Origin: Streptomyces sp. SLBN-31
Lineage (GTDB): Bacteria; Actinomycetota; Actinomycetes; Streptomycetales; Streptomycetaceae
Length of the DNA stretch: 64,000 nt
Direction of reading: 5' to 3'
NCBI RefSeq assembly: GCF_006715395.1
Contig: NZ_VFNC01000001.1
Location: 558,001-622,000, forward strand
Below, piece by piece: positions 1 to 64,000 of this stretch. The position numbers were made by a program, and so were the translations under genes. The notes under the pieces were generated by a model, which saw nothing but the letters and a program-made list of their open reading frames with translations, was not told where the DNA came from and searched no databases. Numbering within the stretch: position 1 is the stretch's first letter; every line of letters starts with the position of its first letter.

Positions 1-442
1 GCGGACCGAAACCGACCACGAAGTGCCCCGGCAGCGCCACCCCGTACACCGGCGCGCCGGCCCGCCGCGCGACCTCCAGCCACACGACCGACAGCAGGAT
101 CGGCAGCCCGCGCCGCCGCAGCAGCACCTCGTGCAGCAGTGAGGACTCCAGGCGCTGGTAGTCGGCCGGGGAGCCGCGGAAACCCTCCCTCTCGCCCAGC
201 AGGTGCCGCAGCGCCGTCGCCCACGACAGGGGGCCGCCGGGCCGGTACGGCAGCTGCCCGGCCAGCCGGTCCAGCTCCATCTGTGCCGCGTCCATGCCCG
301 TCTCGTCGAGCGCCCCGTCGGCCTCGGCACCCAGCAGCAGGCAGAGCGTGGACAGGTCGGGCCGCTCGGACCGGGCCTCTTCGGCGAACCGCCGCCGCAG
401 TTCCGCGGACCGCTCGGGCGGCGGGGGATTGGGGGGACGCAT
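1..442 (-). CDS. SirB1/transglutaminase-like family protein, 3' end cut by window edge
   Basis: The first 147 residues are visible, starting at an ATG at 442; the gene runs off the left edge. The N-terminal part is acidic and helical. The stretch LPILLSVVWLEVARRAG followed by LPGHFVVGF is characteristic of the SirB1 N-terminal (transglutaminase-like, DUF) family, whose biochemical role is not settled. It lies 31 nt downstream of the GNAT gene on the same strand, so the two may be co-transcribed. The family call rests on recognising these motifs; the missing C-terminus cannot be judged. Confidence 0.75.
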   Translation of the reverse strand, partial: MRPPNPPPPERSAELRRRFAEEARSERPDLSTLCLLLGAEADGALDETGMDAAQMELDRLAGQLPYRPGGPLSWATALRHLLGEREGFRGSPADYQRLESSLLHEVLLRRRGLPILLSVVWLEVARRAGAPVYGVALPGHFVVGFGP

Positions 443-472
443 AGCAGGCTCGTGCCCTCTCACGGCGATCCG

Positions 473-1480
473 TTACCGGCCGGCGTCGCCGGCGGCCGGT
501 TCCCGGTAGTGGTGGTACGCGTGGTGCGCGGCGAACCCCATTCCGGCGTACAGCGCCCGCGCCCCCGCGTTGTCCTCCTCGACCTGCAGCCAGGCGGCCG
601 AGGCGCCCTCGTCCAGCGCCCGCCGGGCCAGCGCGGCCATCACGGTCGTCGCGAGGCCCCGGCGCCGCATCGCGGGATCCACCTCGACGGCGGCGAAGGA
701 GGCCCACCGCCCGTCCACGACACACCGCCCGATCGCGGCGGGAGCCCCGGCCCCCGGCACGGTCGCGAACCACACCGAGGGGCCGCTCCCCAGCACCTTC
801 AGCGCCACCTCGCTCACTCCCTTGCGCCGGTACCGCGCGAGCCACGCCTCGTCGGCCTCCCGGGACAGCACGACACCGGTGCCCTCCGCCCGGTCGGCGA
901 GCGGCGCGAGCGCCCCGGTCCACAGCTCGGCCGTCACCTCACGCACCCAGCCGCGCCGCTCCAGCTCGGCACAGAGCAGCTCCTGGGTGCCCTCGCCGCC
1001 GGTCGCGGTCTGGACGTACGCGGGCAGCCCGCGGTCGCCGTACCAGCGTCGTACGACGGTCAGGGCCTCGTCGAGGGGCAGGCCGGGGTCGCCGAGCGGC
1101 AGCACGGAGTTGGCCCGGCGCGTGAAGCCGGCGGCCGCCCGCAGCTCCCACTCGCCGAGCCGCTCGCTCTCCACCGGCCGCCACGCGCGCGCGGCGACGA
1201 GCGCCAGCTCCTCGTAGGAGGCGGCGGGCCCCCGGCGGCGGGCCGGAGCCGCCGGCACCACCTTTCCCGCGACCAGCGAGGATTCCGGGATGCGGACGCC
1301 CTCGCCGCTCTTTCGTGTGATCAGCAGCACACCGTCGTCCCATGATGTGAGAACACCCACCGTGTCGGTGAACTTCTCGACGGAGTCCCCAGGATCGCTC
1401 AAGCGTCGTACAGAGACACGTTTTCCCACGTCAGCAGCGGTGATACGGACCTCGAGACGTCCGCCGGCCGAGATTTCCAC
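473..1480 (-). CDS. GNAT-family N-acetyltransferase with N-terminal SH3-like domain
   Basis: This is a 335-residue protein. Residues about 8-70 look like the small beta-barrel (SH3-like) domain found in the Rv0428c-type histone acetyltransferase-like family. Residues about 180-330 form a GNAT domain. The acetyl-CoA pyrophosphate-binding motif RRRGLATTVMAAL is at about 272-284, and the NAGARALYAGMGF motif lies close to the C-terminus. It transfers an acetyl group from acetyl-CoA to an unknown amine. The start ATG at 1480 is divergent from the ferredoxin gene, with a 140-nt shared promoter region. The substrate cannot be inferred from sequence. Confidence 0.85.
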   Translation of the reverse strand: MEISAGGRLEVRITAADVGKRVSVRRLSDPGDSVEKFTDTVGVLTSWDDGVLLITRKSGEGVRIPESSLVAGKVVPAAPARRRGPAASYEELALVAARAWRPVESERLGEWELRAAAGFTRRANSVLPLGDPGLPLDEALTVVRRWYGDRGLPAYVQTATGGEGTQELLCAELERRGWVREVTAELWTGALAPLADRAEGTGVVLSREADEAWLARYRRKGVSEVALKVLGSGPSVWFATVPGAGAPAAIGRCVVDGRWASFAAVEVDPAMRRRGLATTVMAALARRALDEGASAAWLQVEEDNAGARALYAGMGFAAHHAYHHYREPAAGDAGR

Positions 1481-1620
1481 AGGTCAGTTCACCCCTCCTG
1501 TTCGGATCATGCCCCGGAACGGAGATACTAGGGGCGGGCATCGACGACGCCGCGCTCCCGCGCGCCAGGCGGCGGAGCCTGAGGAGGCCCGCCAGCGCCC
1601 TATCGAGGAGGAACGACAGC

Positions 1621-1938
1621 GTGACCTACGTCATCGCGCAGCCTTGTGTCGACGTCAAGGACAAGGCGTGCATCGAGGAGTGCCCGGTCGACTGCATCTA
1701 CGAGGGCCAGCGGTCCTTGTACATCCACCCGGACGAATGCGTCGACTGTGGTGCCTGTGAGCCGGTATGCCCGGTCGAGGCGATCTTCTACGAGGACGAC
1801 ACTCCGGAGGAGTGGAAGGACTACTACAAGGCGAACGTCGAGTTCTTCGACGAGCTCGGCTCCCCGGGCGGCGCAAGCAAGCTGGGTCTGATCGAGCGCG
1901 ACCACCCCTTCATCGCCGCGCTGCCGCCGCAGGCCTGA
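1621..1938 (+). CDS. fdxA: 7Fe ferredoxin (3Fe-4S / 4Fe-4S)
   Basis: This is a 105-residue electron carrier. Cysteines C9, C17 and C50 are placed to hold a 3Fe-4S cluster. C21, C40, C43 and C46 are placed to hold a 4Fe-4S cluster, in the CxxCxxC...CP arrangement of bacterial 7Fe ferredoxins; C25 is extra. The C-terminal extension contains the FFDELGSPGGA motif of the actinobacterial FdxA/FdxC type. The GTG start follows GAGGAGG at suitable spacing. A ferredoxin immediately before a DapC aminotransferase is a conserved actinobacterial pair (also seen in mycobacteria, from memory). The partner enzyme is not shown by the sequence. Confidence 0.93.
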   Translation: MTYVIAQPCVDVKDKACIEECPVDCIYEGQRSLYIHPDECVDCGACEPVCPVEAIFYEDDTPEEWKDYYKANVEFFDELGSPGGASKLGLIERDHPFIAALPPQA

Positions 1939-1968
1939 CGGGGCGGCGAGCCCGCAGCATCTCTGCCG

Positions 1969-2018
1969 CCTCGGTCCCGTACGGCCCGATCACCCCTGAT
2001 CGCCGCACGGGACCGAGG
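1969..2018 (+). terminator. nested hairpin between fdxA and dapC
   Basis: CCTCGGTCCCGT (1969-1980) pairs perfectly with ACGGGACCGAGG (2007-2018). Inside the loop, CGATCA (1987-1992) pairs with TGATCG (1997-2002) around CCCC. There is no T-tract. It probably ends or attenuates fdxA transcription, but because it lies only 36 nt before dapC it could also act in the dapC leader. Confidence 0.6.
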
Positions 2019-2053
2019 CGTTGCCGTACGACCCGAAAGCGAGCGTTGGTCCC

Positions 2054-3148
2054 GTGTCCGCAGTCTCCGACCGCCTCCCCACCTTCCCCTGGGACAAGCT
2101 GGAGCCGTACAAGAAGACGGCCGCGGCGCACCCCGGCGGCATCGTCGACCTCTCCGTCGGCACCCCGGTGGACCCGGTCCCCGACCTGATCCAGAAGGCC
2201 CTGATCGACGCGGCGGACTCCCCGGGCTATCCGACGGTGTGGGGCACCCCGGCGCTGCGCGACGCGATCACCGGCTGGGTCGAGCGCCGTCTGGGCGCCC
2301 GCGAGGTCACCCACCGGCACGTGCTGCCGATCGTCGGCTCCAAGGAGCTGGTCGCCTGGCTCCCCACCCAGCTGGGCCTGGGCCCCGGCGACAGGGTGGC
2401 GTACCCGCGCCTGGCCTACCCCACCTACGAGGTCGGCGCCCGCCTGGCCCGCGCCGAGTACGAGGTCTACGACGACCCGACCGAGCTGGACCCGCGAGGC
2501 CTGAAGCTCCTGTGGCTCAACTCGCCGTCCAACCCGACCGGCAAGGTTTTGTCCAAGGCGGAGCTGAACCGGATCGTCGCCTGGGCCCGCGAGCACGGCA
2601 TCCTCGTCTTCTCCGACGAGTGCTACCTCGAACTGGGCTGGGAGGCCGACCCGGTCTCGGTCCTGCACCCGGACGTCAACGGCGGCTCGTACGAGGGCAT
2701 CGTCTCCGTCCACTCCCTGTCCAAGCGCTCGAACCTCGCGGGCTACCGCGCCGCCTTCCTGGCCGGCGACCCGGAGGTCCTCGCCCCGCTCCTGGAGATC
2801 CGCAAGCACGGCGGCATGATGACGTCGGCTCCCACGCAGGCGGCCGTGGTCGCGGCCCTCGGCGACGACACGCACGTGCGTGAGCAGCGGGAGCGGTACG
2901 CGGCCCGCCGCACGGCCCTGCGCGCGGCGCTCCTCGCCCACGGCTTCCGCATCGAGCACAGCGAGGCCAGCCTCTACCTGTGGGCGACCCGGGACGAGTC
3001 CTGCTGGCAGACGGTGGCCCACCTGGCCGAGCTGGGCATCCTGGTGGCCCCCGGCGACTTCTACGGCACGGCGGGCGCGAAGTTCGTCCGAGTGGCGCTG
3101 ACGGCGACGGACGAGCGCGTCCGCGCGGCAGCCGAACGACTGGCGTGA
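2054..3148 (+). CDS. dapC: N-succinyldiaminopimelate aminotransferase (PLP, class I)
   Basis: This 364-residue fold-type I aminotransferase belongs to the actinobacterial DapC group. It converts N-succinyl-2-amino-6-ketopimelate to N-succinyl-L,L-DAP in the lysine and peptidoglycan pathway. Seen in the sequence: NSPSNPTG at about 156-163, the SDECY motif near 187, the PLP Schiff-base lysine in SLSKRSN (about Lys224), and a C-terminal FVRVALTA segment. I chose the GTG at 2054 because the protein then begins SAVSDRLPTFPWD, as in the family; an in-frame upstream start at 2021 would place the first codons beside the hairpin. dapE lies 2 kb downstream on the same strand. Confidence 0.92.
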   Translation: MSAVSDRLPTFPWDKLEPYKKTAAAHPGGIVDLSVGTPVDPVPDLIQKALIDAADSPGYPTVWGTPALRDAITGWVERRLGAREVTHRHVLPIVGSKELVAWLPTQLGLGPGDRVAYPRLAYPTYEVGARLARAEYEVYDDPTELDPRGLKLLWLNSPSNPTGKVLSKAELNRIVAWAREHGILVFSDECYLELGWEADPVSVLHPDVNGGSYEGIVSVHSLSKRSNLAGYRAAFLAGDPEVLAPLLEIRKHGGMMTSAPTQAAVVAALGDDTHVREQRERYAARRTALRAALLAHGFRIEHSEASLYLWATRDESCWQTVAHLAELGILVAPGDFYGTAGAKFVRVALTATDERVRAAAERLA

Positions 3149-3185
3149 GATGACGCCCCCGGGGGCGCGGGGAAGCACACGACGA

Positions 3186-3218
3186 GAAGGGGCCCAGGGA
3201 ATCACCCTGAGCCCCTTC
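3186..3218 (+). terminator. terminator hairpin between convergent dapC and secreted-protein gene
   Basis: GAAGGGGC (3186-3193) pairs with GCCCCTTC (3211-3218), and an inner AGGG/CCCT pair extends the stem. It sits between two convergent genes and can serve both. Confidence 0.75.
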
Positions 3219-3232
3219 GACGCGCGGTGGCG

Positions 3233-3688
3233 TCAGCCGACCGGCAGTCCCTTCAGCGGCAGCGTCTGGGCCGACGGCAGGCCGCCGCCCTTGGCCACCG
3301 AGTCGGTCGGCAGGGCGCCGCCCTTGGTCGCCGACTTGGCGGTGTCGCCGAGCAGGTGCCCGGCCGACCTCGCGGCCTGGCCCGCGGTCTTCTGCGCGGT
3401 GGGCGTCGCCTTCTTCACGGCCTGTCCGCCGGTCTTGCCGGCGACGGGCACAGCCTGCTTGACCGCCTTGCTGCCGGCGTCGCCCGCGAGCCCGGTGACG
3501 TGCTGCGTCGCCCCGTCGGCGGTGCCGCCGACATTCGCGCCGTCCAGGGCGGTCAGCCCGCCGAGGCCGGGGGTGGCGGGCAGTTCGGTGGCCGCGCTCG
3601 CGGAGCCGGCCGCACCTACCCCGGCAGCCGCTCCCGCTGCGACGAGCAGCGCGGCACGGGCGATCCGACGGGTCAGGGGGAGGGACAT
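3233..3688 (-). CDS. small secreted alanine/glycine-rich protein
   Basis: This is a 151-residue protein. After RRIARAALLVAAGAAAGVGA it shows a signal-peptide hydrophobic core and a likely AxA cleavage near residue 30. The mature part is low in complexity, with repeated Ala, Gly, Lys and Thr in weak 10-12-residue periods (VAGKTGGQAVKKATPTAQK). No enzymatic motif is visible. Similar Streptomyces proteins are often labelled ATP-binding by automatic transfer, but I see no Walker motif. The ATG at 3688 follows AGGAG; a longer reading to 3793 lacks support. The 284 nt upstream are non-coding and likely hold the promoter. Confidence 0.7.
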   Translation of the reverse strand: MSLPLTRRIARAALLVAAGAAAGVGAAGSASAATELPATPGLGGLTALDGANVGGTADGATQHVTGLAGDAGSKAVKQAVPVAGKTGGQAVKKATPTAQKTAGQAARSAGHLLGDTAKSATKGGALPTDSVAKGGGLPSAQTLPLKGLPVG

Positions 3689-3972
3689 GATGCTCCTGTT
3701 GATCGACTTGATGTTGATCGTCCGGGCTCGGACGCAGTGACTACCGCTCGAAGCCCGCGAAGGTTGCGGAGCACAAACGTAAAGAGTTGGCAATGTGTCG
3801 CATTATCGGCTGCGGATAAAACCGGGCAAAGGTCGCGCGGTCCGAAAGTGTGCGGAATCCTTCCCGCCCTTTGTTCCCAAGGGTTTTTGCAGTTGCGAGG
3901 GTGACGGCGCGAAAACCTGCGCACAGCACCGTGCCGACGGCTTCGGCTAACTCGCCCGGGTGAATCCCCGCA

Positions 3973-4944
3973 CTACTGCCCAGTGACGATTCGGACGGCT
4001 CCCGTGTCCTTTTCCGACCCGTCGCCGCCACGCGCGGAGGTCGTGCGCCACTGGCTGTCGGTGTTCCCGGCGACCCACTCGCGCCCCCCGAACGAGACGC
4101 GCTCGATGTGCAGGGCGGTGGCGTTGGCCACGGCCCAGTGCGCCAGCTGCCAGCCGCGTCGGTGGGCCGTGGCCCCCTTCGCGGGACTGGTGCCGGCGTC
4201 CACCGGCAGCGTGACCGTCCGGGCGCTCGCGCTCGGAGCCGGCGAGGACGCCGACGTGCCGCCGCCCACCTCGGCGCCGGCCGGCTGCAGCACGTCGCGG
4301 CCGAAGTCCCGTACGAGGGCGGCCCGTACCGCGTCCGGCCCGGCCGCCCGCACCGTGCCGGCGTCCACGCGGCCCTGGCAGGTCAGCGTGGCCGGCGAGG
4401 ACCCGGTGAGGGCGGCGGCGAGCAGCGTGGCGTCCGGCTCGTGCTTGGCGTACGCCTCCGGGAAGCCGCTGCGCTGCACCCGCTGGGCGGCCACGGTCAG
4501 CGGCAGCTCGGTGTAGTCCGGCACCTTGGCGAGGTGCTCGTAGAAGATGTTCGCCGCGTACGTCGGGTCCAGGATCTGCTTCGTGGTGCCCCAGCCCTGC
4601 GAGGGGCGCTGCTGGAAGAGACCGAGCGAGTCCCGGTCGCCGTGCTCGATGTTGCGCAGCCCCGACTCCTGGATGGAGGTCGCCAGCGCGATGGCCACCG
4701 CCCGCTCGGGCATGCCGCGCCCGGTGCCCACGGCGGCGATCGTCGCGGCGTTCACCGCCTGCTCCGGCGTGAACTCGTACTCCTCCCCGTCATGCCTGAC
4801 CGAGACCACCTTGCAGCCCGGCCCGTGGCCTCCGGTGACGTACTGCACGACGAGGTAGCCCGCGAGGGCGAGCAGGACCACGAGCGCCGCCCCGATTCGC
4901 ACGAGGCGGCCACGGCGCTTGAGGGTGGATGACGGCTCCGGCAC
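3973..4944 (-). CDS. membrane-anchored lysozyme/transglycosylase-like protein
   Basis: This 323-residue protein has a single N-terminal membrane segment (about 15-35: IGAALVVLLALAGYLVVQY) and an extracellular domain. The segment SIQESGLRNIEHGDRDS followed by LGLFQQRPSQGWG resembles the catalytic-Glu region of the SLT/lysozyme superfamily (ES...GLFQ). A Ser/Ala-rich linker and a short C-terminal region follow. Homologues are often labelled heavy metal transporter, for which I see no evidence. The likely role is peptidoglycan cleavage at the outer face of the membrane; activity is inferred. The GTG start at 4944 is tentative because no good Shine-Dalgarno is visible. It is divergent from dapE. 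Confidence 0.7.
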   Translation of the reverse strand: MPEPSSTLKRRGRLVRIGAALVVLLALAGYLVVQYVTGGHGPGCKVVSVRHDGEEYEFTPEQAVNAATIAAVGTGRGMPERAVAIALATSIQESGLRNIEHGDRDSLGLFQQRPSQGWGTTKQILDPTYAANIFYEHLAKVPDYTELPLTVAAQRVQRSGFPEAYAKHEPDATLLAAALTGSSPATLTCQGRVDAGTVRAAGPDAVRAALVRDFGRDVLQPAGAEVGGGTSASSPAPSASARTVTLPVDAGTSPAKGATAHRRGWQLAHWAVANATALHIERVSFGGREWVAGNTDSQWRTTSARGGDGSEKDTGAVRIVTGQ

Positions 4945-5029
4945 GCCGTACAAGGTAGCCGAGGCGGTCGAGGCCCCGGCGTCTGGTACGGGCCAGTGGG
5001 CCGGCGCCCGGCGGGTTAGGGTCGAGGCC

Positions 5030-6109
5030 ATGGCCGACAGCCCCCTTGATCTCACCCTGAACGCCGCCGAGCTCACCGCGCGGCTCGTGGACTTTCCTTC
5101 CGAGAGCGGCTCCGAGAAGCCTCTCGCCGACGCGATCGAGAGCGCCCTGCGCGCCCTGCCCCACCTCACGGTCGACCGCCACGGCAACAACGTCGTGGCC
5201 AGGACCGACCTGGGGCGCCCGGAGCGGGTGATCCTGGCCGGCCACATCGACACGGTCCCCATCGCGGACAACGTGCCCTCGCGGCTGGACGAGGACGGCG
5301 TCCTGTGGGGCTGCGGCACCTGCGACATGAAGTCCGGGGTGGCGGTCCAGCTGCGCATCGCGGCCACGGTCCCGGCCCCCAACCGCGACCTGACGTTCGT
5401 CTTCTACGACAACGAGGAGGTCCAGGCCGAGCTCAACGGCCTCAGGCACGTCGCCGAGGCCCACCCCGAGTGGCTGGTGGGCGACTTCGCGGTGCTGCTG
5501 GAGCCGTCGGACGGCCAGGTCGAGGGCGGCTGCCAGGGCACACTGCGGGTGCTGCTGAAGACGAAGGGCGAGCGCGCCCACTCCGCGCGCGGCTGGATGG
5601 GCTCCAACGCGATCCACGCGGCGGCGCCGATCCTCGCGAAGCTCGCCGCGTACGAGCCGCGCCACCCGGTGATCGACGGCCTGGAGTACCGCGAGGGCCT
5701 GAACGCGGTGGGCGTCTCGGGCGGCGTGGCGGGCAACGTCATCCCCGACGAGTGCGTCGTGACCGTGAACTTCCGCTACGCCCCCGACCGCACGGAACAG
5801 GAGGCGATCGCGCACGTCCGCGAGGTCTTCGCGGACTGCGGGGTCGAGGAGTTCGTGATCGACGACCACAGCCCCGGCGCCCTGCCCGGCCTCTCCCACC
5901 CCGCGGCGGCGGCCTTCATCGAGGCCGTCGGCGGCACCCCGATGCCGAAGTACGGCTGGACGGACGTGAGCCGCTTCTCGGCACTCGGCGTCCCGGCGGT
6001 CAATTACGGCCCCGGAAACCCGCACTTGGCACACAAGCGGGACGAAAGGGTGGAAACCACCAAGATCCTCGCCGGTGAGGAACGCCTGCGCAACTGGCTG
6101 ACACGCTGA
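5030..6109 (+). CDS. dapE: succinyl-diaminopimelate desuccinylase (M20)
   Basis: This is a 359-residue zinc amidohydrolase that removes succinate from N-succinyl-L,L-DAP, the step after DapC. Typical M20 metal motifs are present: GHIDTVP (His ligand), WGCGTCDMKSG (bridging Asp), YDNEEVQ (catalytic and ligand Glu pair), LLEPSDG, and a C-terminal GPGNPHLAHKRDE His ligand. The ATG at 5030 gives the normal family length, while an upstream in-frame start at 4919 would run into the promoter shared with the divergent membrane protein. It is cytoplasmic. Its closeness to dapC suggests coordinated DAP supply. Confidence 0.93.
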   Translation: MADSPLDLTLNAAELTARLVDFPSESGSEKPLADAIESALRALPHLTVDRHGNNVVARTDLGRPERVILAGHIDTVPIADNVPSRLDEDGVLWGCGTCDMKSGVAVQLRIAATVPAPNRDLTFVFYDNEEVQAELNGLRHVAEAHPEWLVGDFAVLLEPSDGQVEGGCQGTLRVLLKTKGERAHSARGWMGSNAIHAAAPILAKLAAYEPRHPVIDGLEYREGLNAVGVSGGVAGNVIPDECVVTVNFRYAPDRTEQEAIAHVREVFADCGVEEFVIDDHSPGALPGLSHPAAAAFIEAVGGTPMPKYGWTDVSRFSALGVPAVNYGPGNPHLAHKRDERVETTKILAGEERLRNWLTR

Positions 6110-6177
6110 GGTCCCTCCTCCGTAACCCGCGTAGACCTACGCTGAGGTGGAAACACCCGCAAGTGGAGGGAGCGCAT

Positions 6178-6936
6178 ATGGCTACCGGGAACCCCGAGGG
6201 CAAGAAGGTGCCACCGCACGAGCAGCGCCTGGGCCCCGTCCTCCGGAGGCGGGGTCAGGTGACGGCGAGCACCACCGACCAGCGGCTGCTGGACGCGGGC
6301 GGCCCCTCGGACTGGGTGCACACCGACCCCTGGCGGGTGCTGCGCATCCAGTCGGAGTTCATCGAGGGCTTCGGCACCCTGGCCGAGCTCCCGCCCGCGA
6401 TCAGCGTCTTCGGTTCGGCCCGCACACCCGTCGACTCGCCCGAGTACGAGGCGGGCGTGCGGCTGGGCAGCGCGCTCGTCGACGCCGGCTGGGCGGTCAT
6501 CACCGGCGGCGGCCCGGGCGCCATGGAGGCGGCCAACAAGGGCGCCTGCGAGGCGGGCGGCACCTCGGTGGGCCTCGGTATCGAGCTCCCCTTCGAACAG
6601 GGCCTCAACCCCTACGTCGACATCGGCCTGAACTTCCGCTACTTCTTCGTCCGGAAGATGATGTTCGTCAAGTACGCGCAGGGCTTCGTCGTCCTGCCCG
6701 GCGGCCTCGGCACCCTCGACGAACTCTTCGAGGCCCTCACCCTCGTCCAGACCCAGAAGGTCACCCGCTTCCCCATCGTCCTGTTCGGCACCGAGTACTG
6801 GGGCGGCCTCGTCGACTGGCTGAAGAACACCCTGATCGCCCAGGGCAAGGCCTCCGAAGCGGACCTGCTCCTCTTCCACGTGACGGACGAGGTGGAGGAG
6901 GCCGTGGCCCTGGTGTCCAAGGAGGCGGGCCGCTAG
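6178..6936 (+). CDS. LOG-family (TIGR00730) nucleotide phosphoribohydrolase
   Basis: This is a 252-residue Rossmann-fold protein. It carries the LOG signature PGGLGTLDELFE at about 174-185 and the GGGPGAMEAANKGACEAGG nucleotide-binding loop. Family members release free base from nucleoside 5'-monophosphates, cytokinin riboside phosphates in characterised cases. It is longer than the ~190-residue plant-type LOG proteins and matches the long actinobacterial group that sits next to dapE. The ATG at 6178 follows GTGGAGGGAG. The physiological substrate in this organism is unknown. Confidence 0.88.
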   Translation: MATGNPEGKKVPPHEQRLGPVLRRRGQVTASTTDQRLLDAGGPSDWVHTDPWRVLRIQSEFIEGFGTLAELPPAISVFGSARTPVDSPEYEAGVRLGSALVDAGWAVITGGGPGAMEAANKGACEAGGTSVGLGIELPFEQGLNPYVDIGLNFRYFFVRKMMFVKYAQGFVVLPGGLGTLDELFEALTLVQTQKVTRFPIVLFGTEYWGGLVDWLKNTLIAQGKASEADLLLFHVTDEVEEAVALVSKEAGR

Positions 6937-6955
6937 AGCGTGTGTCGAGCGGGGG

Positions 6956-7816
6956 CTACGCCAGCCCCCGCCGGGCCACCGCGGGCGGGCGGTGCCCCGC
7001 GATCGACGCCACCATGTCCAGCACCTGGCGGGTCTCCGCGACCTCGTGCACCCGGTACACCTGCGCCCCCAGCCACGCGGAGACGGCGGTGGTGGCCAGC
7101 GTGCCCACCACCCGCTCCTTCACCGGCTTGTCCAGCGTCTCGCCCACGAAGTCCTTGTTGGACAGCGACACGAGCACCGGCCAGCCGGTGTCGACCATCT
7201 CGCCCAGCCGCCGCGTCGCCTCCAGGCTGTGCCGCGTGTTCTTGCCGAAGTCGTGCCCGGGATCGATCAGCACGGACTCCCGCGGCACCCCCAGGGCCAC
7301 CGCCCGCTCCGCCAGCCCGAGCGTCACCCCCAGGATGTCCGCCATGACGTCGTCGTACGTCACCCGGTGCGGCCGCGTCCGGGGCTGCGCGCCCCCCGCG
7401 TGCGTGCACACCAGCCCCACCCCGTACCGCGCCGCCACCTCCGCGAGCCCCGGGTCCACACCGCCCCACGCGTCGTTCAGCAGGTCCGCCCCCGCCTCGC
7501 ACACGGCCTCGCCGACCTCGGCCCGCCAGGTGTCGACGCTGATCACGACGTCGGGGAACCGCCGCCGCACCTCCGCCACGAAACCGACGGTCCGCCGCGC
7601 CTCCTCCTCGGCGGTCACCTCCTCGCCCGGCCCGGCCTTCACGCCCCCGATGTCGACGATGGCGGCCCCCTCGGCCACCGCGTGCTCCACGCGCGCGAGG
7701 GCGGGCTCGTCGAGGAACGTCGCGCCCTGGTCGTAGAAGGAGTCCGGAGTCCGGTTCACGATCGCCATGATCACCGGCTCGTGCGCCCCGAACTCACGCC
7801 CGCCCAGCCTGAGCAT
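6956..7816 (-). CDS. FolP2-type dihydropteroate synthase homologue
   Basis: This 286-residue TIM-barrel protein belongs to the pterin-binding family. The pterin and pyrophosphate motifs are recognisable but altered: IVNRTPDSFYDQG instead of the usual NVTPDSFSDGG, then VDIGGVKAGPG, ISVDTWR, LLNDAWGG, and IDPGHDFGKN. These changes match the FolP2 group; mycobacterial FolP2 proteins are reported not to act as ordinary DHPS. It is encoded convergent with the LOG gene (19-nt gap) and divergent from the DivIVA gene. I would not infer sulfonamide-target function. Confidence 0.85.
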   Translation of the reverse strand: MLRLGGREFGAHEPVIMAIVNRTPDSFYDQGATFLDEPALARVEHAVAEGAAIVDIGGVKAGPGEEVTAEEEARRTVGFVAEVRRRFPDVVISVDTWRAEVGEAVCEAGADLLNDAWGGVDPGLAEVAARYGVGLVCTHAGGAQPRTRPHRVTYDDVMADILGVTLGLAERAVALGVPRESVLIDPGHDFGKNTRHSLEATRRLGEMVDTGWPVLVSLSNKDFVGETLDKPVKERVVGTLATTAVSAWLGAQVYRVHEVAETRQVLDMVASIAGHRPPAVARRGLA

Positions 7817-7961
7817 CCGCTGTGACCTCTCGTAGTACGACCTGGGTGTCCTGGCCTTTCGGCCGTCTGCGACCCTAACTGTCAGACTCGCATGGCACGA
7901 TCGGACCCTGACACACGAGGCTTCGTCGAGCTTCCTGACACCGAGCGTGGGGACCACCGCG

Positions 7962-8330
7962 ATGGTTATGTTCTTGTTCCTGGTCGTCGCTCTCGCCGTC
8001 GTGGTCGCCGCGGTCACCCTGGCCGTGGTGGGCGGCGGCGAGGGCGAGGGCCCGTTGCCCGAGGCGGCCCCGGACCGGCTGCGGGACCCGTTGCCGCTGG
8101 ACCGCCCGGTGGGCCGGGCGGACATCGACGCCCTCCGCTTCCCCCTGGCCGCCCGCGGCTACCGCATGGCGGACGTCGACGACGCCCTCAACCGGCTCGC
8201 GGCCGAACTCTCCGAGCGCGACGCCCGCATCGCCGACCTGGAGTCGGCCCTGGCGGGCGCCCGGGCGGCGGCCCACGCCCCGCACATCTCCATGGAGAAG
8301 CCGACGCACGAGCAGGGGGAGCAGCGGTGA
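7962..8330 (+). CDS. membrane-anchored DivIVA-domain protein
   Basis: This 122-residue protein has an N-terminal membrane segment (FLFLVVALAVVVAAVTLAVV, about 4-23), a short linker and a DivIVA-like segment (LRFPLAARGYRMADVDDAL, about 63-81). A coiled-coil tail follows (LAAELSERDARIADLESAL). DivIVA-type modules bind curved membrane or polar scaffold, so a polar or septal location is plausible. Its stop overlaps the start of tag (GTGA), so the two are translationally coupled. The ATG at 7962 is preferred; 7968 and an upstream GTG at 7947 are alternatives. Confidence 0.8.
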   Translation: MVMFLFLVVALAVVVAAVTLAVVGGGEGEGPLPEAAPDRLRDPLPLDRPVGRADIDALRFPLAARGYRMADVDDALNRLAAELSERDARIADLESALAGARAAAHAPHISMEKPTHEQGEQR

Positions 8331-8905
8331 CCGACGGCGCCGCCATCGCCGGCCCGGACGGCGCGCTGCGCTGCCCGTGGGCCCTGTCCACCGAGGACTA
8401 CGTGGCCTACCACGACGAGGAGTGGGGCCGCCCGGTCCACGGCGACGACGCCCTCTTCGAACGCCTCAGCCTGGAGGCCTTCCAGTCCGGACTGTCCTGG
8501 ATCACCATCCTGCGCCGCCGCCCCGGCTTCCGCGCCGCCTTCGCCGACTTCAGGATCGGAAAGGTCGCCGCCTTCACCGAGTCCGACCGCGCCCGGCTGC
8601 TCACCGACCCCGGCATCATCCGCAACGCCGCCAAGATCGACGCGACCCTGTCGAACGCGCGCGTGCTGGCCGAATGGGCGCCGGGCGACCTGGACGAACT
8701 GATCTGGTCCCACGCCCCGGAGCCGGGCCCGGCCCCGAGGACGCTCGCGGACGTCCAGGCCGTCACACCGGAGTCGACGGCCCTGTCCAAGGCCCTGAAG
8801 AAGAAGGGCCTGCGCTTCGTGGGCCCGACCACGGCATACGCCCTCATGCAGGCGTGCGGCCTGGTCGACGACCACCTGGAGGCGTGCGTCGCCCGCCTCG
8901 CGTGA
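8327..8905 (+). CDS. tag: DNA-3-methyladenine glycosylase I
   Basis: This is a 192-residue base-excision repair enzyme that removes 3-methyladenine. The zinc-snap ligands of the TAG family are present at matching spacing: C16 and H29 near the N-terminus, H183 and C187 near the C-terminus. YHDEEWGRPVHGDD and FQSGLSWITILRRR are family signatures. The GTG start overlaps the DivIVA gene stop by 4 nt. A Tag enzyme downstream of a DivIVA-like gene is also found in mycobacteria (from memory), so the pairing is old. Confidence 0.95.
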   Translation: MTDGAAIAGPDGALRCPWALSTEDYVAYHDEEWGRPVHGDDALFERLSLEAFQSGLSWITILRRRPGFRAAFADFRIGKVAAFTESDRARLLTDPGIIRNAAKIDATLSNARVLAEWAPGDLDELIWSHAPEPGPAPRTLADVQAVTPESTALSKALKKKGLRFVGPTTAYALMQACGLVDDHLEACVARLA

Positions 8906-8920
8906 GGGCGCGGGCGGTGA

Positions 8921-9724
8921 TCAGCGGCCCAGGTACTTCGGCTTCTCCTTGTTGACGAACGCCTGCACCGCGATGACGTGGTCCTCGGACGACCCCGCCC
9001 GGGTCTGCAGTTCGTCCTCCTTCTCCAGGCTCTCCTGAAGGGAGTGGGACAGCGCGTAGGCGAGGGACTCCTTGATCGCCCCGTACGCCACCGTCGGCCC
9101 CTCCGCCAGGGCCCGCGCCACCTTCTCTGTCTCGGCACGGAACTCGCCGGCCGGCACCAGACGGTTCACGATCCCGAGCTCCTGCGCCTCCTGCGCGGTG
9201 ATGCTTCGTGGGAAGAGCAGCAGATCGGCGGCGCGGCCGGGCCCGACGACCCGCGGCAGCGTCCACGAGATCCCGGAGTCGGCGGTCAGCGCCACCCCGG
9301 CGAAGGACGTGTTGAACGCGGCGTTGTCGGCGACGACCCGGTAGTCCGCGGCGAGCGCCAGCCCGAAGCCCGCGCCCGCGGCCACCCCGTTCACCCCGGC
9401 CACCACCGGCTTCGGCATCGCCACCAGGGCCCGCACGATCGGGTTGTAGTGCTCCTTCACCGTGCTCATCGTGTGCGACGACCCCGTCTCCCGGTCCGAC
9501 GCCAGCAGCCCGATGTGCTCCTTGAGGTCCTGGCCGACGCAGAACGCCCGTTCCCCGGCGGCGGTCAGCAGCACCGCCCGTACGGCGTCGTCACCGGCCG
9601 CCTCCTGGACCGCCTCCCGCAGCGCGACCTTCGTCGCGATGTTCAGCGCGTTCATCGCCTCGGGGCGGTTCAGCGTGATCGTCGCGAGTCCGGCGCTCAC
9701 CTCGTAGAGCACGGTGTCGGCCAT
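8921..9724 (-). CDS. enoyl-CoA hydratase/isomerase family protein
   Basis: This is a 267-residue crotonase-fold enzyme. Seen: the N-terminal LATITLNRPEAMNALN segment, the oxyanion-hole region ERAFCVGQDLKEH, GVAAGAGFGLALAADYRV, and a catalytic-Glu region replaced by LTADSGISWTLPR. The second catalytic acid position therefore looks like Asp/Ser rather than the classical Glu, which is common in PaaG-like isomerases. It acts on acyl-CoA thioesters. The ATG at 9724 follows GGAGGGGAC. A perfect 22-bp palindrome lies 29 nt upstream. The exact substrate is unknown. Confidence 0.85.
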   Translation of the reverse strand: MADTVLYEVSAGLATITLNRPEAMNALNIATKVALREAVQEAAGDDAVRAVLLTAAGERAFCVGQDLKEHIGLLASDRETGSSHTMSTVKEHYNPIVRALVAMPKPVVAGVNGVAAGAGFGLALAADYRVVADNAAFNTSFAGVALTADSGISWTLPRVVGPGRAADLLLFPRSITAQEAQELGIVNRLVPAGEFRAETEKVARALAEGPTVAYGAIKESLAYALSHSLQESLEKEDELQTRAGSSEDHVIAVQAFVNKEKPKYLGR

Positions 9725-9752
9725 GGTGTGTCCCCTCCGCTGTCGCGGCTGC

Positions 9753-9774
9753 GGGCGTACCGGCCGGTACGCCC
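9753..9774. promoter_or_regulatory. perfect 22-bp palindrome upstream of enoyl-CoA hydratase gene
   Basis: GGGCGTACCGG is followed directly by its exact reverse complement. The core TACCGGCCGGTA resembles TetR-family operators. It lies 29 nt before the hydratase start, where a repressor would block transcription or early elongation. Confidence 0.55.
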
Positions 9775-10107
9775 CTGTCCACAGGACAGCATGGCGGAGA
9801 TCACCGCCGTAGAACCGGAACGGACGTGTGACCTGCGTCAAAGAATTCTGCGGGGTTTTTCGCCGTCGGAAACCCGCAAGGTCGCGCAGTATCGCAGTCA
9901 CATCGCCGAATTGAGTGGTTTTGCTCGCGCGCGTTGCCCAAGCGATGCCGACTGATGTTGGTCATCGGGTCCTGAGATGCGGGATAATGGCTTGGAAGCA
10001 ATGTGTTCGATGCCGGTGTCGCGTGTCCAAGTCCCACGCCTGGACCGCGCGTGCCCTCCAGGGCCGTCGGCTTTGACGATGAGCTGGTTTCAGGAAGGGG
10101 AACGAGC
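9775..10107. promoter_or_regulatory. intergenic region with likely promoter of the DUF3117 gene
   Basis: About 330 nt without a gene. It holds a weak inverted repeat (GCGGGGTTT at 9850 with AAACCCGC at 9870). It also holds a possible sigma-70 promoter on the plus strand, with TTGGTC at 9958-9963 and GATAAT at 9983-9988; the 19-nt spacer is long. The DUF3117 mRNA would then carry a leader of about 110 nt. Confidence 0.4.
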
Positions 10108-10275
10108 ATGGCGGCCATGAAGCCGCGAACGGGTGATGGCCCGCTCGAGGTGACCAAGGAGGGGCGGGGCATCGTCATGCGCGTTCCGCTCGAAGGCGGC
10201 GGTCGGCTCGTCGTCGAGCTGACCCCTGACGAGGCCGACGCGCTCGGCGACGCCCTCAAGAAGGTCGTCGGCTGA
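10108..10275 (+). CDS. DUF3117 small protein
   Basis: This is a 55-residue protein beginning MAAMKPRTGDGPLEVTKEGR, with a C-terminal VVELTPDEADALGDALKKV segment. It is nearly invariant in actinobacteria (DUF3117; Rv1211 in M. tuberculosis, from memory). The function is unknown. The ATG at 10108 follows GGAAGGGGAACGAGC. It is transcribed alone: a strong terminator follows immediately, and the upstream gene is on the other strand. Confidence 0.93.
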   Translation: MAAMKPRTGDGPLEVTKEGRGIVMRVPLEGGGRLVVELTPDEADALGDALKKVVG

Positions 10276-10296
10276 CGCGGAAGCGACCATACCCCT

Positions 10297-10339
10297 ACAG
10301 CCGCCCCGGCATCCAAACGATGCCGGGGTCGCTGTTTTT
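10297..10339 (+). terminator. intrinsic terminator after DUF3117 gene
   Basis: CCCCGGCATC (10304-10313) pairs with GATGCCGGGG (10319-10328). The stem is extended by ACAGC/GCTGT and followed by TTTTT (10335-10339). It is a classical factor-independent terminator between convergent genes. Confidence 0.92.
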
Positions 10340-10380
10340 CCCGGCGCGCGTACGTCCCTCACGTGCCGTTCGCGGCACGG

Positions 10381-11013
10381 TCAGCGCTTGACCGCGCACA
10401 GCAGGCCGTCGCCGACGGGCAGCAGCGAGGGCACCAGTTCCTGGCTCTCGCGCACCGCGCGCAGCAGCTCCCGCAGCCGCAGCACCTCGGTCGGCTGCGG
10501 GCCCGAGTCGACCGTGCGGCCGTTGGCGAAGACGCCCTCGAAGACCACCAGACCGCCCGGACGGAGCAGGCGCAACGATTCAGCGAGGTAGTCCATGACC
10601 TCCTGCCGGTCGCCGTCGCAGAAGACCAGGTCGTAGCCGGCGTCCGCGAGGCGGGGCAGCACGTCCAGGGCACGGCCCGGGATGAAGCGCGCCCGGTTGC
10701 TGGCGAAACCAGAGGCACGGAAGGCCTGACGGGCGAACTGCTGGTGCTCCGGCTCCGGATCGACCGTGGTCAGCACGCCGTCCGGGCGCATGCCGTGCAG
10801 GAGATGGATGCCGGAGACGCCGGTGCCGGTGCCGATCTCGGCCACCGCCTTGGCGTCCACCGAGGCCGCCAGCAACCGCAGCGCGGCGCCCGTGCCGGGC
10901 GACACCGAGCGCAGCCCCGCCTCACGGGCCCGGTCGCGGGCCCAGCGCAGGACTTCGTCCTCGGCGACGTAGGCGTCGGCGAACGCCCAGCTCGTCTGCC
11001 GGTTGCCGGTAAT
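10381..11013 (-). CDS. SAM-dependent O-methyltransferase, apparent ATT start
   Basis: This 210-residue class I methyltransferase is of the COMT/CCoAMT-like family. SAM motif I is [18 protein letters not shown], followed by TTVDPEPEH and [10 protein letters not shown]. The conserved N-terminal region [20 protein letters not shown] lies upstream of any ATG, GTG or TTG in frame. The only start with a good Shine-Dalgarno (AGGAG, 6 nt spacing) is ATT at 11013. A shorter reading from GTG at 10905 would delete a conserved part of the family. It is divergent from the ECF sigma gene, as in mycobacteria (Rv1220c/sigE). The substrate is unknown. Confidence 0.85.
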
Positions 11014-11066
11014 GACCCTCTCCTGTCCCCGTGGTTGCCTGGGCGTGACTGTATCCGTTGGGCCCG

Positions 11067-11093
11067 GGAACCCGCAGATGGGACCGGGCGTTT
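11067..11093 (+). promoter_or_regulatory. putative ECF-sigma promoter of the sigma gene
   Basis: GGAAC (11067-11071) and CGTTT (11089-11093) are separated by 17 nt. This matches the GGAAC-N16/17-CGTT pattern recognised by SigE-type ECF factors, and suggests autoregulation of the sigma/anti-sigma/HtrA operon. The leader to the ATG at 11243 would be about 145 nt. Confidence 0.6.
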
Positions 11094-11242
11094 ACAAGGG
11101 TGTGGACGACGGCGGGGGGACACAGTTGGATCACGACGACGGACGGACCGCCGAGCAACTGCAGACGCAGCGGGCCGAGCCGTATCAGCCCAGATCAAAT
11201 TCTCGTAAAACCGCTTATCCGGTCCTAACGGGCGAGGTGGCT

Positions 11243-12022
11243 ATGGTAGGGGCTCCACTGGACACCACCGGAGATGACAGGGGAGGTGCGGCCGCGCCCA
11301 ACGGGGATCGGGGTGGAGTGCTGCGGCGCTTCCTCGGATCGGCGGGCAGGCCGAAATCCGTGAACGACACCGCTGCTGACCCCAGCCACGCCGCTGACCA
11401 AGCCCAGACCGCGACTTTCTCCACCGACGCGGACGGGCAGGCGTGGACTCCGCCCACGTGGGAGGAGATCGTCAGCATGCACAGCGGCCGGGTGTACCGG
11501 CTGGCCTACCGCCTGACCGGCAACCAGCACGACGCCGAGGACCTCACGCAGGAGGTCTTCGTCCGCGTCTTCCGCTCCCTGTCGACGTACACGCCGGGCA
11601 CCTTCGAGGGCTGGCTGCACCGCATCACCACCAACCTCTTCCTCGACATGGTCCGCCGCAAGCAGCGCATCCGCTTCGACGCGCTCGGCGAGGACGCGGC
11701 CGAGCGGCTGCCCAGCCGCGAGTCCAACCCCCAGCAGATCTTCAACGACGCCCACTTCGACGCGGACGTCCAGCAGGCCCTGGACACCCTCGCGCCCGAG
11801 TTCCGCGCCGCGGTCGTCCTGTGCGACATCGAAGGACTCTCGTACGAGGAGATCGCCGCGACCCTGGGCGTCAAGCTCGGCACGGTCCGTTCCCGGATCC
11901 ACCGGGGCCGTTCGCAGCTGCGCAAGGCCCTCGCGCACCGTTCACCCGAGGCCCGGGCGGCCGAGCGCCGCTCCTTCGTGCCCCGGGTGGCCGCTCTGGG
12001 AGGAGGGGGCGCGACCGCGTGA
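11243..12022 (+). CDS. sigE: ECF RNA polymerase sigma factor (SigE type)
   Basis: This 259-residue sigma-70 group 4 factor has an acidic N-terminal extension of about 80 residues. Region 2 follows ([30 protein letters not shown] in pieces, -10 recognition), then region 4 ([25 protein letters not shown], -35 recognition HTH). It directs RNA polymerase to envelope-stress genes by analogy with mycobacterial SigE, which has the same neighbours. The ATG at 11243 follows GAGGTGG; a longer in-frame reading from 11100 cannot be excluded. The stop overlaps the anti-sigma start (GTGA). The symbol is by synteny with M. tuberculosis; the Streptomyces gene formally named sigE is a different locus. Confidence 0.88.
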
Positions 12023-13026
12023 GTGGATCACGACCCAACCCGGCGGAACGCCGCCTGGCCGAACAGCATCTGGGAGACCGGCTCTCCGCCCTGGTGGACG
12101 GAGAGCTCGGACATGAGACGCGCGAGCGGGTCCTCGCCCACCTGGCCACCTGCGCCAAGTGCAAGGCGGAGGCGGACGCGCAGCGCCGGCTGAAGAACGT
12201 CTTCGCGGAGGCGGCCCCGCCGCCCCCGTCCGAGAGCTTCCTGGCCCGACTCCAGGGGCTTCCCGGAGGAGGTGACCCGGACGGCGGTGGCTCGCCGTTC
12301 GATGGGGGTGGATTCGCCGGACTGTCCGGACGCCTCCAGGGCCCGGCGACGACCGGGGTCTTCGGCCTGAAGCGCGGTGACCGCTTCGCGTTCGACTACG
12401 TCCCCTCGGGGCCGGGGTCGCACGCTCCCGTCCTGCCCGCCTCCGACCCGCGTGACGCCGGCCGGGGATTCCGCATCCACGACGTCAGCCGTCACGAGAA
12501 CGACCGTCCGGCCTCGCGCGGCATGCGGTTCGCCTTCGTCGCCGCCGGCGCGGTGTCGCTCGCCGCGATCGCGCTGGGCGGTGTCACAACCGGCACGCCG
12601 ACCGACACCGCCGCGGACGCGCGCGGCGGAACGGGCGCCGGCAGCAACGTGACACCGGCGCGCACGCAGGGTTCGGGAGCCGCGACGGCCCCCGAGAGCC
12701 AGCGGCGCCGGGGGGTGGGCCCCCTCCTCACCCAGCAGGGCCAGACCTCGCTCGGTGACACCCCGGTGGCCCCGACAGAGGTGTCCGCCCCGTTGCTGCC
12801 GGGAGTACCGCGTCCGGCGGCCGCCGCGCAGACCCTGCACACGCTGACCGCCCCGGTGGTGGCCGGCGCGGCAGTGATGTCCCCGCTGATACGCCCGCTC
12901 ACCGCGTCCGCGCCGCTCACGCTCACCACGTGGTCGGCGGTCCCCGAGGCGACCCGCCCCGGGCTGCTCGCCGCGCCCGTCCCCGCCCCCGACTCCGCTC
13001 CCTCCCCCTCCGCGTCCTCCCGCTGA
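12019..13026 (+). CDS. zinc-binding membrane anti-sigma factor (RseA-like)
   Basis: This is a 335-residue protein. The cytoplasmic ZAS module is at about 15-60, with HLATCAKC supplying the HxxxCxxC motif. A long disordered linker, one membrane segment (about 173-192, [19 protein letters not shown]) and a Ser/Thr/Pro-rich extracytoplasmic tail follow. It should sequester the upstream sigma factor. The GTG start overlaps the sigma stop by 4 nt and follows GGAGGAGGGGG, so the two are made in fixed ratio. The extracellular tail of about 140 residues has no recognisable sensor domain. Confidence 0.87.
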
Positions 13027-13147
13027 CCCGGCTCCGTGAACCTGGTTGAATCCGGGGTGGACCGCGCCCACGGCAGGCAGCCGGGTGCGGAGTCGAACAA
13101 CCGCGGCCACCGAGACGAACCGTGCCGCGGTGAGCTGTGGGGAGAGC

Positions 13148-15247
13148 ATGGACGAGGGGAAGCCGACGAAGCCGAAGTGGTGGAACCGCACGGGCCGCCA
13201 GGCCTCTGCCGACGCCGACGGCGACTTCGAACTCCAGCGGCCGGCGGTGCCGGGGGCCGACGGCGACTTCGAGCTGCAGCGCCCCCGGGATACGGCCGCC
13301 GCCGAGGGAGTTCCGGAGCCGGAAGGACCTGACGCGCCCGGCGTACGGGGCGACGCCGACGCGGCCCGGGCCGCCGAGACACCGGCGGCCGGCCAGGCCC
13401 CGGAGGCACCGGCCGCCCCGGCGGCCGACTTCGCTCCCGCGGCGACCGCCGCCCCAGCCCCGCCCGTGGAGCTGCGCAAGCCGCTGCACGACCCCGACCC
13501 CTACAGCACCCCGCCGTACGGCGAGCCCGGCCCCTGGGCCCCGGCCCCACCGGTCCAACACCCGGCGACCCCGACGCCGCATGGAGCATCGCCCGCAGCG
13601 CCACCCCACGGCGCGGCCACACCGGCCCACGGCACGGCGGCCCCGACGCCGCATGGCGCGGCCACACCGGCCCATGGCGCGGCGCCCCCGGCCCCGCATG
13701 GCACGGCGGCCCTGGCCCCGCATGGCGCGGCGGTCCCTGCGCTCCACGGCACGGCGACCCCTGCCGCGGCCCCGCCGGTCCAGCCCCCGGCGGCCACACC
13801 GGCCCATGGCGCGGTGCCCCCGGCCCCGCATGGCGCGGCGGTCCCTGCGCTCCACGGCACGGCGACCCCTGCCGCGGCCCCGCCGGTCCAGCCCCCGGCG
13901 GCCACACCGGCTCACGGCACGACGACCCCGGCGCCCCATGGCACGGCGGCCCCCGCGCCCCCGGCGGACCCCGGCCCGCAGCCGGTGGCGCCTGGGGCGG
14001 ACGCCGTGCCTCAAGGGCCGCCCGGCGTGGCCCAGGCGCCGTCGGCCGACCCCTGGCGGAACTACGACCCGTGGGCGCAGCCCCCCACGCCCGGTCCCCT
14101 CCAGCAGACCGGTGCCTCGCTCGCCGGCGGGCCGCCGCGGCGGGGGCGGAGGGTCCTGGTGCTCGGGGCCCTGGTCCTCGCCCTCGTGGCCGGAAGCGTC
14201 GGCGGGGTCATCGGGGCGTATCTGGAGCGGAACGGCGGCGTCGGTGCCGTAGAGCTGCCGCAGGCCGGGAAGGAGCCCGCCGGGCGGGCGCCGGACAGTG
14301 TGGCCGGGATCGCCGCGCGGGCGCTGCCCAGCGTGGTGACCCTGCATGTGACCGGTGCCGAGGAGTCCGGTACCGGAACCGGCTTCGTACTGGACGGTCT
14401 CGGGGACATCCTCACCAACAACCACGTCGTCGAGCCCGCCAAGTCCGGCGGCCGGATAACCGTCACCTTCAACAGCGGCGACACCGCCAAGGCCACCGTC
14501 GTGGGCCGGGACAGCGGGTACGACCTCGCCGTCGTCAAGGTGAGCGGGGTGCGCGGGCTCAAGCCCATGCCCCTCGGCAACTCCGACAACGTCCAGGTCG
14601 GCGACCCCGTCGTGGCCATCGGCGCCCCCTTCGACCTGGCCGGCACGGTCACGTCCGGCATCATCAGCGCCAAGGAGCGGCCCATCACGGCCGGCGGGGA
14701 CAGCGCCGACGGGACCGACGTGTCGTACGTCGACGCCCTGCAGACCGACGCGCCGATCAACCCCGGAAACTCCGGCGGCCCCCTGCTGGACTCGCGGGCC
14801 CGTGTCATCGGCATCAACTCCGCCATCCGGTCCGCCGACGACGGCTCGGACTCCGGCAGCGGGCAGGCCGGTTCGATCGGCCTCGGGTTCGCCATCCCCG
14901 TCAACCAGGCCAAGCGCGTCGCCGAAGAGCTCATCAACACCGGCCACGCGACCCACCCCGTCATCGGCGTGACCCTCGACATGAGCTACACCGGGGACGG
15001 CGCCCGCGTCGGCACGAAGGCCTCCGGCGGCGGCCCCGCCGTCACCACGGGCGGTCCCGGCGACAAGGCGGGCATCGAACCGGGCGACGTCATCACCGCG
15101 GTCGACGGCCAACGCGTCCACTCCGGCGAGGAACTGATCGTCAAGACCCGCGCCCACCGCCCCGGCGACCGCCTGGAAGTGACCCTGCGGCGGGACGGCA
15201 AGGAGAAGAGGATCTCCCTGGTGCTCGGTTCCTCCGGCAGCGGCTGA
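13148..15247 (+). CDS. htrA: HtrA/DegP-type membrane serine protease with PDZ domain
   Basis: This is a 699-residue protein. The first ~330 residues are cytoplasmic and very rich in Pro and Ala, with HG-containing repeats (APHGTAA, TPAHGAA). A membrane segment lies at about 335-357. The trypsin-like domain has the catalytic triad H426 (TNNHVV), D459 (YDLAVVKV) and S542 (NPGNSGGPL). A PDZ domain occupies the last ~90 residues. It degrades or senses misfolded extracytoplasmic proteins. It lies 121 nt after the anti-sigma gene and is probably part of that operon. The N-terminal repeat region contains a 90-nt duplication (see findings). Confidence 0.92.
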   Translation: MDEGKPTKPKWWNRTGRQASADADGDFELQRPAVPGADGDFELQRPRDTAAAEGVPEPEGPDAPGVRGDADAARAAETPAAGQAPEAPAAPAADFAPAATAAPAPPVELRKPLHDPDPYSTPPYGEPGPWAPAPPVQHPATPTPHGASPAAPPHGAATPAHGTAAPTPHGAATPAHGAAPPAPHGTAALAPHGAAVPALHGTATPAAAPPVQPPAATPAHGAVPPAPHGAAVPALHGTATPAAAPPVQPPAATPAHGTTTPAPHGTAAPAPPADPGPQPVAPGADAVPQGPPGVAQAPSADPWRNYDPWAQPPTPGPLQQTGASLAGGPPRRGRRVLVLGALVLALVAGSVGGVIGAYLERNGGVGAVELPQAGKEPAGRAPDSVAGIAARALPSVVTLHVTGAEESGTGTGFVLDGLGDILTNNHVVEPAKSGGRITVTFNSGDTAKATVVGRDSGYDLAVVKVSGVRGLKPMPLGNSDNVQVGDPVVAIGAPFDLAGTVTSGIISAKERPITAGGDSADGTDVSYVDALQTDAPINPGNSGGPLLDSRARVIGINSAIRSADDGSDSGSGQAGSIGLGFAIPVNQAKRVAEELINTGHATHPVIGVTLDMSYTGDGARVGTKASGGGPAVTTGGPGDKAGIEPGDVITAVDGQRVHSGEELIVKTRAHRPGDRLEVTLRRDGKEKRISLVLGSSGSG
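13714..13911 (+). repeat. in-frame 108-nt-period duplication inside htrA
   Basis: About 90 nt at 13714-13803 recur essentially unchanged at 13822-13911, offset 108 nt (36 codons). Smaller HGxAxPA-coding units surround them. The reading frame is kept. Confidence 0.85.
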
Positions 15248-15449
15248 TTGACACGAACCTCACAGGTGCGCCCCGCAACCCCCGCCCACAAGGCAAACAA
15301 CCCCCAAAACCGCACACGCGGCCACATTCCAAGGCCCCGGGACAGTACCGGTCGTACAGGATGGCCGGGTACCGTGGACCCGGCCCGGACCACGGAAGAC
15401 CGCACAGACCGCGAGGGCCGAGGACCGAGGACATCGCTAGGAGCTTCAG

Positions 15450-15890
15450 GTGTTCAATGACGTAGGACCGCTCGAGCTGGTCACGCTCGTTGTCCTTGCC
15501 GTGCTCGTCTTCGGTCCGGACAAGCTCCCGAAGGTCATCCAGGACGTCATGCGGACGATCCGCAAGATCCGGGAGTTCTCGGAGAGCGCCAAGCAGGACA
15601 TCCGCTCCGAACTCGGCCCCGAATTCAAGGACTTCGAGTTCGAGGACCTCAACCCCAAGACGTTCATCCGCAAGCAGCTGGACAACGACGACCTGGGGCT
15701 CAAGGAGATCCGCAACGGCTTCGACCTGAAGAAGGAGATGGCCGAGGTCACGGAGGCGGTGCAGACCCACGACTCCGACTCCTCCGTGTCGGCGGCGAAC
15801 GGTTCCCCCGGGGCCTCCGGCGGCCGCGTCGACATGACGAAGAAGCCCGAGGAGGACGACCGTCCGCCCTTCGACGCGGACGCCACCTGA
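15450..15890 (+). CDS. tatB: Sec-independent protein translocase subunit TatB
   Basis: This 146-residue protein begins MFNDVGPLELVTLVVLAVLV, a single membrane helix, followed by the FGPDKLP hinge and a long amphipathic helix (VIQDVMRTIRKIREFSESAKQDI). The TatA/B family resemblance is clear. The E in GPLE and the conserved GP hinge favour TatB, and the acidic, disordered tail is typical of actinobacterial TatB. It works with TatC to bind twin-arginine substrates at the membrane. The GTG start follows TAGGAGC. It lies 202 nt after htrA; whether it has its own promoter is unclear. Confidence 0.92.
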   Translation: MFNDVGPLELVTLVVLAVLVFGPDKLPKVIQDVMRTIRKIREFSESAKQDIRSELGPEFKDFEFEDLNPKTFIRKQLDNDDLGLKEIRNGFDLKKEMAEVTEAVQTHDSDSSVSAANGSPGASGGRVDMTKKPEEDDRPPFDADAT

Positions 15891-16115
15891 GCCGTGTCGC
15901 GGGGGCTTCGAAGCCGTCGTACGTGACGCGTTTCATACTCCGTCCTGCCCTCCGGGGCCTGAACCGGCCTTCCTCGGCGCCCCGCGCGGCGGGCGGTTTC
16001 CCGGCTGTCCGGAGCGGGGTGGCTATGCTGCCGAGTTGTTGTGCGGACCGGACGAGTCAGCCCGAAGGGGGGCGGGCCGCTTCGGTCCGACGAGAGCGAG
16101 GAGGCGTCCGGGCAC

Positions 16116-16781
16116 ATGGAGACGACGAGTCGGGCAGTCGCGCAGGCGCCGGCCGCGGAGGGCGGACAACACGTCCCCTCCGCCCGGCGCACGGTCGACG
16201 GCTACCTGCAGGCGCCCTTCCCGTGGTACGGCCTCGACGAGGCCTTCACGGGGCCGCGCTGGCTGATGCAGGTCGGAACGGCGGCCGACGGTGCCGTCGA
16301 ACACGGGTCGATCGGGCACGGCGACGAGCCCTCGGTCAAGAACGAGGTGGGCAACACCGGTGAGCCGCGGGAGAAGTTCGCGGTCGTGGTGACGGTCGCC
16401 GCGAACCCGTCCCGCAGGAGCGCCGACGGCACCGGCCTGCTGGAGGCCACGTCGGTCTCCTCGGCGGCGTGGCTGGCGGGCGTGGGGCTGCTGTCGTTCA
16501 CGTGGCCCGGCCAGATGGACCACACGCTGCGGGACGACTGGCTGGAGCAGCAGACGGAGACGGCCTGGGCGCTGGCCGACGACCTGGAGGGCCCGGAGTG
16601 GTCGACTCTCTCCCTGCCCGTGGACGGCGTGCCCACGCCCTTCCACTACCGGGAGTCCGAGTTCGGCTGGGTGCTCGCCGGGTCCACGCAGGAAGGCGTG
16701 CACGTGGGCGCGTACGGCAGGGGCATGAGCGCGTACGGGCTCGGCTTCGCCATGATCAAGGACATCGCGGCGTACGAGTAG
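16116..16781 (+). CDS. conserved hypothetical protein, about 221 residues
   Basis: I do not recognise a characterised family. The protein is soluble and acidic. It has a central conserved block with few aromatics (FAVVVTVAANPSRRSADGTGL) and Trp-rich segments (FTWPGQMDHTLRDDWLEQQ, PEWSTLSLPVDGVPTPFHYRESEFGW). Composition and codon use are ordinary for the genome. It lies between tatB and a terminator that separates it from mrp. The ATG at 16116 follows GAGGAGG at about 11 nt, somewhat far; no better start is visible. It appears to be a single-gene unit. Confidence 0.65.
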   Translation: METTSRAVAQAPAAEGGQHVPSARRTVDGYLQAPFPWYGLDEAFTGPRWLMQVGTAADGAVEHGSIGHGDEPSVKNEVGNTGEPREKFAVVVTVAANPSRRSADGTGLLEATSVSSAAWLAGVGLLSFTWPGQMDHTLRDDWLEQQTETAWALADDLEGPEWSTLSLPVDGVPTPFHYRESEFGWVLAGSTQEGVHVGAYGRGMSAYGLGFAMIKDIAAYE

Positions 16782-16789
16782 CGCCGAGT

Positions 16790-16830
16790 GGGGAACTGCG
16801 GGCCGGAAGCGGCCGGTCGCGCAGTTCCCC
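16790..16830 (+). terminator. strong hairpin terminator between convergent genes
   Basis: GGGGAACTGCG (16790-16800) pairs with CGCAGTTCCCC (16820-16830). An inner GGCCG/CGGCC pair continues the stem. It serves the hypothetical gene and the convergent mrp. Confidence 0.88.
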
Positions 16831-16849
16831 GCGCCTCTGGGGCGATGAT

Positions 16850-17983
16850 CTAGAACTTGTTCCTGGGGGTGATCCCCAGGGACATCCCCGAAAGGCCCCT
16901 CTGGCGGCCGCCCAGCTTGCCCGCGATGCCCCGCAGTGCGGTGCCCGCCGGGCTGTCGGGGTCGGTCAGGACCACCGGCTTGCCCTCGTCGCCGCCCTCG
17001 CGCAGACGGACGTCGATCGGGATGCTGCCCAGCACCGGGACCGTCGCGCCCGTCGTGCGGGTCAGGCCGTCGGCGACCGTCTGCCCGCCGCCCGTGCCGA
17101 AGACGTCGACCATCTCGCCGCAGTGCGGGCAGGGCAGCCCGGACATGTTCTCGACCACGCCGACGATCTTCTGGTGGGTCTGGACGGCGATGGAGCCCGC
17201 CCGCTCGGCCACCTCGGCGGCCGCCTGCTGCGGGGTCGTCACGACCAGGATCTCGGCGTTCGGGACCAGCTGGGCCACGGAGATCGCGATGTCGCCGGTG
17301 CCCGGGGGCAGGTCCAGGAGCAGGACATCCAGGTCGCCCCAGTAGACGTCGGCGAGGAACTGCTGCAGCGCGCGGTGCAGCATCGGGCCGCGCCACACGA
17401 CCGGCGCGTTGCCCGGCGTGAACATGCCGATGGAGATGACCTTCACGCCGTTCGCGGACGGCGGCATGATCATGTTCTCGACCTGGGTGGGACGGCCGTC
17501 CGCGCCCAGCATGCGCGGCACGCTGTGACCGTAGATGTCGGCGTCGACGACACCGACCTTCAGGCCGTCGGCCGCCATGGCCGCCGCCAGGTTCACCGTC
17601 ACCGACGACTTGCCGACGCCGCCCTTGCCGGACGCGACCGCGTACACGCGGGTCAGCGAACCCGGCTTGGCGAAGGGGACCTCGCGCTCGGCCTGGCCGC
17701 CGCGCAGGGCGTTCGCCAGCTCCTTGCGCTGCTCGTCGCTCATCACGTCGAGCGCGACGTCGACGCGGGTGACGCCCTCGACGCGGGAGACCGCCTCGGT
17801 CACGCGCTGCGTGATGGTCTCCCGCATGGGGCAGCCGGAAACCGTCAGGTACACGGTGACCGCGACCGCGCCGTCAGCCCCGATCTCCACCGATTTGACC
17901 ATCCCGAGCTCGGTGATGGGGCGGTTGATCTCGGGGTCGTTCACCGTCGCCAGTGCCTCGCGCACCGCGTCTTCGCTAGCCAT
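16850..17983 (-). CDS. mrp: Mrp/ApbC-type Fe-S cluster carrier ATPase
   Basis: This is a 377-residue P-loop ATPase of the Mrp/NBP35 family. An N-terminal MIP18/DUF59 domain (about 1-85) is followed by the deviant Walker A ASGKGGVGKSS (about 117-127), VDADIYGHS, LLLDLPPGTGD and the paired cysteines CPHC near residue 285 that bridge a 4Fe-4S cluster in the dimer. It transfers Fe-S clusters to apoproteins in the cytoplasm. It is the last gene of a minus-strand unit after the MgtE-N/CBS and DUF1003 genes (43-nt gap). The same cluster exists in mycobacteria, which suggests a link between metal status and Fe-S assembly, but this is inference. Confidence 0.93.
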   Translation of the reverse strand: MASEDAVREALATVNDPEINRPITELGMVKSVEIGADGAVAVTVYLTVSGCPMRETITQRVTEAVSRVEGVTRVDVALDVMSDEQRKELANALRGGQAEREVPFAKPGSLTRVYAVASGKGGVGKSSVTVNLAAAMAADGLKVGVVDADIYGHSVPRMLGADGRPTQVENMIMPPSANGVKVISIGMFTPGNAPVVWRGPMLHRALQQFLADVYWGDLDVLLLDLPPGTGDIAISVAQLVPNAEILVVTTPQQAAAEVAERAGSIAVQTHQKIVGVVENMSGLPCPHCGEMVDVFGTGGGQTVADGLTRTTGATVPVLGSIPIDVRLREGGDEGKPVVLTDPDSPAGTALRGIAGKLGGRQRGLSGMSLGITPRNKF

Positions 17984-18026
17984 AGGAACGATGGTACGGC
18001 TCGCTAGCCTCGCCCCGGTAAGCCCG

Positions 18027-18620
18027 TCACCGGTCTTCTACGTCACGTGCCCGCGACCGTTCCGTCGGGAATACGGCATGTTCGTGGTGCCCGTCCTTGC
18101 GGTACTCCAGCTCCTTCATCAGGTCCTGCAGCTCGGAGCGGATCCAGTCGCGGGTCGCGACCTCGCCGAGGCCGATGCGCAGGGCGGCGATCTCCCGGGT
18201 CAGGTACTCGGTGTCGGCGATGGAGCGCTCGTTCTGCTTGCGGTCCTGTTCCAGGTTGACCCGGTCGCGGTCGTCCTGCCGGTTCTGCGCGAGCAGGATC
18301 AGCGGGGCCGCGTAGGAGGCCTGCAGGGACAGCATCAGGGTCAGGAAGATGAACGGGTAGTTGTCGAAGCGCAGGTCCTTCGGCGCGAAGACGTTCCACG
18401 CCACCCACATGATGATGACGACCGTCATCCAGACGATGAACCGCCCGGTGCCCAGGAAGCGCGCGATGCGTTCCGACAGCCGCCCGAAGGCCTCCGGGTC
18501 CCACTCGGGCAGCAGCCGGCGGCGCGGCGGGCGCGGCTGGTCCAGCCTCGGCCGCGGGCGGGTGCTCGCCGTGGCGCCCGCCGGGGTCCGCTCACGCGTG
18601 CTCTCGCGCTCAGGAGCCAT
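18027..18620 (-). CDS. DUF1003 membrane protein
   Basis: This is a 197-residue protein with two membrane helices (about 68-86, FIVWMTVVIIMWVAWNVFA; about 95-115, FIFLTLMLSLQASYAAPLIL). A strongly charged coiled-coil tail follows (NRQDDRDRVNLEQDRKQNER). This is the DUF1003 architecture; the function is unknown. The ATG at 18620 lies inside the end of the upstream MgtE-N/CBS gene (11-nt overlap), so the two are translationally coupled and their products probably act together at the membrane. Confidence 0.85.
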   Translation of the reverse strand: MAPERESTRERTPAGATASTRPRPRLDQPRPPRRRLLPEWDPEAFGRLSERIARFLGTGRFIVWMTVVIIMWVAWNVFAPKDLRFDNYPFIFLTLMLSLQASYAAPLILLAQNRQDDRDRVNLEQDRKQNERSIADTEYLTREIAALRIGLGEVATRDWIRSELQDLMKELEYRKDGHHEHAVFPTERSRARDVEDR

Positions 18621-19905
18621 GCGCGGCCACCCCCTCCGCATCCTCGTCGTCCAGGTGGAACTCAGTCTCCCGCCAGTCCTCGGGCAGCATGTGGTCGAGT
18701 ACGTCGTCCACGGTCACCGCGCCCAGCAGCGACCCGGCCTCGTCCACGACGGGCGCCGCGACCATGTCGTACGTCGCGAAGAACCCGGCGACGACCTGCA
18801 GTGGATCGTCCGGGTCCAGCGGCTGCAGGTCGTCGTCGATGATCGAGCTGACCAGGGTGTACGGCGGGTCGCGCAGCAGGCGCTGGAAGTGGACCGTGCC
18901 CAGGTACTTGCCGGTGGGGGTCTCGTCCGGCGGGCGGCAGACGTAGACCTGGGCGGCGAGGGCGGGGGAGAGGTCGGCGTTGCGTACCCGGGCGAGGGCG
19001 TCGGCGACCGTGGAGTCCGGCCGCAGCACGATCGGCTCGGTGGTCATCAGACCGCCCGCCGTGTGCTCCTCGTACGCCATCAGGCGCCGCATGTCGGCCG
19101 CGTCGGCGGGCTGCATCAGGCTCAGCAGCCGCTCCTTGTCCTCCTCCGGCAGTTCGGAGAGCAGGTCGGCCGCGTCGTCGGGGTCCATGGCCTCCAGGAC
19201 GTCCGCCGCCCGCTCCTCCTTCAGCTTGCCGAGGATCTCGATCTGGTCGTCCTCCGGGAGCTCCTCGAGCACGTCGGCCAGACGGTCGTCGTCGAGGGCC
19301 GCGGCGACCTCCGCGCGCCGCTTGGCGGACAGATGGTGCAGCACGTTGGCGAGGTCGGCCGGGCGCAGCTGCTCGAAGGTGGCCAGGAGGCTCTCGGCGC
19401 CCTGTCCGTGCTCCTCCAGGGAGAAGCCGGTCACCGCGGACCACTCCACCGTCAGTGCCTCGCCCTTGGCCCGCCGGAAGGCGCCGCCCTTCCTGCCCTT
19501 GCGGACGAAGACGCGGTCGACCTCCCAGTCCCGACGGGCCGCCAGGTGATGCACCGACAGATCGAGGACGGTGACCTCCTCGCCGGTCTCCACGAGCGTG
19601 ACGCGCCGGTCCAGGAGCTCGCCGAACGCGAGGCGCTCGGTGGGCCGTTGCTCGAACCGGCGGACGTTGAGCACACCGGTGGTGATGACCTGTCCGGACT
19701 CGATGCCCGTCACCCGGGTCATCGGCAGGAAGATACGGCGCCGGGTGGACAGTTCCACGACGAGACCGAGCACGCGCGGGGGCCGCCGCCCGACGCGCAG
19801 CATGACGACCAGATCGCGTACGCGACCCACCTGGTCGCCGCTGGGATCGAAGACGGCGACACCGGAGAGGTGCGAGACGAAGATCCGGGGGGCGCCCGCT
19901 GCCAT
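18610..19905 (-). CDS. soluble MgtE-N/CBS-domain protein without channel domain
   Basis: This is a 431-residue protein. The N-terminal ~90 residues look like a PRC-barrel. An MgtE N-terminal superhelical domain follows, with repeats such as LAALDDDRLADVLEELPEDDQ, then two CBS motifs (TAGGLMTTEPIVL, VVDDVLDHM-like end) to about residue 415. No membrane segments follow, although MgtE channels carry five. It therefore looks like the Mg2+-sensing cytoplasmic half of MgtE on its own. Overlap with the DUF1003 gene suggests the latter provides the membrane partner. A direct transport role is not supported. Confidence 0.85.
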   Translation of the reverse strand: MAAGAPRIFVSHLSGVAVFDPSGDQVGRVRDLVVMLRVGRRPPRVLGLVVELSTRRRIFLPMTRVTGIESGQVITTGVLNVRRFEQRPTERLAFGELLDRRVTLVETGEEVTVLDLSVHHLAARRDWEVDRVFVRKGRKGGAFRRAKGEALTVEWSAVTGFSLEEHGQGAESLLATFEQLRPADLANVLHHLSAKRRAEVAAALDDDRLADVLEELPEDDQIEILGKLKEERAADVLEAMDPDDAADLLSELPEEDKERLLSLMQPADAADMRRLMAYEEHTAGGLMTTEPIVLRPDSTVADALARVRNADLSPALAAQVYVCRPPDETPTGKYLGTVHFQRLLRDPPYTLVSSIIDDDLQPLDPDDPLQVVAGFFATYDMVAAPVVDEAGSLLGAVTVDDVLDHMLPEDWRETEFHLDDEDAEGVAAHGS

Positions 19906-20118
19906 GGCCGCGCCTCCTTTTCTGACGGGTTCTCTTACGGGTGTTTCGGCTTGCGTTTCTTTTCCGCTTTGCCCACTCCGGTGGGCTTCAGGCTAGCCCG
20001 TCACGATCGCGGCCGCCCTGGTGGGAGGTCCGGACGGACTGCCTCCGCCCCGGCCCGGGGACCCCCGGTACGCTGCCGTACGCCGCTCACGTCCCACGAC
20101 CGGAAGGCAGCCCGACCT

Positions 20119-20862
20119 GTGTCTGTGATCCCCCAGGACCGTATCCGCCGGACCACGCTGCTGAGTGCGATGTGCGCCCTGGTCGTGACGGGCACGGGGT
20201 TCCTCACGGGATGCAGCGAGGACCCCGATGCCGGCACCAACGGGGTCGGCAAGCTGTCGGCCGCGCAGATCCAGTCGAGAACCCGGGCGGCCGCCGAGTC
20301 GGCGCAGACCGTGCGGCTCTCCGGCACCGTGGTCACCAACGGGCGCACGTACACGCTCGACATGCGCCTCAAGCCCGACGGCGGCACCGGCTCGGTCACC
20401 GCCAAGGGCGTCGCCTTCGGGCTGCTGCGGATCGGCGAGAAGCTGTATCTGAAGGCGGGCGCGGGCTTCTGGAACCACGCCGACGGCGGCACGGGCGCCA
20501 CGAGCGCGGGCAAGCTCGACGGCAAGTACGTGAAGGTGCCGCAGGGCGACCCCTCGTACAAGAGGTTCAGCGGTTTCACGGACAAGGACGTCCTCCTCGA
20601 AGGCCTGTTGAACCTGCACGGGTCCCTCGCGACCGACGGTCATCACGAGCAGTCGGGTACCCGCACCATCCGCATCACCGGCGACAAGGGATCCGGCGGC
20701 ACCCTCGACGTATCCCTGGAGGGCAAGCCGTACCCCCTGCGCCTGCAACGCGCGGGCGGCGCGGGCACGCTGACCTTCTCCTCCTGGAACAAGGACTTCG
20801 CGCTCGACGAACCCGACAAGAGCGAAACGGTCGACTACGGCAAGCAGCTGCCGACGTCCTGA
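20119..20862 (+). CDS. LppX/LprG-like lipoprotein, function unassigned
   Basis: This 247-residue lipoprotein has an N-terminal signal with lipobox LTGC around residue 33. The mature part contains alternating strands (VRLSGTVVTNGRTYTLDMRL, GSVTAKGVAFGLLRIGEKLYLKA). The fold of about 190 residues resembles the LppX/LprG/LolA-like half-barrel family of actinobacterial lipoproteins, but I make this call weakly. It would sit on the outer face of the membrane. The GTG at 20119 has GGAAGG about 12 nt upstream; GTG 20125 is an alternative. It is divergent from the MgtE-N/CBS gene. Confidence 0.65.
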   Translation: MSVIPQDRIRRTTLLSAMCALVVTGTGFLTGCSEDPDAGTNGVGKLSAAQIQSRTRAAAESAQTVRLSGTVVTNGRTYTLDMRLKPDGGTGSVTAKGVAFGLLRIGEKLYLKAGAGFWNHADGGTGATSAGKLDGKYVKVPQGDPSYKRFSGFTDKDVLLEGLLNLHGSLATDGHHEQSGTRTIRITGDKGSGGTLDVSLEGKPYPLRLQRAGGAGTLTFSSWNKDFALDEPDKSETVDYGKQLPTS

Positions 20863-20866
20863 ACGG

Positions 20867-21382
20867 CTAGCCGCGCCCGCGTTTCCTCTTGAAGAGCAGG
20901 CGGGGAAGTCCCGCGGGCGCCGGCCGGCGCGTGGTGGCGGGGGACGGCAGCGGTGCCTCGGCCAGCGAACCGTCCGGCAGGGGCGCGGGCGTCCCCGCCG
21001 GCTCCAGGCGCAGCACCCGGCACTCGCGGGCCCAGCGCTCGGGCATCGCCTCCCCGTCGGGCGCGTTGAGACGCTTGCCCTTCAGTTCGGCGACCGCGGC
21101 CTGCCACGCCTCGGACCCGGACGCGAGCTCCACGACCCTCGCCGGCCAGGTCACCAGCCGGCCGCCCTTGTCCTTGCTGCGCACGGTCACCTCGGCCGGG
21201 CCGCCGTCGGCCAGTCCGGACAGCGGCTGCTCACCGGGGCCGTCGCCGACCACGCACGCGGCACCCTCGTGCCACACGTGCCACAGCGCGCGGGCGGGCA
21301 CCCCGGCACCCCGGACCCAGATGAGGCCGGACTTCTTCGTGGCCTCCTCGACGAGGGCCTGGTCGAGCAGCTCGCTTGTCAT
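20867..21382 (-). CDS. conserved hypothetical protein, possible FMN-binding split-barrel fold
   Basis: This 171-residue protein has an N-terminal half (LIWVRGAGVPARALWHVWHEGAACVV) resembling pyridoxamine-oxidase-like split-barrel proteins. Its C-terminus is basic and Pro-rich (LPRLLFKRKRGRG). I see no catalytic motif. It follows corA by 23 nt on the same strand, so it is probably co-transcribed with it. It is convergent with the lipoprotein gene, with only 4 nt between the stops. Confidence 0.6.
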   Translation of the reverse strand: MTSELLDQALVEEATKKSGLIWVRGAGVPARALWHVWHEGAACVVGDGPGEQPLSGLADGGPAEVTVRSKDKGGRLVTWPARVVELASGSEAWQAAVAELKGKRLNAPDGEAMPERWARECRVLRLEPAGTPAPLPDGSLAEAPLPSPATTRRPAPAGLPRLLFKRKRGRG

Positions 21383-21405
21383 GGGCCCAGCCTATCCAGG
21401 CCGTC

Positions 21406-22536
21406 TCACAGCCAGCCGTTCCGCTTCAGGCTGCGGTGGATGCCGACGCACAGGGCCACCGTGACGCACAGGACGGTCGGGTAGCCGTAGTGCCAGTGGA
21501 GTTCGGGCATGGAGTCGAAGTTCATGCCGTACACCCCGGTCACCATCGTCGGGACGGCGATGATGGCCGCCCACGCGGTGATCTTCCGCATGTCCTCGTT
21601 CTGCGCGACCGACGCCTGGGCGAGGTTGGCCTGGAGGATGGAGTTCAGCAGCTCGTCGAAGCTGAAGACCTGCTCCTGGACACGGGCCAGGTGGTCGGCG
21701 ACGTCCCGGAAGTACTTCTGGATGTCCGGGTCGATCAGCCGCATCGGCCGCTCGCTCAGCAGCTGCATCGGCCGCAGCAGCGGCGACACCGCCCGCTTGA
21801 ACTCCAGTACCTCGCGCTTGAGCTGGTAGATCCGCGCCGAGTCGACACCGCGCGCGACACCGCCGCGGCCCGGCGAGAAGACCTCGGTCTCCACCTCGTC
21901 GATGTCGTCCTGCATGGCGTCGGCGACCGCGAGGTAGCCGTCCACGACATGGTCGGCGATCGCGTGCAGCACCGCCGAGGGGCCCTTGGCCAGCAGCTCG
22001 GGGTCGTCCTGGAGGCGGTGGCGCAGCGCGCGCAGCGAGCCCTGGCCGCCGTGCCGGACGGTGATGAAGAAGTCCCGCCCGGTGAAGCACATGACCTCGC
22101 CGGTCTCGACGATCTCGCTGGTGGCGGTGAGCTCGTCGTGCTCGACGTAGTGGATGGTCTTGAAGACGGTGAACAGGGAGTCGTCGTACCGCTCCAGCTT
22201 GGGCCGCTGGTGGGCCTGGACGGCGTCCTCCACGGCCAGCGGGTGCAGCCCGAACTCGCTTGCGATGCCGGAGAATTCGGACTCGGTCGGCTCGTGCAGC
22301 CCGATCCACACGAAGCCCCCGTCGCGCCGCACCGAACGCATCGCCTCGTGCGGGGTCAGCGGCTGCGGGGTCTGCACCCGGGAGCCGTCGCGGTAGACGG
22401 CGCAGTCGACGACGGCCGAGGGGGTCGCCGGGTCACGGGTGGTGTCGTAACCGCCGTTGTCCAGGTGCAGCGCGCCCTTGCGCAGCACGGGCCGGGAGGG
22501 ACGGACCGCGGCGCGGAGGTCACGGATCATCGACAT
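21406..22536 (-). CDS. corA: CorA-family magnesium/cobalt channel
   Basis: This 376-residue channel protein has a large cytoplasmic N-terminal alpha/beta domain and long helices. Two C-terminal membrane helices are joined by the loop after the YGMNF motif (GMN at about 337-339), the selectivity signature. The C-terminal end is positively charged (RSLKRNGWL). It mediates Mg2+ (and Co2+) influx. The ATG at 22536 follows AAGGAGCC. The long upstream region (475 nt to the divergent gene) contains paired hairpins that could act in a leader. Confidence 0.92.
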   Translation of the reverse strand: MSMIRDLRAAVRPSRPVLRKGALHLDNGGYDTTRDPATPSAVVDCAVYRDGSRVQTPQPLTPHEAMRSVRRDGGFVWIGLHEPTESEFSGIASEFGLHPLAVEDAVQAHQRPKLERYDDSLFTVFKTIHYVEHDELTATSEIVETGEVMCFTGRDFFITVRHGGQGSLRALRHRLQDDPELLAKGPSAVLHAIADHVVDGYLAVADAMQDDIDEVETEVFSPGRGGVARGVDSARIYQLKREVLEFKRAVSPLLRPMQLLSERPMRLIDPDIQKYFRDVADHLARVQEQVFSFDELLNSILQANLAQASVAQNEDMRKITAWAAIIAVPTMVTGVYGMNFDSMPELHWHYGYPTVLCVTVALCVGIHRSLKRNGWL

Positions 22537-23011
22537 GGCTGGCTCCTTCGTGACAGGCAACGAAAGGGCGCCGACGACGGATGGAACTACCCGGAATGGG
22601 GACGTCCTGGGCCGTGGGTGTTTGGCACGTCCACAAAGCGGGGAGCACCGCACCGTCGCGGTGGCGGGTTTCGCTGCTGATTCAGATCGGACAGATCAGG
22701 CAAGGCGAGACGAAGTGCTCTTCCGCGTGAGGACGCAGACCTGAAAGGAGGCGGTCAGCCAGAGCCGGACCAGCTACATCAGCGGCGGGAAGAGCGAGTG
22801 GTACTGCACGGGTGACTTCGATCCATGACAGCCCCACCTCCTCCGGCCGGTCCCTCGTAAGGGACGATCCACTCCCGCAAGGGAGTTCCACAGTGTCGGG
22901 ACTCGATGCAAACGCTTCTGCGTGCTGCCCCGACGACCGGGCCAGAGTATCAGCCGCCCAAAGTGTCAAGGCCCTGCTTTGCCCGGTACTGACGAGTTCT
23001 ATGCTCGCCGC
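22537..23011. promoter_or_regulatory. 475-nt divergent intergenic region with two adjacent hairpins
   Basis: No gene is seen. Two small perfect hairpins sit side by side: GTCCCT-CGTA-AGGGAC at 22850-22865 and ACTCCC-GCAA-GGGAGT at 22871-22886. Read on the minus strand they would be in the corA leader; read on the plus strand they precede the SUFU gene. A -10-like TATGCT at 23000-23005 ends 6 nt before the SUFU start codon. Confidence 0.45.
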
Positions 23012-23596
23012 ATGGTTGATGTTCTTCCTCTGGTCGAGGCAAGGTTGCGCACCGCCCTGGGCGAACCGGACGCCCGCGCGGCCGTCACGTTCCTCGGCAC
23101 GGACCGCATCGAGGTGCTCCGTTTCCACGAGGACGGCATCGTCCGCTACGCCACCCTCGGCATGTCCGCGCAGCCGATGAGCGACCCCACCGCGGTGCTC
23201 GCCGACCCGGTCAAGGGACCGCGCGCCGAGCTGGTCCTGTCGGTGCGCGCGGGTGTCGCCGACACCGACAAGGCGCTGCGCCCGCTCGCCGTCCTCGCCG
23301 CGTCCCCGCAGGTGGAGGGCGTGATCGTGGCTCCGGGGGCCTCGCTGGACGTGGGTGAACCCCTCTGGCCCGGCGCACCGTTCAGCTCCGTCCTGGTCGC
23401 CGAGCCCGGCGGCCTGGTCGAGGACCTCGCGCTCGACGAGCCCCTCGACCCCGTCCGTTTCCTGCCGCTGCTGCCCATGACGGCGAACGAGGCGGCCTGG
23501 AAGCGCGTGCACGGCGCCCAGGCCCTCCAGGAGCGCTGGCTGACGCACGGGACGGACCTCAGGGACCCGTCCCGGAAGTCCGTCCCGCTGGACTGA
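23012..23596 (+). CDS. suppressor-of-fused (SUFU)-domain protein
   Basis: This is a 194-residue soluble protein of the bacterial SUFU-like family. Recognisable segments are VLRFHEDGIVRYATLGMSAQPM, AELVLSVRAG, and the C-terminal FLPLLPMTANEAAWKRVHG typical of the family. Bacterial members are often found in immunity or unknown contexts; no toxin neighbour is present here. The ATG at 23012 has no Shine-Dalgarno, but a TATGCT -10 element ends 6 nt before it, which fits a leaderless mRNA. It is divergent from corA. Confidence 0.75.
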   Translation: MVDVLPLVEARLRTALGEPDARAAVTFLGTDRIEVLRFHEDGIVRYATLGMSAQPMSDPTAVLADPVKGPRAELVLSVRAGVADTDKALRPLAVLAASPQVEGVIVAPGASLDVGEPLWPGAPFSSVLVAEPGGLVEDLALDEPLDPVRFLPLLPMTANEAAWKRVHGAQALQERWLTHGTDLRDPSRKSVPLD

Positions 23597-23637
23597 ACGG
23601 CGAGTGAGCAAGCTCACCAACCGACGTCTGCGAAGCG

Positions 23638-24864
23638 TCAGTTGGCGAACACCGTGACACCGTCCTCGGTGGCGTGCGCGGTCTCCAGCTCCTCGGCGTC
23701 GTGCGTGAGCGCCCGGCGTCGTACGACGACGATGAGCGCGCCGACGACCGCCGTCACCGCCGCCACCACGAACGGGACGTGGATGTCGGTCCACTCCTCG
23801 ATCTTCGGCGCGAAGTAGGGCGCCGCGGCGGCGGCGAACCAGCGCACGAAGTTGTAGCCCGCGCTCGCCACCGGGCGCGGCGCGTCCGACACGCCGAGGG
23901 CCAGCTCGGTGTAGACGGTGTTGTTCACGCCGATGAACGCGCCGGACAGGATCGTGCAGACGACGGCGGTGGTGTGGTCGCCGTAGCCGAGGACGAGTAC
24001 GTCCACGGCCAGCAGCACCAGCGAACCGCCGAGCACCTTCAGGGAGCCGAACCGCTCCTGCAGGCGCGGCGCGACGACCACCGAGAACACGGCCAGCAGC
24101 AGACCCCAGGCGAAGAAGACGGCTCCCGACTTGTAGGGGGTCATGTTCAGCACGAACGGCGTGAAGGCCAGCACGGTGAAGAACGTGTAGTTGTAGAAGA
24201 ACGCGGAGGCGGCGGCGGAGGCGAGCCCTCCATGACCGAGCGCCCTGATCGGGTCGAGGAGCGAGGTCTTGCGGGCCGGCTTCGGCTGCTCCTTCAGGAA
24301 GGCCGTGATGCACAGGAAGCCGATCGCCATCAGCGTGGCCGTACCGAAGAACGGGTAGCGCCAGCTGACGTTCCCCAGCACCGCGCCCAGCAGCGGGCCG
24401 CAGGCCATGCCGAGGCCCAGGGCGGACTCGTAGAGCAGGATCGCCGCCGCGCTGCCGCCCGCCGCCGCGCCCACGATGACCGCGAGGGCCGTCGAGACGA
24501 ACAGCGCGTTGCCGAGGCCCCAGCCGGCACGGAAGCCGACGAGTTCGCCGACCGAGCCGGAGGTGCCGGCCAGGCCGGCGAAGACGACGACGAAGGCGAG
24601 GCCGAGCAGCAGCGTCCTGCGGCCGCCGATGCGGCTGGAGACGAAGCCGGTCAGCAGCATCGCCACGGCGGTGATCAGGAAGTACGAGGTGAAGAGCAGC
24701 GAGACCTGACTCGCGGTGGCGTCGAGGCCCTGGGCGATGGACGGCAGGATCGGGTCCACGAGTCCGATGCCCATGAAGGCGACGACGGACGCGCCGGCCG
24801 TCGCCCACACCGCCTTCGGCTGCCGCAGGATGCCGCCGGCTCCCGCGTCGAAGGGGTCAGCCAT
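23638..24864 (-). CDS. MFS transporter, probable drug/proton antiporter
   Basis: This is a 408-residue membrane protein with twelve predicted helices. The motif A-like loop SSRIGGRRTLLLG lies between helices 2 and 3, and a central basic loop (LKEQPKPARKTSLLDP) separates the halves. This is the architecture of the DHA1 drug-exporter group. The ATG at 24864 follows GGAGG. The promoter 35-70 nt upstream contains a perfect operator-like palindrome between -35 and -10, so expression is probably controlled by a repressor encoded elsewhere. The substrate is unknown. Confidence 0.88.
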   Translation of the reverse strand: MADPFDAGAGGILRQPKAVWATAGASVVAFMGIGLVDPILPSIAQGLDATASQVSLLFTSYFLITAVAMLLTGFVSSRIGGRRTLLLGLAFVVVFAGLAGTSGSVGELVGFRAGWGLGNALFVSTALAVIVGAAAGGSAAAILLYESALGLGMACGPLLGAVLGNVSWRYPFFGTATLMAIGFLCITAFLKEQPKPARKTSLLDPIRALGHGGLASAAASAFFYNYTFFTVLAFTPFVLNMTPYKSGAVFFAWGLLLAVFSVVVAPRLQERFGSLKVLGGSLVLLAVDVLVLGYGDHTTAVVCTILSGAFIGVNNTVYTELALGVSDAPRPVASAGYNFVRWFAAAAAPYFAPKIEEWTDIHVPFVVAAVTAVVGALIVVVRRRALTHDAEELETAHATEDGVTVFAN

Positions 24865-24903
24865 GCTTCCTCCACTTCCCGTCGAGATAGTTGGTGTTTA
24901 CAC

Positions 24904-24933
24904 ATACTAAGTTAGCCCGGCTAATTAATGCAA
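24904..24933 (-). promoter_or_regulatory. MFS promoter with operator palindrome in the spacer
   Basis: On the minus strand, TTGCAT (-35, complement 24928-24933) and TAGTAT (-10, complement 24904-24909) are 18 nt apart. The spacer contains the perfect inverted repeat TTAGCC-C-GGCTAA at 24912-24924. A repressor bound there would occlude RNA polymerase. Confidence 0.7.
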
Positions 24934-25031
24934 GCGGCATCTAGTTTTGGGCGGGGATTGTCGGGAACGGTTCCGTCCGGACGGGTGATCGTCCTTGACG
25001 TGGCGGAGCAGTGGTAGGACCGTGGGGCCCT

Positions 25032-25673
25032 ATGAGGGGCGAACCCAGTTGCCCGAAGTGTGGTGGCCGGGTCAGGGCTCCCGGACTCTTCGCCGATTCC
25101 TGGCAGTGCGATGCGCACGGCACCGTGCACCCGGTGCAGCCCGTGGTCCCGCCCAGCGTCGAGGCCCTCAGCGTCGTGGTGCACCGCACGCAGGTGCCGG
25201 TGTGGATGCCGTGGCCCCTGCCGGTCGGCTGGCTGTTCACGGGTGTGGCCTGCGCGGGCGACGACCGGCACGGCGGCCGGGCCACCGCGGTGGCCTGCTC
25301 GGGGCCGGGCCCGCTCGGCGGCATGGGGGAGCTGATCCTCGTCGCCGAGGAGCTGGGGGTCGGACTCGGCGCGCGGTACGCGGGCGTCGACGGACCGGAC
25401 CCGGGGCCCTACCTGAACGTCGAGAAGCCGTCCGAGGCCAAGGTGCTCGCCGGCGGCCGGCCGACCCCGCTGTGGCTCGTCTCCGGCACCCCCGAGGACC
25501 GCGCGGTCTTCGCCGGGGAGGCGCGGGGGATGTGGCTGTGGGCCGTGGTGTGGCCCGAGCAGTCGGGGCTGCTGATGTACGACGAACTGGTGCTGACGGA
25601 TCTGCGGGACGCGGGGGCCGAGGTCGAGCTCGTTCCCTGCGGCGCGCTCTCACCCAGACTGTTGAAACCCTGA
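25032..25673 (+). CDS. DUF6758-type hypothetical protein with zinc-ribbon-like N-terminus
   Basis: This 213-residue protein begins MRGEPSCPKCGGRVRAP, and a further cysteine follows in DSWQCDAHG. The CxxC plus C/H arrangement suggests a small zinc ribbon. The rest is hydrophobic-patch rich (WMPWPLPVGWLFTGVACAGDD, MWLWAVVWPEQSG) without membrane helices. It is common in Streptomyces next to a PHP-domain gene; function unknown. The ATG at 25032 is preferred over the in-frame GTG at 25011. Confidence 0.72.
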   Translation: MRGEPSCPKCGGRVRAPGLFADSWQCDAHGTVHPVQPVVPPSVEALSVVVHRTQVPVWMPWPLPVGWLFTGVACAGDDRHGGRATAVACSGPGPLGGMGELILVAEELGVGLGARYAGVDGPDPGPYLNVEKPSEAKVLAGGRPTPLWLVSGTPEDRAVFAGEARGMWLWAVVWPEQSGLLMYDELVLTDLRDAGAEVELVPCGALSPRLLKP

Positions 25674-25782
25674 GCGTCGGCTGTAGGGGGCGCACAGTGG
25701 ATTCGGGTGTGACAGAGGCGTCCGTAAATCCGGTTATCCTTGAGCCTCCCGATCCGTCCCGTCACCGCCTGGAGCCCGCCGC

Positions 25783-26640
25783 GTGCGCATCGACCTGCAC
25801 ACCCACTCCACGGCCTCCGACGGTACGGACACCCCCGCCGAACTCGTGCGCAACGCCGCCGCGGCCGGGCTGGACGTCGTCGCGCTGACCGACCACGACA
25901 CCACCCGCGGGCACGTCGAGGCCACCGCCGCGCTGCCCGCGGGCCTCACGCTCGTGACCGGGGCCGAGCTGTCCTGCCGTGTCGACGGCGTCTCCATGCA
26001 CATGCTCGCCTACCTCTTCGACCCCGAGGAGCCGGCCCTGCTCGCCGAGCGCGAGCTCGTGCGGGACAACCGGGTGCCCCGCGCCCAGGGCATGGTCGCC
26101 CGGCTCAACGAGCTCGGCGTGCCGGTCACCTGGGAGCAGGTGCGGCGGATCGCCGGGGACGGGTCGGTCGGACGGCCGCACGTCGCCACCGCCCTCGTCG
26201 AACTGGGCGTGGTGGCGACGGTGAGCGACGCGTTCACCCCCGAGTGGCTGGCCGACGGCGGCCGGGCCTTCGTCGAGAAGCACGAGACCGACCCCTTCGA
26301 GGCGATCCGGCTGGTCAAGGCCGCGGGCGGGGTCACTGTCTTCGCGCACCCGGGCGCCAGCAAGCGTGGCCGTACCGTGCCCGAGGCGACGATCGCCGAG
26401 ATGGCCGCCGCCGGACTCGACGGCATCGAGGTCGAGCACATGGACCACGACCCCGACACCCGGGCGCGGCTGCGGGGTCTGGCGCGGGAACTCGGGCTGC
26501 TCGTCACCGGGTCCAGCGACTACCACGGCAGCCGCAAGACGTGTGTCCTCGGCGAGTACACGACCGACCCCGAGGTGTACGGCGAGATCACGCGGCGGGC
26601 GACCGGGGCGTTCCCCGTTCCCGGGACCGGCGGGGCCTGA
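25783..26640 (+). CDS. PHP-domain phosphoesterase (RNase AM/YciV-like)
   Basis: This is a 285-residue metal-dependent phosphoesterase. The PHP metal motifs are in place: RIDLHTHSTASDGT (H6, H8), ALTDHDTTRGH, GAELSCR, VFAHPG, and the late GSSDYHG. The family includes 5'-3' exonucleases acting on short RNAs and nucleoside 3',5'-bisphosphate phosphatases. The GTG start follows GGAG. It lies 109 nt after the DUF6758 gene and 47 nt before marC, all on one strand, so a three-gene transcript is possible. Confidence 0.9.
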   Translation: MRIDLHTHSTASDGTDTPAELVRNAAAAGLDVVALTDHDTTRGHVEATAALPAGLTLVTGAELSCRVDGVSMHMLAYLFDPEEPALLAERELVRDNRVPRAQGMVARLNELGVPVTWEQVRRIAGDGSVGRPHVATALVELGVVATVSDAFTPEWLADGGRAFVEKHETDPFEAIRLVKAAGGVTVFAHPGASKRGRTVPEATIAEMAAAGLDGIEVEHMDHDPDTRARLRGLARELGLLVTGSSDYHGSRKTCVLGEYTTDPEVYGEITRRATGAFPVPGTGGA

Positions 26641-26687
26641 GCACCACCCCGCCTCCCCGCTCACCCTCGTCACTCAGCTAGGCCCTC

Positions 26688-27293
26688 ATGTTCGACCTCG
26701 CCGTCTTCGGCTCCCTGTTCTTGACCCTTTTCGTCATCATGGATCCCCCCGGGATCACCCCGATCTTCCTCGCCCTGACCGCCGGGCGCCCCGGCAAGGT
26801 GCAGAAGCGCATGGCCTTCCAGGCCGTCTGCGTGGCGGGCGGGGTCATCGCCGTCTTCGGGGTCCTCGGCCACCAGATCCTCGACTACCTGCACGTCTCG
26901 GTGCCCGCGCTGATGATCGCGGGCGGGCTGCTGCTCCTGCTGATCGCGCTGGACCTGCTCACCGGCAAGACCGACGAACCGAAGCAGACCAAGGACGTCA
27001 ACGTCGCCCTCGTACCGCTGGGCATGCCACTGCTGGCCGGACCCGGCGCGATCGTGTCCGTCATCCTCGCCGTGCAGAAGGCCGACAGCATGGCCACGCA
27101 GGTGTCGGTGTGGTGCGCGATCCTCGCGATCCACGTCGTGCTGTGGCTGGTCATGCGCTACTCGCTGCTGATCATCCGGATCATCAAGGACGGTGGCGTC
27201 GTCCTCGTGACACGGCTCGCGGGCATGATGCTGTCCGCCATCGCCGTGCAGCAGATCATCAACGGGGTCACGCAGGTGATCAAGGGCGCCTGA
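26688..27293 (+). CDS. MarC-family integral membrane protein
   Basis: This is a 201-residue protein with six membrane helices. The MarC/UPF0056 signatures MDPPGITPIFLAL near the N-terminus and PLGMPLLAGPGAI in the middle are both present. Despite its name the family is not clearly linked to drug resistance; the function is unknown. The ATG at 26688 is 47 nt after the PHP gene. A perfect 15-bp terminator follows 14 nt after the stop. Confidence 0.88.
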   Translation: MFDLAVFGSLFLTLFVIMDPPGITPIFLALTAGRPGKVQKRMAFQAVCVAGGVIAVFGVLGHQILDYLHVSVPALMIAGGLLLLLIALDLLTGKTDEPKQTKDVNVALVPLGMPLLAGPGAIVSVILAVQKADSMATQVSVWCAILAIHVVLWLVMRYSLLIIRIIKDGGVVLVTRLAGMMLSAIAVQQIINGVTQVIKGA

Positions 27294-27307
27294 GCCCCGT
27301 AAGCGCA

Positions 27308-27343
27308 AAGCCCCTGTACGGCGTCAGTGCCGTACAGGGGCTT
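27308..27343. terminator. bidirectional terminator after marC
   Basis: AAGCCCCTGTACGGC (27308-27322) and GCCGTACAGGGGCTT (27329-27343) pair perfectly over 15 bp around GTCAGT. It lies between marC and the convergent small gene. Confidence 0.9.
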
Positions 27344-27376
27344 CGAAGCTTCGGCGGTGATCCGCGTCAGTGTCTG

Positions 27377-27529
27377 TTACAAGGCCGTGGTGTCGGCCGG
27401 ACGGATCCAGAGTCGCTGCCCGATGGCGGCGGCCTGCTGGACGATTCGGTTGACGGAGGCGGCATCCACGACGGTGCTGTCCACGGGCGTTCCGTCGACC
27501 TCGTCGAGTCGCATGATTTCGAAGCGCAT
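27377..27529 (-). CDS. 50-residue conserved small protein
   Basis: This short gene was found by reading the minus strand. ATG at 27529 follows GGGAGAGG and the stop TAA is at 27377. The product begins MRFEIMRLDEVDGTPVDSTV, continues through ASVNRIVQQAAAIGQ, and ends in LWIRPADTTAL. Codon third positions are GC-rich as in real genes, and the terminator at 27308-27343 is correctly placed to end its transcript. The charged, compact sequence suggests a small cytoplasmic protein. The function is unknown. Confidence 0.75.
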   Translation of the reverse strand: MRFEIMRLDEVDGTPVDSTVVDAASVNRIVQQAAAIGQRLWIRPADTTAL

Positions 27530-27702
27530 GGCCTCTCCCTTCGTCTCGTGGTTCTGATTCAGTCAACGGGCTGCGTGTTACAAACATTCCCTACGCTAAG
27601 GAAATTTTTCGAACAGCTAACTACTAGCCGGTAAGGGACCGTCGAGACGGCTGGACGAGACCGACCGGGACCGGTTGTGTTCGCAGCGTGACCGCCGGGA
27701 CA
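27530..27702. promoter_or_regulatory. AT-rich divergent promoter region
   Basis: The tract around 27575-27625 is much more AT-rich than its surroundings (for example GGAAATTTTTCGAAC). On the minus strand TAGCGT (complement 27593-27598) could be the -10 of the small gene. No clear -35 is seen. Confidence 0.4.
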
Positions 27703-28605
27703 ATGGAGGCGATGAACGACGACCTCGCGGCCCTCAGTGCCCGCATCGACCGCACCAACGAGCTGCTGCAGCGCATGCTCGCCGAGGTGGCGAAGACGCC
27801 CTCGACGCATGCGATCTTCGTCGACGCGGGATACCTGTACGCGGCCGCGGGGCGCCTGGTCGCCGGGACGGAGGACCGCCGTGCCTTCGACCTCGACGCC
27901 GAGGGCCTGATCGAGGCACTCATCGACCGGGCCCGCACGATCTTCGCGGACAGCCGGCTGCTGCGCGTCTACTGGTACGACGGCGCGAGACGCCGCATCC
28001 ACACTGCCGAGCAGCAGTCGATCGCCGAGCTCCCCGACGTCAAGGTCCGGCTGGGCAACCTCAACGCCAACAACCAGCAGAAGGGCGTCGACTCACTGAT
28101 CCGGACCGACCTGGAGTCCCTGGCCCGGCACCGCGCGATCAGCGACGCGGCACTGCTGGGCGGCGACGAGGACCTGGTGTCGGCGGTCGAGGCGGCGCAG
28201 GGGTACGGCGCCCGGGTCCACCTGTGGGGCATCGAGGCACCCGAGGGCCGCAACCAGGCCGAGCCCCTGCTCTGGGAGGTCGACAGCCAGCGCACCCTCG
28301 ACCTCGACTTCTTCAAGCCCTACGTCGCCCGGCGCACCGCCCCCGCCTACGAGGCCGGCACCACCCGGCCGACCCGCGAGAACGTCCGCTTCGTCGGCGC
28401 GCAGATCGCCGCGAAGTGGCTGGCGGCCCGGGGGCGGGAATCGCTGGTCGAGCTGCTGCCCGGGCATCCGTACCTGCCGGGCTCGGTGGACCAGGACCTG
28501 CTGGTCGAGGCCGAGGGCCTGCTGCAGTACTCGCTGCGCGGGCAGGCGGATCTGCGGCGGGCGCTGCGGGACGGGTTCTGGGACCACCTGCAGACGCAGT
28601 ACTAG
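27703..28605 (+). CDS. NYN-domain protein (PIN-like ribonuclease family)
   Basis: This protein of about 300 residues begins with a coiled-coil segment (ALSARIDRTNELLQRMLAEV). A NYN/PIN-like nuclease domain follows with acidic residues in IFVDAGYLYAA, YWYDGARRR, GVDSLIRTDLESLA and LGGDEDLVSAV, the usual metal-binding positions. The C-terminal part resembles the OST-HTH-adjacent region of LabA-like proteins. RNA cleavage is inferred. Starts at 27688 (GTG), 27703 and 27712 (ATG) are all possible, none with a convincing Shine-Dalgarno. Its TAG stop overlaps the stop of the convergent hydrolase. Confidence 0.82.
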   Translation: MEAMNDDLAALSARIDRTNELLQRMLAEVAKTPSTHAIFVDAGYLYAAAGRLVAGTEDRRAFDLDAEGLIEALIDRARTIFADSRLLRVYWYDGARRRIHTAEQQSIAELPDVKVRLGNLNANNQQKGVDSLIRTDLESLARHRAISDAALLGGDEDLVSAVEAAQGYGARVHLWGIEAPEGRNQAEPLLWEVDSQRTLDLDFFKPYVARRTAPAYEAGTTRPTRENVRFVGAQIAAKWLAARGRESLVELLPGHPYLPGSVDQDLLVEAEGLLQYSLRGQADLRRALRDGFWDHLQTQY

Positions 28606-29501
28606 CCGACGCCGCTCCCGCCCTGGGCGGCGCCCGTCCCGTCCCAGAAGTCGGCGAACGCGCGGGCCGTTTCGAGGGGCCTGTCGGTGTTCGGGGAGTG
28701 CTCGGCGCCCTCGATGACCGTGCGGTGGGCGCGCAGCCTCTGGGCCATGTCGTCCAGGAGCGGCACGGGCCAGGTGTCGTCGCGCTCTCCCGACAGGACG
28801 TGGAAGGGCAGCGGCACGGCGGCGAGTTCCGCCACACGGTCCGGCTCGACGCACAACTGGCGGCCCGTGGCGAGGAGTTGGGCGGGCTTGTTGCCGAGCC
28901 AGCGGCGCCGCAGGTCCTCCTGGTCGTCCAGACCGGCGTCGAGCTCGCCGGTGTCGGTCTCCTCGGGCGCCTCCATCGCCTGGATCGCCTCCCACACCTC
29001 GGCCATCGACATCACGGCGAGGGCGTCGCGCAGCAGCTTGACCCGCTGCTGCTGGGAGGCGGAGATGTGCCCGGGGCCGGAGGCCATGAGGGTGAGCGAG
29101 CGGAAGGGGGAGTGGTCCAGCAGGACGGCCGCCCGGGCGATCTGCCCTCCGAGGGAGTGGCCCACGAGGTGGAGCGGCGTGCCCAGGGCGGCGGCCTGCG
29201 CGAGGACGTCCTGCGCCAACTCGCTCTGCGCGTAGGCCGACTCGTCGTGTTCCGGGCCGTCGGACTCGTACTGCCCCCGCCCGTCCACGGCGACGGTCCG
29301 GTAGCCGCGGGCCGCGAGGGGCGCCTGCAGGGGGTTGAAGTCCTCCTTGCTTCCGGTGAAGCCGGGAAGCAGCAGAACGGTGCCCTTCTCGGCAACGCCG
29401 GCCGCAACGGGCGCATCCACGACGGCGAACTCCCCACGCCCGGTACGCAGGTCATACGCACGGGCACCGGGCGGCGGGGTGAAGGACGGAGGCCTGCTCA
29501 T
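28602..29501 (-). CDS. alpha/beta hydrolase
   Basis: This is a 299-residue hydrolase. It has the oxyanion region LLLPGFTGSKEDF, the nucleophile elbow GHSLGGQ, a loop with the acidic residue in SGERDDTWP, and the C-terminal catalytic His in EGAEHSPNTDRP. It is cytoplasmic, with no signal peptide; the substrate is unknown. The ATG at 29501 is the only sensible start; the open frame continues upstream into Pro-rich low-complexity sequence that is a compositional shadow. A possible GATAAC -10 lies 9 nt before the ATG. Confidence 0.88.
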   Translation of the reverse strand: MSRPPSFTPPPGARAYDLRTGRGEFAVVDAPVAAGVAEKGTVLLLPGFTGSKEDFNPLQAPLAARGYRTVAVDGRGQYESDGPEHDESAYAQSELAQDVLAQAAALGTPLHLVGHSLGGQIARAAVLLDHSPFRSLTLMASGPGHISASQQQRVKLLRDALAVMSMAEVWEAIQAMEAPEETDTGELDAGLDDQEDLRRRWLGNKPAQLLATGRQLCVEPDRVAELAAVPLPFHVLSGERDDTWPVPLLDDMAQRLRAHRTVIEGAEHSPNTDRPLETARAFADFWDGTGAAQGGSGVG

Positions 29502-29982
29502 AGGGGTGAGGTTATCCGGCCGGGGGGAGGGGGCGGGGAGGCGGGCGGGGTGGGGTGCCGGGTCCGGGTCGCGGGGGTGTGCTGCGTGCCGGGTCCGGGT
29601 CGCGGGGTGTGCTGGGCGTGGGGCGGCCGCTCGTGGTGTCGCGGGCTGGGTGTCGCGGTGCGGCGGGAGCGGGCTGCTTGCCCGGCGTGTGTTGGCCGTG
29701 GGCTGGGCGCTGGGGGTGTGGCGGCGGGCTGAGTGCCGCGGGGCGGGGGAGCAGGGTGCTTGCCCGGGTGTGCTGGGCGCGGGCTGTGCGCAGGGGTGTG
29801 GCGGGCCGGGCGCGGCGGTCCCGGCCGGAGCGGGCTGCTTGCCCGGGTGTGCCGCACGGGTCGGCCGCCGGGGGCTGTGGTGCCCGCGGGGTGGAGACGC
29901 CGACGGCCAGGGCGCCCGCGGGGTGGAGACGCCGACGGCCCGGGCCACGTGATGTGGGCCGGGCCGTCGGGTGGGTGAGCGG
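29502..29982. other. G-rich low-complexity spacer with G-quadruplex motif and short repeats
   Basis: 481 nt without a credible gene. The plus strand is extremely G/T-skewed. At 29522-29555 runs of 6, 5, 4, 2, 3, 4 and 4 G are separated by single bases, a strong G-quadruplex motif just upstream of the hydrolase start. Imperfect repeats of GGGTCCGGGTCGCGGGG and of GTGTGCTGGGC follow. A 27-nt unit occurs at 29882-29908 and again at 29914-29940. Open frames here are Gly/Arg-rich noise. Confidence 0.75.
29934..29968 (-). terminator. terminator hairpin after the DEAD-box helicase gene
   Basis: GACGGCCCGGGCCAC (29934-29948) pairs with the complementary arm at 29954-29968 with one mismatch. It lies 15 nt past the helicase stop. 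Confidence 0.75.
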
Positions 29983-32859
29983 TCAGCTCTCCGTGGGCTC
30001 CGCGGTGGCCGCCACCTTGCGGGTGCGGCGCGTCCTGGGCTTGGCCTCGGCCGCGTCGGCGGGAGCCTCGGCGGACGCCGCGGCCTTCCGCGTGCGCGTC
30101 CGGGGCTTGGGCTCCGGTTCCTCGGAGGCCTGGGCCGGGATCTCGGCCGCGACGGCCTTCTTGCGGGTGCGGCGCGGCTTGGCCTCGGCGGCCTCCGCCG
30201 TGTCGACGGCGGTCTCCGCGGCGGCCGCGGCCTTGCGGGTGCGCGTGCGCGGCTTGGCCTCGGCGGCCTCGGGCGCCGTGCCGGCCTCGACCGACTCGGC
30301 GGCCTTGCGCGTACGCCGACGGGGCGCGGCCTCGGCGGTCTCGGCCGGAGCCTCGGCCGCCACGGCCTTCCTGCGGGTGCGCGGCTTGGTCTCCACGCCC
30401 TCCGTCTCGAGCGCCGTCTCCGCGGTCGCCGCCGCCTTGCGCGTACGGGTACGCGGCTTGGCCTCGGCGCCTTCCGCCGTGTCGACGGCCGCCACCGCGG
30501 CCTTACGGGCGCGGGTGCGCGGCTTGGCGTCCGGCTCGTCGGCGGCCTGCGCCGGGATCTCGGCCGAGACCTCGGCCACGGCGGCCTTCTTGCGCGTACG
30601 GGTACGCGGCTTGGCCTCGACGGCCTCCGCCGTGTCGACGGCGGTCTCCGCGGCGGCCGCAGCCTTGCGGGTGCGCGTGCGCGGCTTGGCCTCCACGGCC
30701 TCCGCCGTGTCGACCGGAGCCTCCACCGCAGCCGCCGTCTTGCGCGTGCGGGTACGCGGCTTCGGCTCCGTGGCCTCGGCGGTGTCCGCGAGCGGCTCGG
30801 CGGCCGTGGCCTTCTTGCGGGTGCGGCGCGGCTTGGCCTCGACGGCTTCCGCCGTGTCGACGGCGGTCTCCGCGGCGGCCGCCGCCTTGCGCGTACGGGT
30901 GCGCGGCTTGGCGTCGGCGGCCTCCGCCGTCTCTGCGACCGTCTCCGTGCTCGCCGCGGCCTTGCGGGTACGGCGGCGCGCGGTGGTCTGCGTCGCCTCC
31001 GGGGCCGACTCGGTCGCCGGAGCCCCCTCGGCCGTGTCCAGCGCGGTCTCCGCGGCTGCCGTCGCCTTGCGCGTACGACGACGCGGCTTGGCCTCCGACG
31101 CCTCGGGCTCCGCGACCGCCGGGGCCGGGGTCTCGGCGACGGTCGTCTCCGCCGAAACCACCGTCGGCTCCGCGGACTTGCGGGTGCGGCGGCGGCGCGG
31201 CTTCGCCGCGCTCTCCGCAGCGCCGTCCAAGGTGGGGCCCTCGGCGGTCTCCACGGCGGACTCGGCGGCCGTCGCGGCCTGCGTGGGCGTGGTCTCCGGA
31301 GCCGTCGCCGTGGCGGTCAGCGGCTCCTGGGACGCCCCGCTGCGGGTGCGGCGACGTCGGCGCGGGGTACGGGTACCCGTGGCCTCCTCGGGCGCGGTGA
31401 CCTCGGCCGGGGCCGTCGTCTCCGACGTGACCGCGTCGTCCGTCAGCGCCCCGCCGCGCGTACGACGGCGCCGTCGCGGCGTACGCGCCGGACGCTCACG
31501 GTCGGCGGAGTGGGACTCGCCCCGGCCGCCCCGGTCGCCACCCCGGCCACCGCGACCGCGCGCACCGCGGCCGCCGGTCTCACCCAGGTCCTCGAGCTCC
31601 TCCGCGTCGAGACCCGCGCGCGTGCGCTCGGCACGCGGCAGGACACCCTTGGTGCCGGCGGGGATGCTCAGCTCCTCGTAGAGGTGCGGGGAGGTGGAGT
31701 ACGTCTCCGGCGGGTCGTTGAAGTTCAGCTCCAGCGCCTTGTTGATCAGCTGCCAGCGCGGGATGTCGTCCCAGTCGACCAGCGTGATCGCCGTGCCCTT
31801 CGCACCCGCGCGGCCCGTACGGCCGATGCGGTGCAGGTACGTCTTCTCCTCTTCCGGCGACTGGTAGTTGATGACGTGCGTCACGCCCTCGACGTCGATG
31901 CCGCGCGCGGCGACGTCGGTGCAGACGAGGACGTCCACCTTGCCGTTGCGGAAGGCGCGCAGCGCCTGCTCACGGGCGCCCTGTCCGAGGTCGCCGTGGA
32001 CCGCTCCGGCGGCGAAGCCGCGCTGCTTGAGCTGGTCGGCGAGGTCGGCCGCGGTGCGCTTCGTACGGCAGAAGACCATGGCCAGGCCCCGGCCCTCGGC
32101 CTGCAGGATGCGCGCGACCATCTCGGGCTTGTCCATGTTGTGCGCGCGGTAGACGAACTGCGCGGTGTTCGCGACCGTCTTGCCCTCGTCGTCCGGCGCG
32201 GTGGCGCGGATGTGCGTGGGCTGCGACATGTAGCGGCGCGCGAGACCGATGACCGCGCCCGGCATGGTCGCCGAGAACAGCATGGTCTGGCGGCGGGCCG
32301 GCAGCAGGTTGATGATCTTCTCGACGTCGGGCAGGAAGCCCAGGTCGAGCATCTCGTCGGCCTCGTCGAGGACGAGCGCCTTGATGTGGCTGAGGTTGAG
32401 CTTCTTCTGGCCCGCGAGGTCCAGCAGCCGGCCCGGGGTGCCGACGACCACGTCGACGCCCTGCTTCAGGGCCTCGACCTGGGGCTCGTAGGCCCGGCCG
32501 CCGTAGATGGCGAGAACGCGTACGTTGCGCACCTTGCCCGCGGTCAGCAGGTCGTTGGTGACCTGCGTGCACAGCTCGCGCGTGGGGACGACGACGAGGG
32601 CCTGCGGGGTGTCGGTGAGGTCCTCGGGCTTCGCGCGGCCCGCCTCCACGTCCGCGGGGACGGTGACGCGCTCGAGGAGCGGGAGGCCGAAGCCCAGCGT
32701 CTTGCCGGTGCCGGTCTTGGCCTGGCCGATGACGTCCGTGCCGGAGAGGGCGACGGGGAGGGTCATCTCCTGGATGGGGAAGGGGTTGATGATGCCGACG
32801 GCCTCGAGGGCCTCGGCGGTCTCGGGAAGGATTCCGAGATCTCTGAACGTCGTAGTCAG
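29983..32859 (-). CDS. DEAD-box RNA helicase with long basic repeat tail
   Basis: This protein has about 958 residues. The helicase core occupies residues 1-430: Q motif PFPIQEM, AKTGTGKT (47-54), PTRE, DEAD (164-167), SAT (195-197) and HRIGRTGR (342-349). The remaining ~500 residues are a low-complexity tail with 18 basic units of the form KPRTRTRKA separated by Ala/Glu/Thr-rich linkers, like eukaryotic H1 tails. It unwinds RNA; the tail probably binds RNA or DNA. The family N-terminus (TTTFRDLGI) suggests CTG at 32859 as start, 7 nt after GAGG. The nearest ATG is at 32958 and would add 33 atypical residues. Confidence 0.9.
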   Translation of the reverse strand: MTTTFRDLGILPETAEALEAVGIINPFPIQEMTLPVALSGTDVIGQAKTGTGKTLGFGLPLLERVTVPADVEAGRAKPEDLTDTPQALVVVPTRELCTQVTNDLLTAGKVRNVRVLAIYGGRAYEPQVEALKQGVDVVVGTPGRLLDLAGQKKLNLSHIKALVLDEADEMLDLGFLPDVEKIINLLPARRQTMLFSATMPGAVIGLARRYMSQPTHIRATAPDDEGKTVANTAQFVYRAHNMDKPEMVARILQAEGRGLAMVFCRTKRTAADLADQLKQRGFAAGAVHGDLGQGAREQALRAFRNGKVDVLVCTDVAARGIDVEGVTHVINYQSPEEEKTYLHRIGRTGRAGAKGTAITLVDWDDIPRWQLINKALELNFNDPPETYSTSPHLYEELSIPAGTKGVLPRAERTRAGLDAEELEDLGETGGRGARGRGGRGGDRGGRGESHSADRERPARTPRRRRRTRGGALTDDAVTSETTAPAEVTAPEEATGTRTPRRRRRTRSGASQEPLTATATAPETTPTQAATAAESAVETAEGPTLDGAAESAAKPRRRRTRKSAEPTVVSAETTVAETPAPAVAEPEASEAKPRRRTRKATAAAETALDTAEGAPATESAPEATQTTARRRTRKAAASTETVAETAEAADAKPRTRTRKAAAAAETAVDTAEAVEAKPRRTRKKATAAEPLADTAEATEPKPRTRTRKTAAAVEAPVDTAEAVEAKPRTRTRKAAAAAETAVDTAEAVEAKPRTRTRKKAAVAEVSAEIPAQAADEPDAKPRTRARKAAVAAVDTAEGAEAKPRTRTRKAAATAETALETEGVETKPRTRRKAVAAEAPAETAEAAPRRRTRKAAESVEAGTAPEAAEAKPRTRTRKAAAAAETAVDTAEAAEAKPRRTRKKAVAAEIPAQASEEPEPKPRTRTRKAAASAEAPADAAEAKPRTRRTRKVAATAEPTES
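30000..31390 (-). repeat. tandem KPRTRTRKA-coding repeats in the helicase tail
   Basis: Eighteen basic motifs (KPRTRTRK, KPRRTRKK, PRRRTRKA variants) recur every 20-35 codons, joined by linkers such as AAAAETAVDTAEAVEA. Several units are nearly identical at the DNA level, which favours slippage or recombination. Confidence 0.88.
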
Positions 32860-33234
32860 GGTGCTGCCTCTTCTGTGTGCGCGGTGCGAGGCGAGCGCGG
32901 GGGTCTTGACGGACCGTGCCGGGGACGTCGGCTGCCTTACGGGATGGCCGTAGGGCACGGGACCACTGCCGACGCTCTAGCGCTCGTACCGCTGAGGGTG
33001 TCCCTCCGGAGGCCGTACGCGATGTGCCGTACGGTTGGGAGGTCTGTCGGGTCGGAGCCGATCGGGCCACCGACCGGGCATCCTCATACGTGCGGCCTGT
33101 CGAGTCCTCGGCAGGCGCATTACCACTGTACCCCGGAATCGCGCACATGCGATGGCCGATTTGGTCACGTAGCCGTCATCACACTGATTGACCAGGGCCT
33201 TCCGCAGCCCGGCGAGCGGACTATTGTGCGCTTC
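32860..33234. promoter_or_regulatory. 375-nt divergent region, helicase leader and ferritin-like promoter
   Basis: No gene is seen. On the minus strand TACAGT near 33120 could be a -10, which would leave a leader of about 250 nt before the helicase, as in cold-inducible helicase mRNAs. The leader includes a CCGTACG/CGTACGG hairpin (33013-33034). On the plus strand TATTGT (33222-33227) ends 7 nt before the ferritin-like start. Confidence 0.4.
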
Positions 33235-33972
33235 ATGACGACGCCTGACAACACCTCTGACGCACCCGCCGAGCACACCGGAGTGGCGGCCCAGGACTGG
33301 GCCACGGCCTCCGCGGAACCGCAGTACCGGGCCGCCGTCGTGGACCTGCTCGGCGCGCTCGCCTACGGCGAACTCGCGGCGTTCGAGCGGCTCGCGGAGG
33401 ACGCGAAACTCGCGCCGACGCTGGCGGACAAGGCGGAGCTGGCGAAGATGGCGTCGGCCGAGTTCCACCACTTCGAGCGGCTGCGCAACCGGCTGACCGA
33501 GATCGGCGAGGAGCCGACCCAGGCGATGGAGCCGTTCGTCGCCGCCCTGGACGGCTTCCACAAGCAGACGGCACCGTCGGACTGGCTGGAGGGGCTGGTC
33601 AAGGCGTACGTCGGTGACTCGATCGCCAGCGACTTCTACCGCGAGGTCGCGGCCCGCCTCGACTCGGACACGCGGGAGCTGGTCCTGGCCGTCCTGGACG
33701 ACACGGGGCACGCGGGGTTCGCGGTGGAGAAGGTGCGCGCCGCCATCGACGCCGATCCGCGGGTCGGCGGCCGACTCGCCTTGTGGGCACGGCGGTTGAT
33801 GGGCGAGGCGCTGTCGCAGTCGCAGCGGGTCGTCGCCGACCGGGACGCGCTGTCCACCATGCTCGTGGGCGGGGTGGCCGACGGGTTCGATCTGGCCGAG
33901 GTGGGGCGCATGTTCTCGCGGATCACCGAGGCGCACACCAAGCGGATGGCCGCGCTGGGACTGGCCGCCTAG
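33235..33972 (+). CDS. ferritin-like fold (MiaE-like) protein
   Basis: This 245-residue all-helical protein has a four-helix bundle with ferritin-like motifs: YGELAAFERLAED, MASAEFHHFERL (ExxH), DSIASDFYREVA and HAGFAVEKV. These could supply diiron ligands, as in the tRNA-hydroxylase MiaE-like group. It is conserved in Streptomyces opposite the DEAD-box helicase. Substrate and metal are unproven. The ATG at 33235 has no Shine-Dalgarno; the -10-like TATTGT 7 nt upstream suggests a leaderless transcript. The open frame extends far upstream antisense to the helicase, which I treat as a shadow. Confidence 0.8.
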   Translation: MTTPDNTSDAPAEHTGVAAQDWATASAEPQYRAAVVDLLGALAYGELAAFERLAEDAKLAPTLADKAELAKMASAEFHHFERLRNRLTEIGEEPTQAMEPFVAALDGFHKQTAPSDWLEGLVKAYVGDSIASDFYREVAARLDSDTRELVLAVLDDTGHAGFAVEKVRAAIDADPRVGGRLALWARRLMGEALSQSQRVVADRDALSTMLVGGVADGFDLAEVGRMFSRITEAHTKRMAALGLAA

Positions 33973-34029
33973 CGCAGGCCCCTGGCGGGGGAGCTCATGG
34001 TGAGCTTCCCCGGCCGTCGTCGGGAGGAT

Positions 34030-34302
34030 CTATGCCGGTGCCTGGCGCCGGCGGAGTCTTCCCGCGGGGCGCAGGAGCAGGGACAGGGACGCCGCCGAGA
34101 CGATCGCCGCGCCGATGAGGACGAGCAGGGAGTTGCCGGGGTCGAAGGCGCTGTGCGTGAGGAAGGCGCCGAAGAGGGCTCCGGCGACACCGGTCGCCAG
34201 GACCAGGGAACGGGCCGGCAGACGGTGGGCGAGGCGGCGGTTCGCCGTCCACGCCAGCACGAGACCGAGCAGAGCGGAGCCGAGTGCTTCGATCAACATC
34301 AT
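34030..34302 (-). CDS. small two- to three-helix membrane protein
   Basis: This is a 90-residue protein. Hydrophobic helices at about 4-20 (LIEALGSALLGLVLAWT), 33-50 (SLVLATGVAGALFGAFL) and 58-78 (SLLVLIGAAIVSAASLSLL) are separated by basic loops, with a basic C-terminus. It looks like the GlsB/YeaQ/YmgE transglycosylase-associated type but lacks a clear signature, so I give no family. The ATG at 34302 follows GGGAGGGAACCTC. Confidence 0.6.
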   Translation of the reverse strand: MMLIEALGSALLGLVLAWTANRRLAHRLPARSLVLATGVAGALFGAFLTHSAFDPGNSLLVLIGAAIVSAASLSLLLRPAGRLRRRQAPA

Positions 34303-34417
34303 GAGGTTCCCTCCCACACGGCCACACAGCGCGCAAGGCGCGTATCACGGTCGTAGCCCGTCATACCCGTGACCTGCGGAATGCAATCCTCCTCTGTGTA
34401 CGACCTGTGCTCCATCC

Positions 34418-34508
34418 GTGGAGGAGAAAATCCGCTCGGGGTGAGGAGGCGATCAGCTCGGGGTGGAGGAGGGACTCCGCTCGCCGCGGAGGGGGGAATC
34501 CGCTCGTG
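34418..34508. repeat. four tandem 22-23-nt degenerate repeats
   Basis: Units at 34418-34440, 34441-34462, 34463-34485 and 34486-34508 share the form GTGGAGGAGnnnaTCCGCTCGnn. They lie between two minus-strand genes, before a terminator. Confidence 0.75.
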
Positions 34509-34527
34509 GCGGCCCAACGGAACGCGA

Positions 34528-34561
34528 AAGGGCCCGGCGACTCTACGGTCGCCGGGCCCTT
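34528..34561. terminator. terminator after DUF3107 gene
   Basis: AAGGGCCCGGCGAC (34528-34541) and GTCGCCGGGCCCTT (34548-34561) pair perfectly over 14 bp, 13 nt past the DUF3107 stop. Confidence 0.9.
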
Positions 34562-34573
34562 CGTCGCGTGTGA

Positions 34574-34801
34574 CTACAGCGCGCCGAAGCCCACCTTGCG
34601 CGGGGCCGGCTCGCCGAGCTCGACGTAGGCGAGGCGCTCGGCCGGGACGAGGACCTTGCGGCCGTGCTCGTCCACGAGGGTCAGCAGCTGCGACTTCCCG
34701 GCCAGTGCCTCGGCCACGATCCGCTCGACCTCCTCGGCACTCTGACCGCTCTCCAGAACGATCTCGCGGGGCGCGTGCTGCACGCCGATCTTGACCTCCA
34801 C
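34574..34801 (-). CDS. DUF3107 small protein
   Basis: This is a 75-residue protein beginning VEVKIGVQHAPREIVLESGQ and ending in ELGEPAPRKVGFG. This is the actinobacterial DUF3107 family (Rv3208A-like, from memory), usually encoded beside a TetR regulator, as here. It may fold as a small beta-grasp-like domain; the function is unknown. The GTG at 34801 follows GGAGGGACATAGCC. An upstream in-frame extension to 34861 has no support. A perfect terminator follows. Confidence 0.88.
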   Translation of the reverse strand: MEVKIGVQHAPREIVLESGQSAEEVERIVAEALAGKSQLLTLVDEHGRKVLVPAERLAYVELGEPAPRKVGFGAL

Positions 34802-35000
34802 GGCTATGTCCCTCCGACGGTCGGTGAAGTGCGCGACCAATCCGCGCCGTACCCAGCACACATTAGCCCGGTGAGGGGAGGTACACGTTCCGCACGAGAA
34901 CGCCAGGAGCGAACAGCCGACGGGAACAAACGACCCTCACGCGCGCGTGCATGCCCTCAGTGACGTGGTGTCCTGTACGACGCCCACGCGCGCGTGCCGG

Positions 35001-35645
35001 TCAGTGGTTCTGGTCCGTGCCGTGCAGCGGGAAGCCCGCGATGCCGCGCCAGGCCAGCGAGGTCAGCAGCTGCACCGCCTGGTCGCGCGGGACACTGCGG
35101 TCGCTGTGCAGCCAGGAGCGGGCCACGACCTGGGCCAGCCCGCCGAGCCCGGAGGCCAGCAGCATCGACTCCGCGCGCGAGAGGCCGGTGTCCTCGGCGA
35201 TCACGTCGCAGATCGCCTCCGCGCACTCGTTCGTGACCTTGTCGACGCGCTCGCGCACCGCCGGCTCGTTCGTCAGGTCCGACTCGAAGACCAGGCGGAA
35301 CGCGCCGCCGTCGTCCTCGACGTACGCGAAGTAGGCGTCCATGGTCGCCCGTACGCGCTGCTTGTTGTCGGTCGTCGACGCCAGCGCGCTGCGCACCGCC
35401 TGGATCAGCGACTCGCAGTGCTGGTCCAGCAGGGCCAGGTAGAGGTCGAGCTTGCCCGGGAAGTGCTGGTAGAGCACCGGCTTGCTGACACCGGCGCGCT
35501 CGGCGATGTCGTCCATCGCGGCCGCGTGGTAACCCTGTGCCACGAAGACTTCCTGGGCGGCGCCCAGCAGCTGGTTCCGTCGGGCTCGGCGCGGCAGGCG
35601 CGTGCCCCTCGGGCGCGCCGCCTCTGTCTGCTCGATGGCTGTCAC
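35001..35645 (-). CDS. TetR/AcrR-family transcriptional regulator
   Basis: This is a 214-residue regulator. The HTH is at about 22-68 (RRNQLLGAAQEVFVAQGYHA, MDDIAERAGVSKPVLYQHFP). An all-helical ligand-binding domain follows. Its position upstream of DUF3107 matches the mycobacterial Rv3208/Rv3208A pair (from memory). The target is unknown. The GTG at 35645 follows GGGAGGCGGC. A TACGAT -10-like element lies about 45 nt upstream. Confidence 0.9.
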   Translation of the reverse strand: MTAIEQTEAARPRGTRLPRRARRNQLLGAAQEVFVAQGYHAAAMDDIAERAGVSKPVLYQHFPGKLDLYLALLDQHCESLIQAVRSALASTTDNKQRVRATMDAYFAYVEDDGGAFRLVFESDLTNEPAVRERVDKVTNECAEAICDVIAEDTGLSRAESMLLASGLGGLAQVVARSWLHSDRSVPRDQAVQLLTSLAWRGIAGFPLHGTDQNH

Positions 35646-35849
35646 GCCGCCTCCCAAATTCGTCCACATGCGGTGTGCGCCGCGCGGCCATCGTACTTTT
35701 CGGTAACCCTGAGCGCGCGGTGCGAGCGCAGAATTTCACGTACCGGACGGCGGCGAAAGCCGGACGGGGGGTTTCAGACCGGGGCGGAGTGGGCAGGCGA
35801 GGGCTCCTTTCCTGCTCGGTGGCGCCCATGAGCGCACTCGCGTCCCTGG

Positions 35850-36074
35850 TCAGCGGTAGTCGTCCTCGTCGATGGAGACGATCCGGCGCTGCTCGACGAG
35901 GTCGGCCTCGTTCGCGCGGGCCGGGTCGACGTCGTCGAGCGGGTCGTCCTGGTCCGGCGTGAGGTCCGCCTGCTGCTCGGCGGCGTCGTTCTCCGGTGCC
36001 TCGACGTCGAACTCCGATGCCCTGCGGGCCTCTTCGTCGGCGAACGTCTCGGGATCGGTGGGGTCTACGGTCAT
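35850..36074 (-). CDS. small acidic hypothetical protein
   Basis: This is a 74-residue, strongly acidic protein (DPTDPETFADEEARRASEFD; DQDDPLDDVDPARANEADLVEQRR), probably largely disordered. There is no recognised family, though similar short DUF-less acidic proteins are common in Streptomyces. The ATG at 36074 follows GGAAGGGAG. The divergent hydrolase gene starts 174 nt away. Confidence 0.65.
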   Translation of the reverse strand: MTVDPTDPETFADEEARRASEFDVEAPENDAAEQQADLTPDQDDPLDDVDPARANEADLVEQRRIVSIDEDDYR

Positions 36075-36247
36075 GGTGGGCTCCCTTCCTACGAACGTCC
36101 CTGGGAGAAGCAGGGGCCACAGCGGGTGCCCTCTGTACGAGCCTAGGCAACACCCGATGCGGACGCCATGCGATCCGCACGTCACCTGTTGTCATCTGTG
36201 ACGGCGAACACATGAACCAGTACGTGATCGTCTCGTAACATTGCCGC

Positions 36248-37330
36248 ATGTCCTCGACCGAGCTGCCGTCCGTACCGGCGATCAACGTGCTCCCGAAGGT
36301 GACGCCCGTCAGGGTCGCCGAGGGCGAGCGGCTCAGGTCGGTCGGGTTGCCCGGAATCACGCTCACCATTCGTGCGAGACCGCCCGCGCGCGAGGGGCTG
36401 CCGCCCGCGCTCTACGTCCACGGACTCGGCGGTTCCTCGCAGAACTGGTCGGCGCTGATGCAGGAGCTGGAGGGCGTCGTCGACGGCGAGGCCCTCGACC
36501 TGCCGGGTTTCGGCGACTCACCGCCGCCGGACGACGGCGACTACTCGGTCACCGGGCACGCGCGCGCGGTGATCCGTCATCTCGACGCGGCCGGGCGGGG
36601 CCCCGTGCACCTCTTCGGCAACTCGCTCGGCGGTGCCGTGACGACGCGCGTTGCGGCCCTGCGGCCCGACCTGGTGCGGACCCTGACCCTGGTGTCTCCG
36701 GCCCTGCCCGAGATCCGCGTCCAGCGCAGCGCGGTGCCCACCGGACTGCTGGCGCTGCCCGGAGTGGCCGCGTTGTTCTACCGGCTCACCCGGGAGTGGT
36801 CCGCGGAGCAGCGCGTCACCGGGGTCATGGCGCTCTGCTACGGCGACCCCGGACGGGTGACGCCGGAGGGCTTCCGCCACGCCGTCGAGGAGATGGAGCG
36901 GCGGCTCCGGCTGCCGTACTTCTGGGACGCGATGACGCGCTCCGCGCGCGGCATCGTCAACGCGTACACCCTGGGCGGCCAGCACGGCCTGTGGCGCCAG
37001 GCCGAGCGCGTCCTCGCCCCCACCCTGCTCATCTACGGCGGCCGGGACCAGCTCGTCGGCTTCCGCATGGCCCGCAGGGCGGCCCACGCCTTCCGTGACT
37101 CCCGCCTGCTGACCATGCCGGACGCGGGGCACGTGGCGATGATGGAGTACCCGGACACCGTGGCCCGGGCCTTCCTCGAACTCCTCGAAGAGACCGGGCA
37201 GTTGCCGGACGGCGTACCCTCCAGGAGCCGCCGGGCCCGTGCGGGCGAGGCGGGTCATGGGCCGGCTTCCGTTGGTTACGGTGAGGTCGTGCGTGAGAAC
37301 GAGGCCGCTGCCGAGAGCGCGGGGAGCTGA
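36248..37330 (+). CDS. alpha/beta hydrolase (esterase/haloperoxidase-like)
   Basis: This is a 360-residue hydrolase. It has the oxyanion motif YVHGLGGSSQNW, the nucleophile elbow FGNSLGGAV, the acid in YGGRDQLV and the histidine in DAGHVAMMEYP. An N-terminal extension of about 55 residues precedes the fold and the C-terminus is basic and disordered. No signal peptide is seen. A TAACAT -10-like element ends 6 nt before the ATG, so the mRNA may be leaderless. The DUF3152 gene follows 8 nt after the stop, suggesting an operon. Confidence 0.87.
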   Translation: MSSTELPSVPAINVLPKVTPVRVAEGERLRSVGLPGITLTIRARPPAREGLPPALYVHGLGGSSQNWSALMQELEGVVDGEALDLPGFGDSPPPDDGDYSVTGHARAVIRHLDAAGRGPVHLFGNSLGGAVTTRVAALRPDLVRTLTLVSPALPEIRVQRSAVPTGLLALPGVAALFYRLTREWSAEQRVTGVMALCYGDPGRVTPEGFRHAVEEMERRLRLPYFWDAMTRSARGIVNAYTLGGQHGLWRQAERVLAPTLLIYGGRDQLVGFRMARRAAHAFRDSRLLTMPDAGHVAMMEYPDTVARAFLELLEETGQLPDGVPSRSRRARAGEAGHGPASVGYGEVVRENEAAAESAGS

Positions 37331-37338
37331 GGGGCGAC

Positions 37339-38745
37339 GTGGGACGCCACAGCCGCCGCGGGAGTGCTCCCGCGGCGAAGAGCGAGGCCGAGGCCGAGCG
37401 CGCCGGTCGCGGGAACCGGGCCGCGCAGGGGCCGCCGGGCGCACAAGAGCGCGGGGCGGCGCAGCGGGCTGACGGCGCGCCCGCACGAGGGGTACCCCGC
37501 CCCGCCGACGGCACACCTGCCGGCGGCGTGCCCGGATTCGCCGACGGCACGCCGGCCCGCGGCATGCCCCAGGTCCGTGGTGGACACACCCAGCAGCGTG
37601 AACCCGGCGGTGCCTGGGGCGAGTTGCGGGGGCAGGCGGGTAACGGGCGCGCGCCCTCCGCCGGACGCGGACCCTCGTACGGACCTTCCGCCGGACGCGG
37701 ATCCTCCGCCGGGCCCGGTCTGGCCATACCGCGGCAGCGGCAAGAGCCTCGGTTCGGCCCCCGGCAGGACTACCTCGACGCCTTCGACGAGGACGAGGAC
37801 GACGACGTCTTCGCGCGCCGTTCCGGTGTCTCCGCGCACGCCGCCGACCCGTATCCCTCCGTCGCCGAGCGGACCCCCCGTAGCGGCGCAGGTGTCCCCG
37901 CCGATACGGACGGCGACGAGGACGACGCGCCGCCCACCGGCGTCCCCGCGCAGAACACCGGCTCCAAGGGGCGGACGTTCACCGGGATCGCGGCCGCCGC
38001 GGTCACCACCGTGCTGGCCGTCGTGGTGGCGGGCCAGGTCACGCACGGACGCGACGACACCGCCGTGGGCACGCAGTCGGCCACCGACCAGGCGCGGGAC
38101 GTGCGGTCGACTCCGTCGGCGGCACCGTCGCCGAGCGTCGCCACGCTGACGTACGAACAGGCGATGGGCCAGAGGTACGCGCTGGGCGCCACGCTCCGGG
38201 GCCCGGGGAAGTTCGACACGGTCCCCGGCACCGACCGGGCGCCCGGCAAGGGCCGGAAGTACACGTACCGCGTCGACGTGGAACGGGGACTGGGGCTGGA
38301 CGGGGCCCTCTTCGCCGAGGCCGTCCAGAAGACGCTCAACGACGACCGCAGTTGGGCCCACGACGGCGCCCGGACCTTCGAGCGTGTCGACAGCGGCAAA
38401 CCCGACTTCGTCATCACGCTCGCCAGCCCCGGAACCACGGCCACGTGGTGCGCCAAGTCCGGCCTGGACACCACCGAGGACAACGTCTCGTGCGACTCGG
38501 CGTCCACCGAGCGAGTGATGATCAACGCCTACAGATGGGCCCAGGGGTCGAAGACGTACGGCGACCGGATCCACGCCTACCGGCAGATGCTGATCAATCA
38601 CGAGGTCGGCCACCGGCTCGGCTACGGCCACGTCAGCTGCAGCAAGAACGGCCAGTTGGCGCCCGTGATGCAGCAGCAGACCAAGTTCCTCGACCACGAC
38701 GGGATCCACTGTCTGCCCAACCCCTGGCCGTATCCCGGGAGTTGA
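37339..38745 (+). CDS. DUF3152 membrane-anchored putative zinc metalloprotease
   Basis: This is a 468-residue protein. About 210 residues of disordered Gly/Pro/Arg-rich cytoplasmic sequence precede one membrane segment (FTGIAAAAVTTVLAVVVAGQV). The extracellular DUF3152 domain ends in HEVGHRLGYGH. This fits the HExxHxxGxxH zinc motif of metzincins, with four cysteines around it (WCAKSG, VSCDS, HVSCSKN, IHCLPN). A secreted-side peptidase is a reasonable inference. The GTG start is 8 nt after the hydrolase gene. Its stop overlaps the start of the permease remnant. Confidence 0.85.
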   Translation: MGRHSRRGSAPAAKSEAEAERAGRGNRAAQGPPGAQERGAAQRADGAPARGVPRPADGTPAGGVPGFADGTPARGMPQVRGGHTQQREPGGAWGELRGQAGNGRAPSAGRGPSYGPSAGRGSSAGPGLAIPRQRQEPRFGPRQDYLDAFDEDEDDDVFARRSGVSAHAADPYPSVAERTPRSGAGVPADTDGDEDDAPPTGVPAQNTGSKGRTFTGIAAAAVTTVLAVVVAGQVTHGRDDTAVGTQSATDQARDVRSTPSAAPSPSVATLTYEQAMGQRYALGATLRGPGKFDTVPGTDRAPGKGRKYTYRVDVERGLGLDGALFAEAVQKTLNDDRSWAHDGARTFERVDSGKPDFVITLASPGTTATWCAKSGLDTTEDNVSCDSASTERVMINAYRWAQGSKTYGDRIHAYRQMLINHEVGHRLGYGHVSCSKNGQLAPVMQQQTKFLDHDGIHCLPNPWPYPGS

Positions 38746-39044
38746 CGGGCGCCGACGGCGCCAGCGAGCGGTCGATCGTCGGCCGCCACGCCCTGCGCGG
38801 CGCCCTCGCGCCGATCATCGCGCTGAACGCCAACGACGTCGGCGCGATGGTGGGCGGCGCCGTCCTCACCGAGACCCTCTTCGGCCTTCCCGGCATCGGT
38901 CAGGAACTCGTCCACGCCGTCAACGTGGTCGACCTGCCGGTCGTCGTCGGCATGGTCCTGGTCATCGGCTTCTTCGTGGTCCTCGCCAACGCCGTCGCGG
39001 ACGTCCTGTACGCGGTGGCCGACCGACGGGTGGTACTGACGTGA
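38742..39044 (+). pseudogene. C-terminal remnant of DppB/OppB-type ABC permease
   Basis: Only about 100 residues remain of a protein that is normally ~300. The recognisable part is the EAA-loop region (ASERSIVGRHALRGALAPII) and the last helices (GAVLTETLFGLPGIGQELV; VVVGMVLVIGFFVVLANAV), with the C-terminal LYAVADRRV. The first ~200 residues, including most membrane helices, are missing; DUF3152 coding sequence sits where they should be. A TTG at 38742 could start translation, but the product could not form a permease. The stop still overlaps the next gene by GTGA, a relic of the intact operon. Confidence 0.88.
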
Positions 39045-40632
39045 GTCTCGTCGAAGTCACGGACCTGACCGTCGGGTTCGGCGCCCTGAAGGCCGTCGAC
39101 GGCCTCTCCTTCGGGCTGGCGCCGGGCGCCGCGCTTGCCCTGGTCGGCGAGTCCGGCTCCGGCAAGTCCACCGTCGCCTCGGCCCTCCTGGGCCTGCACC
39201 GCGGCACGGGCGGCCGGGTCGGCGGCTCCATCGAGGTGGCCGGCACCGACGTACAGCGGGCGTCAGAGGACGAACTGCGGCGGCTGCGCGGAGGGAAGGC
39301 CGCGATGGTCTTCCAGGACCCGCTGTCCTCCCTCGACCCGTACTACGCCATCGGCGACCAGATCGCCGAGGTGCACCGCTTGCACACGCGCGTGTCACGG
39401 CGAGCGGCACGCGCGCGTGCGGTCGAGGTGCTGGAGCGGGTCGGCATACCCGACGCTCCGCGCCGGTCCCGCTCGCGCCCCCACGAGTTCAGCGGTGGCA
39501 TGCGCCAGCGGGCGCTCATCGCCATGGCGCTCGCCTGCCGGCCCGACCTGCTGATCGCCGACGAGCCGACCACCGCCCTCGACGTGACCGTCCAGGCCCA
39601 GATCCTCGACCTGTTGCACATCCTGCGCGAGGAGACGGGCCTGGGGCTGCTGCTCGTCACGCACGACGTCGGCGTGGCGGCCGAGAGCGTCGACGAGGTG
39701 CTGGTGATGCGACACGGGCGCGTGGTGGAACAGGGCCCGGTCGGCGACGTACTGAGGTCGCCCACCCAGGCGTACACACGCGGCCTGCTGGACGCTGTAC
39801 CGCGCGTGGACGCGCCGCGCGCCCCCTCGCGGGCCTCCGACGAGATCGTCCTGGAGGCGACCGGACTCCGGCGCGAATTCGGGCGCGGCAAGCGGGCGTT
39901 CACGGCCGTCGACGACGTGTCGCTGCGCGTCCACCGGGGCGAGACCCTCGGCGTCGTCGGCGAGAGCGGCAGCGGCAAGACGACGCTCGGGCGGATGCTC
40001 GTGGGGCTCCTGGAGCCGACGGCCGGGCAGGTCCGTTACGAGGGCCACGCGCGCGTGGGCGTGAACCCGGCCGTCCAGATGGTCTTCCAGGACCCCGTTT
40101 CCTCCCTCAACCCGCGCCGCAGCGTGGGCGAGTCGATCGCCGACCCGCTGCGCGCGCGGGGCGAGCGCGACGAGACGCGGATCAGGGGGCGCGTGACGGA
40201 ACTGCTGGAGCGCGTGGGGCTCGAAGCGGCGCACTACGACCGCTATCCGCACGAGTTCGCGGCGGTCAGCGCCAGCGCGTGGGCATCGCGCGGGCGCTCG
40301 CGGCCGACCCGCGCGTCATCGTCTGCGACGAGCCGGTCTCGGCCCTCGACGTGACGACCCAGGCCCAGGTCGTGGAGCTGCTCGGCGAACTCCAGCGCGA
40401 ACTCGGCCTGGCGCTGGTCTTCGTCGCCCACGACCTCGCCGTCGTGCGCCGGGTCAGCGACCGGGTCGCGGTGATGCGCCAGGGCCGCATCGTCGAGTCA
40501 GGTCCCGCCGAGGAGGTGTACGACAACCCGCAGGACCCCTACACCAAGCAGCTCCTGGCCGCCGTACCGGCGCTCGACCCCGAGGTGGCGGCCCGGCGCA
40601 GGACGGCCCGGCGCGAACCGGCCTCCCCCTGA
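39041..40632 (+). pseudogene. frameshifted double ABC ATPase (DppD-DppF fusion)
   Basis: Two complete nucleotide-binding domains are encoded. The first has [32 protein letters not shown] and [12 protein letters not shown]. The second has [17 protein letters not shown], then loses frame at about 40258-40260, and resumes one nt earlier with [13 protein letters not shown] and [12 protein letters not shown] in the frame ending at 40632. One nucleotide is missing inside the signature codons (Phe-x-Gly-Gly). Intact, the protein would be about 530 residues. Together with the truncated permease it indicates a decaying oligopeptide importer; a sequencing error cannot be excluded for this base. Confidence 0.88.
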
Positions 40633-40708
40633 CAGAACGTGACTGCGTGATCTCGTAGCGCGATCGAACGCAACTCGCACGGGAAAGTTACGACCGTTCA
40701 CCCCTTTT

Positions 40709-40742
40709 GGTGGTGCGATGGACAACCGTCCATCGCGCCACC
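40709..40742. promoter_or_regulatory. 15-bp hairpin in the leader/promoter region of the polysaccharide operon
   Basis: GGTGGTGCGATGGAC (40709-40723) pairs with 40728-40742 around AACC, with one G-U wobble. It is preceded by CCCCTTTT. It could terminate the ABC remnant or act as an operator or leader element for the genes starting at 40823. Confidence 0.6.
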
Positions 40743-40822
40743 GCCTTGTCCGCATACGTTCTTCCCGCTGCGAGCCGCCGGGTCAACGGCGGCTCCCCAA
40801 ACGGGAGATCGGGGGTGCGCAC

Positions 40823-42496
40823 GTGCGCATCGGACTGCTTACGGAGGGTGGCTATCCGTATGTGAGCGGTGACGCCACGCTCTGGTGCGACCGGCTGGTG
40901 CGCGGGCTCGAGCAGCACGAGTTCGACGTCTACGCCCTCAGCAGCAGCCGGAGCCAGGAGGACGAGGGCTGGGTCGCATTGCCACCGCAGATCGGCCGGG
41001 TACGTACCTCCCCGCTGTGGGCGGCCGAGGACGACGGGGTCGTGTACGGGCGGCGCGCCCGCCGGCGATTCATCGAGTGCTACGGCGAACTGGCGGCCGT
41101 CCTGTGCGCGTCCGTTTCCCAGGAGGCCGTGTCGAACCTGGAGGCGGACCGTTTCGCCAGCGCGCTGTACGGGCTCGCCGAACTTGCCCGCGACGACGGG
41201 GGCGGCCTAGGGGGCGCACTGCGCTCCGAGAGCGCCGTGCGCGCCCTGGAGCGCGCCTGTCGTGCGCCCGGCGCCCAACGGGCGGCGCGCGAGGCGCGCG
41301 TATCCGATCTGCTCTCCGTCGCCGCGCACCTCGAACGCGCTCTGCGCCCCCTCTCGCTCGACTGGTACCAGGACGACGACCTCGGCGCGGTCGACCTGTG
41401 CCACGCCACGACCGGCGGTCCGGCGGCGCTGCCCGGACTGCTTGCCCGCCACTTCTTCGGCGTACCCCTGCTGCTGACCGAGTACGGCGTGCGGCTGCGC
41501 ACGCACTACCTGGCCGCCACGGACGCCCCACCCGCCGTACGCTCCCTGCTCGCCGCCTTCCACGGCAGGCTCGCCGCCGAGACCTACGACCGGGCCGCGA
41601 TCGTGACACCCGGCAACGCGCACGCCCGCCGCTGGCAGGAGCGCTGCGGCGCCGACCGCGCCAAGCTCCGCACGGTCCACCCCGGCATGGACGCCTCGCC
41701 CTTCGCCGAGGTAGGGGAGTCCACGGACTGCGCCGACCCCGACACGCTGGTCTGGGTCGGCCGCGTCGAACCCACGAAGGACCTGGTGTCGCTGCTGCAC
41801 GCCTTCGCCGAGATCCGCAAGGAGGAGCCCAAGACCCGACTGCGGATCATCGGCACTCCGGCCGGCCCCGAGGGCGAGGCCTACCTCGGCCACTGCCGCG
41901 CCCTCGCCGCACAGCTCTTCCCCGACGAGGCCGAGGGCCCGCACACCGTCGGCGACAACCCCGTCTCCTTCGCCGAGATCGGCGGCCCCGAACTGCCGAC
42001 CCCCGCCGACGCCTACGCCGCCGGCGGCGTGACGGTTCTCTCCAGCGTCGTGGAGGGATTCCCGATCAGCCTGGTCGAGGCCATGTTCTGCGGCCGCGCG
42101 ACCGTTTCCACGGACGTCGGCGCGGTCGTGGAGGTCATCGGCGGAACCGGACTCGTCGTTCCGCCCCGCAATCCGCGGGCGCTCGCCGAGGCCTGCGTGG
42201 CGCTGCTGCGCGACCCAGCGCGCCGCGAGCGGCTGGGCGCGGCCGCACGCGCGCGTGCACTCGAACTGTTCACCGTCGAGCAGAACACCACGGCATTTCA
42301 CGGCATTTACCTGGAGATCGTCGCGCGCACCCCGGTGCGCCGGGTCGTCGTCGACGAGACCGGAGAGCCCCGGCCCTTCGCCGTCCCCGCCGAGGCCCAT
42401 GTACCGGGCCGCTGGACCGGCGCCCACGTCGCGGCCCGCAGCGCCCCCGCCTGGGCGACGGAAGCACAGGTCCGCGCCACGGAGGGTGCGCGATGA
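40823..42496 (+). CDS. DUF3492 / PelF-like GT4 glycosyltransferase
   Basis: This is a 557-residue retaining glycosyltransferase. The N-terminal DUF3492 part begins MRIGLLTEGGYPYVSGDATL, like PelF. The middle has PLLLTEYGVRLR and TPGNAHARRW. The GT4 donor-binding half has VGRVEPTKDLVSLLHAF, VLSSVVEGFPISLVEAMFCG (ExxxE-like) and GLVVPPRNPRALAEA. PelF uses UDP-sugars to build the cationic Pel polymer; the donor here is unproven. It is cytoplasmic. GTG at 40823 is chosen to match the family N-terminus. It overlaps the next gene by ATGA. It heads the proposed polysaccharide operon. Confidence 0.88.
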   Translation: MRIGLLTEGGYPYVSGDATLWCDRLVRGLEQHEFDVYALSSSRSQEDEGWVALPPQIGRVRTSPLWAAEDDGVVYGRRARRRFIECYGELAAVLCASVSQEAVSNLEADRFASALYGLAELARDDGGGLGGALRSESAVRALERACRAPGAQRAAREARVSDLLSVAAHLERALRPLSLDWYQDDDLGAVDLCHATTGGPAALPGLLARHFFGVPLLLTEYGVRLRTHYLAATDAPPAVRSLLAAFHGRLAAETYDRAAIVTPGNAHARRWQERCGADRAKLRTVHPGMDASPFAEVGESTDCADPDTLVWVGRVEPTKDLVSLLHAFAEIRKEEPKTRLRIIGTPAGPEGEAYLGHCRALAAQLFPDEAEGPHTVGDNPVSFAEIGGPELPTPADAYAAGGVTVLSSVVEGFPISLVEAMFCGRATVSTDVGAVVEVIGGTGLVVPPRNPRALAEACVALLRDPARRERLGAAARARALELFTVEQNTTAFHGIYLEIVARTPVRRVVVDETGEPRPFAVPAEAHVPGRWTGAHVAARSAPAWATEAQVRATEGAR

Positions 42497-43755
42497 GCGA
42501 GCTGGGAGAACTGGACGGCCCGGGCACACCGCACAGCCCCGGCGCATGGGACGAGCGATCACAGGAGTCGATGACGGACGAGGCGCCCGCACGCACGGAC
42601 GGCGAAACCACCCCACGCACCCGTGCCGACGCAAAACCGCCCGCCCCCCGCCGCACCGCGGCCGACCCCGTGAAGGCACTGATGCACCGTCACCGGGAAC
42701 TGTGCGCACGGGCGGTGGACCCCCTGGAGATCGCGGCCGGCCTGGAGGCCCACGGCATCACCGACCGCACCGCCACGCGTTTCCGTCACCGCGACGTCTT
42801 CGCGCTCGCGGAGGAGATGTTCGCCCGAGCCGCCCGAGACGAGAACCCGTCCGAGCCCCCGAAGACCACCAATGCCTCCCGCGTACGCGCCGGCTGGGCA
42901 CTGCTCACCCTCCTCCCCGGCGTCCTGGCCACGGCGACACTGACGGCCCTTCACCTCACCGACGGACAGACACACACGGCCATCGCGGCAGCCGCCGCCC
43001 TGGCCACCCCCCTGACCCTGCGCGCAGCACTCTCCCGCGGCCCCCTGGCCCCAACTCACCCCACACCACCGGGCTCCACCTCACACGCCCCCGGCACCAC
43101 CCTCTGGACCGCCTGGCTCCTCACCTACGCCCTACTCGGCGACGGCCTCCTGCAAGCAGCCCTCACCGGCGGCCCCGACGGCCTGCCCACAGCCGCCGCC
43201 GACGCCTCCTGGCCCCTCATCACGGCCCCCCTCCTGGCCCTCGCGTGGTCCTGCGCCCCCGCGGCCTGGACGGCCCACCTCCTGGCCGCACGCGCCCACC
43301 GCAGACTGACCACCAGCCGCGCCCTGGACGACTTCTCCACAGCGGTACGCCCCCTTCTCCTCGCCACCCTCACGCTCTACCTGATCGCCCTGACGACGCT
43401 GCTGGCCCTGACCGGCGCGGCCCTGGGCGAGCCCGCACCCTACGCAAGCACGCTCCCCCTGGGCGCCCTGCTGTTCCTCGCCCGCCTCCTGACGACCCAC
43501 GGCTTCACCCACGTCCCCGCCACCGTCCTCATGGCGACGGCCACCACCGAAGCCACGGCACTGGCCACGGTCTTCGCAGCCCGCCTCCCCGGCTGCACAC
43601 CGCTCGCCACCCCCGTACAGACGCTGGCCGACACCTGGGGACCAGCAAGCATCCCGACCCTCACCTGCACCACAGCGGCACTGATCCTGCTGATCCACTC
43701 CGCTCGCACCCTCACCAGGGCCTCGGCCCACACCCCACCGGAGCCCCCGTGCTGA
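42493..43755 (+). CDS. multispanning membrane protein of the polysaccharide operon
   Basis: This 420-residue protein has about 130 cytoplasmic N-terminal residues that include a conserved helical segment (LMHRHRELCARAVDPLEIAAG, LEAHGITDRTATRFRHRDVF). Eight to ten hydrophobic helices follow to the C-terminus. I do not recognise the family. In Pel systems the GT is paired with the polytopic PelG, but sequence similarity to PelG is not evident here, so a transporter role is inference from context. The 4-nt overlap with the glycosyltransferase gene indicates tight coupling. The helices are very rich in Ala, Leu and Thr. Confidence 0.72.
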   Translation: MSELGELDGPGTPHSPGAWDERSQESMTDEAPARTDGETTPRTRADAKPPAPRRTAADPVKALMHRHRELCARAVDPLEIAAGLEAHGITDRTATRFRHRDVFALAEEMFARAARDENPSEPPKTTNASRVRAGWALLTLLPGVLATATLTALHLTDGQTHTAIAAAAALATPLTLRAALSRGPLAPTHPTPPGSTSHAPGTTLWTAWLLTYALLGDGLLQAALTGGPDGLPTAAADASWPLITAPLLALAWSCAPAAWTAHLLAARAHRRLTTSRALDDFSTAVRPLLLATLTLYLIALTTLLALTGAALGEPAPYASTLPLGALLFLARLLTTHGFTHVPATVLMATATTEATALATVFAARLPGCTPLATPVQTLADTWGPASIPTLTCTTAALILLIHSARTLTRASAHTPPEPPC

Positions 43756-44089
43756 GCCGGCCATCACACGCCGGCGACAGCCTCGTACGGCGAGGAGGGG
43801 CCGTGCCGGGGGGTGCCCGCCCGCAGTGCCGGGCGTCAGGACACTGCACCACACGGCCGACAGCACCGCCCGACCGAGGACGGACACCCCCCGGCGCGGC
43901 CCCGACCCACCCACCATCCCCAGGCGCCACGCGCAAAACCACGAAAGCCGCACAGGCGCCGCAGGCATCCCGGCGCTACCGCCCGGAGGCCCCCGCCTCC
44001 GTGCGACCGCCCGGAGGCCCCCGCCTCGAAGGAGCACCACAGATGACCACCGCCCACCCCACCCCCGACGGCGCCCAAGGAGCCGCCCG
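43756..44089 (+). other. 334-nt gap with possible coupled ORF and direct repeat
   Basis: An open frame from GTG 43749 to a stop at 44093 overlaps both neighbours in the manner of an operon gene, but its product (114 residues, Arg/Pro/Gly-rich) has poor third-position bias. A shorter frame with a good Shine-Dalgarno starts at ATG 44043 (16 codons, ends ATGA on the epimerase start). A 22-nt direct repeat occurs at 43978-43999 and 44006-44027. I do not call a gene here. Confidence 0.4.
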
Positions 44090-45049
44090 ATGAGAGTCCT
44101 GCTGATCGGAGCCAACGGCTACCTCGGCCGCTTCGTGGCCGACCGCCTCCTCGCCGACCCGGCCGTCCAGCTCACCGCCCTCGGCCGGGGCGACGACGCC
44201 GACGTCCGCTTCGACCTCGCGTCCGGCAGCCCCGGCGCCCTCACCCGCTTCCTCGACGCGGTACACCCGGGGGTCGTCGTCAACTGCGCGGGCGCCACCC
44301 GGGGCGGTGCCCGCGAACTCACCCGGCACAACACCGTCGCCGTCGCCACCGTCTGCGAGGCCCTGCGCCGCAGCGGCTGCGGCGCCCGTCTGGTGCAGAT
44401 CGGCTGCGGCGCCGAGTACGGCCCCAGCCAGCCCGGCTCCTCCACGGCCGAGGACGCCGTCCCGCGTCCCGGCGGCCCGTACGGCGTGAGCAAGCTCGCC
44501 GCCACCGAACTCGTCCTCGGCTCCGGCCTGGACGCGGTCGTCCTGCGCGTCTTCTCGCCCGCCGGCCCCGGCACCCCGGCCGGCTCGCCCCTGGGCCGCC
44601 TCGCGGAGGCCATGCGCCGAGCCATGCAGTCAGGCGACGGCGAGCTCAAACTCGCGGGCCTGGGCGCCCAGCGCGACTTCGTCGACGTACGCGACGTGGC
44701 ACGGGCCGTCCACGCCGCGAGCCTGTCCGCCGCCCAGGGCGTCATCAACATCGGCTCCGGCCGCGCCGTCCGCCTGCGCGACGCCGCCGCCACCCTCGCC
44801 CGCGTGGCCGGATACGGCGGCGCCCTCCACGAACTCGACGGCCCGCCCGGCCCGCTGCGCGCCCCGATCGGCCACCCTCGCGGTGATTCCGACCACGTGG
44901 CCTCCGTCGCGTACCCGTACCCGGACGGCTGCGGCAGCTGGCAGCAGGCCGATGTGCGCACCGCACGCGACCGGCTCGGCTGGCGGCCCCGGATCAACCT
45001 CGAAGAGTCCCTCGCCGACATCTGGATGGAGGCGGCATGCCGCATCTGA
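44090..45049 (+). CDS. NAD-dependent sugar-nucleotide epimerase/dehydratase (extended SDR)
   Basis: This is a 319-residue extended SDR enzyme. The Rossmann motif is LIGANGYLG (GxxGxxG), then VVNCAGATRGG, the catalytic region QIGCGAEYGPS and the YxxxK pair in PYGVSKLAATE. A substrate-binding C-terminal half (RDFVDVRDVARAVHAA) follows. Such enzymes make UDP-galactose/GalNAc or dTDP-sugars. The sequence does not fix the specificity, but a supply of activated sugar for the adjacent glycosyltransferase is the obvious idea. ATG 44090 follows AAGGAGCC. Its end overlaps the spherulin-like gene by 13 nt. Confidence 0.88.
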   Translation: MRVLLIGANGYLGRFVADRLLADPAVQLTALGRGDDADVRFDLASGSPGALTRFLDAVHPGVVVNCAGATRGGARELTRHNTVAVATVCEALRRSGCGARLVQIGCGAEYGPSQPGSSTAEDAVPRPGGPYGVSKLAATELVLGSGLDAVVLRVFSPAGPGTPAGSPLGRLAEAMRRAMQSGDGELKLAGLGAQRDFVDVRDVARAVHAASLSAAQGVINIGSGRAVRLRDAAATLARVAGYGGALHELDGPPGPLRAPIGHPRGDSDHVASVAYPYPDGCGSWQQADVRTARDRLGWRPRINLEESLADIWMEAACRI

Positions 45050-45786
45050 CCAGCACCAAGACGTACTCCCCGAGCACGGCGTTCCGCACCGTCTTCGGCA
45101 TCCCCGGCTACGCGCACCCCCTCGTCGCCCCCACTGAATGGAGCGAACTGACCCGCCCGGGCACACCCCTGCACTGGGTGGTCCTCAACGTCGCCGACGG
45201 CCCCGGCAGCCGCCCCGACCCGCACTGCCTGGAGGCGGCCGGCCGCCTGCGCAACGCGGGCGTCCGCGTCCTCGGCCACCTCGACGCCACCTTCGGCGCC
45301 CGCACCTTCGGCGAGATGATCTCCGACGCGCACCGCTACATCGACTGGTACCGGGTCGACGGCTTCCTCCTCGACCGCTGCCCGACCGAACGCACGTCGC
45401 TTCCCGGGATCCGCCGCACCGTCACCACGCTCCGCGCCGTCCGTGACGACGCCCACATCGTCCTCGGCCACGGCACCCACCCGTACCCCGGATACGCGGA
45501 GGCCGCCGACCAGCTGGTCACCTTCTCGGGGCCGTGGAACGACTACCGCTGGTCGCAGGTGGCCGAGTGGACGGCCGACTACCCGCCCGACCGCTTCTGC
45601 CACTTCGTCCACGGGGTCCCGGGCCCCCACCTCGACGAAGCGCTCCGCATCGCCCGCTGGCAGGGCGCCTCGACCATCTACTTCACGGACCGCACCGACC
45701 GCGGCGGACGCACCGACCCTTGGGAGACCATGCCCGGCTACTGGGACGACATCGTCTCGCGGATCGGAACGGGTGTCTCGGAATGA
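45037..45786 (+). CDS. spherulation-specific family 4 (spherulin 4) glycosidase-like protein
   Basis: This is a 249-residue TIM-barrel-type protein. FGIPGYAHPLVAP, PLHWVVLNVADGPGSRPD, GVRVLGHLDATFGAR and YIDWYRVDGFLLDRCP follow the spherulin-4 pattern. Family members include Sph3-type endo-alpha-1,4-N-acetylgalactosaminidases. The Asp in GFLLD is kept, but the usual following Glu is Arg, so activity needs testing. There is no signal peptide, unlike known exported members; a cytoplasmic place is odd for a hydrolase of an exported polymer. ATG 45037 follows GGAGGCGGC. It is the last gene of the proposed operon. Confidence 0.78.
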   Translation: MPHLTSTKTYSPSTAFRTVFGIPGYAHPLVAPTEWSELTRPGTPLHWVVLNVADGPGSRPDPHCLEAAGRLRNAGVRVLGHLDATFGARTFGEMISDAHRYIDWYRVDGFLLDRCPTERTSLPGIRRTVTTLRAVRDDAHIVLGHGTHPYPGYAEAADQLVTFSGPWNDYRWSQVAEWTADYPPDRFCHFVHGVPGPHLDEALRIARWQGASTIYFTDRTDRGGRTDPWETMPGYWDDIVSRIGTGVSE

Positions 45787-45849
45787 AAAAGGCCATGGCA
45801 CTGTTACACGGAGAACAACCGTACTGATTGACCGACCAACGGAGTCCCC

Positions 45850-47028
45850 GTGTCGCTGCCACCCCTGGTCGAGCCAGCCTCTGAGCTCACCGTAGACGAG
45901 GTTCGCAGGTACTCCCGCCACCTGATCATCCCCGACGTCGGGATGGACGGGCAGAAGCGGCTGAAGAACGCCAAGGTGCTCTGTGTGGGCGCCGGCGGCC
46001 TGGGCTCGCCGGCGCTGATGTACCTGGCCGCCGCGGGCGTCGGCACCCTCGGCATCGTGGAGTTCGACGAGGTCGACGAGTCGAACCTGCAGCGCCAGAT
46101 CATCCACAGCCAGTCCGACATCGGCCGCTCCAAGGCCGAATCCGCCCGTGACACCGTCAAGGGCATCAACCCGTACGTGAACGTGATCCTTCACGAGGAG
46201 CGGCTCGAGGCCGACAACGTGATGGACATCTTCAGCCAGTACGACCTGATCGTCGACGGCACGGACAACTTCGCGACCCGCTACCTGGTCAACGACGCGT
46301 GCGTGCTGCTGAACAAGCCGTACGTGTGGGGTTCGATCTACCGCTTCGACGGCCAGGCCTCCGTCTTCTGGTCCGAGCACGGCCCCTGCTACCGCTGCCT
46401 CTACCCGGAGCCCCCGCCGCCGGGCATGGTCCCCTCCTGCGCCGAGGGCGGCGTGCTGGGCGTGCTGTGCGCGTCCATCGGCTCCATCCAGGTCAACGAG
46501 GCCATCAAGCTCCTCGCGGGCATCGGCGAGCCGCTGGTCGGCCGGCTGATGATCTACGACGCTCTGGAGATGCAGTACCGCCAGGTCAAGGTCCGCAAGG
46601 ACCCGAACTGCGCGGTCTGCGGCGAGAACCCGACCGTCACCGAGCTCATCGACTACGAGGCCTTCTGCGGCGTCGTCTCCGAGGAGGCCCAGGAGGCGGC
46701 GGCCGGCTCGACGATCACTCCGAAGCAGCTCAAGGAGTGGATCGACGACGGCGAGAACATCGAGATCATCGACGTCCGCGAGATCAACGAGTACGAGATC
46801 GTCTCGATCCCCGGCGCCAAGCTGATCCCCAAGAACGAGTTCCTCATGGGCACCGCCCTGGAGACCCTCCCGCAGGACAAGAAGATCGTCCTGCATTGCA
46901 AGACGGGTGTCCGCAGTGCGGAAGTCCTCGCGGTCCTGAAGTCGGCGGGCTTCTCCGACGCCGTGCACGTCGGCGGCGGAGTGATCGGCTGGGTCAACCA
47001 GATCGAGCCCGACAAGCCGATCTACTAG
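45850..47028 (+). CDS. moeZ: MoeZ-type adenylyltransferase/sulfurtransferase
   Basis: This 392-residue protein fuses a ThiF/MoeB adenylation domain (about 15-255: GAGGLGSPALMYLAAAGVG, FDEVDESNLQRQ) to a rhodanese domain (about 285-390) with active-site C350 in LHCKTGVR. CxxC pairs (CYRC, CAVC) hold zinc. It activates and thiolates sulfur-carrier proteins such as MoaD, ThiS and CysO-like partners. In actinomycetes it also serves natural-product sulfur incorporation. GTG 45850 follows GGAG. A good terminator follows. It is single-copy-like housekeeping rather than part of the sugar operon, though only 63 nt separate them. Confidence 0.93.
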   Translation: MSLPPLVEPASELTVDEVRRYSRHLIIPDVGMDGQKRLKNAKVLCVGAGGLGSPALMYLAAAGVGTLGIVEFDEVDESNLQRQIIHSQSDIGRSKAESARDTVKGINPYVNVILHEERLEADNVMDIFSQYDLIVDGTDNFATRYLVNDACVLLNKPYVWGSIYRFDGQASVFWSEHGPCYRCLYPEPPPPGMVPSCAEGGVLGVLCASIGSIQVNEAIKLLAGIGEPLVGRLMIYDALEMQYRQVKVRKDPNCAVCGENPTVTELIDYEAFCGVVSEEAQEAAAGSTITPKQLKEWIDDGENIEIIDVREINEYEIVSIPGAKLIPKNEFLMGTALETLPQDKKIVLHCKTGVRSAEVLAVLKSAGFSDAVHVGGGVIGWVNQIEPDKPIY

Positions 47029-47059
47029 GAACCGCACAAGCCGGTCCACCAGGTTCCGG

Positions 47060-47093
47060 AAGGGGCTCGGCACCACGGGTGCCGGGCCCCTTT
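47060..47093 (+). terminator. intrinsic terminator after moeZ
   Basis: AAGGGGCTCGGCACC pairs with GGTGCCGGGCCCCTT around ACG with one T-G pair, and is followed by T. It lies between convergent genes. Confidence 0.85.
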
Positions 47094-47105
47094 GCGTACC
47101 GCGGC

Positions 47106-48668
47106 CTACCGCGCACAGACCTTGCCGTCCTTCGGCACCCTCCCGTCGAGCAGATACGCGTTCACCGTCGAGTCGACGCAGTCGCTCCCGTTGCCGTACG
47201 CCCCGTGTCCCTCGCCCTTCCAGGTGAGCTCCACACCGACGCCCTTGCCCAGTTCGTCGGCCATCTTCCTGGCGCCCTCGTACGGCGTCGCCGGATCGCC
47301 GGTGTTGCCGACCACCAGGACCGGCGCCGCGCCGGGCGCGCTCACCTCCGGGGTGTCGTACTGCCCGGCCACCGGCCAGTCGCGGCACCAGCCGGCCGTG
47401 TCCCAACCGAGGAAGTCCCCGAACACGGGCGAGATCCTCTCGAACGTCGGCAGCAGCTTCTTCGTCTGTTCGGCGGTCGGCCGCTGCTTGTCGTCCAGGC
47501 ACGATATGACCCGCTGGGAGTGGGTCGTCGTGCCGTAGTGCCCCGAGGAGTCCCGCTCGTTGTAGCCGTCGGCCAGTGAGAGCAGCTCGGTGCCGTCGCC
47601 CCGCTCCGCCGAGTCCAGGGCACTGGTCAGGGCCGGCCAGCCCGACTTGCTGTAGAGGGGCAGGACGATGCCGGTGAGCGCGAGCGTCTGCGTCAGCTTG
47701 CGCCCGGAGGAGGTCGGCAGCGGGTGCGCGTCGAGCCGCTCGACCAGGCTCGCGATCTTCCGTGTGCCCTGCGCGGGGTCCTGGCCGGTCGACTTCAGGT
47801 AGTCGTCCAGCGCCCGTTGGAACCCCCGGGCCTGGTTCTCCGCGTGTCCCACCGAGTCCGCGCTGGGGTCGACGACCGCGTCGAGGACGAGCCGTCCGAC
47901 GTTCTTCGGGAAGAGATGGGCGTAGACGCCGCCCAGTTCCGTGCCGTAGGAGATGCCGAAGTAGTGCATCTTCGAGTCGCCCAGCACCTGGCGCATCAGG
48001 TCCATGTCGCGGGCGGTGTCGGTGGTCGACACGTGGGCCAGGATCTTTCCGGCGGCCTTCTGACAGCCCTTGCCGAAGTCGACGGCGTCCTGGAAGTACG
48101 CCTTCTCCTCGGCCGGGGTGTCGGGTGTGGCGTCGATGTCCTCGGCGGCCTGGATCGCCTTGTCGCCGCGGCAGCGCACTCCCTCGCTGGCGGCGACTCC
48201 GCGCGGGTCCCAGCTGACCAGGTCGTAGTGCTCGCGCAGCACGGACACCGTGGCCGCGTACTGCGGCATGGTCGACACCCCCGAGCCGCCGGGGCCACCG
48301 AAGTTGAACAGCAGCGACCCGAGGCGCTTGCCGCCGCGGGCCTTCTCGCGGATCAGTGCCAGACCGATCGTCCCGCCGTCCGGCTTCGACCAGTCCAGCG
48401 GCACCTTGAGGGTCGCGCACTGCCAGTCGCTGCCCGGCGCGGCTGCGTCCGCGGTCGCCTTGCAGCGCCCCCAGGCGAGCTTCTGCGCGGTCAGGGAGGA
48501 GGGCAGGGCGGCGGCCGTACCGGAAGAGCCGGTCGAGGGCGAGGCGGCCGGACTCGTCTTCGAGCCGCCCTTGCCATCGCCGCCGTCGGACGACGAGCCG
48601 CCGCTGCAGCCCGCCACCAGCAGTGCGGCGGCGGCTCCGAAAGCCGTCCACCGAGCGAATCGCGCCAT
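47106..48668 (-). CDS. lipoprotein alpha/beta hydrolase, tripeptidyl aminopeptidase type (SlpD/E-like)
   Basis: This 520-residue exported lipoprotein has signal LLVAGCSGG (lipobox Cys about residue 21), then a Ser/Gly-rich linker. The alpha/beta hydrolase domain has LLFNFGGPGGSGV (oxyanion), the nucleophile in FGISYGTELGG, and the TAP C-terminal domain with VVGNTGDPATPYE (Asp) and GEGHGAYGNG (His). This is the mycelium-associated tripeptidyl peptidase family, acting on peptides outside the cell. It is a paralogue of the next gene upstream, from which it is separated by 136 nt. ATG 48668 follows GGGGGGAC. Confidence 0.9.
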   Translation of the reverse strand: MARFARWTAFGAAAALLVAGCSGGSSSDGGDGKGGSKTSPAASPSTGSSGTAAALPSSLTAQKLAWGRCKATADAAAPGSDWQCATLKVPLDWSKPDGGTIGLALIREKARGGKRLGSLLFNFGGPGGSGVSTMPQYAATVSVLREHYDLVSWDPRGVAASEGVRCRGDKAIQAAEDIDATPDTPAEEKAYFQDAVDFGKGCQKAAGKILAHVSTTDTARDMDLMRQVLGDSKMHYFGISYGTELGGVYAHLFPKNVGRLVLDAVVDPSADSVGHAENQARGFQRALDDYLKSTGQDPAQGTRKIASLVERLDAHPLPTSSGRKLTQTLALTGIVLPLYSKSGWPALTSALDSAERGDGTELLSLADGYNERDSSGHYGTTTHSQRVISCLDDKQRPTAEQTKKLLPTFERISPVFGDFLGWDTAGWCRDWPVAGQYDTPEVSAPGAAPVLVVGNTGDPATPYEGARKMADELGKGVGVELTWKGEGHGAYGNGSDCVDSTVNAYLLDGRVPKDGKVCAR

Positions 48669-48804
48669 GTGCGTCCCCCCTGACAGGCCGTCCGCATCGA
48701 GCAGCGGACCGCGGTCAGGCCATACTAGGCAGATCACGCCGAGCTCGCGCAGGCCTGTGGATAACCTCCTGACCTGCACTTTTACCCGGGAATCCCGGGC
48801 TGTG

Positions 48805-50346
48805 TCAGGAACAGACGGTTCCGGCGGCCGGTACTGTCCCGTCCAGCAGATAGCCGTTCACCGCGCTCTGCACGCACTTGTTCTTGCTGTCGTACGCGCC
48901 GTGCCCCTGCCCCTTGTACGTCAGCTCCACGCCGACGCCCTTGCCCAGCGCGTTCACCATCTTCTTCGCACCCTCGTACGGTGTGGCCGGGTCGCCGGTG
49001 TTGCCCACGACGAGGATCGGCGCCGAGCCGGCCGCGCTCACGTCGGGGTGGTCGGCGGCGCCCGCCACGGCCCAGTCGGTGCAGCCGGCCATGGACCAGG
49101 CCAGGAAGTCGCCGAAGAGCGGTGAGGCGGCCCGGAACTCGGGGAGCTTGTGCTGCACGTAGGCGGTGTCGTAGCGGGCTTTGTCGTCCGCGCAGTTGAT
49201 GGCGATGTTCGCGGCCGTGATGTTGCTGTACTCGCCGTTCTCGCTGCGGCCGTTCATCGAGTCGGACAACGCCATCAGGATCTTGCCGTCCCCGGCGTAC
49301 GCCTCCTGCAGGCCCTCGGTCAGGTACTGCCAGAAGTCCTTCGAGTACAGGGACTGCGCGATGCCGTTGGTCGCGGCGGTCTGGGTGAGCTGACGCGGGA
49401 AGATCCCGGAAATCGGCTTCTTGTCGAGGTCCTTCAGGAGCTTGGCGATGCGGTCCTTGACGTCCTGCGCGCTGTCGCCGATCGGGCAGGGCTGGGTCTG
49501 GGAGGTGCAGTCCGCGGCGAAGTTGTCCAGGGCGAGCTGGAAGCCGCCGGCCTGCCCGAGCGAACTCTGTTCGACGTTCTGCGTCGGGTCGACGACCGCG
49601 TCGAAGACGGCCCGGCCCACGTGCCGGGGGAACAAGTGGGCGTAGACGCCGCCGAGTTCGGTGCCGTAGGAGATGCCGAAGTAGTAGAGCCTGTCGTCGC
49701 CGAGGACCTGCCGCATCAGGTCCATGTCCCGGGCCGCGTCGGTGGTGCGCACGTGCGGCAGCACCTTCTTGGAGTTCTTCTCGCAGGCCGAGTTGAACTT
49801 CTTGGTGTTGTCCACGAACTCGGTGCGCTCGGCGGCGTCGTCGGGGGTGGCGTCCTGCTGGAAGTAGTTGTCGAGATGCTGGTCGTTCTCGCACTTCACG
49901 GGCGCGCTGCGGCCGACTCCGCGGGGGTCGAAGCTGACCAGGTCGTAGCGGGTGCGCAGCTTCGCGTAGTCCTGGCCGAAGGAGGGCAGTGTGGTGACGC
50001 CCGAGCCGCCGGGCCCGCCGAAGTTGAAGACGAGCGAACCGATGCGTTCGCTCGCGCTTCCGCTCGTCCTCGCCCGGATCAGCGCGATGCCGATCGTGTC
50101 GCCCTTGGGCTTGCCCCAGTCCAGCGGCGCCTTCATGGTGGCGCACTGCCAGGTGCCGCCGTTCGGCAGCGGGGACGGCGCGGAGCCCCCGCCCTCCGCC
50201 GCGGAGGGGGCCGGGCAGTCCTTCCAGTGCAGCTTCTGGGCCGACAGGTCCTCGTCGTTCTCGGCGTTGTCGCTGCAGGCCGCCAGTACGGAGGACAGCA
50301 GTACGGCGGTCAGGACAGCGGCCCGCAGGCGCGGAGGCTTCGGCAT
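48805..50346 (-). CDS. lipoprotein alpha/beta hydrolase, tripeptidyl aminopeptidase type (paralogue)
   Basis: This 513-residue protein has lipobox LAAC (Cys about residue 22) and the same motifs as its neighbour: LVFNFGGPGGSGVTT, FGISYGTELGGVYAHLFPR, VVGNTGDPATPYEGAKKM and GQGHGAYDSKNKC. Four or more cysteines suggest disulfides. The two genes are clearly a tandem duplication that has diverged. The ATG at 50346 is chosen because the signal peptide begins MPKPPRLRAAVLTAVLL; upstream in-frame starts add a non-signal sequence. Confidence 0.9.
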   Translation of the reverse strand: MPKPPRLRAAVLTAVLLSSVLAACSDNAENDEDLSAQKLHWKDCPAPSAAEGGGSAPSPLPNGGTWQCATMKAPLDWGKPKGDTIGIALIRARTSGSASERIGSLVFNFGGPGGSGVTTLPSFGQDYAKLRTRYDLVSFDPRGVGRSAPVKCENDQHLDNYFQQDATPDDAAERTEFVDNTKKFNSACEKNSKKVLPHVRTTDAARDMDLMRQVLGDDRLYYFGISYGTELGGVYAHLFPRHVGRAVFDAVVDPTQNVEQSSLGQAGGFQLALDNFAADCTSQTQPCPIGDSAQDVKDRIAKLLKDLDKKPISGIFPRQLTQTAATNGIAQSLYSKDFWQYLTEGLQEAYAGDGKILMALSDSMNGRSENGEYSNITAANIAINCADDKARYDTAYVQHKLPEFRAASPLFGDFLAWSMAGCTDWAVAGAADHPDVSAAGSAPILVVGNTGDPATPYEGAKKMVNALGKGVGVELTYKGQGHGAYDSKNKCVQSAVNGYLLDGTVPAAGTVCS

Positions 50347-50440
50347 GCTTCCATCCTGTGGCCGCGCCGGGCGACCCGCTCGGGACACGGGCCGTATGAG
50401 GTACGCGCGCGTACGGACGTCGCACGACCGAGGCGTCGTA

Positions 50441-53173
50441 TCAGAGTGCCTGCTTGCGGGAGAGCTGGTTGAAGGCCAGCCAGCCCGGCAGCACCGGCAG
50501 CCACAGCGTCAGCAGCCGGAACAGCAGTACGGCCGGGGCCGCGACCTCCTTGGGCAGACCCACGGCGATCAGACCGACCGTCAGCGTCGCCTCGACGGCG
50601 CCCACGCCGCCCGGGGTCGGGGCCGCGGAGCCGAGGGCGTTGCCGGCGAGGAAGACGACGGCGACGCTGGCGATGCTGAGCGAGGTGCCCTGCTGGCCGA
50701 AGGCGCGGATCGAGGCGTCCAGGCACATCACGAAGCAGGCGGTCAGCAGCAGCATGCCGCCGATGCCGGTGACCAGCTTCTGCGGCCGCTGCAGCACGTC
50801 CAGCATGCGCGGCACGACACCGGCGAAGAGCGAGCGCACGCGCGTGACGACGAATTTCCGCAGGAACGGCACCGAGGTGACCACCAGGACGAGCACCGCC
50901 ACCGTCAGCAGACCCGCGATGACGGTCCGGGACGGCGACAGCGACGGCGTCTTCTCGGTGCCGGTCAGGTAGCCGAAGGACAGCAGCATCAGGATGTGGC
51001 AGCCGAGCCCGAACAGCTGGGAGGCACCCACGCTCGCGACCGCCAGGCCGGGCCGAACGCCCGCGCGCTGCAGGAAACGCGTGTTGAGCGCGACACCGCC
51101 CACCGCCGCCGGCGCCACGATCTTCACGAACGATCCGGCGACCTGGGCCGCGACGGTCCGCAGGAACGGCACCCGCTCGGGCACGAACCCCAGCAGGGCC
51201 ATCGCCGCGGCGAAGTAGCTGGCCGCGGAGAACGCGAGGGCCGCGACGACCCAGCCCCACTGCGCGTTCTCGATCAGCGGCCCGAACTCGATGTGGGTGA
51301 GCTGCGTGAGCAGGAAGTACGCGCCGATGGCACCCGCGATGAAACTGATCAGAGTCCGCGGCCGCACCCGCTCCAGCCGGGCCGGCTCGACCGGCGCCTG
51401 CGGCCTGATGAGCAGCACCTGGTGGCGGATCTGCGTGAGCAGATCCTCTTCCCGCGCTTCGTCGATGGCCTCGTCGATGGCCCGCTTCTCGGCCCGGGCC
51501 TCGGCCCGTACGGCCTTCTTGTCGGGCTTTTCGAGTACGGGCCCGGCGCTGTCGTCGGCCGCCTCCAGGCGGGCCTGCTTGGCCTGCCGCGACGCCTCCA
51601 GAACCGCCTCACGCTCGCGCTGGGCCCGTTCCCTGGCCAGCCTGCGCAGGGTCGCCCGGGAGGTGCGGCTGAGGGCGATGGGCTGCAGCATCGGCAGGCA
51701 GTCGGCCACCGCGTCCGGGCCGAGCACGGCCACCGCCGACGCGACCGCGCGCTCGGCGCCGACCCGCAGACCGAGCGTCACCAGGAGCTGGGAGACGTCC
51801 ATGCGCAGCAGCAGATCGCCGGCCGCGATCTCGCCGACGCGCAGGTCGGTGAGGATGACCGTGCCGGAACGATCCACCAGAATCGCGTCGCCCACGAGCC
51901 GGCGGTGCGCGATGCGCCGGGACTGCAGGGCCCGCACCTGGTGCCAGGTGTCGTGCAGCAGTTCGTCGGTGATCTCGTCGTCCGCCAGGGAGTCGAGTGT
52001 GCGCCCGCCGGTGTGCTCGTAGACGAGCATCACCGCGTCGGGGCCGAGTTCGGAGGTCGCGATCAGCTTGGGCGCGTTGGCGCCGGCCGCGATGGCCGCG
52101 TAGGCGAGCAGAGCCTCCTGCTCCAGGGCCTGGCGCAGCGACTGCAGGCTGCTGCGGGTGGCGAAGCCGCGCAGGGTGAGGTTGCGCCACGCGCGGTAGA
52201 AGAACCCCTGGGCCTGCTGCTCACGGTCGACGACGGTCACGTCCAGGGGCGGCCCGTCCTCCAGGGTGACGAAGTAGCGCCGGCCGCGGTCGCCGGTCTC
52301 GTGGGGCTCCGGCACCTCCTCGCGAGCCGCGGTCACCGGGCGGAACCCGACGTGCCGCAGGCCCGCCATCAGCGTCCTGCCGGTGGGGCGGACGTTGGGC
52401 GATCCGACCGCGTAGAGCGTGCCGTAGGCCACGGTCCAGCCGATCAGCACCGTCAGGATGATCGAGAACGGTGTCGTGTAGCCGGTGACCAGCATCGAGA
52501 ACGCGTCGAGGAGCAGCACGATCCACAGCACGGCCCGCCAGCGGGGCCGCCGTGACATGCCGACCGCGGTCATGTAGGCGATGACGGGGGCGAGATATCC
52601 GTGCACCGGGTCGGTCAGGGCGTGGATGTCGCCGGGGGAGGGCTGGGTGAGCGCCTCCTGGATGGAGCCGGGGGCGGCCTTGGCGACCCACAGGTCGGTG
52701 GCGAGCGTCACACCGTGCGCGAGGACCGCCGCGAGGACGCCATCGGCGATGCGCAGCCCGTCGCGCTTGATCAGCCGCTCGATCGCGAACGCGACCGGAA
52801 CCAGCAGGATGGCGATGCTGGAGGCCAGCCCTGCGATCTTGATGAGCAGGTCGGGCGCCTGCCCGGTGCCCTTGTTGATGTCCTGTTCGAGGCCCGACGT
52901 GGTGCCGTGCGCGAACGCGGCGATCGCGAGCAGCAGCACGATCCCCAGCACGCCCACCATCAGGCGCATCAGGTCCGAGGGGCGGTGCACGCGCGCGGGG
53001 AGAAGCGGTTCGTCGCCCTCCACCTCGTCGATGTGCGCCTCCTCGACGAGGTCGACGTCGTCCCTGTCCGAGGCCTTCGCGGACGTCCCCGTGCCGCCGG
53101 AAACGGGTTCCGGGCGCGACGAAGCGTCAGAGGTGCTCTCCGCGTCCTCTGGGTGCACACCCTGCTGCTTCAT
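50441..53173 (-). CDS. kinase-like domain fused to LPG synthase/flippase-type membrane domain
   Basis: This is a 910-residue membrane protein. A disordered N-terminus (about 1-65) is followed by about six helices (68-260). A cytoplasmic kinase-like domain (about 300-520) comes next, with RRIAHRRLVGDAILVD and VILTDLRVG in place of HxD and DFG, so it is probably catalytically dead. A coiled-coil linker follows, then a UPF0104/LPG-synthase membrane domain (about 605-905, with APTPGGVGAVEATLTVGLI). Such proteins move or modify lipids. The start ATG 53173 follows AAGAG; GTG 53197 is possible. The fusion is found in other Streptomyces, I believe. Confidence 0.83.
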   Translation of the reverse strand: MKQQGVHPEDAESTSDASSRPEPVSGGTGTSAKASDRDDVDLVEEAHIDEVEGDEPLLPARVHRPSDLMRLMVGVLGIVLLLAIAAFAHGTTSGLEQDINKGTGQAPDLLIKIAGLASSIAILLVPVAFAIERLIKRDGLRIADGVLAAVLAHGVTLATDLWVAKAAPGSIQEALTQPSPGDIHALTDPVHGYLAPVIAYMTAVGMSRRPRWRAVLWIVLLLDAFSMLVTGYTTPFSIILTVLIGWTVAYGTLYAVGSPNVRPTGRTLMAGLRHVGFRPVTAAREEVPEPHETGDRGRRYFVTLEDGPPLDVTVVDREQQAQGFFYRAWRNLTLRGFATRSSLQSLRQALEQEALLAYAAIAAGANAPKLIATSELGPDAVMLVYEHTGGRTLDSLADDEITDELLHDTWHQVRALQSRRIAHRRLVGDAILVDRSGTVILTDLRVGEIAAGDLLLRMDVSQLLVTLGLRVGAERAVASAVAVLGPDAVADCLPMLQPIALSRTSRATLRRLARERAQREREAVLEASRQAKQARLEAADDSAGPVLEKPDKKAVRAEARAEKRAIDEAIDEAREEDLLTQIRHQVLLIRPQAPVEPARLERVRPRTLISFIAGAIGAYFLLTQLTHIEFGPLIENAQWGWVVAALAFSAASYFAAAMALLGFVPERVPFLRTVAAQVAGSFVKIVAPAAVGGVALNTRFLQRAGVRPGLAVASVGASQLFGLGCHILMLLSFGYLTGTEKTPSLSPSRTVIAGLLTVAVLVLVVTSVPFLRKFVVTRVRSLFAGVVPRMLDVLQRPQKLVTGIGGMLLLTACFVMCLDASIRAFGQQGTSLSIASVAVVFLAGNALGSAAPTPGGVGAVEATLTVGLIAVGLPKEVAAPAVLLFRLLTLWLPVLPGWLAFNQLSRKQAL

Positions 53174-53359
53174 CGTCTCTTCTTGATCTCGTATCACCGG
53201 TCACCGCCCGCATGATGGTGGCATGCCCCACCGACACACGGGGGCATCAGGGTGCAAACGCGGGGGCGGACAGTCTGCCGGAAGCGCCGCCCGGGGGCGA
53301 GGGATACGCACGGTCACGAGCACGTCCCACTGTCGGTGGCGTGGGGCAGGATGGGCCGG

Positions 53360-53746
53360 ATGAGCGAGGAGAGCCTGCCGCACGAGGACCGACCGGAACA
53401 CCCGGACGCGCTGCCGGAGTACGCCGAGCGAGTCCTCGAGGTCGCCGAACTGGTACCGCCCGGGCGTGTCATGACTTACGGGGACGTCGCCGAGTGGCTT
53501 CAGGAGGGCGGACCCCGGCAGGTCGGCCGGGTGATGGCCCTCTACGGAGGTGCCGTGCCCTGGTGGCGCGTCGTCCGCTCGGACGGCGTCCTGCTGCCCG
53601 GGCACGAACTGCGGGCGCTCGACCACTACCGCGCCGAGGGCACGCCTCTGAAGGAGGCGAGCAGGGCCGCCCAGGGCCACCTGCCGCGCCTCGACATGAA
53701 GCGGGCGCGCTGGGACGGCGGCGGACGCGCTGAGGGTCACACCTGA
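53360..53746 (+). CDS. alkyltransferase-like (ATL) DNA-damage sensor, MGMT family
   Basis: This is a 128-residue protein of the O6-alkylguanine alkyltransferase fold. The active-site PCHR of true MGMT is replaced by PWWR (W68, W69), so it cannot accept alkyl groups. RVMTYGDVAEWL (recognition-helix Tyr) and the arginine in RQVGRVMAL are kept. ATL proteins bind O6-alkylguanine and flag it for nucleotide excision repair. The ATG at 53360 is preferred; 53351 is possible. It is encoded just ahead of the AdnAB genes. Confidence 0.9.
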   Translation: MSEESLPHEDRPEHPDALPEYAERVLEVAELVPPGRVMTYGDVAEWLQEGGPRQVGRVMALYGGAVPWWRVVRSDGVLLPGHELRALDHYRAEGTPLKEASRAAQGHLPRLDMKRARWDGGGRAEGHT

Positions 53747-54003
53747 CAGCTTCCGCCATCCGGCAACCCCGTGTGTGACCCGTGATCCGTATGGGGGAAC
53801 AGGGGCATGTCTGTCGCATGCCGTACGTTCGAGGGGCGAGGGACATGCGAGGCGTGAGCGTCGGGAGGGAAGAAGCGGAAGCTCTGCTTCCGTCCCGCCC
53901 GTCGGCGTAGCGTCGGCTGCACACGTCCCCCTCACCCCGCGATCACCGCCGTGCACGCACGGTGGTCGGACAACCAGCACACCCACCAGGACCGGCGAAC
54001 CAC
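53747..54003 (+). other. 257-nt gap with a hairpin, upstream of adnA
   Basis: CGGAAGC-TCT-GCTTCCG (53876-53892) forms a small hairpin in a purine/pyrimidine-rich tract. No clear promoter consensus or gene is seen. Confidence 0.4.
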
Positions 54004-57000
54004 GTGAGCTCCTCTTCCTCCACCAGGCGCCTGTCGCACCCCGCGGTGCGACAGGGGAACCGTGGCGCTTACCGGCTGGTGCGTACCCCTCCGGTCCGAC
54101 CGGATCCCCCTCTTCTGGACGCCGCTCAGCGCTCCGTGGTTGACCACAGGTCCGGCCCACTGCTCGTTCTCGCAGGTCCCGGCACCGGAAAGACGACCAC
54201 ACTCGTCGAGTCCGTGGCGGCGCGCATCGCCCGTGGCGGCGACCCCGCGCGCGTGCTCGTGCTGACGTTCAGCCGCAAGGCGGCCGTCGAGCTGCGCGAC
54301 CGCATGGCGCTGCGCGTGGGGGCGGCCCGCGCTCCCCAGGCGACCACCTTCCACTCGTTCTGCTACGCCCTCGTGCGCGCCCACCAGGACAGCGAGCTGT
54401 TCGTGGAGCCGCTGCGTCTGCTGTCCGGCCCGGAGCAGGACGTCGCCGTCCGCGAACTGCTCGCCGGCCAGCCCGACCTGGAGCGACTCGGCCTCGCGCA
54501 CGTGCGCTGGCCGGACGAGCTGCGCGCCTGCCTGACGACCCGGGGCTTCGCCGACGAGGTCCGCGCGGTCCTCGCCCGCAGCCGGGAACTCGGCCTGGAC
54601 CCGGTCGCGCTGGACGACTTCGCCCGCCGTATCGGCCGCCCCGACTGGCGTGCCGCGGCGGCCTTCCTCGCCGAGTACCTCGACGTCCTCGACATGCAGG
54701 GCGTGCTCGACTACGCCGAACTGGTCCACCGCGCGGTCCTCCTCGCCCGTCGGCCCGAGGTCGCCGAACGGCTCGCCGCGCAGTACGACGCCGTCCTCGT
54801 CGACGAGTACCAGGACACGGACGCGGCCCAGGTACGGCTGCTGCACGCGCTCGCGGGCGGCGGCCGCACCCTCGTCGCCTTCGGCGACCCGGACCAGTCG
54901 ATCTACGCCTTCCGGGGCTCCGACGTGAACGGCATCCTGGAGTTCCCTCACGACTTCCCGCGCGTGGACGGCCGCCCGGCGCCCGTGCAGGTCCTGCGCA
55001 CCTCCCGCCGCTCCGGCGCCGCCCTGCTCGCCGCGACCCGCCTGCTCACCCAGCGCATGCCGCTCACCCGGCTGCCGGCGGAGAAGGTCCGCGCCCACCG
55101 CGAGCTCGCCCCCGTCCGGGAGGGCGGCCGCGCCGAGGTGTACACGTATCCGACGTCCGGTACGGAACTGGACAACATCGCCGACATCCTGCGCCGGGCC
55201 CACCTGGAGGACGGTGTCCCGTGGCGCGACATGGCCGTCCTGGTGCGTGCCGGGTCCCGGACGATCCCCACGGTCCGCCGCGCGCTGACGGCCGCCGGCG
55301 TGCCCCTGGACATCGACGGCGACGACCTGCCCCTGGGCCACGAACCGGCGGTGGCCCCCCTGCTGACGGCCCTACGGGCGGTGGCCACGGCGGAGGAGGG
55401 GACGGCTCAGCCAGAGGAGAACCGGCGCGAGCAGCCCGCATCCGAGGCGTCCCCGCCGGGCAAGGCCCTGGCCGAGGACGCCCCGCCCGAGGCGGCGCTG
55501 TCCGAGGAGACTCCGCGCGAGCAGACCGCACCCTGGGCGGCCGTGCCGGGCGAGGCCCTGGCCGGAGAGACCCCGTCCGAGGCGGTCCTGCCCGAGGCGA
55601 CTCCCTCCGACGCGCCCTCGTCTGAGGCGACTCCCTCCGACGCGCCCTCGTCTGAGGCGACTCCCTCCGATGCGCCCTCGTCTGAGGCGACTCCGTCCGA
55701 CGCGATCCCGTCCGAGGCGACTCCGTCCGACGCGATCCCGCCCGGAGAGCCCCCGTCCGAAGCGTCCACGCCCATGGCCCGCTCGCCCGAGGCGGCAGCC
55801 CCCTGCTGGCTCGATACCGAAACCGCCCTCAGCCTCCTCGCGTCCCCCCTCGGCGGTATGGACGCCGCCGACCTGCGTCGTCTCGGCCGGGCCCTGCGGG
55901 ACGAGGAGCGGGCCGCGGGCAACGCGCTGCCGCCGCCGTCGGACGAACTGCTCGCGCGGGCCCTCGCCGAGCCGGAGCGCCTGGCCGTGCACGACCCCGC
56001 GTACGCGCGTGGCGCGCAGCGGCTCGGTGCCCTGCTCCGCAAGGCCAGGGAACGGCTCGCGGGCGGAGGCACGGCCGAGGAGGCGCTGTGGGACCTGTGG
56101 CAGGGCACGCCGTGGCCCACCCGCCTGGAGCGTTCCGCGCGGCGCGGCGGGGCCGCCGGGCGCAACGCCGACCGTGACCTGGACGCCGTGTGCGCGCTGT
56201 TCGCGACCGCCGCGCGCGCGGAGGAGCGCACCGGCGGGCGGGGCGCCCTGAACTTCCTGGAGGAGATCGAGGCCGAGGACATCGCCGCCGACACCCTCAC
56301 GCGGCGTGCGGTACGTCCGGACGCCGTACGCCTGATGACGGCGCACCGCTCCAAGGGCCTGGAGTGGCGTCTCGTCGTCGTCGCAGGCGTCCAGGAAGGA
56401 CTGTGGCCCGACCTGCGCCGCCGCGGCTCGCTCCTGGAGGCCGACCGCATCGGCCGTGACGGACTCGCCGAACCGCTCACCCCGGGCGCGCTGCTCGCCG
56501 AGGAGCGCCGCCTGTTCTACGTCGCCGCCACGCGCGCGCGTGAACGCCTCGTCGTCACCGCCGTGAAGGCACCGGCCGACGACGGCGACCAGCCTTCCCG
56601 CTTCCTCACCGAACTCGGCGTCGAACCCAAGGACGTCACGGGCCGGCCGCGCCGCCCCCTGTCCGTCGCCGCACTGGTCGCGGAACTGCGTGCCACGACG
56701 GTCGACCCGCGCGTCTCGGACACCCTCAGGCAAGCGGCCGCCCACCGGCTCGCACGCCTCGCCGCGCTCGCCGACGAGGACGGCCGCCCGCTCGTCCCCT
56801 CCGCCCACCCCTACCGCTGGTGGGGAATGTTCGAGCCGACCGAGAGCAAGGTGCCGCTGCGCAACCGCGACCAGCCCGTTGTGCTCTCCGGAAGCGCCCT
56901 CGACCAGCTCGCCAACACCTGCTCGCTGCAGTGGTTCCTGGGCCGCGAGGTGAAGGCCGACGCGCCCGCGACGACCGCCCAGGGCTTCGGCAACGTCGTG

Positions 57001-57687
57001 CACGTCCTCGCCGACGAGGTCGCCTCCGGGCACACGCCCGCCGACCTCGCCGTCCTCATGGAACGCCTCGACTCGGTGTGGAACGCCCTCGCCTTCGACG
57101 CGCCGTGGAAGTCGGCGCAGGAGAAGGAGAACGCGCGCGTGGCGCTCGAACGCTTCCTGAAGTGGCACGTCATGGACCGCACCGGCCGCACCCCGGTGGC
57201 CAGCGAGCACGACTTCGACGTGACACTGGCGGCCGGTGACTACGAGGTCCGCATCCGCGGTCAGATGGACCGGGTCGAGGCCGACGGCGAGGGCCGCGCC
57301 TACGTCGTCGACTTCAAGACCGGCAAACAGGCGCCCACAGCGCGCGAGGTGGAATGCCACCCCCAGCTCGCCGTCTACCAGCTCGCCGTTCGCGAGGGCG
57401 CCGTGGACGAGGCCTTCGACGGCCTGCGCCCCGAGCCCGGCGGCGCCGAACTGGTGCACCTGCGCCAGGGCGCCGCTCAGCGCGACGGCGGCGAGACGCT
57501 GCCCAAGGTGCAGGCCCAGGACCCCATCGAGGGCTCGGCGGGGGAGTGGGTCGGCGACCTGCTCGCCACGGCCGTCGGAAAGGTGCTCGACGAGAGGTTC
57601 ACGCCGACCGCCGGACAGCACTGCGCGCATTGCGCGTTCCGGGCGTCCTGCAGTGCCCGACCCGAGGGCCGGCACATCGTCGAGTAG
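54004..57687 (+). CDS. adnA: AdnA-type UvrD/Rep helicase-nuclease with Fe-S cluster
   Basis: This is a protein of about 1227 residues. The superfamily 1 helicase motifs are AGPGTGKTTTL (about 56-66), TFHSFC, VDEYQDTDAAQ, GDPDQSIYAFRGS, MTAHRSKGLEWRLVVV and FYVAATRARERL. A RecB-like nuclease follows, with VDFKTGK. Cysteines C973 and C1207/C1210/C1216 are placed for a 4Fe-4S cluster. AdnA pairs with AdnB to resect double-strand breaks. The segment about 455-600 is an Ala/Pro/Glu/Ser-rich insert with five decapeptide repeats. The GTG at 54004 is tentative. It lies 101 nt before adnB. Confidence 0.9.
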   Translation: MSSSSSTRRLSHPAVRQGNRGAYRLVRTPPVRPDPPLLDAAQRSVVDHRSGPLLVLAGPGTGKTTTLVESVAARIARGGDPARVLVLTFSRKAAVELRDRMALRVGAARAPQATTFHSFCYALVRAHQDSELFVEPLRLLSGPEQDVAVRELLAGQPDLERLGLAHVRWPDELRACLTTRGFADEVRAVLARSRELGLDPVALDDFARRIGRPDWRAAAAFLAEYLDVLDMQGVLDYAELVHRAVLLARRPEVAERLAAQYDAVLVDEYQDTDAAQVRLLHALAGGGRTLVAFGDPDQSIYAFRGSDVNGILEFPHDFPRVDGRPAPVQVLRTSRRSGAALLAATRLLTQRMPLTRLPAEKVRAHRELAPVREGGRAEVYTYPTSGTELDNIADILRRAHLEDGVPWRDMAVLVRAGSRTIPTVRRALTAAGVPLDIDGDDLPLGHEPAVAPLLTALRAVATAEEGTAQPEENRREQPASEASPPGKALAEDAPPEAALSEETPREQTAPWAAVPGEALAGETPSEAVLPEATPSDAPSSEATPSDAPSSEATPSDAPSSEATPSDAIPSEATPSDAIPPGEPPSEASTPMARSPEAAAPCWLDTETALSLLASPLGGMDAADLRRLGRALRDEERAAGNALPPPSDELLARALAEPERLAVHDPAYARGAQRLGALLRKARERLAGGGTAEEALWDLWQGTPWPTRLERSARRGGAAGRNADRDLDAVCALFATAARAEERTGGRGALNFLEEIEAEDIAADTLTRRAVRPDAVRLMTAHRSKGLEWRLVVVAGVQEGLWPDLRRRGSLLEADRIGRDGLAEPLTPGALLAEERRLFYVAATRARERLVVTAVKAPADDGDQPSRFLTELGVEPKDVTGRPRRPLSVAALVAELRATTVDPRVSDTLRQAAAHRLARLAALADEDGRPLVPSAHPYRWWGMFEPTESKVPLRNRDQPVVLSGSALDQLANTCSLQWFLGREVKADAPATTAQGFGNVVHVLADEVASGHTPADLAVLMERLDSVWNALAFDAPWKSAQEKENARVALERFLKWHVMDRTGRTPVASEHDFDVTLAAGDYEVRIRGQMDRVEADGEGRAYVVDFKTGKQAPTAREVECHPQLAVYQLAVREGAVDEAFDGLRPEPGGAELVHLRQGAAQRDGGETLPKVQAQDPIEGSAGEWVGDLLATAVGKVLDERFTPTAGQHCAHCAFRASCSARPEGRHIVE
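55594..55743 (+). repeat. five tandem 30-nt repeats inside adnA
   Basis: Units at 55594, 55624, 55654, 55684 and 55714 encode EATPSDAPSS or EATPSDAIPS. Copies 1-3 are nearly identical; copies 4-5 form a second subtype. Weaker related units precede them. Confidence 0.92.
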
Positions 57688-57759
57688 CTCGGGTGATTCA
57701 TCACACCACCCGTGCCGACCTGCGCTTCCGTCGGCTCGGAGGGTGATTTCGTCCTCCGC

Positions 57760-57781
57760 TGTCAGTGGTCGCCGCTAGCCT
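57760..57781 (+). promoter_or_regulatory. RecA-NDp (PafBC-type) DNA-damage promoter of adnB
   Basis: TGTCAGTG (57760-57767), 8 nt, then TAGCCT (57776-57781). This fits the actinobacterial LexA-independent DNA-damage motif tTGTCRgtg-N8-TAnnnT. The expected transcription start falls at or next to the GTG start codon at 57789. Confidence 0.85.
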
Positions 57782-57788
57782 CTGTGAT

Positions 57789-60700
57789 GTGCCGCCCCGT
57801 ATCACCGATCCCGATCAGCTCAAGGAGCTCCTCGGGATTCCGTTCACCCCGGAGCAGACGGCCTGCATCATCGCGCCGCCCGCCCCGCAGGTGATCGTGG
57901 CCGGCGCCGGGTCGGGCAAGACGACGGTGATGGCGGCCCGCGTGGTCTGGCTGGTGGGCACCGGCCAGGTCGCCCCCGAGCAGGTACTGGGCCTGACCTT
58001 CACCAACAAGGCCGCCGGGGAGCTCGCCGAACGCGTCCGCAAGGCGCTGATCAAGGCGGGCGTCACCGACCCGGACGTCATCGACCCGGACAACCCGCCG
58101 GGCGAACCGGTCATCTCGACCTACCACGCGTTCGCCGGCCGCCTCCTGACCGACCACGGACTGCGCCTCGGCCTGGAGCCGACCTCGCGTCTGCTCGCCG
58201 ACGCCACCCGCTTCCAGCTCGCCGCACGTGTGCTGCGGGAGGCCCCGGGCCCCTATCCGGCCCTCACCCGCTCCTTCGCGGACCTCGTCAGCGACCTGCT
58301 GACCCTCGACGCCGAACTCGCCGAGCACCTCGTGCGCCCCGAGGACGTCCGCGCGTACGACGCCGAACTGCTGCGCACCCTGCAGGGCGCCAAACTCACC
58401 AACGCCGATCTGCGCAAGGTCCCCGAGGCGGCCGCCGCCCGCCGTGAACTGGCCGACCTGGTGGTCCGCTACCGCGCCGCCAAACGCGAGCGCGACCTGC
58501 TCGACTTCGGCGACCAGATCGCCCTCTCCGCACAGCTCGCGCGCATCCCCGAGGTCGGCCGCGTCCTGCGCGACGAGTTCCGGGTGGTCCTCCTGGACGA
58601 GTACCAGGACACCTCGGTGGCCCAACGCATCCTCCTGGCGGGCCTGTTCGGCGGCGGCACCGGCCACCCGGTGACCGCCGTCGGCGACCCCTGCCAGGCG
58701 ATCTACGGCTGGCGCGGCGCGTCCGTCGCCAACCTGGACGACTTCCCCGAGCACTTCGCCCGCCCCGACGGCCGCCCCGCCACCCGCCAGGCGCTCAGCG
58801 AAAACCGCCGCAGCGGCGGCCGCCTGCTGGACCTCGCCAACGGCCTCGCGGAACCGCTGCGCGCCATGCACGCGGGCGTGGAGGCCCTCCGCCCCGCCCC
58901 GGGCGCCGAACGGGACGGCGTCGTACGCTGCGCGCTGCTGTCCACCCACGCCGAGGAGATCGACTGGATCGCCGACTCGATCGCCCACCTGGTGAACACC
59001 GGCAAGGCGCCCGGCGAGATCGCCGTGCTGTGCCGCACGGCGACCGACTTCGCGGAGATCCAGGGCGCGCTCGTCGCCCGGGACGTCCCCGTCGAGGTGG
59101 TCGGCCTGTCCGGGCTGCTGCACCTGCCGGAGATCGCCGACCTGGTCGCCGTCTGCGAGGTGCTCCAGGACCCCGGCGCCAACGCCTCCCTGGTCCGGCT
59201 GCTCACCGGTCCGCGCTGGCGCATCGGCCCGCGCGACCTCGCCCTCCTGGGCCGCAGGGCACGGCTGCTCGTGTCCCACGCGCGGGTGGAGGACGACGAC
59301 GACCGGGACCGGCGGCTCGCCGAGGCCGTTGAGGGGGTCGATCCGTCGGAGGTGATATCGCTCGCCGACGCCCTCGACACCTTCCTGGAGATGCCGCTCG
59401 ACGCGGAGCGGGAGGAGGACGGGCTGCCGTTCTCGCCGGACGCGCGCGTACGGTTCGCGCGCCTGGCCGCCGAACTGCGCGACCTGCGCCGGTCATTGTC
59501 CGACCCGCTGATGGACGTCCTGCACCGCGTCCTCGCCGTCACCGGCCTGGAGGTGGAGCTGTCGGCGTCCCCGCACGCCCTGGCCGCCCGCCGCCGCGAG
59601 ACGCTCTCCAACTTCCTGGACGTCGCCGCCTCCTTCGCCGCCGGGGACGGCGAGGCGAGTCTGCTCGCCTTCCTGGGTTTCCTGCGCACCGCGGCGCAGT
59701 ACGAGAAGGGCCTCGACAACGCCCTGCCCGGCGGCGAGAACACCGTGAAGGTGCTCACCGCCCACAAGTCGAAGGGCCTGGAGTGGGACGTCGTCGCCGT
59801 CCCGGGACTGGTCAAGGACACCTTCCCCAGCACCAAGGGCCGGGAGAAGTGGACCGCCCAGGGCAAGGTGCTGCCGCACGCGCTGCGCGGCGACGCCGAC
59901 ACCCTGCCCGACGTCGAGTCCTGGGACTCCCGCGGCCTGAAGGCCTTCCAGGAGGCGATGAAGGAGCACCAGCACACCGAGGAACTCCGCCTCGGCTACG
60001 TCACCTTCACCCGCCCCCGTTCCCTCCTCCTCGGCTCGGGCCACTGGTGGGGCCCTACCCAGAAGAAGCGGCGCGGCCCCTCCGACTTCCTGCTGGACCT
60101 GTACGAGCACTGCGAGGCCGGGCACGGCGAGATCGAGGTGTGGGCCGAGGAGCCCGCCGAGGACGAGGAGAACCCCGTCCTGCACACGGCGAGCGCCGAC
60201 CAGGTCTGGCCCCTGCCGCTGGACGAGGCGTCCCTCGCCCGCCGTCGGACGGCCGCCGAAACCGTCCTGGCACACCTGGAGGACCTCGCCTCCCACGAGG
60301 ACGGCCACCCCGCGGCCGTACACGACCCGGACCGTCACGAGGACCCGGAGTGGCCCGCGCCGCCGGACGACGAGGATCCCTACGGCGAAGAGGACCCGTT
60401 CCCGGACGAGGAGCCCGGAGACTGGGACAGCTGGTCCGCGGACCGCCCGACGGTCCCGCACCAGGCGACGGGGCCGGAGAGCGCCGAGCACGTCGGCACG
60501 CGCGCGCCGGAGCACACCCGTGCGCGCGAGCACACCCGCCTCACTCCCGAGGAAGCCCGCACCATCGCCTCCTGGGACCGCGACCTGGACGCGCTCACCG
60601 GCGAGCTCCTGCGCGCGCGGGAGGCCGTCACCGACGTCCCGCTGCCGGTGACCCTCACCGCGTCGCAGGTGCTGCGGCTGGCCGCCGACCCGGACGGGTT

Positions 60701-61283
60701 CGCGCAGGAACTCGCGCGCCCCATGCCCCGCCCGCCGCAGCCCGCCGCGCGCCGGGGCACCCGCTTCCACGCCTGGGTCGAGGCCCGCTTCGAAGAACTC
60801 ACCCTCCCCGTACTGGAACCGGACGAACTGCCCGGCAGTGACGCCGAGATCGCCGACGAGCGCGACCTGGAGGCGCTCAAGGACGCCTTCGAACGCACCG
60901 CGTACGCCCACCGCACGCCCCACCGCGTCGAGGCACCCTTCCAGCTCGTCATCGCCGGCCGGGTGATCAGGGGGCGCATCGACGCCGTCTACAAGGAGGG
61001 CGACGGCGAGGCGACGACGTACGAGATCGTCGACTGGAAGACCAGCCGCGACCGCACCGCCGATCCGCTCCAGCTCGCCCTGTACCGGCTCGCCTGGGCC
61101 GAGCAGCGGGGCGTGCCCCTGGCGTCCGTCAACGCGGCGTTCCTGTACGTCCGCACCGGTGAGGTGGTACGACCGCGGGACCTGCCGGACCGGGCCGCAC
61201 TGGAACGGCTGCTCCTGGGCGAGCCGGCCGCGCAAGCAAACTGTGAGGAACCGCCCACCGAGGATGTCGGCGCGGGCCGATAG
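57789..61283 (+). CDS. adnB: AdnB-type UvrD/Rep helicase-nuclease
   Basis: This is a protein of about 1164 residues. Helicase motifs: VAGAGSGKTTVMAARV, TYHAFAGRLL, LLDEYQDTSVAQ, GDPCQAIYGWRGAS, TAHKSKGLEWDVV and GYVTFTRPRSLLL. The nuclease domain near the C-terminus has RGIDAVY-type sequence with IVDWKTS, without the Fe-S cysteines of AdnA. It is the partner motor in AdnAB. The GTG at 57789 is chosen because the damage promoter places the RNA start there; no Shine-Dalgarno exists. It has its own promoter although adnA ends only 101 nt upstream. Confidence 0.92.
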   Translation: MPPRITDPDQLKELLGIPFTPEQTACIIAPPAPQVIVAGAGSGKTTVMAARVVWLVGTGQVAPEQVLGLTFTNKAAGELAERVRKALIKAGVTDPDVIDPDNPPGEPVISTYHAFAGRLLTDHGLRLGLEPTSRLLADATRFQLAARVLREAPGPYPALTRSFADLVSDLLTLDAELAEHLVRPEDVRAYDAELLRTLQGAKLTNADLRKVPEAAAARRELADLVVRYRAAKRERDLLDFGDQIALSAQLARIPEVGRVLRDEFRVVLLDEYQDTSVAQRILLAGLFGGGTGHPVTAVGDPCQAIYGWRGASVANLDDFPEHFARPDGRPATRQALSENRRSGGRLLDLANGLAEPLRAMHAGVEALRPAPGAERDGVVRCALLSTHAEEIDWIADSIAHLVNTGKAPGEIAVLCRTATDFAEIQGALVARDVPVEVVGLSGLLHLPEIADLVAVCEVLQDPGANASLVRLLTGPRWRIGPRDLALLGRRARLLVSHARVEDDDDRDRRLAEAVEGVDPSEVISLADALDTFLEMPLDAEREEDGLPFSPDARVRFARLAAELRDLRRSLSDPLMDVLHRVLAVTGLEVELSASPHALAARRRETLSNFLDVAASFAAGDGEASLLAFLGFLRTAAQYEKGLDNALPGGENTVKVLTAHKSKGLEWDVVAVPGLVKDTFPSTKGREKWTAQGKVLPHALRGDADTLPDVESWDSRGLKAFQEAMKEHQHTEELRLGYVTFTRPRSLLLGSGHWWGPTQKKRRGPSDFLLDLYEHCEAGHGEIEVWAEEPAEDEENPVLHTASADQVWPLPLDEASLARRRTAAETVLAHLEDLASHEDGHPAAVHDPDRHEDPEWPAPPDDEDPYGEEDPFPDEEPGDWDSWSADRPTVPHQATGPESAEHVGTRAPEHTRAREHTRLTPEEARTIASWDRDLDALTGELLRAREAVTDVPLPVTLTASQVLRLAADPDGFAQELARPMPRPPQPAARRGTRFHAWVEARFEELTLPVLEPDELPGSDAEIADERDLEALKDAFERTAYAHRTPHRVEAPFQLVIAGRVIRGRIDAVYKEGDGEATTYEIVDWKTSRDRTADPLQLALYRLAWAEQRGVPLASVNAAFLYVRTGEVVRPRDLPDRAALERLLLGEPAAQANCEEPPTEDVGAGR

Positions 61284-61293
61284 GCTCGTGACC

Positions 61294-62697
61294 ATGAGCC
61301 AGACCCCGGACAGCGCCGTCCGTACGTACATCGAGCAGCACAGCTCCGCCTTCCTGGAGGACCTCGCGGAGTGGCTGCGCATCCCGTCCGTGTCCGCCCA
61401 GCCGGACCACGCGCCCGATGTACGCCGCAGCGCCGACTGGCTCGCCGCCAGGCTCCGGGAGACCGGCTTCCCGACCACCGAGGTCTGGGAGACCGCGGGA
61501 GCCCCCGCCGTCTACGCCGAGTGGCCCTCCGACGACCCCGAGGCGCCCACGGTCCTCGTCTACGGCCACCACGACGTGCAGCCCGCCGCCCGTGAGGACG
61601 GCTGGGACAGCGAGCCCTTCGAGCCGGTCGTCCGCGAAGGCCGCCTCTACGCGCGCGGGGCGGCCGACGACAAGGGCCAGGTCTTCTTCCACACCCTCGG
61701 CGTCCGCGCCCACCTCGCCGCGACCGGCCGCACCACCCCGGCCGTCGGCCTGAAGCTGCTGATCGAGGGCGAGGAGGAGTCCGGTTCGCCGCACTTCCGC
61801 GCGCTCGTGGAGGAGCACGCCGGACGGCTGGCCGCCGACGCCGTGATCGTCTCCGACACCGGCATGTGGTCCGAGGACACCCCCACCGTCTGCACCGGCA
61901 TGCGCGGCCTCGCCGAGTGCGAGATCCACTTCTTCGGCCCCGACCAGGACATCCACTCCGGGTCCTTCGGCGGCGCGGTCCCGAACCCGGCCACCGCCGC
62001 CGCCCGTCTGGTCGCGGCCCTGCACGACGAGCACGCACGCGTGGCCGTCCCCGGCTTCTACGACGGCGTGGTCGAACTCTCCGACCGCGAGCGCGAGCTC
62101 TTCGCCGAACTGCCCTTCGACGAGGAGGAGTGGCTGCGCACCGCCAAGTCGTACGCCGCCCGGGGCGAGGCCGGCCACACCACCCTGGAACGCGTCTGGG
62201 CCCGCCCCACCGCCGAGGTCAACGGCATCGGCGGCGGCTACCAGGGCCCCGGCAGCAAGACGATCATCCCGTCCTCGGCGATGGTGAAGCTGTCCTTCCG
62301 TATGGTCGCGGGCCAGGATCCCGCGCACATCGAGAAGGTCGTCCGCGACTGGGCCGCCACGCAGGTGCCCGCGGGGATCCGGCACGAGATCACGTTCGGT
62401 GCCGCCACGCGCCCGTGCCTGACGCCGTTGGACCATCCCGCCCTGCAGTCCGTGGTCCGCGCCATGGGCCGCGCCTTCGGCAAGCCGGTCCGCTTCACCC
62501 GCGAGGGCGGCTCCGGACCGGCCGCCGACCTCCAGGAGGTCCTGGACGCACCGGTGCTCTTCCTGGGCATCTCCGTCCCGTCCGACGGCTGGCACGCGCC
62601 GAACGAGAAGGTCGAGCTCGACCTGCTTCTCAAGGGCGTCGAGACCACCGCGTACCTGTGGGGCGACCTCGCCCGCACGTGGCGTCATGCGCCCTGA
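61294..62697 (+). CDS. M20-family dipeptidase
   Basis: This is a 467-residue zinc peptidase of the M20 dipeptidase (PepV/CNDP-like) group. Motifs: VYGHHDVQP (His ligand), YARGAADDKGQ (bridging Asp), IEGEEESGSP (catalytic/ligand Glu pair), VSDTGMWSED, PDQDIHSGSFGG (dimer-interface His) and a C-terminal GWHAPNEKV ligand His. It is cytoplasmic. The ATG at 61294 lies 11 nt after the adnB stop; GTG 61288 is an alternative. The reaction is hydrolysis of small dipeptides; specificity is unknown. Confidence 0.92.
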   Translation: MSQTPDSAVRTYIEQHSSAFLEDLAEWLRIPSVSAQPDHAPDVRRSADWLAARLRETGFPTTEVWETAGAPAVYAEWPSDDPEAPTVLVYGHHDVQPAAREDGWDSEPFEPVVREGRLYARGAADDKGQVFFHTLGVRAHLAATGRTTPAVGLKLLIEGEEESGSPHFRALVEEHAGRLAADAVIVSDTGMWSEDTPTVCTGMRGLAECEIHFFGPDQDIHSGSFGGAVPNPATAAARLVAALHDEHARVAVPGFYDGVVELSDRERELFAELPFDEEEWLRTAKSYAARGEAGHTTLERVWARPTAEVNGIGGGYQGPGSKTIIPSSAMVKLSFRMVAGQDPAHIEKVVRDWAATQVPAGIRHEITFGAATRPCLTPLDHPALQSVVRAMGRAFGKPVRFTREGGSGPAADLQEVLDAPVLFLGISVPSDGWHAPNEKVELDLLLKGVETTAYLWGDLARTWRHAP

Positions 62698-62853
62698 GCG
62701 CCCCACGCCGCCCGGACGGGCGCGGTGCGAGGGGCACACTGAAGGGAACGCCCCGCACCGCCCAGCCCCACCGGAACCGGTCACCTCCCGCCCCGCGTCC
62801 CGCCGCACCGCCCGCCGAAACAGCCCGTTCCACAGGGGGAGTTGGAAGCACCC

Positions 62854-63795
62854 GTGACCACCTGGACCGACCACACCGCCGACCGCCCCATCTCGCTCAC
62901 CGCCCCGAGCGGCATCGACCGCGCCGCCCATCACCGGCTCGACGAGGCCTGGCTCGCGGCGGCGTGGAGCCACCCCACGACCCGCTGCTTCGTGGTCTCC
63001 GGCGGCCAGGTCCTCATCGACGAGACGCCCGACGGCCGTACCGAACTCGTCATGACCCCGTCCTTCGAGGCTCCTCTCACGGAGGCGCACCGCTACTTCC
63101 TGGGCACCGACGAGGACGGCGTCAGCTACTTCGCCCTCCAGAAGGACGCGTTGCCCGGCCGTATCGACCAGTCCGCGCGCCCGGCCGGCCTGCGCGAGGC
63201 CGGCCTGCTGCTGTCGCCGCGGGACGCGGGCCTGATGGTGCACGCCGTCGGCCTGGAGAACTGGCAGCGCACCCACCGCTTCTGCTCCCGCTGCGGCGAG
63301 CGCACGGTCATCGCCGCGGCCGGCCACATCCGCCGCTGCCCGGCCTGCGGGGCCGAGCACTACCCGCGCACCGACCCGGCCGTGATCATGGCGGTCACGG
63401 ACGCGGAGGACCGTATCCTCCTCGGCCGCCAGGTCCACTGGCCCGAGGGCCGCTTCTCCACGCTCGCCGGCTTCGTCGAGCCCGGCGAGTCCATCGAGCA
63501 GGCGGTGCGCCGCGAGGTCTTCGAGGAGGCCGGCATCAGCATCGGGCAGGTCGAGTACGTCGCCAGCCAGCCCTGGCCGTTCCCGTCCAGCCTGATGCTC
63601 GGCTTCATGGCCCACGCCACCTCCACCGAGATCGACGTCGACGGCGACGAGATCCACGAGGCCCGCTGGTTCTCCCGCGACGAACTCGGCGCCGCCTTCG
63701 ACTCCGGCGAGGTGCTCCCGCCCTACGGCATCTCGATCGCGGCCCGCCTGATCGAGCTCTGGTACGGCAAGCCGCTGCCGACGCGGAGCGTGTGA
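62854..63795 (+). CDS. nudC: NudC-type NAD(H) pyrophosphatase (Nudix)
   Basis: This is a 313-residue Nudix hydrolase. The zinc ribbon CSRCGE...CPACGAEHYPR at about 150-170 precedes the Nudix box GFVEPGESIEQAVRREVFEE (GX5EX7REUXEE). The C-terminal SQPWPFPSSLM motif is typical of the NADH pyrophosphatase group. It splits NAD(H) to NMN(H) and AMP and may remove NAD caps from RNA, as shown for other NudC enzymes. GTG 62854 follows GGAAG; TTG 62842 is possible. A strong terminator follows. Confidence 0.93.
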   Translation: MTTWTDHTADRPISLTAPSGIDRAAHHRLDEAWLAAAWSHPTTRCFVVSGGQVLIDETPDGRTELVMTPSFEAPLTEAHRYFLGTDEDGVSYFALQKDALPGRIDQSARPAGLREAGLLLSPRDAGLMVHAVGLENWQRTHRFCSRCGERTVIAAAGHIRRCPACGAEHYPRTDPAVIMAVTDAEDRILLGRQVHWPEGRFSTLAGFVEPGESIEQAVRREVFEEAGISIGQVEYVASQPWPFPSSLMLGFMAHATSTEIDVDGDEIHEARWFSRDELGAAFDSGEVLPPYGISIAARLIELWYGKPLPTRSV

Positions 63796-63820
63796 CGGGC
63801 AGCCCGGTACATGGCGGAAC

Positions 63821-63864
63821 GCGAAAGGCGGTACCCGAGCCGACCTCGGGTACCGCCTTTTCGC
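63821..63864. terminator. strong bidirectional terminator
   Basis: GGCGGTACCCGAG pairs with CTCGGGTACCGCC; the outer stem GCGAAA/TTTTCGC continues on both sides and supplies a T-tract on either strand. It lies between the convergent nudC and mycoredoxin genes. Confidence 0.92.
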
Positions 63865-63880
63865 ACGCCAGGGCTGAGCG

Positions 63881-64000
63881 TCACACGCCGATCTTCTGCT
63901 TCACCTGGGCCAGCGACGGGTTCGTCAGCGTCGAACCGTCCGGGAACAGCACGGTCGGCACCGTCTGGTTTCCGCCATTCGCCTTCTCGACGAAAGCCGC
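63881..64000 (-). CDS. mycoredoxin/glutaredoxin-like protein, C-terminal part only
   Basis: The last 39 residues are visible (AFVEKANGGNQTVPTVLFPD, then GSTLTNPSLAQVKQKIGV and the stop). The cis-Pro loop TVPT and the FPDGS turn match the mycoredoxin-1 group, which reduces mycothiol mixed disulfides. The CxxC active site would lie beyond the window edge. Confidence 0.85.
   Translation of the reverse strand, partial: AAFVEKANGGNQTVPTVLFPDGSTLTNPSLAQVKQKIGV

Follow-up and report, generated by a model that had tools for sequence, protein, structure and literature searches.

The question raised by this locus is what, if anything, is made by four co-oriented genes that lie upstream of moeZ in Streptomyces. 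An earlier note on this DNA had taken them for a candidate aminosugar polymer system, perhaps a minimal glycopolymer or wall-glycan pathway. In the window, the 64,000-nucleotide stretch of Streptomyces sp. SLBN-31 DNA analysed here, the first gene encodes a PelF-like GT4 glycosyltransferase (GT) of the DUF3492 type (40823..42496, + strand, GTG start, 557 aa), and is followed on the same strand by genes for a polytopic membrane protein with a cytosolic N-terminal domain and a suggested MOP-like fold (42493..43755, 420 aa), an extended SDR resembling nucleotide-sugar epimerases and reductases, with its catalytic Ser changed to Cys (44090..45049, 319 aa), and a GH135-like Spherulin-4 protein with neither the general-acid Glu nor an evident signal peptide (45037..45786, 249 aa). 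The constant downstream neighbour and landmark is moeZ (45850..47028, + strand; 759.4 bits to NF005902, cut-off 647). This gene order recurs in 71 of 80 fetched Streptomyces loci, the remaining nine being cut by contig ends, which bears out the four genes as real, co-oriented and conserved across the genus. The SDR was found in 28/28 sampled Streptomyces genomes and in 112 of 121 genomes of the same family.

The description of these genes as largely overlapping holds for two of the three junctions. The GT and membrane protein genes share an ATGA overlap and the SDR and Spherulin-4 genes overlap by 13 nt; the membrane protein and SDR genes are 334 bp apart. This gap contains a small ORF of 16 codons (44043..44093, + strand), whose stop overlaps the start codon of the SDR as ATGA. 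The overlap is present in 91/91 loci because the second SDR codon is AGG or AGA in all 91; an ATG with a Shine-Dalgarno-like stretch lies within 30 codons in 79 of these loci, and in 56 of the 79 the ORF has 15 codons.

The family assignments made in the earlier note agree with profile searches. The GT matches DUF3492 (PF11997) at 108.5 bits against a cut-off of 23.3 and barely exceeds the threshold of the PelF equivalog model NF038011 (104.8 bits, cut-off 100); the SDR matches the Epimerase family (PF01370) at 125.3 bits; and the Spherulin-4 protein matches PF12138 (81.2 bits, cut-off 30.2) and the Sph3 structure 5d6t (profile match, E 1.3e-27). The membrane protein had been described as of no recognised family, and it matches no Pfam or NCBIfam family. 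It is nevertheless homologous to the membrane protein of fuller actinobacterial clusters (hhalign probability 99.7), and is thus not from an unrelated family. Identification as PelG by sequence was rejected, since the protein does not match PF16933; the sole match to that family in the genome lies elsewhere and, at 26.3 bits, falls below the cut-off of 29. No name PelG occurs among 43 distantly related proteins, and a profile search for a solved structure gave no credible match (best E 0.03).

In the fuller clusters DUF3492 and Spherulin-4 proteins also occur together, mostly with an Agd3-like gene and in some cases with GH114. In a sample of 296 genomes the two adjoin in three of the five non-Streptomyces genomes that carry Spherulin-4; the other two genomes gave no DUF3492 match, and their Spherulin-4 matches sit on contigs of roughly 5 kb and 3 kb. 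DUF3492 and Spherulin-4 co-occur as neighbours both in Streptomyces and beyond it, and the parts belong to the Pel and galactosaminogalactan (GAG) world, as had been suggested. The parts of a complete GAG/Pel-like cluster are an Agd3-like deacetylase, a PelF-type GT, a membrane exporter, nucleotide-sugar enzymes, a Spherulin-4 hydrolase and a GH114 hydrolase. Of 18 other stretches searched by BLAST with two Agd3-like queries, 15 contain related sequences, in one case a fragment. An Agd3-like protein from another locus (L121) found no match in the SLBN-31 genome at E 1e-5, in keeping with a set that has no deacetylase. The operon holds no GH114 gene, the one in this genome lying elsewhere (G000:C2:2626276-2626920), and a scan of seven proteins in and around the locus gave no PelD, PelE or PelA.

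Fuller bacterial clusters of the GAG/Pel type have already been described in outline (Bamford et al. 2020, PMC7229062). For the window operon itself our literature searches gave no characterisation, although this absence is weak because only open-licence PubMed Central papers were covered. The agd3-containing operons outlined in PMC7229062 share with the window operon a cytoplasmic GT, a multi-spanning membrane protein and, in some Actinobacteria, Spherulin-4, and all four proteins of the operon are homologous to those in the fuller loci that we fetched; the window operon differs in having no Agd3-like or GH114 gene and in the changed catalytic residues of its Spherulin-4 protein and SDR. The Aspergillus GAG cluster of Uge3, Gtb3, Sph3, Ega3 and Agd3 (PMC4817252 and PMC7229062) likewise has an epimerase-type SDR, a GT with a membrane part and an Sph3 homologue. 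In the window operon, GT and membrane part are encoded separately, Agd3 and Ega3 homologues are missing, and the Sph3 homologue is predicted to be inactive and cytosolic. In the Gram-positive pelDEADAFG operon (Whitfield et al. 2020, PMC7112168) a PelF-type GT also adjoins a polytopic membrane protein and an epimerase-type SDR is tied to the synthase, whereas the window operon has no pelD, pelE or pelADA gene and its membrane protein has no PF16933 (PelG) match.

A complete cluster adjoins moeZ in one Streptomycetaceae genome, and in both the GT and Spherulin-4 trees this cluster branches first among the moeZ-linked proteins. The operon thus has the look of a fuller cluster's reduced relative, not of an independent minimal pathway, and is most likely the in-place descendant of a complete GAG/Pel-like cluster.

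PMC12054363 assigns an Asp as the nucleophile and Glu222 as the general acid/base; the equivalent of Glu222 is kept in 16/16 proteins from fuller clusters and in 0/93 moeZ-linked Streptomyces proteins, and in the window protein it is replaced by Ser at residue 164. The Asp nucleophile is present in 83 of the 93, and the Asn of the NxG motif, found in 16/16 fuller-cluster proteins, is Gly in 90 of 93. The changed catalytic neighbour described earlier, Asp-Arg for Asp-Glu, does exist, but we rejected it as a mark of inactivity, since Gln or Arg occupies this position in 14 of 16 fuller-cluster proteins; the replacement of Glu by Ser is the informative one. The N-terminus is not strongly hydrophobic (over the first 40 residues the 12-residue Kyte-Doolittle mean peaks at 1.07), and no signal peptide is evident. 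From its catalytic residues, the protein is predicted to be inactive as a glycosidase. Family membership and co-occurrence would suit a minimal, fully enzymatic aminosugar pathway with a working glycosidase; given the lost Glu and Asn, we regard this reading as very improbable.

Extended SDR epimerases as a rule carry Ser/Thr-Tyr-Lys. The Streptomyces SDR, including that of the window, departs from the rule by Cys for Ser (94/94) and keeps Tyr and Lys (94/94). In one genome (G304) the SDR has Phe for Tyr. In the GT, both Glu residues of the EX7E donor motif are present in 86/86 Streptomyces orthologues, R314 in 83 and K319 in 84. The motif is lost from the GT in nine loci of other genera, where the frame remains open, with dN/dS of 0.36-0.51 in the five pairs measured; in the same five pairs the SDR gave 0.06-0.19.

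These losses raise the possibility that the locus now encodes a complex, in the envelope or regulatory, that is largely non-catalytic. Its pseudoenzymes would be the SDR, the Spherulin-4 protein and, in some genera, the GT; they would bind nucleotide sugars or glycan chains and act in signalling or scaffolding, around the SDR as the one constant part. The open frames and dN/dS of the pseudo-GT, the strong constraint on the SDR (median dN/dS 0.075 in Streptomyces) and its family-wide presence, its changed Ser and, in G304, Tyr, and the loss of the Spherulin-4 Glu are all consistent with this reading, and there is a precedent in the N-terminal epimerase domain of PelD from streptococci, clostridia and actinobacteria, judged likely inactive in PMC7112168. 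However, the Streptomyces GT retains its motif residues, Cys might stand in for Ser in the SDR, and the SDR at all nine pseudo-GT loci retains Ser, Tyr and Lys. We consider such a complex unlikely, if worth keeping in view. Similarly doubtful, in our estimation, is a broader proposal that a whole polysaccharide-synthase cluster beside moeZ was turned into a developmental pseudoenzyme complex in Streptomycetaceae, different catalytic parts having died in each lineage (the GT in one; the hydrolase and probably the SDR in the other) although selection on the proteins continued. In this proposal the operon of Streptomyces and neighbouring genera has a structured RNA leader of its own, confined to the single locus.

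The closest folds to the model of the membrane protein include MurJ and WzxE, and the resemblance to MOP flippases is suggestive only. It would fit a GT and membrane protein that serve a lipid- or wall-linked acceptor, either to decorate teichoic acid or to make a short lipid-linked glycan that the MOP-like protein flips, with no Pel or GAG polymer made. The changed GGVS loop and H221/R228 equivalents point the same way, as does a GDP-6-deoxy-hexulose reductase as the solved structure nearest to the SDR. Against this, the nearest relatives with fuller sets look synthase-type, with Spherulin-4 and, in some, GH114 hydrolases, and we judge the alternative to be distinctly unlikely.

Upstream of the GT gene lies a candidate ECF-sigma-like promoter (40666..40692, + strand), so called by comparison with what we take to be the ECF consensus: GAAC (40666-40669), a 17-bp spacer and GTTACG (40687-40692). 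In 74 of 81 Streptomyces leaders GTYACG/T is preceded, at a distance of exactly 17 bp, by GAAC, and in six by AAAC; [GC]AAC occurs at this spacing in 1.15% of shuffled segments, a figure that is not a probability because the leader sequences are related. The conserved leader that follows (40697..40742, + strand) comprises a box, TTCACCCC (40697-40704; in 80/81 leaders), and a 15-bp hairpin with an AACC loop (40709-40742); the 12-mer GGACAACCGTCC is present in 79/81. The hairpin covaries: across 53 sequences chosen for holding this 12-mer, pairing is kept in 95.3% of cells, and both partners vary at 5 of the 15 pairs. A GGGGGTG ahead of the GTG start (40811..40817, + strand; in 69/81 leaders) may be able to pair with CACCCC of the box. 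No Rfam family reaches its gathering score on the leader; the best hit gave 14.9 bits where 50 were required. A regulon for the leader is not seen, because the genome holds one exact box and one clear model match; the box with one or two mismatches occurs in ten further places, and the flanking DNA of three of these (L216, L219 and L222) has no hairpin core. A BldM site was also considered and set aside as a weak lead: TCACCCCTTTTGGTGG is a partial match to TCACcCgnncGgGTGA, the group I consensus (PMC4125116), and its right half falls inside the hairpin stem.

Published S. coelicolor data were assigned to the operon by gene order. Expression of SCO5174, SCO5175 and SCO5177 is higher by 2.2 to 3.8 log2 in second (MII) than in first mycelium (PMC3610822), SCO5178 is moeB (PMC4340878), and PMC6585502 lists SCO5174 mutants among those with less actinorhodin. 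The available sections of PMC7112194 and PMC7560446 held nothing on Streptomyces pel genes beyond SCO5178 as a putative sulfurylase. Three of the four operon genes thus appear to be induced as the S. coelicolor colony differentiates. The loss of parts along the family and the fast evolution of the membrane protein (dN/dS 0.44) might suggest a decaying relic without function. This induction, the nearly invariant promoter and leader blocks, purifying selection on all four genes (median dN/dS 0.213 for Spherulin-4) and an SDR in every sampled genome of the genus make a relic extremely improbable.

Our preferred explanation, which we hold tentatively and at a little short of an even balance, takes the operon for a complete GAG/Pel-like cluster's reduced relative, with a GT and membrane protein that make a surface glycan at differentiation. 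As read from the sequence, the homology of the parts, the missing deacetylase and GH114 genes, the first-branching complete cluster beside moeZ, the retained GT donor motif, the altered Spherulin-4 and SDR residues and the constraint on the four genes argue for it, together with synteny, the family-wide SDR, the suggested MOP-like fold, the leader and the S. coelicolor expression. We propose that the GT and the MOP-like protein would jointly polymerise and extrude the glycan, with the candidate promoter and structured leader timing expression. The SDR may supply or sense the nucleotide sugar, and the cytosolic Spherulin-4 protein, having lost its acid catalyst, may bind the nascent chain or the synthase instead of cutting. 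The product would be neutral and would lie on the surface of the mycelium as it differentiates, and our best guess is a non-deacetylated envelope polymer of hexosamine or hexose. Streptomyces may therefore carry a GAG-like envelope glycan system apart from the fuller clusters found in only some strains, and the loci form a natural series from a complete cluster to a pseudoenzyme set.

As the earlier note had observed, four co-oriented genes (40823-45786) form an operon encoding a PelF-like glycosyltransferase (GT, 40823-42496), a membrane protein (42493-43755), an extended sugar epimerase-like SDR (44090-45049) and a GH135-like Spherulin-4 protein (45037-45786); moeZ follows at 45850-47028. 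The GT and membrane genes overlap by ATGA and the SDR and Spherulin-4 genes by 13 nt, and a gap of 334 bp separates the membrane gene from the SDR gene. This gap holds a coupled small ORF of 16 codons (44043-44093), whose stop codon overlaps the SDR start as ATGA. The overlap is found at 91/91 loci because the second SDR codon is AGG (56) or AGA (35), codons rarely used in DNA of this kind; at 79 of the 91 an ATG with a Shine-Dalgarno-like stretch lies no more than 30 codons from the overlap, and 56 of these give 15 codons. The GT matches the Pfam families DUF3492 and GT1, the SDR Epimerase and the fourth protein Spherulin4; no Pfam family was matched by the membrane protein. The GT exceeds the cut-off of the NCBIfam PelF model by 4.8 bits, and the membrane protein is homologous (hhalign probability 99.7, E 4.5e-26) to that of fuller clusters, which are bacterial galactosaminogalactan (GAG)/Pel-like sets, most of them including an Agd3-like gene and some GH114. 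The proposed kinship with Pel and GAG systems is borne out.

A search of genome contigs with the Spherulin-4 protein gave 401 related stretches. Among the best 80 of these 401, all titled Streptomyces, SDR identity is 85-98%, and the GT, membrane, SDR, Spherulin-4 and moeZ genes stand in order in 71, including one (L068) where the GT is seen as a tail end only; at the other nine a contig end interrupts the locus before the GT. All of a further 15 Streptomyces loci from whole genomes have the GT, membrane, SDR and moeZ genes, and 12/15 have Spherulin-4, which is absent from L144, L146 and L153. Across the family, an SDR of the operon type (at least 59% identity) occurs in 112 of the 121 genomes sampled and in 15/17 genera, and at 20/20 loci read from other genera a co-oriented moeZ lies no more than 5 kb after the SDR. 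One genome (G304) has Spherulin-4 and an SDR with Phe for Tyr, with no detectable GT or membrane gene, and another (G303) has the SDR alone; the SDR is therefore the most constant part. The genome of strain SLBN-31 itself holds one DUF3492 gene, one Spherulin-4 gene and, away from the operon, one GH114 gene, and an Agd3-like protein query found no match in it, so the operon is no accessory to a second cluster of this kind in the genome.

Among 296 class-level genomes, Spherulin-4 occurs in 23 and DUF3492 in 33; a reading of 19 places revealed two larger kinds in Streptomyces. The first (nine stretches, L121-L126 and L137-L139) comprises Agd3-like, PelF, membrane protein, SDR, nucleotidyltransferase, second SDR and Spherulin-4 genes. 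The Agd3-like gene is present in 6/9 and as a fragment in L125, with none found in L126 or L138; Spherulin-4 is present in 8/9 (missing from L137) and GH114 in 5/9. The second (four stretches, L127-L130) comprises Agd3-like, PelF, membrane protein and Spherulin-4 genes, with GH114 in 1/4. The Agd3 assignment comes from gene position and from Pfam scores that are weak (22.1 and 15.4 bits vs 27.6; 14.9 bits to the Agd3 CBM in L206); the GH114 match is clear (301.7 bits). GAG-like clusters (L121-L139) occur in Streptomyces and other Actinobacteria, and in the first kind the SDR and nucleotidyltransferase pair sits between the membrane gene and the second SDR. Operons of this make-up are already known: Bamford et al. 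(PMC7229062) describe agd3 operons in bacteria that also encode a cytoplasmic GT, a multi-spanning membrane protein and, in some Actinobacteria, Spherulin-4.

A complete Agd3-type cluster adjoins moeZ in the Streptomycetaceae genome G309 (L206:1399-16067). It contains an Agd3-like gene, a PelF with HGGVS and EX7E, an SDR with Ser, a Spherulin-4 with Glu, and GH114, and its end lies 2.5 kb upstream of moeZ with one opposite gene in between. L206 is the first branch of the moeZ-linked clade in the GT tree (100/99 for the clade, 100/99 for the rest without L206) and in the Spherulin-4 tree (99/92 and 94/86), and falls inside the moeZ-linked group in the SDR tree, where the group as a whole has 94/98 support and its inner forks are weak. 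The simplest reading is that the operon is the product of in-place reduction of a complete cluster. G309 may instead have gained its extra genes later.

Sph3 uses an Asp nucleophile, printed as Asp196, and Glu222 as general acid/base according to excerpts of PMC12054363, and D166A is the inactive variant used in excerpts of PMC8546845; the aligned Asp and Glu in the PDB chain of Sph3 are 56 residues apart, counted on the alignment, which fits 166 and 222. Both are kept in 16/16 Spherulin-4 proteins of fuller clusters, an Agd3-like gene or fragment having been found in 14 of the 16 stretches compared. The moeZ-linked Streptomyces proteins keep the Asp in 83/93 and the Glu in 0/93; in other genera, seven moeZ-linked proteins have Glu (L206 and L209), Asp (L201) or another residue (four) there. 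The SDR has Cys in 94/94 Streptomyces proteins vs Ser in 11/11 fuller-cluster counterparts, with Tyr and Lys kept in 94/94, and the 20 SDRs of other genera have Cys in seven and Ser in 13. The Streptomyces GT retains the donor-site features EX7E (86/86), R314 (83) and K319 (84), and its PelF GGVS loop is altered.

Median dN/dS (Nei-Gojobori, vs 15 chosen relatives) was 0.075 for the SDR, 0.213 for Spherulin-4, 0.241 for the GT and 0.441 for the membrane protein; the Spherulin-4 value indicates that this protein is retained despite loss of the acid catalyst. Inactive hydrolases of this group can serve as lectins, according to excerpts of PMC8546845. Nine loci of other genera (L195, L196, L202, L205 and L210-L214; genera g116, g117, g124 and g127) carry, upstream of the SDR and moeZ, a DUF3492-type GT that has lost the donor motif. 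These pseudo-GTs are without R314, K319 and the first Glu of EX7E (L213 has Arg at K319; in L195 the Glu is shifted one place), stay open frames of 480-612 aa and, in the four scanned (L211-L214), score 37.7-112 bits to DUF3492. Their dN/dS is 0.36-0.51 vs 0.06-0.19 for the SDR in the five pairs measured.

The 5' region of the operon is strikingly conserved. Exactly 17 bp 5' of GTYACG/T, GAAC stands in 74 and AAAC in six of 81 Streptomyces leaders; TTCACCCC lies downstream of GTYACG/T in 80/81, and a 15-bp hairpin surrounds GGACAACCGTCC in 79/81. A set of 53 sequences was picked for holding GGACAACCGTCC, a selection that fixes the inner pairs. In it 95.3% of cells are paired and two-sided changes occur in 5/15 pairs, exceeding 498/500 shuffles; this figure is not a probability, since sequences that share ancestry can exceed such shuffles. 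The many G-U pairs in the hairpin point to RNA rather than to an operator in DNA. The hairpin model has one clear genome copy (E 1.4e-22; next forward-strand match 1.9). Of 16 leaders read from other genera, ten lack the pattern, and all nine pseudo-GT loci are among these ten. In the window the structured leader, at a single locus, spans 40697-40742 with a nearly invariant CACCCC box, and no Rfam family was found for it. Base pairing of this box with the GGGGGTG next to the start codon is conceivable and would make the leader a candidate riboregulator.

An ABC transporter operon of the peptide type, complete in L209, is reduced to a remnant at 38751-40581. The C-terminal part of the permease (residues 233-329 of 329) is all that is left of that protein, the ATPase is matched in two frames, and neither the second permease nor the binding protein gave a match at E 1e-3. 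In S. coelicolor, excerpts of PMC4340878 identify SCO5178 as moeB; going by gene order, the operon should then correspond to SCO5174-5177. Excerpts of PMC3610822 tabulate the 53 conserved genes of unknown function whose expression changed most; SCO5174 ('transferase'), SCO5175 and SCO5177 are among them, up by log2 2.2 to 3.8 in MII, and the excerpted text makes no mention of SCO5176. Decreased actinorhodin is the phenotype listed for SCO5174 mutants in excerpts of PMC6585502.

New here are the apparent reduction of the cluster next to moeZ, the operon's structured leader, and catalytic residues that have been lost systematically while selection continued.
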